Shown here piece by piece: positions 1 to 24,904 of a DNA stretch of 24,904 bases. The stretch lies in the IMG/VR virus record IMGVR_UViG_3300025645_000429, positions 1 to 24,904 of that record. The stretch is one strand, 5' to 3'. Source of the DNA: a virus. The translations under genes and the position numbers were made by a program. The notes under the pieces were generated by a model. The model searched no databases, was not told the origin of the DNA, and was given only the letters and a program-made list of their open reading frames with translations. How positions within the stretch are numbered: the first letter of the stretch is position 1; the number at the start of each line of letters is the position of its first letter.

Positions 1-366
1 AAGAGGTGCTTGCTCCTGCGGGGTGTTCACAAAATCATCCATAGAGGTAACGTTCCTCCCGAGCTTTTCGCTCATGTACGAGAACACCGCCTCTTCTATC
101 TGATCTTCTGAATATTGTGGTTGCTCTACAGTTTCCTGCGGGGCAATAGTTTCTTGTTGTTCTACCTGAGGTTGTTGCTCTGGCTGAGTCTCTACCTCTG
201 GCTGAGTCTCCTGAGGCGGTTGCTCCTGAACTTCTGGCTCAGAAACAGGTTGAGACTCCTGTTGTGGGGCCTCCTCTGTAGTTGTAGTTTGTGCGTCTGC
301 CTGCATAGAGGCAGCGAGTTGTTCGGGAGTATCAAAGATCTCCACTTTTTCAAATTGTTCTTCCAT
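1..366 (-). CDS. Scaffold-like acidic Gln/Glu/Pro-rich protein (partial, C-terminus off window)
   Basis: The reading frame opens at ATG (366-364) and stays open for 122 codons to the window edge, so only the N-terminal part is seen. It begins MEEQFEKVEIFDTPEQ and continues as a low-complexity acidic stretch (about residues 20-85) made of imperfect QPEVETQPEQ / QPQVEQQET units, then a more ordered segment beginning YSEDQIEEAVFSYM. Phage scaffolding proteins, encoded just before the major capsid gene, are typically acidic, charged and repetitive in this way. The position after a run of small capsid-type genes fits that role. The function is inferred from composition and position only; a tail chaperone or other disordered virion protein is possible. 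Confidence 0.6.
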   Translation of the reverse strand, partial: MEEQFEKVEIFDTPEQLAASMQADAQTTTTEEAPQQESQPVSEPEVQEQPPQETQPEVETQPEQQPQVEQQETIAPQETVEQPQYSEDQIEEAVFSYMSEKLGRNVTSMDDFVNTPQEQAPL

Positions 367-386
367 TATATTAAATTAAGTTATTG

Positions 387-743
387 TTATGCGGTCTGGT
401 TCGGAGACTTAGAAGGTCCGAGGTAACATATAACCCCGCCTGCAGTATCAGCTGTAGCTGTAACAGCTGTCCATCTTCCGTAGATAGTAATACCTTGTGG
501 AAAAACGTTAGCGTTGGTAACTAAATTATGCCCTGACCCTACACCCGAACTACCCGCAAGACCAAAACAATCCCCTGTAGCTTCTGGTGTTAATACTGAA
601 AATGTAGTATCTGCTAAGCATGTAATAGCCACTACGACAGATCCTGCTGGCGGTAAATAGGCTCCCCCTTCGTCTAAGAATGCGCTTCCTAATTGTCCGA
701 ATGATGCTTGTGATGCTACCCCTTGATTTGCTAATGTTGCCAT
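387..743 (-). CDS. Small virion protein, probably head-associated
   Basis: This 118-aa protein begins MATLANQGVASQASFGQLG and is rich in Ala, Gly, Val and Thr with alternating beta-type patterning. It has no signal peptide or membrane segment. It lies 12 nt after the beta-sandwich array and 20 nt before the scaffold-like gene, inside the late operon. A compact beta-rich Gly/Ala protein next to scaffold and capsid genes is what phage decoration or head-completion proteins look like, but no specific family can be named from sequence alone. The ATG start is preceded by an A/T-rich leader without a Shine-Dalgarno sequence, as is common in Bacteroidota. Confidence 0.6.
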   Translation of the reverse strand: MATLANQGVASQASFGQLGSAFLDEGGAYLPPAGSVVVAITCLADTTFSVLTPEATGDCFGLAGSSGVGSGHNLVTNANVFPQGITIYGRWTAVTATADTAGGVICYLGPSKSPNQTA

Positions 744-755
744 GTTTTTATTTTA

Positions 756-1163
756 TTATGAGAGGGATACTCCTGAGTTATCGTAACCGAACACCCCGTA
801 CTCAATTAATGTGTTTGTTTTTGTACCCACAGCCTCGTAAGTCTTATCAACCGCTACTGGTATAAATGCAAATTCTCCACCACCAATCTTAGCGCAAAGG
901 GCCGTATTGGATTCGGTTTCGTTACGCACGTAGATGTAATTTTCTAGCTCTGGGTCTAAATTGCTAATATATAGATAAGCTCTTTCTAGCTTGTCGTCTG
1001 CTTTATATAGCAAAAGGTCATCCGTATCAGCAGCTGTACCTTTTACTTTCGCTCGTATTAAGCTACCCGAATCCGCCTTAAGGGAAGCATTAACCGCTAT
1101 GTTTAACGGTGATGACAGAACATCGGAGCTGGATAAGGTTAGCGTTGCTTTTACTGTTGCCAT
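756..1163 (-). CDS. Beta-sandwich virion protein, array member 4
   Basis: This 135-aa protein begins MATVKATLTLSSSDVLSS, the same N-terminal signature (MATxxATxxLSSxD) as the next three genes upstream. The middle segment AYLYISNLDPELENYIYVRN corresponds to the KVYIRN strand of the relatives, and GGGEFAFIPV corresponds to their GDWMFIPW strand, so the fold is shared though divergent. Start and preceding stop overlap as TAATG, implying translational coupling. The role is inferred as a minor capsid, decoration or fibre-head protein; no enzymatic motif is present. Confidence 0.7.
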   Translation of the reverse strand: MATVKATLTLSSSDVLSSPLNIAVNASLKADSGSLIRAKVKGTAADTDDLLLYKADDKLERAYLYISNLDPELENYIYVRNETESNTALCAKIGGGEFAFIPVAVDKTYEAVGTKTNTLIEYGVFGYDNSGVSLS

Positions 1164-1894
1164 TATTCGTGTATTAAGAGGGATTCGTAAATCATACCAG
1201 TGTGAACGCTAGGTTCAATAAATATATCGCCTGTGGATCTGGTCCCTGCCGCTCCACTTGTTATTGGCATTGTAAAGTTTGAATCAGCTAAATCTACTAA
1301 CGTGTCTCCTGTTATAGCTGTAGAGCTTGTAACAACACCTTGTGCTTTTGCTATCCTAGCCGTAAAGGTAACAGCCGCACTGCTAACCGTAGTTGTCCAG
1401 TTAGGGTAGAATTGAGCGTTAACCGCAGCGGCAAAATTGTTTAAAATTGCATCAGCGCTAACTGTGGTAACACCATCAAAGTCCCAGCTATCACCTACAG
1501 CAACAGCTCCACTACTAACGGTAGCCGTTACAACAAAGGTTTCTTTAGTTCCTTGCTTAGCGCTCCAAGGCATAAACATCCAGTCATTTGCGTAAAGCTT
1601 ACCTATCACCTCTTGGTCAAGGTATACTGTGAAAAACTCAGAAGCCTCATTTGAAAGGTTTTTAATGTAAACCTTGTTTGCTCCGTCCTGTGTAACTAGG
1701 TCGGCCCTATATAACGGCTCGGCTGTTATTAATGCGGCGCTGGCGGCACTAAGTGTTTTTCTTGTTAGACCGCTTGTGTTAGATAAACCCGACTTCAGGC
1801 CAGCTTGTGAAAGCTCAGTAGAAGCGTTTATTGATAAAGAGCTGCTCGTAAGATCGGTGCTTGATAATGATAATGTTGCTGTTGTTATTGGCAT
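1163..1894 (-). CDS. Beta-sandwich virion protein, array member 3, with inserted domain
   Basis: This 243-aa member of the array begins MPITTATLSLSSTDLTSS and carries the family core KVYIKNLSNEAS (74-85) and IGKLYANDWMFMPW (97-110). Its relatives end about 25 residues after that core. Here an extra segment of roughly 105 residues (about 120-225), rich in Thr/Ser/Val/Ala, intervenes before the family's last strand (MIYESLLIHE, compare MSFEWGLFHE in the next gene). This looks like a domain inserted in the final loop, perhaps surface-exposed. It is 11 nt from its upstream neighbour and overlaps its downstream neighbour by one base. Confidence 0.7.
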   Translation of the reverse strand: MPITTATLSLSSTDLTSSSLSINASTELSQAGLKSGLSNTSGLTRKTLSAASAALITAEPLYRADLVTQDGANKVYIKNLSNEASEFFTVYLDQEVIGKLYANDWMFMPWSAKQGTKETFVVTATVSSGAVAVGDSWDFDGVTTVSADAILNNFAAAVNAQFYPNWTTTVSSAAVTFTARIAKAQGVVTSSTAITGDTLVDLADSNFTMPITSGAAGTRSTGDIFIEPSVHTGMIYESLLIHE

Positions 1895-1905
1895 ATTCTA
1901 TACTA

Positions 1906-2301
1906 TTATCCTTCGTGAAACAATCCCCACTCAAAGCTCATTCCCGCTGCTGATGTTGTTGCTTTAAAGTCCTCGCTCCCTTCTACTGGGATGAACATCC
2001 AGTCCCCAGGAAACAACCTCCCAATAGGCTCGTTGCTTCCAACCTCCATAAGCACATAAGTCTCAGGTGTAGTAGTCGAAGTGTTTTTAACGTAAAGTTT
2101 GTGAGCTTTGTCGTCTGAATAACTTCCGTTTGCAACTAAAGATATATCCGCAGTAGCTGAAGCTTTATAAACCCTTGCTATTCCTGTAAATTGATCTATC
2201 GCTGTGCTTGTACCAGCCTTGTAAAGAACGGTAGAAACAGTAAAAGGAGAACCTCCAGTAAAGTCTGGAGCGCTTAATGTGAATGTTGCTGTAGTTGCCA
2301 T
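1906..2301 (-). CDS. Beta-sandwich virion protein, array member 2
   Basis: This 131-aa protein begins MATTATFTLSAPDFTGG. It shares with the upstream 137-aa protein the blocks DQFTG (about residue 37), HKLYVKNTSTTT and EPIGRLFPGDWMFIPV, so the two are recent tandem paralogs. No signal peptide, cysteine pair or catalytic motif is visible. As part of a late-operon array between the fibre gene and the scaffold gene, it is most likely a structural component such as a capsid decoration or tail/neck fibre subunit. The spacing of 9 nt from its neighbour indicates a single mRNA. Confidence 0.7.
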   Translation of the reverse strand: MATTATFTLSAPDFTGGSPFTVSTVLYKAGTSTAIDQFTGIARVYKASATADISLVANGSYSDDKAHKLYVKNTSTTTPETYVLMEVGSNEPIGRLFPGDWMFIPVEGSEDFKATTSAAGMSFEWGLFHEG

Positions 2302-2310
2302 TGTTTTATA

Positions 2311-2724
2311 TTATGATGCTATAGATTGAGAAATAACAGCAAACTCTACAGTTTGACCAGTCTCGTTTGTAGTAAAATCTATATCTAAAGTTCCCATCCA
2401 AGGGAAGAAGCACCAGTCCCCAGCATACAAACGACCAAGCGGTTCATTTGCAGTTGAGTCTATGTCTACTAAAACATAACAACTTGTACTCGTACTGGCG
2501 TTCCTTATGTAAACCTTGTGAGCTACGGTTGTGTCTACGTAATCCGCGGCGGATATAAGTGTGGCTGCCGATTGTGCGGCTGCGTATTGAACAGTGTTTA
2601 CACCAGTAAATTGATCGAGCCCAGTAGAATCCGACCCCGACTTAGTTAAGGTAGAGGTTGAACTTAACGAAACCTGATCACCAGTTATATCGCTAGATAA
2701 TGATATTGTTGCTGTCGTTGCCAT
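2311..2724 (-). CDS. Beta-sandwich virion protein, array member 1 (first gene of sub-operon)
   Basis: This 137-aa protein begins MATTATISLSSDITGD and holds the family core HKVYIRNASTSTS and EPLGRLYAGDWCFFPW. It is the closest relative of the 131-aa downstream gene. It is the first gene behind a TATATTTGC promoter box only about 20 nt upstream, so the array can be transcribed separately from the upstream structural genes, which would suit proteins needed in many copies. A structural role is inferred; the individual function is unknown. Confidence 0.7.
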   Translation of the reverse strand: MATTATISLSSDITGDQVSLSSTSTLTKSGSDSTGLDQFTGVNTVQYAAAQSAATLISAADYVDTTVAHKVYIRNASTSTSCYVLVDIDSTANEPLGRLYAGDWCFFPWMGTLDIDFTTNETGQTVEFAVISQSIAS

Positions 2725-2743
2725 TTTAAGATTTATTTATATG

Positions 2744-2751
2744 CAAATATA
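2744..2751 (-). promoter_or_regulatory. Late promoter -7 box (TATATTTG) before beta-sandwich array
   Basis: On the minus strand the sequence reads CTATATTTGCATA, matching the Bacteroidota -7 consensus TAnnTTTG. The same 13 nt occur before the portal gene. The box sits in one of the few gaps of the late operon (2725-2755), giving a predicted leader of roughly 12 nt. No clear -33 TTG is seen. Confidence 0.55.
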
Positions 2752-2755
2752 GTTA

Positions 2756-2932
2756 TTATTTAGGTTTGTTTTTTTTAACTACTTTGACCTTACCCCCGTT
2801 ACCAAGAGATGTAACCTTCTTCCACGATTTTTTTGTTGGATAATCTTTTTCACCTGGTTTAGCTGGTGCCTCCCCTCTTTTTTTCTTTGCCCTTATATTG
2901 GCCCATAAACCTGGTCTTTTTTTACTTGCCAT
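2756..2932 (-). CDS. Small basic protein, 58 aa
   Basis: This short frame runs from ATG at 2932 to TAA at 2756, overlapping the upstream gene's end by 11 nt. It begins MASKKRPGLWANIRAKKKRG and continues with PAKPGEKDYPTKKSWKK and a tail rich in Lys, for a strongly basic product. Similar small Lys-rich proteins with a GLWxNI(R/H)AK opening recur in environmental phages near virion genes. Possible roles include DNA-binding or packaged virion protein; none is demonstrated. It contains a GGK tripeptide near the C-terminus, as do several neighbours. Confidence 0.7.
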   Translation of the reverse strand: MASKKRPGLWANIRAKKKRGEAPAKPGEKDYPTKKSWKKVTSLGNGGKVKVVKKNKPK

Positions 2933-3110
2933 GATTTGCTGTTTTAAACTTTGCTTTTTCTACTGCGCCTGGATGCGGTGCATAATCACCTTTCATTAAA
3001 AAGTATCTACCACGATCCTCCATCCAATGGTAGCCCTTGGGAGGGGCTACTTCTACCTTTTTGTTAGAAACGTTTAGCTTCCCCCCTTTGTTTTTCTTTA
3101 CTGTATTCAT
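2922..3110 (-). CDS. Small conserved-type basic phage protein, 62 aa
   Basis: This 62-aa protein begins MNTVKKNKGGKLNVSNKK and has a compact core PKGYHWMEDRGRYFLMKGDY followed by a Lys-rich end. The core pattern (PPKGYHWM, RYFLMKGDY, HPGAVEKAKF) looks like a recurrent small protein of Bacteroidota and marine phages, recalled from memory and unverified. It lies 2 nt after the 105-aa basic protein. The N-terminal GGKL motif is shared with other late proteins here. Function is unknown; size and charge suggest a minor virion or nucleoprotein component. Confidence 0.7.
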   Translation of the reverse strand: MNTVKKNKGGKLNVSNKKVEVAPPKGYHWMEDRGRYFLMKGDYAPHPGAVEKAKFKTANHGK

Positions 3111-3112
3111 TT

Positions 3113-3430
3113 TTATTTCTTTCTACAACGCCATTTACGTAGAGCTAAAGCCTTTCTCGTAGGTTTGCCGTTTGGTTTTTTCATAGGGCCTTTCATTCCG
3201 CTCATTCTAGCACAAAAGGATTTACGCCTCTTAGCTGCTTTAGACCCTGCTTTAACTTTACCCGTTACAGCCATCTTAAGTTTGCTCCCTGGGTTAGCCT
3301 TTCTATAAGAAGCTACACCTTTTGCGTTTAACCCTCCTTCAGGGTTCTTACCTTCTTTGCGCGTCCATGCAGGGGTCTTACCCCCTTTCTTCATGACCTT
3401 ATGGCTACAGCCATTTTTGCAGACTTTCAT
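3113..3430 (-). CDS. Highly basic phage protein, DUF6321-like
   Basis: This 105-aa protein is about 30% Lys/Arg. It begins MKVCKNGCSHKVMKKGGKTP and carries the block AWTRKEGKNPEGGLNAKG followed by SYRKANPGSKLK, which I recognise as typical of the DUF6321 family widespread in marine phages. It has four cysteines, two near each end (C4, C8 and the SFCAR and KWRCRKK segments), and could bind metal or nucleic acid. The start overlaps the upstream stop by 4 nt. Its biochemical role is not known; DNA compaction or a packaged virion role would fit the charge. Confidence 0.75.
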   Translation of the reverse strand: MKVCKNGCSHKVMKKGGKTPAWTRKEGKNPEGGLNAKGVASYRKANPGSKLKMAVTGKVKAGSKAAKRRKSFCARMSGMKGPMKKPNGKPTRKALALRKWRCRKK

Positions 3431-3783
3431 TCAGGATCTGAGGCGTTATCGCTAACCAACTTACGTGCCTCGCTATTCGTTAAGAGGCAATTATTTGGGT
3501 AACTTAATCCATCACCTAGCTCTAGCAGGAGAGATACTTCCCCCGTTATCCAAGAAGCATCTAGCTCCACTAAGAAGTATGCTGTCCCGCTTACGTCTAT
3601 CTCTACTTCCCCCCCGTACTTGTACAGGTTATCCGCTACAACCTCTTTAAAAGTGGTGTCTAGTATCGCTGTCTGTACCCCGTCTTCGTCGTACGTTCTA
3701 CGCGCGTAACTGGCTTTTAAGCCTGCAGGGATATTCCCTTCGTATGTAGCCTTATTCAGGCACATGAATATATTTCCTTTCAT
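3427..3783 (-). CDS. Hypothetical late protein following the fibre gene
   Basis: This 118-aa protein begins MKGNIFMCLNKATYEGN. It is mixed alpha/beta with a beta-rich middle (GEVEIDVSGTAYFLVELDAS) and no signal peptide or recognisable motif. Its start overlaps the stop of the 919-aa fibre gene by one base (TAATG) and its stop overlaps the next start by 4 nt, so it is translated in step with the fibre. Such coupling suggests a fibre chaperone or small tail accessory protein, but this is inference from position only. A start at the internal methionine (residue 7) is possible. Confidence 0.6.
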   Translation of the reverse strand: MKGNIFMCLNKATYEGNIPAGLKASYARRTYDEDGVQTAILDTTFKEVVADNLYKYGGEVEIDVSGTAYFLVELDASWITGEVSLLLELGDGLSYPNNCLLTNSEARKLVSDNASDPE

Positions 3784-6542
3784 TATGAGTGTTTGCTTTT
3801 ACCGACTTTGTAATTGTTTATAATTTCTGCTGCTGTCAAAACTCTGTTGTAAAGCCTTACATCGTTAATTATAGTATCGAGGGGGAAAGTGTTTGAATAA
3901 TTACCTAGTTGGAAAACAGTAAACGAGCTTATATTAACGCCCGTCATAGTGTGCATATGCCAATCCCCATCGGTAATCATCCCTGTAGTAAGCGCAATAT
4001 TATTATCCGCTGTCGACGTAATCGTACCTGTAGAGCTGCTGTTATACCATAGCCCACTCGCCGTAGGAGGATTATACGCGCCTATATAGTCTGTTCCACC
4101 TTCCTCACTAAAAACGACAAATTTAACTGTATTAGTATTCTTAAGCCAAAACTGTATAGTCCCGTTAGTAATATCCGTCAAAGAGCTGTCCGCTACAATC
4201 TCCGCATACCCGATCCCGTCGAGATTTAAACCTTTATTCCTCGTACGAAGCGCATTCCCTACTACGTCGTAACCTGCGTTATAAGGGTTTGCTGTTAAAG
4301 TAGCGTCTTGTGCAAGGAGACCATTAGTCGGGATGTAATTCCCCATTGTATCTCCAATCTCTACTTGCCATCCGAAGAAATCTGTATACTTACTTGTAGC
4401 TCCCGCATATGAAGATAAGTCAAGAGGGGAGAGGTATAAGACGCAGCTACTGCTGGCTCCAAAATCTGTTTTTGCTGTGGCTGTCCAGCTAACCCTATAC
4501 CACCCATTCCCATAATCTTCAGCGGCTGGAGAATACGTTGTGGCCCGAAAAGACTCAGTTGAAAAAGTAAAATATACAGAACTTACGATGCGGTTGGATG
4601 AGGTGACTAATCTTATTTCATCATAGGTACCCTTTTTTACAAAAACAGAAAAAGTATATTCTATCCCACTGTAAGCCACGAATACTGCCGAGCTATAATG
4701 CTGATCATCAGCCGTAGTCTCTGTTAAACGCGTTGCTGTATTTAAAGCGTCTGCGGAATTAATAGCAGGTCCTTCGACTGCACTAGACGTTACGTTAGAA
4801 AGAGTAAGGCTGGATTCGCTAGTAGGAAATAAATTACTCCCTTTACTCCAGTCTTGCATACCGAGCTGCGGGATCGTTGGTTGTGCCGTCACCCACGTAG
4901 CACCTAAAGCCGCCCCGTTATATATAGAGTCGAACGGTGTGACTATCTCGCGGACTGAGATGTTTGTTATAGAACCAACAAAACCGCTTGTGGCAATAAT
5001 TTGGAAATCATCATTGGAGTTATTATCTCCAGCTGTATAAACAGTATACGTATTGTTACCCGTTATTGCAACACTTTGACCCACAGGAGCAAATTTTATC
5101 TGTATGTTTCCCGTAACATAATCAGCAACAGTAAAAACAACTTTAAATCTTGTATTTAAGGGAACAGTATCAAATTGTCTTAAAATCCCGCCTGTACCGT
5201 CATTTGTTGCTTTGTCATTTCCTAATACTTCCCAACCACCACCTGCATTCCAATTACCAACACTTGAAAAATCATTGTTTTCTATAAGCTCCTCACCCAA
5301 GCGTACGGAATTAAAAGCAACCGCTCCACTCCCCTCCGACATCGGTAGATGTACACGTAAGCTGTTTCTTGCTACAGAACCACCAGCGTCTATCAAGAGC
5401 TCGTTCGGGTATGTATAGTCTAAGTAGGCGTCGTTAGCTGTCCAGCAAGAGTCGTAGAACTGAAAGTCTGAGGCCTTTCCTTCTGTTAAATGCGATGAAG
5501 TGTTATATCCCGCCATTATCCTGCGTAACCTCAGGTGGGTATCATCTGGAGTTACAGAATCCATAAAAACACCATCAATGTATAAAGATATATCCGTCCC
5601 ATCCGAGGCAAACACAAATCTTTTATAACCTGTGTAACTTGACGGAGTATCAGTTGTAAAATCATAATAAGTAGAAGAGCTAGATCTAAAGAATATTTTA
5701 TCAGTAGGATTATTTGCAAGCCCTATACTCCTAGCGGTGTCTTTTCCAAACAACCAATCGTAACTATTAGGATTTACATAATCCCCCAACCACATAGCAC
5801 ATGTCCACACCGTCTCATCTAAATCGGCAGGTAACTCTACATAGTCATTCGTCCCGTCGAAGCTCAAGGCTTTCCCAGTAAACAGTTTCGCGTCGTTAGA
5901 TTCCGAGGAGGCGTCAAGCTCGAATTGAGAAATCTCTTTGAGTGAGACGTTCCTAACCTCGTAAAAACCGCCAGCGGAGAGAGCAATATTAGGGTAGAGA
6001 TGAACGAGTACATTGCTAACGCCATTTTCACCATCAGAATCTGGGATATAATTAAAAGTAGTGTTTACTAAAGAAAATTCGCTATTAGTAACTGCGGTTT
6101 GGACATCTGGATGAGGTTGGGCATCGTCTCCATTAGTCGCTTCTATTGAAGCGTTGAAATTTCCGTCAACACTACAACGAACCTCAGCCGTGAATCGATA
6201 GGTTTGGTTCTCGGTCAAAGAGCTGTTGAGGACATCCGAGTATATCCTATTATGCCACGTATTATCTGCTGGCTCAAGAATATCGCATCTAATTCCACCA
6301 GGTATTTTAGTAAACCTCCTAAGACCGCTGTTTTTATTTTCAACCCAATTATTAAACTGTAAGCCACCGCTTAAAAAATCATTGTCTGCTGCAGGTTCGT
6401 TGTCTTCAAAATTAGCATTAGAAAGCCTTTCCCTGCTGATATTATCACTACGACGAAACTTTAACCACAGCTTACGCCCAGCGTTAATTATGCTACGCAT
6501 GGGTTTGCTACCTGGGGACGACGATGTTGATAAGCCTAGCAT
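3783..6542 (-). CDS. Large tail fibre / receptor-binding protein with LamG and carbohydrate-binding-like modules
   Basis: This 919-aa protein appears modular. Residues about 35-205 form a CBM-like jelly roll (LSNANFE... to ...YEVRNVSLKEI). Residues about 205-395 form a LamG/concanavalin-type domain (LSFDGTNDYVELPADLDE; SLYIDGVFMDSV). Residues about 415-535 form a second CBM-like module (LIENNDFSSVGNW... ITNISVREI). Residues about 560-745 form a third (YTFSVFVKKGTYDEIRLV, with GNGWYRVSWTAT). Residues about 750-910 form a second LamG domain ending LYNRVLTAAEIINNYK. Such modules bind glycans, so host recognition is likely. There is no signal peptide, consistent with a virion protein rather than a secreted enzyme, and no catalytic acid pair is evident. 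It follows the exported-protein cluster after a 35-nt gap. Confidence 0.8.
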   Translation of the reverse strand: MLGLSTSSSPGSKPMRSIINAGRKLWLKFRRSDNISRERLSNANFEDNEPAADNDFLSGGLQFNNWVENKNSGLRRFTKIPGGIRCDILEPADNTWHNRIYSDVLNSSLTENQTYRFTAEVRCSVDGNFNASIEATNGDDAQPHPDVQTAVTNSEFSLVNTTFNYIPDSDGENGVSNVLVHLYPNIALSAGGFYEVRNVSLKEISQFELDASSESNDAKLFTGKALSFDGTNDYVELPADLDETVWTCAMWLGDYVNPNSYDWLFGKDTARSIGLANNPTDKIFFRSSSSTYYDFTTDTPSSYTGYKRFVFASDGTDISLYIDGVFMDSVTPDDTHLRLRRIMAGYNTSSHLTEGKASDFQFYDSCWTANDAYLDYTYPNELLIDAGGSVARNSLRVHLPMSEGSGAVAFNSVRLGEELIENNDFSSVGNWNAGGGWEVLGNDKATNDGTGGILRQFDTVPLNTRFKVVFTVADYVTGNIQIKFAPVGQSVAITGNNTYTVYTAGDNNSNDDFQIIATSGFVGSITNISVREIVTPFDSIYNGAALGATWVTAQPTIPQLGMQDWSKGSNLFPTSESSLTLSNVTSSAVEGPAINSADALNTATRLTETTADDQHYSSAVFVAYSGIEYTFSVFVKKGTYDEIRLVTSSNRIVSSVYFTFSTESFRATTYSPAAEDYGNGWYRVSWTATAKTDFGASSSCVLYLSPLDLSSYAGATSKYTDFFGWQVEIGDTMGNYIPTNGLLAQDATLTANPYNAGYDVVGNALRTRNKGLNLDGIGYAEIVADSSLTDITNGTIQFWLKNTNTVKFVVFSEEGGTDYIGAYNPPTASGLWYNSSSTGTITSTADNNIALTTGMITDGDWHMHTMTGVNISSFTVFQLGNYSNTFPLDTIINDVRLYNRVLTAAEIINNYKVGKSKHS

Positions 6543-6577
6543 TATTTGTGTTTATTATTGTTGTGTAAAGATAACAA

Positions 6578-6934
6578 TTAGAACGAACTCATCAGAATCT
6601 CATCCACCGCCTCCTGGATATCATCCTGGGTAGCCTCTAGCTGCATCATTATATTCGCTTGAAACCTTTTTACCTCCTCACCCTCGTTGAATATTATAAT
6701 CGTCGGGACGACAACTATCTTATGCTCCTTCTGCATGGCGGGGGAAAGAACTATATCCACCCTCTTGCCTTCACAATCGCTAAGTTTGTCCATCCAGCTC
6801 ACACTGTTAGAAGCGTTGAAACTCGCGTTAAACTCTACTACGGAAATCCCTTGATCTAATGCAACTGCGGGGGTAGAAACGTATACCGCCGTGGTAAATA
6901 AAAATAGCGTGAAGGTAAGAAGGAAGGTCTTCAT
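6578..6934 (-). CDS. Exported thioredoxin-fold protein lacking the CxxC active site
   Basis: This 118-aa protein has a signal peptide (hydrophobic residues 4-20, likely cut after TPAVA, residue 25). The remainder follows a thioredoxin layout: VVEFNAS (32-38) for the first core strand, KRVDIV for the next, HKIVVVPTIIIF with a cis-Pro-type Pro77, and GEEVKRF closing the sheet. At the place of WCxxC the sequence is FNASNS, and the only cysteine is C54, so dithiol redox chemistry is unlikely. It should act in the periplasm or attached to the envelope. It lies 6 nt downstream of a membrane coiled-coil protein and belongs to the exported cluster. A chaperone, scaffold or inhibitor role is possible. 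Confidence 0.7.
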   Translation of the reverse strand: MKTFLLTFTLFLFTTAVYVSTPAVALDQGISVVEFNASFNASNSVSWMDKLSDCEGKRVDIVLSPAMQKEHKIVVVPTIIIFNEGEEVKRFQANIMMQLEATQDDIQEAVDEILMSSF

Positions 6935-6940
6935 GAGTGA

Positions 6941-7225
6941 TTATTTTAGTTCATCTATTTTTCTTTCGATGTTTTTTAAATCATCTTTTATTTCAAGTAC
7001 ATCTTCTTGCGTAGTCATAATAGTCTGACGTACAAGCTGATCTTTCATATCGAACTCCATGCGTGTAATCTCTGGGTCTGGAGGGATAGGCAGTTCCTTG
7101 GCTAAAGCTATATCTGACTGCAAAGCAAACCACATAGCTATTAATGATCCTAACCCCGCTACACCTATACCTATTGTTTTTAGGTCTAGTGTTACTTTTG
7201 TATCCTCTCCAATCTGCTGCGACAT
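6941..7225 (-). CDS. Single-pass membrane protein with C-terminal coiled coil (lysis candidate)
   Basis: The 94-aa product has a short N-terminus, one hydrophobic segment (about residues 17-36, IGIGVAGLGSLIAMWFAL), a proline-containing linker (PIPPDPE) and a charged heptad-like helix (about 58-94). This layout resembles phage holins, spanin i-subunits and membrane-anchored tail or exclusion proteins, and does not decide between them. It sits 2 nt after the outer-membrane barrel gene and 6 nt before the exported thioredoxin-like gene. That puts it in a run of envelope-directed late genes, which favours a lysis or envelope-remodelling role. Confidence 0.65.
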   Translation of the reverse strand: MSQQIGEDTKVTLDLKTIGIGVAGLGSLIAMWFALQSDIALAKELPIPPDPEITRMEFDMKDQLVRQTIMTTQEDVLEIKDDLKNIERKIDELK

Positions 7226-7227
7226 TT

Positions 7228-8265
7228 TTATAGTATTACGTAGTTAAGTCCAACAGAGAAATCGTGCCATTCCCTGTTCCAATATTTGTTGTATTTTCCC
7301 TCAAGAAATATTCCGAGGCTCTTGTTTAATCTCCAGCCAAAGATAAGGCCTCCAGCGTAATCCACCCACTGCGCCCCGTCCGTTGCTTCGAAATAAGAGT
7401 ATTCGTTGTCAACCCGCAAATGGTAAGGCATTACACCCGCCCAGCTGTGGAACCAGAAGTCCTTAGAATACTTGTAATAGTCGTACCCCACCACCAAAGA
7501 GTGGTTCCATTGGCTCGGAAGCTCAGATCTTTTACGAGAAACGTAGTCATCTAAAACCACAGGTATAACAACCTGCTCCCACACATCGGAACTTTCTGCA
7601 CATATATCGCCATTAGGTTCATAATACACGGAATTCTGGACATCAACTGTATATCCCTCTTGTATAGCCAGGGTAGTATAATGTAAGTTCCCGTTAGAAA
7701 GCATCCACTCCTCCAAAGCATCGTAACCGTAAGGCTCAGATATACGTTGTGCCACCCCTAAGTTAAAGCTAAGGTGATCGTTTACTTTTAGTCTCCCCCT
7801 TTGTGAACCTTCAAAATACTGAACGTCTGCAAACCCGTCCTGCACATATTCTACCTTTGCTATCCAGTTTTTAGCTACGTATCTTAGGAAATGATTTTGA
7901 TCCAGGAAGTTTGTCCCTTGCTGTCTACGCCAGTCCGCCTCGAATAAAAACTCAAAGCCTTTTACTTTACCCACCGTAGCGGCATCGCTATACGATCTTT
8001 CCGTCCCGTTATAGAATGCATTGGCACGGTTCTCATACCCAAATCTAGCTATCTTACGAACCCCAGCCGTAAACGAATAGTCAAACGGGGTCGCAACAAC
8101 ATCTGTTTGGAGACCGCCTGTTACAGAGTATACGTTGTCATCCGCTATGGAGTTCCCACCGCTAAAGGCTGTATAGAACGTAGCGAACTTAAAGGTTTTC
8201 TTTAGGGCTTGTGCGCTTGTGCTAATACACAGCGTAGACAATAGTAAGGCTAATACGTACTTCAT
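7228..8265 (-). CDS. Outer-membrane beta-barrel protein, phage-encoded
   Basis: The 345-aa protein opens with a signal peptide ending STSAQA (residues 1-20). The mature part alternates hydrophobic and polar residues with many Tyr, Trp and Phe, e.g. FEFLFEADWRRQ, HSLVVGYDYYKYS, SLGIFLEGKYNKYW. It ends in a terminal strand with an aromatic/hydrophobic finish (DFSVGLNYVIL), as outer-membrane barrels do for BAM insertion. Its ATG overlaps the stop of the 810-aa T9SS cargo gene by 4 nt (ATGA), so the two are probably translationally coupled. Possible roles are an anchor or partner for that secreted protein, receptor masking, or an outer-membrane lysis factor. It does not show the usual PorP/SprF opening. 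Confidence 0.7.
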   Translation of the reverse strand: MKYVLALLLSTLCISTSAQALKKTFKFATFYTAFSGGNSIADDNVYSVTGGLQTDVVATPFDYSFTAGVRKIARFGYENRANAFYNGTERSYSDAATVGKVKGFEFLFEADWRRQQGTNFLDQNHFLRYVAKNWIAKVEYVQDGFADVQYFEGSQRGRLKVNDHLSFNLGVAQRISEPYGYDALEEWMLSNGNLHYTTLAIQEGYTVDVQNSVYYEPNGDICAESSDVWEQVVIPVVLDDYVSRKRSELPSQWNHSLVVGYDYYKYSKDFWFHSWAGVMPYHLRVDNEYSYFEATDGAQWVDYAGGLIFGWRLNKSLGIFLEGKYNKYWNREWHDFSVGLNYVIL

Positions 8266-10694
8266 ATCTTTACAATCTTCTTATTAATAATCCTACCGTT
8301 ATAGTTTATAACAACCTGATAGACCCCACTAGGAAGCCCGCTCAGGTCAATCCTCTTTTCTTTAGTGCCTGATACTATCAAATGACCTAATGCGTTATAC
8401 ACCTCTGTAAGTACGTCTAGAGAGGTTTGTATGTTAAGTACACTGTTTACTGGATTAGGGTAGACGCTAAGCCCATCATTAACCTGTGAGACCCCCATAG
8501 GCCATCCCTGCTCACAATAACTATATAGATCAACACACGCATCGTCCCAAGCTACCTCACAACAGTACGAGTCTATATCAATAATCCAGGCGTAACACGA
8601 ATCATTTAAGTAGTACGGCTCACCAGGCTCACCAATACATCCCGCATCGTATAAACACAACTCATTATTAGGGGTGTTAGCTAACTCGTTGTAATTCACT
8701 GCAATAGGGTCCGTGCAATCAAGTATTACTTCAATACAACTTTCTATATCCACGTTAGCTTCTGGATCATAATTTAAAGCCAGCTCATCCATACATCCGA
8801 AGACAGCTAACTCGTTACAACTACCGTCGTCAAAGTCAGCCTCATACCCCTGGTTGTAGTATTCTACATAGCCTGGCTGCATACACCCCGCAGAATAATA
8901 GCATTCACTATCATTAGTATTGGCGTCAGCATTGTAGTTCTGAGCCGATTCGTCAGTACAACCATACGTAAATGGCTCACAGTTGTTTCCACAATAAGGT
9001 GCAACGCTGTATGTGTAGGGGAATGGAACCGCATCCCACTGATCAACCTGTAGCAGCGTATCTCCTGTAGGCCCCTCAAGCATAAACCCGCATTGCGCGG
9101 CAGACAACTGAGACTGCGGTGTTGTAAAGAAGTAAAGCCCTATCTCTTCTTCGGAAGAAAGATAGACCTCAAAAGATTGTTCGTCTCCGTCATCAGGACC
9201 CATCTGATACTGAGGTGACACCCAGCCATCTTGATGCACGCCTACCCAACTACCAAACCATCCATCACCTACACCGTCTGTTATCGTAAGCGTATAGAAA
9301 CATGAGTCCACTTGATCCTCGGTGTTGGCTAGTTCGTCGTAGTTAAAGTAATCTTCATCTGTACACCCATAAACCTTCTCGGTTAAACACATAGTAGGTA
9401 TAGAGATTATAGCGTCTGGGTTGTATTCTACATAGTTTTCGTCTGTACATCCGAGCACATCATCTATCTGCTCGCATATTGGTGCGTTGAAACTTTCTGA
9501 TAAACCATAGTTAAAATTAACCATGCTAGGCTCTAATAGAAATAAAGTTTCAGAGCAGGCTGCAACCATTGCTCCACCGTCCTGACCTCCCCATAAAGCT
9601 CCGTTAAGTCCGTCACCGTATGTATCGTTAAGTTCAAATGTTACAGAACTGCCTACTGGTGTGCAAACGTTAGTTGTAATTGGAATGCCTACAGGAGCAT
9701 TAGCATAGTTTCCTACAGGCACTTGGTATATGTATGTACCTAAGCTGTTGTTTATTAAGTTCCAGCTCGTTTCTGCGGGGTAATTGTCTGGGACTATAGT
9801 TACAGAGATTTCAGTAAAGCCAAGTCCACAGTCAGCAGATTCTACAACGTTACATCCTTCGTCAAAGTTAGCCCAGGGATTCCAGTTAGTAGCTTCAGGA
9901 TTTGTACATCCTACTACAGCTCCACACGGCAAGCACGATTCCCAGCAGAACGGGGGTAGCGTAATGTTTCCATCTACGACTAAGGTTCTATTCACATATC
10001 CGTTAGCATCAAATAAAAAGCAAGGGGACTCAGACACACCGACAGGCAACTCTTGTTGTAGCCAGGTATCAGCTGAGAATTTCCACAAGTAAGTACCTTC
10101 GGGTATTATTGCGCTGTATTGCCATTCTCCATCAGTATTATTGTCTGACATAGCCCAGCAGTTACCACACCATCCATTAAACTCACCATTAACCTCAGGT
10201 ATCTCTATTGGTGGATGCGGTCCATTTAGGTCTAATCTAAATGTTACTTCGTATTCACAAACAGGGCTTTCTATTGTTGCTTCAGGATTGAAGTTGTATG
10301 CCTCAGGATCCATACATCCAGCTACAGGCAAAAGGCATTCGTCTAAAGTAAATGCTACAACCGCTTGCACTGAATTGAAGTCATATACATAGTTGCTTAA
10401 TCCGCAATCATTGCTTACTCCAAACCAACCACTACCAAAATCACAGCATATTCCATCACCAAACGAGTCATGTACAACGAGATTATAGAACCCCGCGTCT
10501 AATGGGATAATGTCTTCCTGGTAAACATTAGAGGTATACACAGGGCTAACCGCTACGGTATCCCCATCTGCGTTATATATCTCCCATGATGTTTCACCTG
10601 CGTACTGATCAGGTTGCATTTCCACTTTAACCCAACTGTTTTGAGTAAATACCGTTACTGGTAAAAAGAATAAAAGGAATAATAGTTTCTTCAT
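8262..10694 (-). CDS. Secreted multi-domain protein with T9SS sorting domain and GCxD repeats
   Basis: This 810-aa protein starts with a signal peptide (residues 1-18, ending VFTQ). It then has a module with SFGDGICCDFGSGW (about 20-120), a CBM48/E-set-like domain (about 150-245, EFNGWCGNCW, YLWKFSADTW), a second DNYPAETSW/DTYGDG module (about 295-405) and a third VGDGWFGSW module (about 465-570). Eight disulfide-type repeats of the form GCxDxxxxNYxxxA...C start near residues 127, 262, 415, 443, 578, 603, 633 and 659. A CC-x4-WDDAC motif lies at 711-720. Residues 742-810 form a T9SS type A sorting domain: YPNPVNSVLNI, then YNALGHLIVSG, LPSGVYQVVI and the basic end KKIVKI. The family logic predicts Sec export, then host T9SS secretion to the cell surface. 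It is the first gene of the exported cluster. Confidence 0.85.
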   Translation of the reverse strand: MKKLLFLLFFLPVTVFTQNSWVKVEMQPDQYAGETSWEIYNADGDTVAVSPVYTSNVYQEDIIPLDAGFYNLVVHDSFGDGICCDFGSGWFGVSNDCGLSNYVYDFNSVQAVVAFTLDECLLPVAGCMDPEAYNFNPEATIESPVCEYEVTFRLDLNGPHPPIEIPEVNGEFNGWCGNCWAMSDNNTDGEWQYSAIIPEGTYLWKFSADTWLQQELPVGVSESPCFLFDANGYVNRTLVVDGNITLPPFCWESCLPCGAVVGCTNPEATNWNPWANFDEGCNVVESADCGLGFTEISVTIVPDNYPAETSWNLINNSLGTYIYQVPVGNYANAPVGIPITTNVCTPVGSSVTFELNDTYGDGLNGALWGGQDGGAMVAACSETLFLLEPSMVNFNYGLSESFNAPICEQIDDVLGCTDENYVEYNPDAIISIPTMCLTEKVYGCTDEDYFNYDELANTEDQVDSCFYTLTITDGVGDGWFGSWVGVHQDGWVSPQYQMGPDDGDEQSFEVYLSSEEEIGLYFFTTPQSQLSAAQCGFMLEGPTGDTLLQVDQWDAVPFPYTYSVAPYCGNNCEPFTYGCTDESAQNYNADANTNDSECYYSAGCMQPGYVEYYNQGYEADFDDGSCNELAVFGCMDELALNYDPEANVDIESCIEVILDCTDPIAVNYNELANTPNNELCLYDAGCIGEPGEPYYLNDSCYAWIIDIDSYCCEVAWDDACVDLYSYCEQGWPMGVSQVNDGLSVYPNPVNSVLNIQTSLDVLTEVYNALGHLIVSGTKEKRIDLSGLPSGVYQVVINYNGRIINKKIVKI

Positions 10695-10710
10695 ATTTAC
10701 TGTTATGCTT

Positions 10711-10884
10711 TTAAGTTACTGTAACGTTTATTGTTTCAGCTGCGTTTTCATTTATAGTAGGGCTAGGAGCTACAGGTGAGGTGTACGTAATTAAAGTTGA
10801 ACTGGAGGTAAAACCAACCGACTTCCCGTCATTTGTCGTAGCCGTTATGCTGTTTCCTGCTGATATAGTAACCGCCAAACTCAT
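10711..10884 (-). CDS. Small beta-rich hypothetical protein, 57 aa
   Basis: The frame starts at ATG 10884, just after the stop of the 133-aa gene (TAAAGGATGAG, so an AGG lies at the junction), and ends 16 nt before the 810-aa gene. It begins MSLAVTISAGNSITATTNDG and is almost entirely Thr/Ser/Val/Ile/Ala with beta patterning. There is no signal peptide or cysteine. It may be a small virion or fibre-associated protein. The contiguous spacing supports it as a real gene, though nothing identifies its function. Confidence 0.6.
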   Translation of the reverse strand: MSLAVTISAGNSITATTNDGKSVGFTSSSTLITYTSPVAPSPTINENAAETINVTVT

Positions 10885-10887
10885 CCT

Positions 10888-11289
10888 TTAAGAATGTTTA
10901 GACACATCGTCATTAACTACAAAAGACCCGTGTAAGATAGTTGTGTGCGTATCCCCAACCATGTATTGTAAATCATACTTGTATGCTCCCGCTGGAACGG
11001 TCTTCATCGTAGTCGCTGTTGCTGAAATAGTTACATTACCTACGTCATCTGTTACAAAAGTCTCAAAAGAAGCGTCGCCAGTCGGGGCCGAGGTGGTGCT
11101 CCCTATAACAGGTGCGGTTGCGGTTCTGGAAGTGCTCCATACCTCCATAAGGAAAGTATATGAGGAGGTAGCTAAAGTAATCACCGTTCCCGTGGAGTCT
11201 TTTAATGTTACCGTAAGAGAAAACGTATCACCTTTACGGCACGTTATATCTAACCTCTCTGATACGTCTAAATTAACTTTACTAGCCAT
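10888..11289 (-). CDS. Beta-sandwich late protein, BppU-N-like
   Basis: The 133-aa protein reads DVSERLDITCRKGDTFSLTV near the N-terminus, followed by TLKDSTGTVITLATSSYTF and a C-terminal VPAGAYKYDLQYMVGD. A run of the type 'rkGDtf.l.v.l.d..g.p.dLtg.. ' ending in 'aG.Y.YDlq' is characteristic of baseplate or upper-fibre N-terminal domains (BppU/DUF2479-like) that tether fibres to a tail. I make that match from memory and it needs a profile search. It is 2 nt after the portal gene and 3 nt before the 57-aa gene. Confidence 0.6.
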   Translation of the reverse strand: MASKVNLDVSERLDITCRKGDTFSLTVTLKDSTGTVITLATSSYTFLMEVWSTSRTATAPVIGSTTSAPTGDASFETFVTDDVGNVTISATATTMKTVPAGAYKYDLQYMVGDTHTTILHGSFVVNDDVSKHS

Positions 11290-11291
11290 AA

Positions 11292-13709
11292 TTATTGATT
11301 AAGCGTTGTATTCATTACCTCTTGATTGTTTGGACTTTCAGCTGGGGGTTGAGGAGTTGTTTTTCTCTTCTCTTCACCCTGCTTAACAATCCTATCGTCT
11401 TTACGGTTTTCTTTAAAAACCTCTATCTTTTCTTTAAACTCTTGATCGTCAGTCTTAAACCCTAGAGTAGCCTGAGCTTTAATAACCTCTATCTCCTTGT
11501 GCAACTCATGCAGGGCTTGAGCTACTTGTATTTCGGCTTGGGCTTTTATCTGTATTCTCTGAGCATCAAGCTGGGCTTCCATCTGCATCTCTTGCTGCTT
11601 GGCTTGTGACGCCGCCTGTGACGCCGCCTGAGCCTGCTCCGACTGCATTTGAGAGTTCTGCTGGGCAATAGCTTGCTGAGACTTTTGTCTTTTTTTGCGT
11701 TTAACCATAAGGAGTCTTTCCGCTTGGTTCACATCTTTCATCGACCTAACCATCATAGCATCCTCAAGATCAATTTCTTTTTGGCCTAACGCTATTTGTA
11801 AACTTTGTTCTAAGTACTGCTTGTCCGAGCTTTCCATTTCTTTCTGGACCTGGACGCCAAAATTATACATCGGTAGATCACCAAAAGAAGCCAAAACCTT
11901 CATGTTTTCAGACCCCACAGCATTTTCATATATATTCCGTAAAGCCGACTTTTCTGGTATTATCTGCAAACACTTGACTATATCCTCACAAACCTTTTTG
12001 TAAAGGATCATAGAAGCATTAGTTATATCATATATAGCATTGTTACCAGCAGCAATCGCTTGTTCTCTTACACCAACCAAAGCGTCACCTTTAGGGGAGG
12101 AAGCATCCATAGCTTCGTTTATCCCAGTCGTATCACGAATTAATTTTAAGTAATGATTGTACAGACCTATAAGCTCATTGATATTCCTTATGCTGTTTCC
12201 AATCTCCCTAATAGGAGGATTTTGATGACCGCCTTCTGGGTTTTTACTCCTATAGTAGAATACACCCGTCTGCTCGTATATATCGTGAAGATCTAACGGT
12301 TGTAGCTCACCCCCTTTACCTATCTCAACCCCCTCTAAACCCTCCACGTCTATAATCAATCCATCTGGCTTTGCCTTTGCTATAGCTTGCTGAATCTTTA
12401 GGTGAGTAACCTGTAGCATATCCGCAAAACCTACACAGCTGTCAACCATAGACTTAGGCATCATTCGGCTTATGTTCGTAGCTACAACAGAGTATGACAA
12501 AGTGGCTTTACTTATGTCGTGTATGTTTTTTGGTACATTTGTCTTCTGACCGTAATTTATAATGTAATCCGTACCTAATATGTACTTACCTGAGTACACC
12601 GTTGTAACCTCCATTTTATGTGGGGTGCGATCAAACACGCTGCCTGGACGTTCTTTATACGAGTGACCCTGATAGAAAAAATTTGTATTTCCGTGTCTAT
12701 TATCCTTCTCCTCGAAGTACATACAGTCAACTGAAAGGAATTCAAAGTCTAAAACCTCTACCGTATGCTCGTCATACCCATAGACCGATTTCTTAGAAGA
12801 AGCGTCATAGTGAGAAGAGTATGGGGACATACTATTACCGCTAGATTTCCTTGCTACTTTTTCAAAGTCCTCTTCTGTAAGCTCGTCCCCCGCTAATCTT
12901 TTTAACTCCTGTATAGGTATTGTTTTTATACTACCCCCATATACAAGATCGTCAAAGCTAGGGTCCTCAGTATAACTATGTATAAACTTAGCTGGATCTA
13001 CGTATTCTGTTCTTATACCGTAGTTAGGATCGTTAGTTCTGTGGACAACAGCCATCCCTAAAGCGGCCAGATCATTAACGCAACGCCTAAACACATTGTC
13101 ATTAAAGTTATTCCACGAAAGCGTAATGTTTGTAGCTATCTGAGCAGCTATCTCCGCGTCTGTTTTTATATTTGTGTCTAAGAAAATTTCAGCCTCATCT
13201 AAACTGTCGGGTAAAGCTTCAGGGTCTTTATCTAAGACCAACCCACCAGTATCCTGCTTAAGCTTAGTAAGCTCAGCTTTCATTTGGACCTGCATTCGTA
13301 AGCGGTTCTTCTCCTTATTCTTCTCTGAAGAAGACAAAGGGTCTACGGCCTCTAAGTTAGGGTAGGGGTCTCTTGATAGAATCTTGTTTACTACTATCCT
13401 TACAAATTTTGGAAGAATAGGTACAGGGGTGTAGTCTAGGTTTAGCAAGCTGCCGTCCCCAGAATTAGGGTCTAAAGAGTTTAAGAGCCTTTTGTATATC
13501 GTTGTGTTTTGAACGCCTTGAGCGTAGTCACGGTTCCTTTCAAAGGTTTTGCTTCTTTTCTTTTGAAGAGCATTTTCTTCGTTTGTTGAGTTCCACTGAC
13601 TCTCTATAGCTTTTGCATATTTTAGGCCATAGGCTTTATTATCTTTTAAATCCTTGGGCGCTAGAGGGTCTGGAAACTTACCAGTACGATTGCTTGAATT
13701 GCTGATCAT
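11292..13709 (-). CDS. Portal protein with long Gln/Ala-rich coiled-coil tail
   Basis: The 805-aa protein directly follows TerL and begins MISNSSNRTGKFPDPLAPKD. Features fitting a portal are the early segment FVRIVVNKILSRDPYPNLEA, the wing/stem region with DTTGINEAMDASSPKG (the typical portal segment 'I.r.tGi.....g'), and preceding QQAIAKAKPDGLIIDVEG. From about residue 665 to 760 it becomes a Gln/Ala-rich coiled coil (SQQAIAQQNSQMQSEQAQ and onward), then a disordered end. Long Q/A-rich tails are seen in portals of large Bacteroidota podophages. The portal forms the dodecameric DNA gate at the capsid vertex and docks the terminase. A dedicated promoter box lies about 27 nt before its start. 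Confidence 0.85.
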   Translation of the reverse strand: MISNSSNRTGKFPDPLAPKDLKDNKAYGLKYAKAIESQWNSTNEENALQKKRSKTFERNRDYAQGVQNTTIYKRLLNSLDPNSGDGSLLNLDYTPVPILPKFVRIVVNKILSRDPYPNLEAVDPLSSSEKNKEKNRLRMQVQMKAELTKLKQDTGGLVLDKDPEALPDSLDEAEIFLDTNIKTDAEIAAQIATNITLSWNNFNDNVFRRCVNDLAALGMAVVHRTNDPNYGIRTEYVDPAKFIHSYTEDPSFDDLVYGGSIKTIPIQELKRLAGDELTEEDFEKVARKSSGNSMSPYSSHYDASSKKSVYGYDEHTVEVLDFEFLSVDCMYFEEKDNRHGNTNFFYQGHSYKERPGSVFDRTPHKMEVTTVYSGKYILGTDYIINYGQKTNVPKNIHDISKATLSYSVVATNISRMMPKSMVDSCVGFADMLQVTHLKIQQAIAKAKPDGLIIDVEGLEGVEIGKGGELQPLDLHDIYEQTGVFYYRSKNPEGGHQNPPIREIGNSIRNINELIGLYNHYLKLIRDTTGINEAMDASSPKGDALVGVREQAIAAGNNAIYDITNASMILYKKVCEDIVKCLQIIPEKSALRNIYENAVGSENMKVLASFGDLPMYNFGVQVQKEMESSDKQYLEQSLQIALGQKEIDLEDAMMVRSMKDVNQAERLLMVKRKKRQKSQQAIAQQNSQMQSEQAQAASQAASQAKQQEMQMEAQLDAQRIQIKAQAEIQVAQALHELHKEIEVIKAQATLGFKTDDQEFKEKIEVFKENRKDDRIVKQGEEKRKTTPQPPAESPNNQEVMNTTLNQ

Positions 13710-13735
13710 TATAAAATAAGTATAATTACTTTATG

Positions 13736-13743
13736 CAAATATA
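13736..13743 (-). promoter_or_regulatory. Late promoter -7 box (TATATTTG) before portal
   Basis: The 39-nt gap between TerL and portal contains CTATATTTGCATA on the minus strand, identical over 13 nt to the box before the beta-sandwich array. Predicted transcription starts about 20 nt before the portal ATG. It would let portal and downstream genes be expressed independently of the terminase. Confidence 0.55.
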
Positions 13744-13748
13744 GTGAA

Positions 13749-15869
13749 TCATCCTAAGACATTATATTTCCTAAAAAACTTCTTTTCTGAAAAACTAGCT
13801 CTGGCTTTAGGCTTAGATTTTTGAGCCGCTAAAAGAGCTAAACCAGAACTTATAGTAAGGTCAAATTTTGTTCTGTCATCTATTTTAAACCCTATCCAAT
13901 CTTCTAAAGTCTTGTTAAAATACATACGCCCGTGTTCACCAGAATCTTCATTAACACCAATGTGGTCATGGATGTAAGCCTCTATTGCGTGGGCGTGAGA
14001 CTGTATAACATCTTGAGAGTTAGAAGGGACCCCTTTTGTCTTAACCTTCATTTTAGCGTTGGGAACCCTTAAATGTTCTGGTCTATCCATTAGGTAGCCA
14101 TCATAACCCCTTGTCTCAAAGTGTCTTGCTATACCATACTTATTGTTCTCAATTAATATAGGGTAACCATAAAAAACAGCGGCCATAAGGACGTCTTCGT
14201 AAAATATCTTAGCCAGAGGAGGCCTAGAGGCATATTCCAAAACAAACGTGTTAGAAGGATACTCCATGTTAAACTTATTATAAAGATGTAAAGCTCCTTT
14301 TGACCCCCGCCCATCTACCGTTGCATCTAGGTCATAAGAGTCAACGCCCCCGCATCCTATATGATCGTTTGGGGCTACTCTTTTCCCTCGGTTAGATCTT
14401 TTCTGGTTTCTTACTTCTTCGGGCGGGATCCAAGCCACTCTAAATCTACCTTCCGCGTTAGGGGAAAAAACAACCTCTGTATCTGCCACCCCATCCCTCC
14501 AGATAAAATTACCTCGAACTACAGGGTTCGGAAAAAGCTCATCGTTGTATTGTATCTGAGCGTATATCTTCCCGATGTTAAACAAACTACCCTCAATACT
14601 ATCTCTAAAGGCTTCATCCTCGGTAAAAGGGAACTGCCTCACAACCTCATTTAATTCCGATGCGTCGTCTTTCAGAGACTCTCTTTCGTTTTTCAAGTAT
14701 GTTTTTGACCCTATGGTTATGGGGTCCCCATCTATTCCTGGAACGGATTCTGGTGGATCTTGAATAACGGGCTGACCATAAATATCAAAAAAACCCTCTA
14801 GAGAATTGTACGCTGGGATAAAAAGCCTATAAAGACCTGTTCTCGTCCTACCGTTTGCGTTCCTCTCCAAAGGACTCGAATCCATCCATAGGTCTTTGTA
14901 TTGGCTTCCGCCTTTGTCCATTGGATTTACGGTGCTTCCCACCAGCGCTTTCCCCACGATTTTTCTTCCGACGATCAAACACGTCCTCTGAATCCTCCAA
15001 GCGTCCCTTATGTCTGTAGGTCTTTCCCATTTTCCTGCTTCGTCTAAATACAATAAATGGAGTTTCTCCCCATCGTATGCGTTATTAGTAGTGTTCTTCC
15101 AATTTATAACGGTGTTAAGAGCTTCCCCCATTTGAGAGGTTTTGTTCTTTTTTGTAATTCTTTTTGATGGCTCTCTAAAAGCCAGCTCCATACGTGGGTT
15201 GGTGGTACCGTCCTGTATGGGTTTAAAGAAGAAAGGGTAGTTTCTAAACATAAAAACCACCTTCTTCATAAAGATGTTTTCTTGGGCGTCTTTTCCTGTC
15301 TTAGACTGTATCCCCATAAGTTTATCTTTAACCTGTGTACCTTCATCGACAAGTACAGCAGAGCATATATTGGTATACCCAGAACGACGGCACTTAGTAT
15401 AAAGCTGACCAATACAACGAGGATCAGCCTCGCAAGCAGCCATATGTAAAAATATCTCACGTTGAAAATTTAAAAAGTAAGGGTAACCAACATCTAACTT
15501 CGTCCATTGAAGCATCATATAATGCCTCCCCGTAATATATGTAGGTGTACCGTTGTTATAAAACCAAAAACCTTCACGCCTACGTTTAAACTCCTCTTCG
15601 ACATATGGGCGAAACTTTTCTCTGAATTCCCGCGGCATTTCCGACCACTCATCCATAGAACGAATACGAGACAGTTCCTTGGGCATAGATACCCTTTTCC
15701 ACAGCTGCAGATCGTTTGGTTCTTTATATCCGAAAATGTCTTTCTTCGGCGGCCTTTTAGGAAGGCAAATGAGTAGCCCACCGAGGTCGATAAGCTCACC
15801 TTCCGTACCGTTGGGGCAAATCTTAACAGCGGGTTCTTCATATTCCTTTACGTCAAGTAAAGAAGACAT
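13749..15869 (-). CDS. terL: Terminase large subunit (packaging ATPase/nuclease)
   Basis: The 706-aa protein powers DNA translocation into the capsid and cuts the concatemer. Visible motifs are a Walker-A-like loop at residues 159-167 (KCRRSGYTN, lacking the usual GKS/T), Walker B at 271-278 (HLLYLDEAG with D276/E277), coupling motif GSTVN at 311-315, and a RuvC-type nuclease beginning GCGGVDSYDLDA (D510). Further acids follow at IEN (about 574) and KFDLTISSGLALL (D670). The length is at the long end for TerL but usual for crAss-like and related Bacteroidota phages. The start overlaps the upstream stop by one base (TAATG). The N-terminal 100 residues are an extension ahead of the ATPase core. 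Confidence 0.9.
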   Translation of the reverse strand: MSSLLDVKEYEEPAVKICPNGTEGELIDLGGLLICLPKRPPKKDIFGYKEPNDLQLWKRVSMPKELSRIRSMDEWSEMPREFREKFRPYVEEEFKRRREGFWFYNNGTPTYITGRHYMMLQWTKLDVGYPYFLNFQREIFLHMAACEADPRCIGQLYTKCRRSGYTNICSAVLVDEGTQVKDKLMGIQSKTGKDAQENIFMKKVVFMFRNYPFFFKPIQDGTTNPRMELAFREPSKRITKKNKTSQMGEALNTVINWKNTTNNAYDGEKLHLLYLDEAGKWERPTDIRDAWRIQRTCLIVGRKIVGKALVGSTVNPMDKGGSQYKDLWMDSSPLERNANGRTRTGLYRLFIPAYNSLEGFFDIYGQPVIQDPPESVPGIDGDPITIGSKTYLKNERESLKDDASELNEVVRQFPFTEDEAFRDSIEGSLFNIGKIYAQIQYNDELFPNPVVRGNFIWRDGVADTEVVFSPNAEGRFRVAWIPPEEVRNQKRSNRGKRVAPNDHIGCGGVDSYDLDATVDGRGSKGALHLYNKFNMEYPSNTFVLEYASRPPLAKIFYEDVLMAAVFYGYPILIENNKYGIARHFETRGYDGYLMDRPEHLRVPNAKMKVKTKGVPSNSQDVIQSHAHAIEAYIHDHIGVNEDSGEHGRMYFNKTLEDWIGFKIDDRTKFDLTISSGLALLAAQKSKPKARASFSEKKFFRKYNVLG

Positions 15870-16054
15870 TAATAGCTGCTGCCGTTCCTATTCATCCTCC
15901 CAAGGGAAGGGAATCCTGTTTTAGGGTTAGCAGGATCCATAGCTTGTCCACAAGGACATTGAGCAGAGCTTACTACCTCCCCGTCTTTTACCGATATTGT
16001 TACCTCGCTTATCTCTTCTTCGTGATCTAAGCAGTTGCATATATACTTTGACAT
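15869..16054 (-). CDS. Small zinc-binding protein upstream of TerL
   Basis: The 61-aa product begins MSKYICNCLDHEEEISEVTI and has a second cysteine pair in SSAQCPCGQAMDP, giving a C-x-C...C-x-C arrangement typical of a small zinc ribbon. It overlaps the TerL start by one base. A tiny metal-binding protein coupled to TerL could aid packaging or transcription regulation, but the role is not known. The C-terminal 20 residues look disordered. Confidence 0.7.
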   Translation of the reverse strand: MSKYICNCLDHEEEISEVTISVKDGEVVSSAQCPCGQAMDPANPKTGFPSLGRMNRNGSSY

Positions 16055-16065
16055 TTTATTAAATT

Positions 16066-16317
16066 TTATTTACGTTTAGATCCTGGCAATCTAGATTTTT
16101 CTGCTATACCTCGGTTTTTTGAGGCTGGCATTACTTTTGTTTTTATAACGCCACCAACGCTATAGTGGTGTATGTCTTTTCCGTCTCCTTTTTTCACTTT
16201 CCCCTGCTTCACAAGTTTCATGCGGCGACCATTCCTGGCAGCCCTATTCTTCTTCTGTTCTGGAGAAGATTGAAACTTATCGTATTCCTTCCTGTAGTCT
16301 CTTTTTTTTAGATTCAT
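16066..16317 (-). CDS. Basic protein with degenerate HNH-like motif
   Basis: The 83-aa protein begins MNLKKRDYRKEYDKFQSSPE and continues QKKNRAARNGRRMKLVKQGK, then KGDGKDIHHYSVGG and a basic end SKNRGIAEKSRLPGSKRK. From memory, related phage proteins read KGDGKDVHHKNGN followed by N.L, an HNH-like metal site. Here HH is kept but the following NGN and Asn-Leu segment is replaced by YSVGGVIKT, so the nuclease site seems incomplete. It overlaps the true HNH gene upstream by 4 nt and probably binds DNA. An alternative is a virion-associated basic protein. Confidence 0.65.
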   Translation of the reverse strand: MNLKKRDYRKEYDKFQSSPEQKKNRAARNGRRMKLVKQGKVKKGDGKDIHHYSVGGVIKTKVMPASKNRGIAEKSRLPGSKRK

Positions 16318-16769
16318 CCTTCCACAAAGTTAAGGAAAAGTTCTAACTGTTTAACAACAGGTTTAATTTCGTCTTCTAATTCTTCCTCAACCTCACCCCT
16401 CCTACCCCAAGTGGAAGATCTTCTTTCTTCGTAGTGATGGATAGAATGGCAATTGGCACACAATACCTCACACTTTTCTACCTCGGCTTTAACGGTTTTA
16501 AATATATATCCGCTACCTATAAGTTGAGCTACACTACGTTTTTTTGTTTCAGAATCCTTATGGTGTAATTGTAAGCACCGCATATCTTTATTTCCACAAT
16601 GCCCACAACCCAGAGACGCTTTATAGTTATCTACCCAACTGTATATTTTTTGTTTTTGAGAAGCTATGGTTTTTGAAATACAAGACTTACATGATTTATA
16701 AAGCCCTGTTTCGTAAGAGTAGAAATCATCTTCTTCTTTAAGTCTTTGGCATGTATAACAACACTTCAT
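16314..16769 (-). CDS. HNH endonuclease with extra zinc cysteines
   Basis: The 151-aa protein has an N-terminal zinc finger-like part (C3/C4, C7, C27, C30) and an HNH core: CGHCGN (C55/C58), CLQLHHKD (H69/H70), and CEVLCANCHSIHH (C104/C107, H108, H111/H112). The C-terminus (from about 120) is acidic and helical. HNH nucleases beside terminase genes often take part in DNA packaging or genome-end processing in phages. Its 4-nt overlaps with both neighbours argue it is a settled operon member rather than a recent free-standing homing gene. Whether it nicks genome ends here is inference. Confidence 0.85.
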   Translation of the reverse strand: MKCCYTCQRLKEEDDFYSYETGLYKSCKSCISKTIASQKQKIYSWVDNYKASLGCGHCGNKDMRCLQLHHKDSETKKRSVAQLIGSGYIFKTVKAEVEKCEVLCANCHSIHHYEERRSSTWGRRGEVEEELEDEIKPVVKQLELFLNFVEG

Positions 16770-17056
16770 TTTGAGAATCTTTCTGCAAAACCACCTGAGT
16801 AATCTGCGTCCTGTTCTATCTCTCCGCTGCTTTTTAGGTCTTTGATCATTTGTTCAAGCCTCTGTCTTTCAATAAGCAGTTCCTTACAGTCCGTTGCTGT
16901 TTGCTTTATTGATTGTAATTCGGCTTTTCTAGCGCTCCCATTTATCTCTGGGTCTACGGGTTTACGAATTTCTTCAATCATATTGTTTATAGCTTCCTCC
17001 ATACTTTTCATAAGTCTAGTAGCTGCTCCCGTTGTGGTAAATTTAGACTTCGACAT
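16766..17056 (-). CDS. Coiled-coil small protein, candidate small terminase subunit
   Basis: The 96-aa protein begins MSKSKFTTTGAATRLMKSME and is mostly helical with a heptad-rich stretch (about 47-76, AELQSIKQTATDCKELLIER and following), ending GGFAERFSK. Small terminase subunits and related packaging adaptors are short, helical, oligomeric proteins found a few genes before TerL. The placement fits, but there is no recognisable helix-turn-helix, so a coiled-coil accessory protein is equally possible. It overlaps the GroES-like gene by 14 nt and the HNH gene by 4 nt. Confidence 0.55.
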   Translation of the reverse strand: MSKSKFTTTGAATRLMKSMEEAINNMIEEIRKPVDPEINGSARKAELQSIKQTATDCKELLIERQRLEQMIKDLKSSGEIEQDADYSGGFAERFSK

Positions 17057-17639
17057 ACATAAGGTCTTCTGCGCGGGTTCGAAAATATTCCTCCCCGTCT
17101 ATAGTTATACGGTAATCTCTGTTTTGTTTAAACCCTACCACGTCTCCAGGTAGAACGCCTATCTCGTCGGCTTCTTTACATGTGTATACCACCTCTGCTT
17201 TGGTTGGGAGTTTCTCCGTCAAATCTACTATCTCTATAAGATCGGACTGAAGAGTCAGTTCCTCCTGCTCCACTGATTTCAATAAACACCATCCCGTTAG
17301 GCACCGTATCTTCCCGTCCTTCTGGCTCTTATATGCTATGGCTTGATTGGAAATTGCGTGGTTGGGATCGTAGTTTACTATATAGGTATTGTCTTCCTCG
17401 GTAAATATCTGCCCGTTATTGTCCCCACCCAGAACGACCAGGTGATGGAAGTATAATGTATCTCCTACCTCTACCCCTGTGTCATATTTAAAAGGTACGC
17501 ACACTACGGGACCCTCTGTTACTCTGTTTTTAAAATCATCGAACCTTGCGTCTACATATAACTCGAAGCCAGATTCAGAGGTAATAGTATCCTTAAGCCT
17601 ATCTTTAAGCTTAACGACAAACAAATTAAAAGTTCTCAT
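17043..17639 (-). CDS. Tandem GroES-like co-chaperonin
   Basis: The 198-aa protein contains two GroES-like halves. Residues about 4-72 read NLFVVKLKDRLKDT, then a long loop (about 16-38) in the position of the GroES mobile loop, then RVTEGPVVCVPF and GVEVGDTLYFHHLVV. Residues about 145-198 read KAEVVYTCKEADEIGVLPGD with VVGFKQNRDYRITIDGEEYF and AEDLMYVEV, the typical GroES ending. Phage co-chaperonins (such as T4 gp31) replace host GroES so that GroEL can fold large capsid proteins. Length is about twice the roughly 95-aa host GroES, hence the tandem call. It lies in the late operon before the terminase group. Confidence 0.75.
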   Translation of the reverse strand: MRTFNLFVVKLKDRLKDTITSESGFELYVDARFDDFKNRVTEGPVVCVPFKYDTGVEVGDTLYFHHLVVLGGDNNGQIFTEEDNTYIVNYDPNHAISNQAIAYKSQKDGKIRCLTGWCLLKSVEQEELTLQSDLIEIVDLTEKLPTKAEVVYTCKEADEIGVLPGDVVGFKQNRDYRITIDGEEYFRTRAEDLMYVEV

Positions 17640-17642
17640 CAG

Positions 17643-17882
17643 TTAAAAGTTGCAGTCAAACTCCAACATACAAGGCATCCCGTCTATAGCTTTCCATAGC
17701 GTTTGAGCCCCTTCTTCGTCTTGCATATACACAAGATATCTATTCTTCCCATATTTAGATAGGTGACGATCATCTTGTATTATTGTACTTACCTTTCCTG
17801 CGCCAGCTCTCATACCAACATAATAAGCCATACCGTCTTTAGGGTCTCTTCCGACCACAATTTTTCTAATAAGTCCTTCCAT
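17643..17882 (-). CDS. Conserved-type small phage protein, 79 aa
   Basis: The 79-aa protein begins MEGLIRKIVVGRDPKDGMAY and ends ALWK-type residues (TLWKAIDGMPCMLEFDCNF). It is a small alpha/beta protein with no catalytic motif. Similar small proteins with a GLIRKIVVG opening and a MP..lEFD ending appear in related environmental phages, by memory only. It lies 3 nt before the co-chaperonin gene and 1 nt after the 107-aa gene, within the same transcript. Function is unknown. Confidence 0.65.
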   Translation of the reverse strand: MEGLIRKIVVGRDPKDGMAYYVGMRAGAGKVSTIIQDDRHLSKYGKNRYLVYMQDEEGAQTLWKAIDGMPCMLEFDCNF

Positions 17883-17883
17883 T

Positions 17884-18207
17884 TTATTCTAATTCTATTC
17901 CCGTTCCGTCTAGTAAGTCATTTAGATCAAGCGGTGTCTCCCAATCTGTTTCATCACTCTCATCCCAGGTGCTATTTATAAATTCTAATATACTGTTTAA
18001 TTCTTCTTTCGAGTCTAGGCTATAGCTATATACGGCTTGAAGTCTAGAATCCCCCATGATATCTTCGTCTATTAACCCCATAACCATTATCGAGGCTACC
18101 CTACTCTGCATACCATACTTGTGTATAATTTCATCCATTTGTATGGATAAACGTTGTATTTCTAAGAAAAAGGCCTGTTCTTCCATATCTTTACGTAATA
18201 AATTCAT
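17884..18207 (-). CDS. Hypothetical helical acidic protein, 107 aa
   Basis: The 107-aa product begins MNLLRKDMEEQAFFLEIQRL, is predicted helical through about residue 80, and ends in an acidic tail (SDETDWETPLDLNDLLDG). There is no membrane segment or metal site. Its start codon is only 4 nt from the start of the oppositely transcribed winged-helix gene (18212), so each gene's ribosome-binding region lies inside the other. It is the first minus-strand gene downstream of that divergent junction. Function unknown. Confidence 0.6.
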   Translation of the reverse strand: MNLLRKDMEEQAFFLEIQRLSIQMDEIIHKYGMQSRVASIMVMGLIDEDIMGDSRLQAVYSYSLDSKEELNSILEFINSTWDESDETDWETPLDLNDLLDGTGIELE

Positions 18208-18211
18208 TTCA

Positions 18212-18634
18212 ATGCCTAAAAGTAAAGTCCCTAAAAAAAAGTTATTTCGAGATTCGTCTAGATTAAATCAAAGGTACGTAAAAAGAAATCATCTAAAGAA
18301 CCTTAGAAAGGTCCTTTTATCCACACAAGACAGCTACGACTTGTTTTCCAAAGAGATAATGTTTATGCTTTGGGCTTATGATATGGAATTCTGGACATTA
18401 GATTATGCCTCTTCGGAGTATGGTATGAGTAAGAAGAAGCTAAGTGAAAGAGTTGTGTTCCCGTTAGTTAACGTGGGTTACGTATACAAACACTTTGATA
18501 GGTTAACCCCTTCTGACACATATGAAGATCACCTCTTTAGAGATGAAACAAAATACAACTACAGGGTAAGGTACGCTTTAACCCAGAAAGCTAGACTACT
18601 GGTACAGAGGGTCTATAGGGATTTAGAAGGTTGA
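18212..18634 (+). CDS. Winged-helix (MarR-like) regulator candidate, antisense inside late operon
   Basis: The 140-aa protein from ATG 18212 starts MPKSKVPKKKLFRDSSRLNQ. A longer frame from 18056 exists but would overlap the 107-aa gene antisense for 150 nt and has a nonsensical Cys/Ile-rich opening. The core SKEIMFMLWAYDMEFWTLDY, then SEYGMSKKKLSERVVFPLVN, VGYVYKHFDRLT and YNYRVRYALTQKARLLVQRV reads as helices leading to a recognition helix, then a wing and a final helix, as in MarR-type winged-helix proteins. It would bind DNA and regulate phage or host promoters. It is the only plus-strand gene in the 20-kb minus block, with 2-4 nt gaps on both sides. The family assignment is by pattern only. 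Confidence 0.7.
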   Translation: MPKSKVPKKKLFRDSSRLNQRYVKRNHLKNLRKVLLSTQDSYDLFSKEIMFMLWAYDMEFWTLDYASSEYGMSKKKLSERVVFPLVNVGYVYKHFDRLTPSDTYEDHLFRDETKYNYRVRYALTQKARLLVQRVYRDLEG

Positions 18635-18650
18635 CCTTAGCAATGGTCAA
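18631..18650. terminator. Hairpin across convergent gene ends
   Basis: TTGACC and GGTCAA are perfect inverted arms around an 8-nt loop (TTAGCAAT), covering the stop codons of both convergent genes (plus-strand TGA at 18632, minus-strand TAA at 18637). There is no U tract on either side, so an intrinsic terminator is weak; it may pause or protect transcript ends. Confidence 0.35.
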
Positions 18651-19152
18651 AAAACTCACTTACCTCTGTTGGGGAGAGTATTAAGCACTTCGCAAAATCT
18701 CTATACGTAATCGTTACTTCTTCTTTTTGGAGCGCTTCCGCGATTTCTTGGTAGACTCTGTAGTACGCGTGGGTGCTTCTCCCTATAAATCCGTTTTCTT
18801 TGATATTGTTGTTCTCTTGCGTATCGCCCAGTAGTAAACATCCCGCAGTGTCCTCATCAGTATTACCACAATGAATAAGAATATATTTAAAATTTGGGAC
18901 ATCACACACTTCAAGCATCCCCATATGCACATCAGAAAACCTATGGGCGTATTTGGCATCGAAGCCACCCTCTCTTCTAAATCCGAGGCTATATTCCCCT
19001 TCAGGGATACAAGTTTCTCCTGGCACCTTTTTGGCGCGGCTCTCATCTTCGAGAGTATAACATAAAAATTTTCTTTCACGATTGCTTATATCAAATAGTA
19101 TTCCGTTAGTTGAGTCTTTCCCTTTGTTGAACCTTATTACTTCTAGTTTCAT
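18637..19152 (-). CDS. DUF5675 family protein, lysis-associated candidate
   Basis: The 171-aa protein has the family's layout: an N-terminal LDISNRERKFLCYTLED-like strand pair, VPGETCIPEGEYSLGFRREG, then YILIHCGNTDEDTAGCLLLG (89-108), with H94 and C105 placed as in L,D-transpeptidase-like His...Gly-Cys sites. DUF5675 proteins are common in Bacteroidota phages and their position and motif suggest a peptidoglycan-active enzyme, though activity is not established to my knowledge. It has no signal peptide, so it would need a holin or signal-independent release. A start at 19152 fits; an overlapping small frame ends within its first 47 nt. Confidence 0.75.
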   Translation of the reverse strand: MKLEVIRFNKGKDSTNGILFDISNRERKFLCYTLEDESRAKKVPGETCIPEGEYSLGFRREGGFDAKYAHRFSDVHMGMLEVCDVPNFKYILIHCGNTDEDTAGCLLLGDTQENNNIKENGFIGRSTHAYYRVYQEIAEALQKEEVTITYRDFAKCLILSPTEVSEFFDHC

Positions 19153-19237
19153 TTTTTATTTTATTAAGTTTTATTTTCTCGGCTTCTTTGGCGTGGTCTT
19201 TTCTTTTCTTTATTGGGTTAAAGTAGAATTTGTTCAA
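19106..19237 (-). CDS. Possible 43-codon TTG-start basic protein
   Basis: A frame opens at TTG (19237-19235), overlapping the upstream TGA by 2 nt, and reads MNKFYFNPIKKRKDHAKEAE if TTG is translated as Met, followed by a Lys-rich helix and stop at 19106 inside the DUF5675 gene. It fills an otherwise non-coding 81-nt gap in a very compact operon and its composition matches other small basic proteins here. There is no ATG alternative. Support is the overlap geometry and protein-like composition only. Confidence 0.35.
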   Translation of the reverse strand: MNKFYFNPIKKRKDHAKEAEKIKLNKIKNETRSNKVQQRERLN

Positions 19238-19521
19238 ATCTTTTTTAAAGTTCTATAAAGGCTAGCAGCAATTTTTTCTAATCCTTCTGGGTCGTTTTTT
19301 GATTCCAACTTAGCTTCATTTATAGCCATAACATTCTTACCGTACTCTTCCGAACTAACATCACCTTTCATTTTTTGCATTATCTTGTTTATGTAGTCTA
19401 AAGATGCTTGATCTTCAGGTTTCATGTTACTTCCTTTTTCTCTATTGCTATATCCCTTTAACACCTTTAATAGACTATCAGTAGGTGATAATTTTCCTCC
19501 ATGTCTATACTTTAGCTTCAT
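19234..19521 (-). CDS. Small helical late protein with GGKL motif
   Basis: The 95-aa product begins MKLKYRHGGKLSPTDSLLKV and is then predicted helical and charged (MKPEDQASLDYINKIMQKMK, ASLYRTLKKI). The GGKL near the N-terminus matches the motif in the 178-aa and 62-aa late proteins. ATG overlaps the previous stop by 4 nt. Small helical proteins of this type could be virion cargo or scaffold-like, but no family is recognised. Confidence 0.6.
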   Translation of the reverse strand: MKLKYRHGGKLSPTDSLLKVLKGYSNREKGSNMKPEDQASLDYINKIMQKMKGDVSSEEYGKNVMAINEAKLESKNDPEGLEKIAASLYRTLKKI

Positions 19522-19943
19522 AGTGCTGCAAAAATTTCTACATCACAAGAGGCGGTATCCGCATCTGCATGTATTGTGTCAATATTAATAAAAGATTCCG
19601 TAGCGGCTGTACCAGTAGCATCAGCATACATAAGTGAGTTTCCACCTATCCAGCTGTCTCCAGCTTCTAGTTTCACATAGTATTGTGTTGCCGCACCTAC
19701 TATACGTAGCTGTACAAAGTTAGTAGAATCTAGGTTGGTTATACGTATATAGTCCGCTGTAGCGTCCTTTAAAGTTCCCGCTGCGTCTGCTGCTGCAAAT
19801 AGGAGAACCGATTGTTCTGTAGTTGTACACGTAATAATTCTCTTGTATACCTGAGTTACTGACTCAGACATAACATACTCGCCACCGTGATCGGTGCCGT
19901 TGAGAGTGAGTTCTTCTTTTATTGATACAGTTAAAATTGCCAT
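19518..19943 (-). CDS. Beta-sandwich virion protein, distant array relative
   Basis: The 141-aa protein begins MAILTVSIKEELTLNGTDHG. Its central part DYIRITNLDSTNFVQLRIVG followed by YYVKLEAGDSWIGG parallels the KVYIRN...GRLYAGDW core of the proteins at 756-2724, in the same order and spacing, so it is probably a divergent member of the same fold. It ends in a short beta strand (CDVEIFAAL). It is preceded by the 178-aa gene (9-nt gap). A virion surface or tail role is inferred. Confidence 0.65.
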   Translation of the reverse strand: MAILTVSIKEELTLNGTDHGGEYVMSESVTQVYKRIITCTTTEQSVLLFAAADAAGTLKDATADYIRITNLDSTNFVQLRIVGAATQYYVKLEAGDSWIGGNSLMYADATGTAATESFINIDTIHADADTASCDVEIFAAL

Positions 19944-19952
19944 AGTATTATT

Positions 19953-20489
19953 TTAGAGTCCAAAGGTATTACCTTTTATATAGTCATATTTGCGTGGGTT
20001 GTACCTAAGCTTACCACCTTGTTTCATAAAAGCGCTGTTGAAGTCAACCCCTTCCGCTAGAGCTGGATCTAACCCCATATCTCTATTACCTCCTCCTATG
20101 CTAGATAGAAACGGGCTAGCAGCACGTAAAGCATCTTCCATGCCCAGCTGCTGACCAACACCATCATTCGCCCCATCTAACTCTCCTACCTCACCACTCA
20201 AGTACTGAGCCCCCATACCTAAAGATCCTTTTATTAGCATTGGGTTACCCGTTGCAATACCTAAAGCGGTCCCCCCTACTGCAGACGCCCCCGTCCCTAT
20301 AGCTCTAGCTCTTTCATTCCTGATAGTCTCTAAGTAATCTAACCTGTCTTGATCTACCCTACCCCCACCTTTCTTTATTTTCTTAAGACGTTTAAGCTCA
20401 CCTCGATCAAACCCATCCCCAGCACCCTCCATCTCAGAATACCTGTCCTGGAAGTTTAAGCTTTTCTTTATGTTTTTTAGTAACTCCAT
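19953..20489 (-). CDS. Glycine-rich late protein, first of the minus operon (ejection-protein candidate)
   Basis: The 178-aa protein starts MELLKNIKKSLNFQDRYSEM, has a charged helical first 70 residues and then a Gly/Ala-rich hydrophobic segment (about 71-108, GTGASAVGGTALGIATGNPM and onward) that could insert in a membrane. It ends with SAFMKQGGKLRYNPRKYDYI. Such amphipathic glycine-rich regions occur in virion proteins injected into cells, which is one possible role. The start codon lies about 8 nt after a TATATTTG box, so the transcript from that box would be almost leaderless. Confidence 0.6.
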   Translation of the reverse strand: MELLKNIKKSLNFQDRYSEMEGAGDGFDRGELKRLKKIKKGGGRVDQDRLDYLETIRNERARAIGTGASAVGGTALGIATGNPMLIKGSLGMGAQYLSGEVGELDGANDGVGQQLGMEDALRAASPFLSSIGGGNRDMGLDPALAEGVDFNSAFMKQGGKLRYNPRKYDYIKGNTFGL

Positions 20490-20491
20490 GC

Positions 20492-20525
20492 AGTAGCAAA
20501 TATACTACTTTTTTTACTCAGTAAA
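20492..20525 (-). promoter_or_regulatory. Late promoter box inside two dyads (putative operator)
   Basis: The box TATATTTG (minus strand, 20504-20497) is exactly flanked by the 5-bp dyad AGTAG/CTACT. Just upstream lies a perfect 13-nt palindrome, TTTACTCAGTAAA (20513-20525). The box matches the other late boxes (shared TATATTTGC). The dyads suggest control of the main late promoter by a dimeric regulator. Confidence 0.5.
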
Positions 20526-20653
20526 TCAGAGTAGAGGGACCGATTCATAACACCGCACAGCTATCCCGTATATAACATCTTAATATTCTATAATGCTTCT
20601 TAGTGTACACACAAAAAATATATAGAGAAGCTTTGTTCTTTAAAGATATATAG

Positions 20654-20684
20654 CAAAGTTATAACAAAAAAATTGAAAAGTCAA
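20654..20684 (-). promoter_or_regulatory. Second leftward promoter, TTG-N20-TAACTTTG
   Basis: The minus strand reads TTG (20684-20682), 20 nt, then TAACTTTG (20661-20654), a good match in both boxes and spacing to the Bacteroidota housekeeping promoter (-33 TTG, -7 TAnnTTTG). Transcription would start near 20647 and give a leader of about 155 nt before the 178-aa gene. Confidence 0.5.
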
Positions 20685-20749
20685 GATTAAACCTACACTT
20701 TAAGCAAACAGTGCTAATTAACCGCCTCTCAATGCTTTAGAGAATGTAA

Positions 20750-20908
20750 ATGGTAAAACACAAGGTAAGAAAGACCCGTGAGGACGTAAAAATTCGGCTA
20801 AAAAAATTTATGAGTAATGTTTGGAATGGGGATTATATACATATACACGCGTTACGATACGTAAACGGAAACGCAATCTTTTACCCCCCTCCCCTAAACA
20901 AAGTTTAG
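20750..20908 (+). CDS. Doubtful 52-codon ORF in control region
   Basis: ATG 20750 to TAG 20908 encodes MVKHKVRKTREDVKIRLKKF, then MSNVWNGDYIHIHALRYVNG and a proline-containing end. The basic amphipathic start and ordinary composition look protein-like, but there is no promoter directly before it and no neighbour on the same strand for 500 nt. It may be a small DNA-binding protein or chance. Confidence 0.3.
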   Translation: MVKHKVRKTREDVKIRLKKFMSNVWNGDYIHIHALRYVNGNAIFYPPPLNKV

Positions 20909-21081
20909 AATTCCGCATACATTTACAGACTCGTAGCCAGTGCGTTACGGGTGAATGGTGCATGCATTACGTGAAGACTTGTAGTCTAAGTCGTTGACTA
21001 TCAGCATAGGACAATCCCTCCTACGTCATAGCGTCCTTCTGCGCTCACCCGCATAAGGGGTTTTGTTGTTGACAATTCCAC

Positions 21082-21132
21082 GTTTACTATTGATATTATT
21101 TCCTCAGTGTTTACTACGTAATCAGTTTACTA
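21082..21132 (+). repeat. Three GTTTACTA direct repeats with TTGAYAATT-like words
   Basis: GTTTACTA occurs at 21082, 21109 and 21125. The first and third extend to GTTTACTATTGA. Related TTGACAATT words lie at about 21069 and 21134, and TTGATATT at 21090. Short direct repeats upstream of the early block could be iterons or operator sites. Confidence 0.5.
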
Positions 21133-21339
21133 TTGACAATTGAATTACCAATACAAATCTCACTCACCTCATGCGCCTGTCATGCGCACATGTATCGCAC
21201 GGACGCGACACGCACCCGTTCACACACCTACGCGCATGTGTTAGGGCTTTCCATCCTTATTTAGAATGATTATTAATAACGTTTGTATCTTGCTTGTGTT
21301 CAGTCAGTTACAAATTAATTTCAAATGTTATGTCGAAAC

Positions 21340-21363
21340 TTGCAAAAGTTATCCTTACCTTTG
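21340..21363 (+). promoter_or_regulatory. Early promoter P1, shared pattern with P2
   Basis: The sequence is TTG-CA-AAAGTT-ATCCT-TACCTTTG. It shares TTG, AAAGTT and TAnnTTTG at identical spacing with the box at 23434-23457. It lies 44 nt before the ATG chosen at 21408, which supports that start over upstream ATGs at 21294 and 21330. Confidence 0.5.
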
Positions 21364-21407
21364 TCGGCATCATCTCGGCAACGTCGCTGAGAATTAAACC
21401 ATACATC

Positions 21408-21842
21408 ATGTCACACGACATCAACCTCAAAGACTGCCGTAAGGCAGTGAACCAAGCAAAGTACATGCCAACCGCAGAGCGCAAGGCACAAGCACTCAAA
21501 CTCCTTACGGAGTTAATGGATGCGGTCTCTAACCTCGAAGAGGTTGCCCCGAAAGCTACCAAAGCTAAGGCCAAGCCGAGCAAATCCAACCCCTTAGCCC
21601 GTAAGGCATCTGCAGGTAGGCCGAAGAGCCGTAACCAAAGGTTAGAACGTCAGCAAGCTAAGGACAACGTATGCACATCATACCTGAAGCCTGAGGTTGT
21701 CGAAAACTACAAAGCCCCACGTCGGGAGGCATACACGCTCTCCGAAGGAGAGACAGTTGAGATGGCAATGGCAAAACTTCGCACCAAGCGCATGCAAGAT
21801 GCAGAGGCACTTGCGATGGCTGAGTTCGAGGCTACTCTGTAA
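21408..21842 (+). CDS. First early gene: basic Ala/Lys-rich hypothetical protein
   Basis: From ATG 21408 the product is 144 aa, beginning MSHDINLKDCRKAVNQAKYM. The middle (about 50-82) is Lys/Ala/Pro/Arg-rich (KATKAKAKPSKSNPLARKAS) and looks disordered and nucleic-acid-binding. The rest is helical. The start is chosen because it carries the ACATCATG context of other genes in this block and lies 44 nt after promoter P1; starts at 21294 or 21330 would place P1 inside the gene. GC content is visibly higher than in neighbouring genes. First-transcribed phage genes often act in host takeover, but no function can be assigned. Confidence 0.65.
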   Translation: MSHDINLKDCRKAVNQAKYMPTAERKAQALKLLTELMDAVSNLEEVAPKATKAKAKPSKSNPLARKASAGRPKSRNQRLERQQAKDNVCTSYLKPEVVENYKAPRREAYTLSEGETVEMAMAKLRTKRMQDAEALAMAEFEATL

Positions 21843-21851
21843 AACCTCACC

Positions 21852-21899
21852 AACATAGGCACACAGGGTGCGATTGGGGTTCGATTCCCCACTATGTTC
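21852..21899 (+). ncRNA. Mini-tRNA-like RNA (acceptor stem, short stem-loop, T arm)
   Basis: AACATAG (21852-21858) pairs perfectly over 7 bp with CTATGTT (21892-21898). Between them lie a stem-loop GCAC-ACAGG-GTGC (21859-21871), GAT, and a canonical T arm: TGGGG, loop TTCGATT, CCCCA (21875-21891). A discriminator-like C follows at 21899; CCA is not encoded. The order acceptor, T arm, acceptor is that of a tRNA, but D and anticodon arms are replaced by a 16-nt insert, so it cannot decode. It lies 9 nt after the stop of the first early gene. An alternative is the attP copy of a host tRNA 3' end, though no integrase is seen and the paired 5' strand is then unexplained. Confidence 0.6.
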
Positions 21900-21906
21900 T
21901 AATCCT

Positions 21907-21969
21907 CTTAGAAGGTTTAGTATAATATATCTCTTCATTTATGAAGATATATTATACAAACCATCTTAG
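21907..21969 (+). repeat. Long imperfect hairpin (about 26 bp)
   Basis: The arms are GGTTT-(A)-GTATAATATAT-(CT)-CTTCA and TGAAG-ATATATTATAC-AAACC around loop TTTA, giving 21 bp with two small bulges. A further 5 of 7 positions pair outside (CTTAGAA with ATCTTAG). It begins 8 nt after the tRNA-like element. No U tract follows, so it is not a typical terminator; a processing or stability element is plausible. Confidence 0.65.
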
Positions 21970-21998
21970 TAACATCAAAAACCATAAAATCCAACATC

Positions 21999-22157
21999 AT
22001 GGAAAACATCAACACAAGTGCGTTAGCACACGACCTCCGCATCCAAGCGGCAAAGCAACTTTTTGACGGCTTAACATTTAGCCAAGCTACGACTACAAGC
22101 GAGTGGGATGCACTCACATGTGACGAGCAAATGACAATCGAAGATTTAATAGGGTAA
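21999..22157 (+). CDS. Small early protein, 52 aa
   Basis: ATG 21999 (context CCAACATCATGG) to TAA 22157 encodes MENINTSALAHDLRIQAAKQ, followed by LFDGLTFSQATTTSEWDALT and an acidic end. It is the first gene after the tRNA-like/hairpin element and lies 2 nt before the next ORF. No motif or family is recognised. Its soluble helical character is typical for early host-interaction peptides, but that is generic. Confidence 0.6.
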   Translation: MENINTSALAHDLRIQAAKQLFDGLTFSQATTTSEWDALTCDEQMTIEDLIG

Positions 22158-22159
22158 CC

Positions 22160-22342
22160 ATGAAACTAACATTTAGCAACGGATACACAGTATCCATAAT
22201 AGACAAGAACGAATACATCGTCACACCTGAGGTAGGTATATCACCGCCTAACTCAGATGACGTGTATGATATGCAGGTGGAAAGGTTCCAAACCGCTGAT
22301 GAATTAACGGATATACTAAACAAAGTTAGAAGCTATGAATAA
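22160..22342 (+). CDS. Small early protein, 60 aa
   Basis: It begins MKLTFSNGYTVSIIDKNEYI and ends in a helix (ADELTDILNKVRSYE). The first half looks like paired beta strands and the second half a helix. It overlaps the following gene by 8 nt and follows the previous stop by 2 nt, so it is co-translated. Function is not recognisable. Confidence 0.65.
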   Translation: MKLTFSNGYTVSIIDKNEYIVTPEVGISPPNSDDVYDMQVERFQTADELTDILNKVRSYE

Positions 22343-22754
22343 ACACGAACTAACACGACTAGCGTACGGAACTACGCTAATGGATGGCGGATATACGCTA
22401 TGGAAAGACGAAAAAACTAGGTTGAAAGGCTACGTTGTAGGTGGTGTGTGTACTGAGGCTGACTGCCTTGCAGAGGCATCAACTAGATTTGCTGAGCTGT
22501 TCGACATATACCTAAACAAGCTAGATATAATTGTCATCAAAGCACACGACATATACTTAGACAATCTAGATGCACATACATCATACAGAACGCTAGGCAT
22601 AGGTACATGGGTTGACGAAGGTAGAGTTTACTTCGACATTGTTGAATACGTTGAGAATGAGCAAGATGCTGTTGACATGTGCGTTGAACGTGGCGAGAAA
22701 GCATACTTCGACATCCTAGCACAAAAAAACATATACATCAAAGATGAAAAATAA
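22335..22754 (+). CDS. Early protein with LGTWVDxGxVYFDI-type domain
   Basis: The 139-aa protein begins MNKHELTRLAYGTTLMDGGY. Its C-terminal part reads LGIGTWVDEGRVYFDIVEYV followed by a helix with DAVDMCVERGEKAYFDI. A pattern of G-x-W-x-D-x-G-x-hYhDh then 'A...a...gE.A.fD' recurs in small proteins of diverse phages and actinobacteria, from memory, without a known activity. It overlaps both neighbours (8 and 11 nt), so the gene is firmly in the operon. Confidence 0.7.
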   Translation: MNKHELTRLAYGTTLMDGGYTLWKDEKTRLKGYVVGGVCTEADCLAEASTRFAELFDIYLNKLDIIVIKAHDIYLDNLDAHTSYRTLGIGTWVDEGRVYFDIVEYVENEQDAVDMCVERGEKAYFDILAQKNIYIKDEK

Positions 22755-22893
22755 CCCATACATAGACCTAAGTTTCCAAGAATTGGAACTAGCATACGAG
22801 TTGTTCACGTACAACGAACATTGGGAGGCGGTGCGCTTGGTAGCGGATGCCTTCTGCCTTAAAGCAGAACTTGATATAATACCACATAACTAA
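22744..22893 (+). CDS. Small early protein, 49 aa
   Basis: ATG 22744 to TAA 22893, overlapping the previous gene by 11 nt. It begins MKNNPYIDLSFQELELAYEL and is a helical, acidic product with one Cys and one Trp (EHWEAVRLVADAFCL). No signal peptide or motif is seen. The overlap and even composition support a real gene; function unknown. Confidence 0.6.
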   Translation: MKNNPYIDLSFQELELAYELFTYNEHWEAVRLVADAFCLKAELDIIPHN

Positions 22894-22910
22894 CTGAAAT
22901 ACAATATAAT

Positions 22911-23045
22911 ATGAATAAAACTAAAGAAGAATTAACGAAGGATAAGGAAAGCTTATTCAGGTGGGTGGATGCAAATGATGCTCACTTAAGTTTCTATGCA
23001 ATCCAAGAATTAAGAATAATAAACGAGCAACTATCTAAATTATAA
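22911..23045 (+). CDS. Small early helical protein, 44 aa
   Basis: ATG 22911 to TAA 23045. It begins MNKTKEELTKDKESLFRWVD and ends with a helix IQELRIINEQLSKL. The pattern suggests a short coiled coil. It follows an A/T-rich leader (ACAATATAAT) after a 17-nt gap. No function can be proposed. Confidence 0.55.
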   Translation: MNKTKEELTKDKESLFRWVDANDAHLSFYAIQELRIINEQLSKL

Positions 23046-23049
23046 CAAC

Positions 23050-23118
23050 ATGGAACTACTAGCATGGGGGATAATATGCACCTTAGCAATAGCAATATCA
23101 ATAATTTCAACAAATTAA
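23050..23118 (+). CDS. Transmembrane micropeptide, 22 aa
   Basis: ATG 23050 (context ACAACATGG) to TAA 23118. It begins MELLAWGIICTLAIAIS and is hydrophobic almost throughout, so it is one membrane-spanning helix with minimal tails. It lies 4 nt after one gene and 2 nt before ATG 23121 of the next. That fits the operon's spacing, whereas the competing longer frame from 23064 would run through it in another phase. Phage micropeptides of this type may modulate host membrane proteins. Confidence 0.5.
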   Translation: MELLAWGIICTLAIAISIISTN

Positions 23119-23120
23119 CA

Positions 23121-23405
23121 ATGAACTATTTAGACAGAGCAGACGAAATGTACGAAGAGAGGCGCGATGAGGCGTGGATGAACAACGAAATAATCCAACT
23201 CGACAAGTACAAAGCAAATCTTACGGTAACACGTGAGCAATTAGGCAGCGACTATCACATCAACGTATTCAGCTACGAAACGCTTGTGGCTACTGGACTC
23301 GAAGGCGGTAAGCTGATGCAAGAGCAATGGCATAGCACCACAACACAGAAGCATGTGAATTACGTTGCAAGGGAGTTGAATATGGACTTGGTAAAACTAT
23401 ACTAA
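23121..23405 (+). CDS. Early protein, 94 aa
   Basis: From ATG 23121 the product begins MNYLDRADEMYEERRDEAWM and is helical and acidic at first, then mixed (QLGSDYHINVFSYETLVATG). A start at 23064 (19 residues earlier) is open but overlaps the micropeptide gene in another phase and adds an Asn/Ser-rich stretch of poor character, so the later start is preferred. The middle residues VTREQLGSDYHINVFSYETL give no recognisable family. Function unknown. Confidence 0.65.
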   Translation: MNYLDRADEMYEERRDEAWMNNEIIQLDKYKANLTVTREQLGSDYHINVFSYETLVATGLEGGKLMQEQWHSTTTQKHVNYVARELNMDLVKLY

Positions 23406-23433
23406 TCAACGACTTACAAAATAAATTTGGAAT

Positions 23434-23457
23434 TTGGTAAAGTTTGTTATATCTTTG
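23434..23457 (+). promoter_or_regulatory. Early promoter P2, shared pattern with P1
   Basis: TTG-GT-AAAGTT-TGTTA-TATCTTTG lies in the 98-nt gap 23406-23503, 46 nt before ATG 23504. TTG, AAAGTT and TAnnTTTG match P1 at the same spacing. Another TTG (23427-23429) sits 20 nt before the -7 box, which is the usual Bacteroidota spacing. Confidence 0.55.
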
Positions 23458-23503
23458 CTGTCGATTCCAACATCAGAATCACAAACCATTTAATACATAC
23501 ATC

Positions 23504-23698
23504 ATGTCAAAAGAATCAGCATTAATATCTTGTCGCAAGAAGTTCGAGGGATTGAACGAGAGTGAGCGTCTAATAGAGGCAAACAAGTTTATTACCCATG
23601 TGTGTAGCAAAGGTGGAACAGTCAACATGGCATTAGCTTTCCTTAAGGAAGCGGAGGTCATGAACGACACCGAGCTTACACATTCAGTTACATTTTAA
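23504..23698 (+). CDS. Early protein, 64 aa
   Basis: ATG 23504 (context CATACATCATGTC, nearly identical to 21408) is preferred over the upstream ATG at 23444, which lies inside promoter P2. The 64-aa product begins MSKESALISCRKKFEGLNES and is all helical (SERLIEANKFITHVC, MALAFLKEAEVM). It starts the second early transcription unit. No family is recognised. Confidence 0.65.
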   Translation: MSKESALISCRKKFEGLNESERLIEANKFITHVCSKGGTVNMALAFLKEAEVMNDTELTHSVTF

Positions 23699-23710
23699 AA
23701 ACCAAACATC

Positions 23711-23965
23711 ATGAATATACACAAAGAAAAAACAAACAAACTCAGCGGAGAATGCTGGGATATTTTCCACGAATACGGAGGGTATGACTACAACGACGAG
23801 ATGCTATACCAACTACAAGGATTAGATGCTTGTATGTCTGAATGCAGAAACGAAATAGATTGGGAGGATATGGTAGAGAAAGCGGAGACTACAAACACAT
23901 GGTTTAAGCACATCGAAAAGATCCGAGAATTACAAGAGAATATACCAACATCATTATACTGTTAA
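23711..23965 (+). CDS. Early acidic protein, 84 aa
   Basis: It begins MNIHKEKTNKLSGECWDIFH, with context AAACATCATG. It is acidic and Trp/Tyr/Cys-containing (YGGYDYNDEMLYQLQGLDAC) and ends in a helix. The 12-nt gap from the previous gene and 1-nt gap to the next place it in the P2 unit. Acidic small proteins can mimic DNA, but there is no direct evidence for that here. Confidence 0.65.
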   Translation: MNIHKEKTNKLSGECWDIFHEYGGYDYNDEMLYQLQGLDACMSECRNEIDWEDMVEKAETTNTWFKHIEKIRELQENIPTSLYC

Positions 23966-23966
23966 T

Positions 23967-24218
23967 ATGAATCAAGAAACATTAGAAGGAATACCTAACA
24001 CAGACGTAACAACACAAGCTATAAGCGTGGTGAGAGAAAACCTACCCGAATGGTTTAGAGAGAACTTATGGCTTGTTATACAAACGTGCATAGATCATGA
24101 GGATTGGTCTGAACGATTGATAGAGGTAGAGCGTACTAACCTGCTGTTTACTAATGATATAGTACACGACATAAGGGGACTGCTTAATAAAGACGAACAC
24201 TTTTTACCACGAATATGA
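23967..24218 (+). CDS. Early protein, 83 aa
   Basis: Begins MNQETLEGIPNTDVTTQAIS; helical with NLPEWFRENLWLVIQTCIDH and DIVHDIRGLLNK. Start follows the upstream TAA by one base (TAATATG). The stop overlaps the next start by 4 nt (ATGA). Acidic, soluble, no recognised motif. Confidence 0.65.
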   Translation: MNQETLEGIPNTDVTTQAISVVRENLPEWFRENLWLVIQTCIDHEDWSERLIEVERTNLLFTNDIVHDIRGLLNKDEHFLPRI

Positions 24219-24415
24219 AATACTACAACGGAAACGAACTCAAATGGAGTGCTGAGGATGTCCTCAGACGAGCAACAGATTTAGACATAGACTTAACCGA
24301 AGAGGAAGCCGAGAGCATACTCATGGCTACGTTTGAGGATAACGAATACATAATGGAAATGATAGGGGAGGTTATATGCGGAACAATACTAAAATACAAA
24401 GATGAACTACACTAA
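24215..24415 (+). CDS. Early protein, 66 aa
   Basis: Begins MKYYNGNELKWSAEDVLRRA, then DLTEEEAESILMATFEDNEY and a C-terminal hydrophobic helix. A short strand followed by EEEA-type helices is common in small phage accessory proteins. It overlaps the previous gene by 4 nt and the next by 14 nt, so translation is tightly linked. Function unknown. Confidence 0.65.
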   Translation: MKYYNGNELKWSAEDVLRRATDLDIDLTEEEAESILMATFEDNEYIMEMIGEVICGTILKYKDELH

Positions 24416-24563
24416 CACACAAATAGAATCTATGTATCTCGATTGGTTCAACAACTTCCTTTCATGCGATGCATGGAGGCAACACTATGACTTAGGTATG
24501 GCAGAGGGTGAGAACATACTCGATATAGGCAGACAATTAAATGAAATAAGAAAACATGACTGA
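24402..24563 (+). CDS. Small conserved-type phage protein (MYLDWFNNFL motif), 53 aa
   Basis: ATG 24402 to TGA 24563. The product begins MNYTNTQIESMYLDWFNNFL and continues AWRQHYDLGMAEGENIL, ending DIGRQLNEIRKHD. The YLDWFNNFLT-like opening followed by 'aeHYgls.eeA...i..Gr' is a recurrent short protein in many phages, in my recollection, with a helix-turn-helix-like flavour. No activity is known to me. It overlaps genes on both sides (14 and 8 nt). Confidence 0.7.
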   Translation: MNYTNTQIESMYLDWFNNFLSCDAWRQHYDLGMAEGENILDIGRQLNEIRKHD

Positions 24564-24702
24564 TATAGAAAAACTAACAGAAAAGAACAAACATCTACAA
24601 GAAACCATACTTGCTTATTCAGCAAGAGTAAATATGTATGAGCTCAAAGTAGGTAGACTAAGACGTAACATATGTAAACTAATGAACGGTGACGAAATAT
24701 AA
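24556..24702 (+). CDS. Small helical early protein, 48 aa
   Basis: ATG 24556 to TAA 24702. Begins MTDIEKLTEKNKHLQETILA and continues as a basic heptad-like helix (ARVNMYELKVGRLRRNICKL), so it is probably a short coiled coil. Overlaps the previous gene by 8 nt. The following 106 nt (24703-24808) hold only frames of 11 and 8 codons and no clear signal. Confidence 0.6.
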   Translation: MTDIEKLTEKNKHLQETILAYSARVNMYELKVGRLRRNICKLMNGDEI

Positions 24703-24808
24703 CGAGAGTAATAAGATGGACACATTACCCACATCTGTCCAACGAGGGTAAAAAAATGAACATGAGCCGAATAGATAAGTGAATCAACTCACCTAATAGC
24801 ATAACCAA

Positions 24809-24904
24809 ATGGGAGTACAAGAACGAGCTAAAAACAGAGAAAGAATAGACAGAGCTAAAACAATTAAGAACCAAGCTAAGGTAATCAAGGATATGTGGAG
24901 TGAG
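24809..24904 (+). CDS. Partial basic early protein (C-terminus off window)
   Basis: ATG 24809 opens a frame of 32 codons that is still open at the window edge. It begins MGVQERAKNRERIDRAKTIK and is basic and helical with Arg/Lys/Ala repeats, like a nucleic-acid-binding helix. Only the N-terminal part is seen, so the identity cannot be judged. Confidence 0.45.
   Translation, partial: MGVQERAKNRERIDRAKTIKNQAKVIKDMWSE

Follow-up and report, generated by a model that had tools for sequence, protein, structure and literature searches.

Asparagines replace the active-site cysteines in a family of viral thioredoxin-fold proteins encoded beside predicted envelope proteins

We identified a family of virus-encoded thioredoxin-fold proteins in which both cysteines of the redox motif are replaced, nearly always by asparagine, and whose gene ends a conserved cassette of genes for predicted envelope proteins. 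The representative described here is carried by a 24.9-kb virus record (24,904 nucleotides; hereafter called the window, meaning the whole stretch of DNA that was analyzed). We moderately favor the reading that the thioredoxin-like (Trx-like) protein is a nonredox periplasmic adaptor or assembly factor, part of a phage-encoded, envelope-spanning complex with the products of the neighboring genes c2 and c0 and with a role at the host envelope. The gene and its main sites in the window are as follows:

6578-6934 (-): redox-dead Trx-fold protein with a hydrophobic N-terminal stretch, 118 amino acids (aa), ATG start
6806-6820 (-): pseudo-active site F39-N40-A41-S42-N43, replacing W-C-x-x-C (N40, 6815-6817; N43, 6806-6808)
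6773-6775 (-): C54, the sole cysteine of the window protein
6701-6712 (-): V75-V76-P77-T78, the cis-proline loop

The original prediction, made from the letters of this stretch, described an exported thioredoxin fold with its fold markers intact (VVEFNAS, VVPTIIIF, and GEEVKRF), WCxxC replaced, and one cysteine overall. All three markers lie in this open reading frame (ORF), and the site and the single cysteine are as described. Export of the protein is plausible because of its hydrophobic N-terminal stretch, a feature present in 137 of the 138 distinct Trx-like ORFs tested.

Assignment to the thioredoxin fold was supported by profiles and by structure prediction. The window protein alone matched the Pfam Thioredoxin family (PF00085) below the gathering cutoff (E value, 0.0042; 17.5 bits versus 23.5), and it scored far below the cutoff of TIGR01068 (18 bits versus 96.8). 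All 36 members of our alignment A1 matched Pfam Thioredoxin weakly, with a best E value of 4.2e-5; the cassette member of the record behind locus L280 reached 25.9 bits, above the cutoff, and three others scored 19.2 to 21.3 bits. The profile of the 36-sequence family matched thioredoxins in the PDB at an E value of 1.2e-5. In the profile alignment with Staphylococcus aureus thioredoxin 2o89, "vefnasfnaans" falls on the VDFWATWCGTSK stretch, and the N-x-x-N of the window protein occupies the active-site positions. The AlphaFold2 model had a pLDDT of 80.6; two of the five models were near 80 and agreed with each other, and the other three were poor (46 to 49). The confident part follows the order beta-alpha-beta-alpha-beta-beta-alpha. 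A Foldseek search with the model returned thioredoxins (E value, 8.5e-6), and VIA-align superimposed it on 6kil with a Z score of 11.7 over 92 residues at 2.3 Å. The structural check proposed along with the original prediction thus gave a thioredoxin-like outcome, and the model together with the conserved V-P-T places the protein in the Trx fold class with a cis-proline before strand 3.

We then counted the residues at the two active-site positions across viral contigs. Scanning with the window protein alone yielded 52 loci, every one of which had asparagine at both positions. Further scans were seeded by the family profile, by distant members, and by the neighbor c0; at most the best 80 loci were used per scan (for the family profile, the best 80 of 381 confirmed matches). 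Among the resulting 231 distinct relatives, none had cysteine at either position, so that the C-x-x-C of a redox thioredoxin was absent throughout, and 224 had N-x-x-N. The first position was N in 230 and S in 1; the second was N in 224, A in 3, H in 3, and T in 1. The family form of the site is F/W-N-x-x-N. One exception, L275, which has S at the first and T at the second position (S-x-x-T-like), was kept in the count, from which we omitted a truncated sequence (L340) and a canonical thioredoxin that is not the cassette gene (from L280). It is important to note that distinct sequences are not distinct viruses, as several loci overlap on one contig.

Because scans seeded by the Trx-like protein can favor their own motif, loci from the c0-seeded scans were counted separately. 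Selection in these scans did not involve the Trx motif, and some of their contigs were shared with the Trx-seeded scans. The Trx gene was found in 157 of 160 such loci; the remaining 3 stop within 45 bases of the c0 match. Of the 146 distinct Trx sequences, 144 had N-x-x-N. In L354, the Trx gene is present as an open frame that overlaps c0.

Conservation extended beyond the two asparagines. Among the 139 distinct sequences gathered first, there was no variation at F-N-A, the first N, I75, or V-P-T (profile numbering); V-P-T was thus present in 139 of 139, and one cassette sequence in the larger set has V-A-T. At the final position, 227 of the 231 relatives have Phe and the remaining four have gaps. 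The median dN/dS was 0.13 over the 279 pairs with usable dS (5,567 of 6,555 pairs were saturated at silent sites), indicating purifying selection. Columns of the putative groove were less variable than the rest (mean entropy, 0.83 versus 1.42 bits), with columns chosen by hand and buried and exposed positions pooled. The suggestion that retention of the fold with loss of the dithiol reflects selection for binding is supported by this pattern: the sampled family keeps the fold under purifying selection and lacks the dithiol throughout, as such selection would predict. The alignment of homologs, which had been named as the way to decide between a conserved replacement and a decayed copy, came down on the side of conservation. 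Further, the 123-kb record behind L280 encodes a canonical thioredoxin with WCGPC (L280, 75-416 [-]) in addition to its cassette member. The two genes are about 4 kb apart on opposite strands, and the canonical protein shows no clear export segment. Their presence in one record argues against the cassette protein being a damaged form of the enzyme.

The Trx gene is the last of four closely spaced genes in the window. The other three are as follows:

8262-10694 (-): c4, 810 aa, hydrophobic N terminus and a C-terminal type IX secretion (T9SS) sorting domain
7228-8265 (-): c2, 345 aa, hydrophobic N terminus, predicted outer-membrane beta-barrel with 12 long strands
6941-7225 (-): c0, 94 aa, N-terminal hydrophobic stretch resembling a transmembrane segment and a charged, coiled-coil-like tail (judged by eye)

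The c4 and c2 genes share 4 bases, and gaps of 2 and 6 bases separate c2 from c0 and c0 from the Trx gene. The sorting domain of c4 is of T9SS type A (54.5 bits versus a cutoff of 23); all 10 c4 relatives matched a T9SS sorting domain, 5 of them above the Pfam cutoff. For c2, the predicted model (medium confidence; pLDDT, 68.8) is a transmembrane barrel that most resembles the EstA translocator (Z score, 15.7) and the KdgM (Z score, 15.6) and NanC porins. The window copy of c2 matched no Pfam family, and 23 c2 members share none beyond weak matches. We considered a PorP/SprF identity for c2, but PorP_SprF was absent from the 7 Pfam families matched by any of the 23 members at E values up to 5. 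Neither c2 nor c0 had sequence relatives in the PDB up to an E value of 1. The tail of c0 contains a conserved RMEFDMKD motif; in L189, a second c0-like gene (1983-2306) lies directly upstream of c0.

Gene clustering gave the order c4-c2-c0-Trx in the window and in most of the 52 loci. c0 precedes the Trx gene in 225 of 226 testable distinct loci (the one without it is L182). c2 was present in 171 of 178 distinct loci, in 164 of them upstream within 4.5 kb; it lies farther downstream in L198, L201, L202, and L206 and somewhere within the locus in L204, and seven loci had no c2 match (L289, L280, L190, L339, L293, L250, and L264). A T9SS-tailed ORF occurs in 138 of 178 distinct loci; in another count, it is missing from 12 of 108 loci that keep c2 and c0. 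Since some loci lack the T9SS tail, we regard c2-c0-Trx as the core of the cassette. No fusions among Trx, c0, and c2 were found.

Within the window, genes for terminase, portal, and a head-joining-like protein precede the cassette, which lies among packaging and structural genes. Other features of the window are as follows:

756-2724 (-): four tandem genes of 131 to 243 aa forming one cluster (c1), possibly decoration proteins
3113-3430: 105-aa basic protein with matches to phrog_4689 and to the C termini of several longer PHROG families
3783-6542: fiber-like protein of 919 aa that contains two Laminin_G_3 stretches; its gene comes immediately downstream of the Trx gene
18637-19152: DUF5675 protein (phrog_1501), whose gene cluster is near the cassette in some other phages

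The neighbors of the cassette differ among other phages: it can be close to holin and primase genes, to DUF5675, or to other T9SS proteins, and further settings occur as well. When context labels were placed on a quick c2 tree of 77 loci, we counted 15 changes (the least possible is 5), compared with a mean of 41.6 changes when labels were shuffled, and none of 200 shuffles was as low as observed. These labels rest on flanks of about 4 to 5 kb; 21 of the 77 are "other," and 25 of the 71 inner branches of the tree are open. Context is thus clustered on the c2 tree, so part of the cassette linkage is common descent. The surroundings are largely inherited, yet they have changed repeatedly while the cassette stayed together. 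Several individual loci had further features. In L022, the opposite strand beside the cassette (6366-9055) encodes a CHU_C (T9SS) protein and a Peptidase_M43 metalloprotease. In L039, a possible lipoprotein with a lipobox-like LGSC (6377-6937) lies between the Trx and holin genes. Two different cassettes (L035 and L049) are located at both ends of the 59.7-kb contig IMGVR_UViG_3300030330_003594, representing either two copies per genome or a chimeric assembly.

The terminase and portal of the window match PHROG families. Among 93 records matched by the terminase, the nearest was an uncultured podovirus (49.8% identity); Flavobacterium phages had 42.6% identity, and Cellulophaga phages were also included. 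Based on these relatives, the host of the window virus is most likely a member of the Bacteroidota. The family is carried by many uncultured viruses whose hosts are probably marine Bacteroidota.

Phages are known to use the thioredoxin fold for binding, in T7 DNA polymerase and in filamentous phage assembly, and in both cases the thioredoxin is the cytoplasmic C-x-x-C protein of the host. The protein described here is instead encoded by the virus, probably exported, and without the dithiol. It has the fold, the cis-proline loop, and the position of the pseudo-active-site loop in common with thioredoxins (PF00085/TIGR01068) but differs from them in lacking cysteine at both sites, in its hydrophobic N terminus, and in its place within a phage envelope cassette. 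The original prediction had drawn a comparison with T7 polymerase; the use of the fold for binding fits our results, but we found no link to a polymerase. It had recognized neither the viral origin of the window nor the cassette. Because the Trx gene ends a conserved cassette of envelope proteins, periplasmic Trx-fold assembly factors such as TraF of the F plasmid are the better analogue. The available text of PMC7555446 describes TraF as Trx-like, periplasmic, and lacking C-x-x-C, in the service of an envelope-spanning machine associated with the outer membrane. The cassette protein is likewise Trx-like and without C-x-x-C, and gene linkage suggests a putative envelope machine for it; TraF, at 26 kDa, is the bigger protein and carries an extra domain at its N terminus. 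Against the TrbC_Ftype profile, the window protein scored below the cutoff (13.5 versus 24.2 bits), and 21 of the 36 A1 members matched weakly below it (best E value, 0.0089). No conjugation genes were found among the genes scanned.

The low variability of the groove, the tight linkage to envelope proteins, and the precedent of TraF support a mechanism in which binding occurs in the groove. The Trx-fold protein would have lost dithiol chemistry for good while retaining the peptide-binding groove formed by the N-x-x-N loop, the cis-proline loop, and the QAN loop. With Asn instead of Cys, this groove may hold a stretch of partner protein in extended form; c0 and c2 are the likeliest partners. 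From the periplasm, the protein would help to assemble or bridge an envelope complex containing the barrel c2 and the membrane-anchored c0, to which many phages would add c4 as a T9SS-exported surface protein. Linkage in a cassette is not by itself proof of a complex. Since its neighbors in the window are packaging and structural genes, the cassette is likely to be expressed late and to target the host envelope. More tentatively, and with less confidence than in the adaptor role itself, we suggest that the barrel, the membrane-anchored coiled coil, and the redox-dead Trx adaptor could be one new envelope-spanning apparatus, carried as a unit by diverse marine Bacteroidota viruses; an example would be a three-part device for disrupting the outer membrane, with an optional T9SS-displayed arm. 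As to purpose, our two best guesses are egress or lysis, on the one hand, and exclusion or a change of the host surface, on the other, and the cassette most likely would serve either to release the phage or to close the cell to further infection.

If the cassette is a lysis or egress module, c0 would be a spanin-like inner-membrane anchor, c2 its outer-membrane partner, and the Trx-like protein a periplasmic link that couples or times disruption of the outer membrane. This is possible, though we would not expect it. Inner-membrane spanins have one membrane segment and a coiled-coil tail, and c0 resembles them in its single N-terminal hydrophobic stretch followed by a coiled-coil-like tail. The cassette also lies near a holin or a DUF5675 gene in some loci; a holin was found in 29 of the 143 loci with enough flank, for instance, near the cassette in L013 (phrog_3427; E value, 1.2e-21). 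However, no holin was matched in the other 114 of these loci or in the window. Moreover, the conserved partner would be a predicted barrel rather than an outer-membrane lipoprotein as in two-component spanins, and the Trx-fold protein would be extra. We know of no precedent for a barrel as a spanin partner.

Superinfection exclusion or surface remodeling, in which the barrel and the T9SS protein would cover or alter the host surface while c0 and the Trx-like protein hold the complex, seems to us a rather doubtful alternative. It draws on the T9SS-tailed gene of 138 of the 178 loci and on the additional CHU_C (T9SS) proteins that some loci encode next to the cassette, one of them adjoining the metalloprotease gene. 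Phage-encoded T9SS cargo has already been published: the available text of PMC7468147 and PMC6949934 describes sorting domains on phage proteins (Cryophage and crAss-BACON), some encoded upstream of head genes. The 12 loci that keep c2-c0-Trx without the T9SS tail speak against exclusion, as does the position of the window genes among packaging and structural genes.

It is unlikely that the proteins are virion components, incorporated into the particle and delivered to the envelope upon infection. In favor of this, the cassette is near portal or head genes in 28 of 77 classified loci, as it is in the window. Against it, the hydrophobic N termini of c4, c2, and the Trx-like protein, together with the T9SS domain of c4, imply export from the cell, and other phages have the cassette close to replication genes.

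Redox chemistry might instead be performed by a cysteine pair outside C-x-x-C, formed by C54 and a second cysteine on strand 1, where the window protein has Ser31. The C54 position is Cys in 202 of the 231 relatives, and the strand 1 cysteine is present in 105. It occurs only together with the C54-position cysteine (both, 105; C54 only, 97; neither, 29; strand 1 only, 0), and this pairing suggests a structural disulfide in members having both, which would explain it without redox chemistry. With 29 of 231 relatives lacking both cysteines, 12 of 226 having none in the region counted, and the window protein having one, the family as a whole appears not to depend on thiol chemistry, and we consider this alternative very improbable. 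Drift of a decayed enzyme after loss of function, to which the missing C-x-x-C might point, is contradicted by the conservation of the site (asparagine first in 230 of 231), by the median dN/dS of 0.13, and by a cassette that has been kept together.

The adaptor reading concerns a family that is frequent among uncultured viruses and for which we know of no assigned function; c0 alone gave at least 591 matches in one scan of them. The cassette was not found in 50,697 annotated phage records queried with Trx, c2, and c0. The c2 and c0 queries had no match there, and the Trx query hit 81 records, in none of which the match reached 80% of the query length; among the matches listed (30 of 81), 31 to 36% of the query was covered, the best E value was 5e-3, and 29 were annotated as thioredoxin, with one unannotated. 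In cellular genomes, a pattern scan that reaches close relatives only gave one close relative among 74 pattern matches, on a 3.8-kb contig binned with a Nitrosopelagicus MAG, which we take for a stray viral contig. BFVD contains unnamed viral proteins with the same fold, the nearest at 39% identity, so family members probably exist unannotated in public data.

We recognized no paper describing the Trx-like gene or the cassette in a literature search whose reach excluded most subscription journals and all preprints. The main text of PMC7468147 and PMC6949934 does not contain the word thioredoxin, and the c2-c0-Trx cassette does not appear in the available text of either. Trx folds without cysteines are common (22% of 4,082 sequences had no Cys motif or were unclassifiable, according to the available text of PMC2757866). 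Cysteine-less Trx folds and phage T9SS cargo are therefore known already, whereas the N-x-x-N viral family and its cassette are unrecognized in the literature searched. A new phage system may lie behind the N-x-x-N family.

To our knowledge, the lysis and exclusion genes of Bacteroidota phages are poorly known. An envelope machine, if that is what the cassette encodes, would reveal how these phages deal with the outer membrane. The family also provides more than 200 distinct natural Trx-fold sequences without the active-site cysteines, which makes it useful for telling the binding role of the fold apart from its chemistry.
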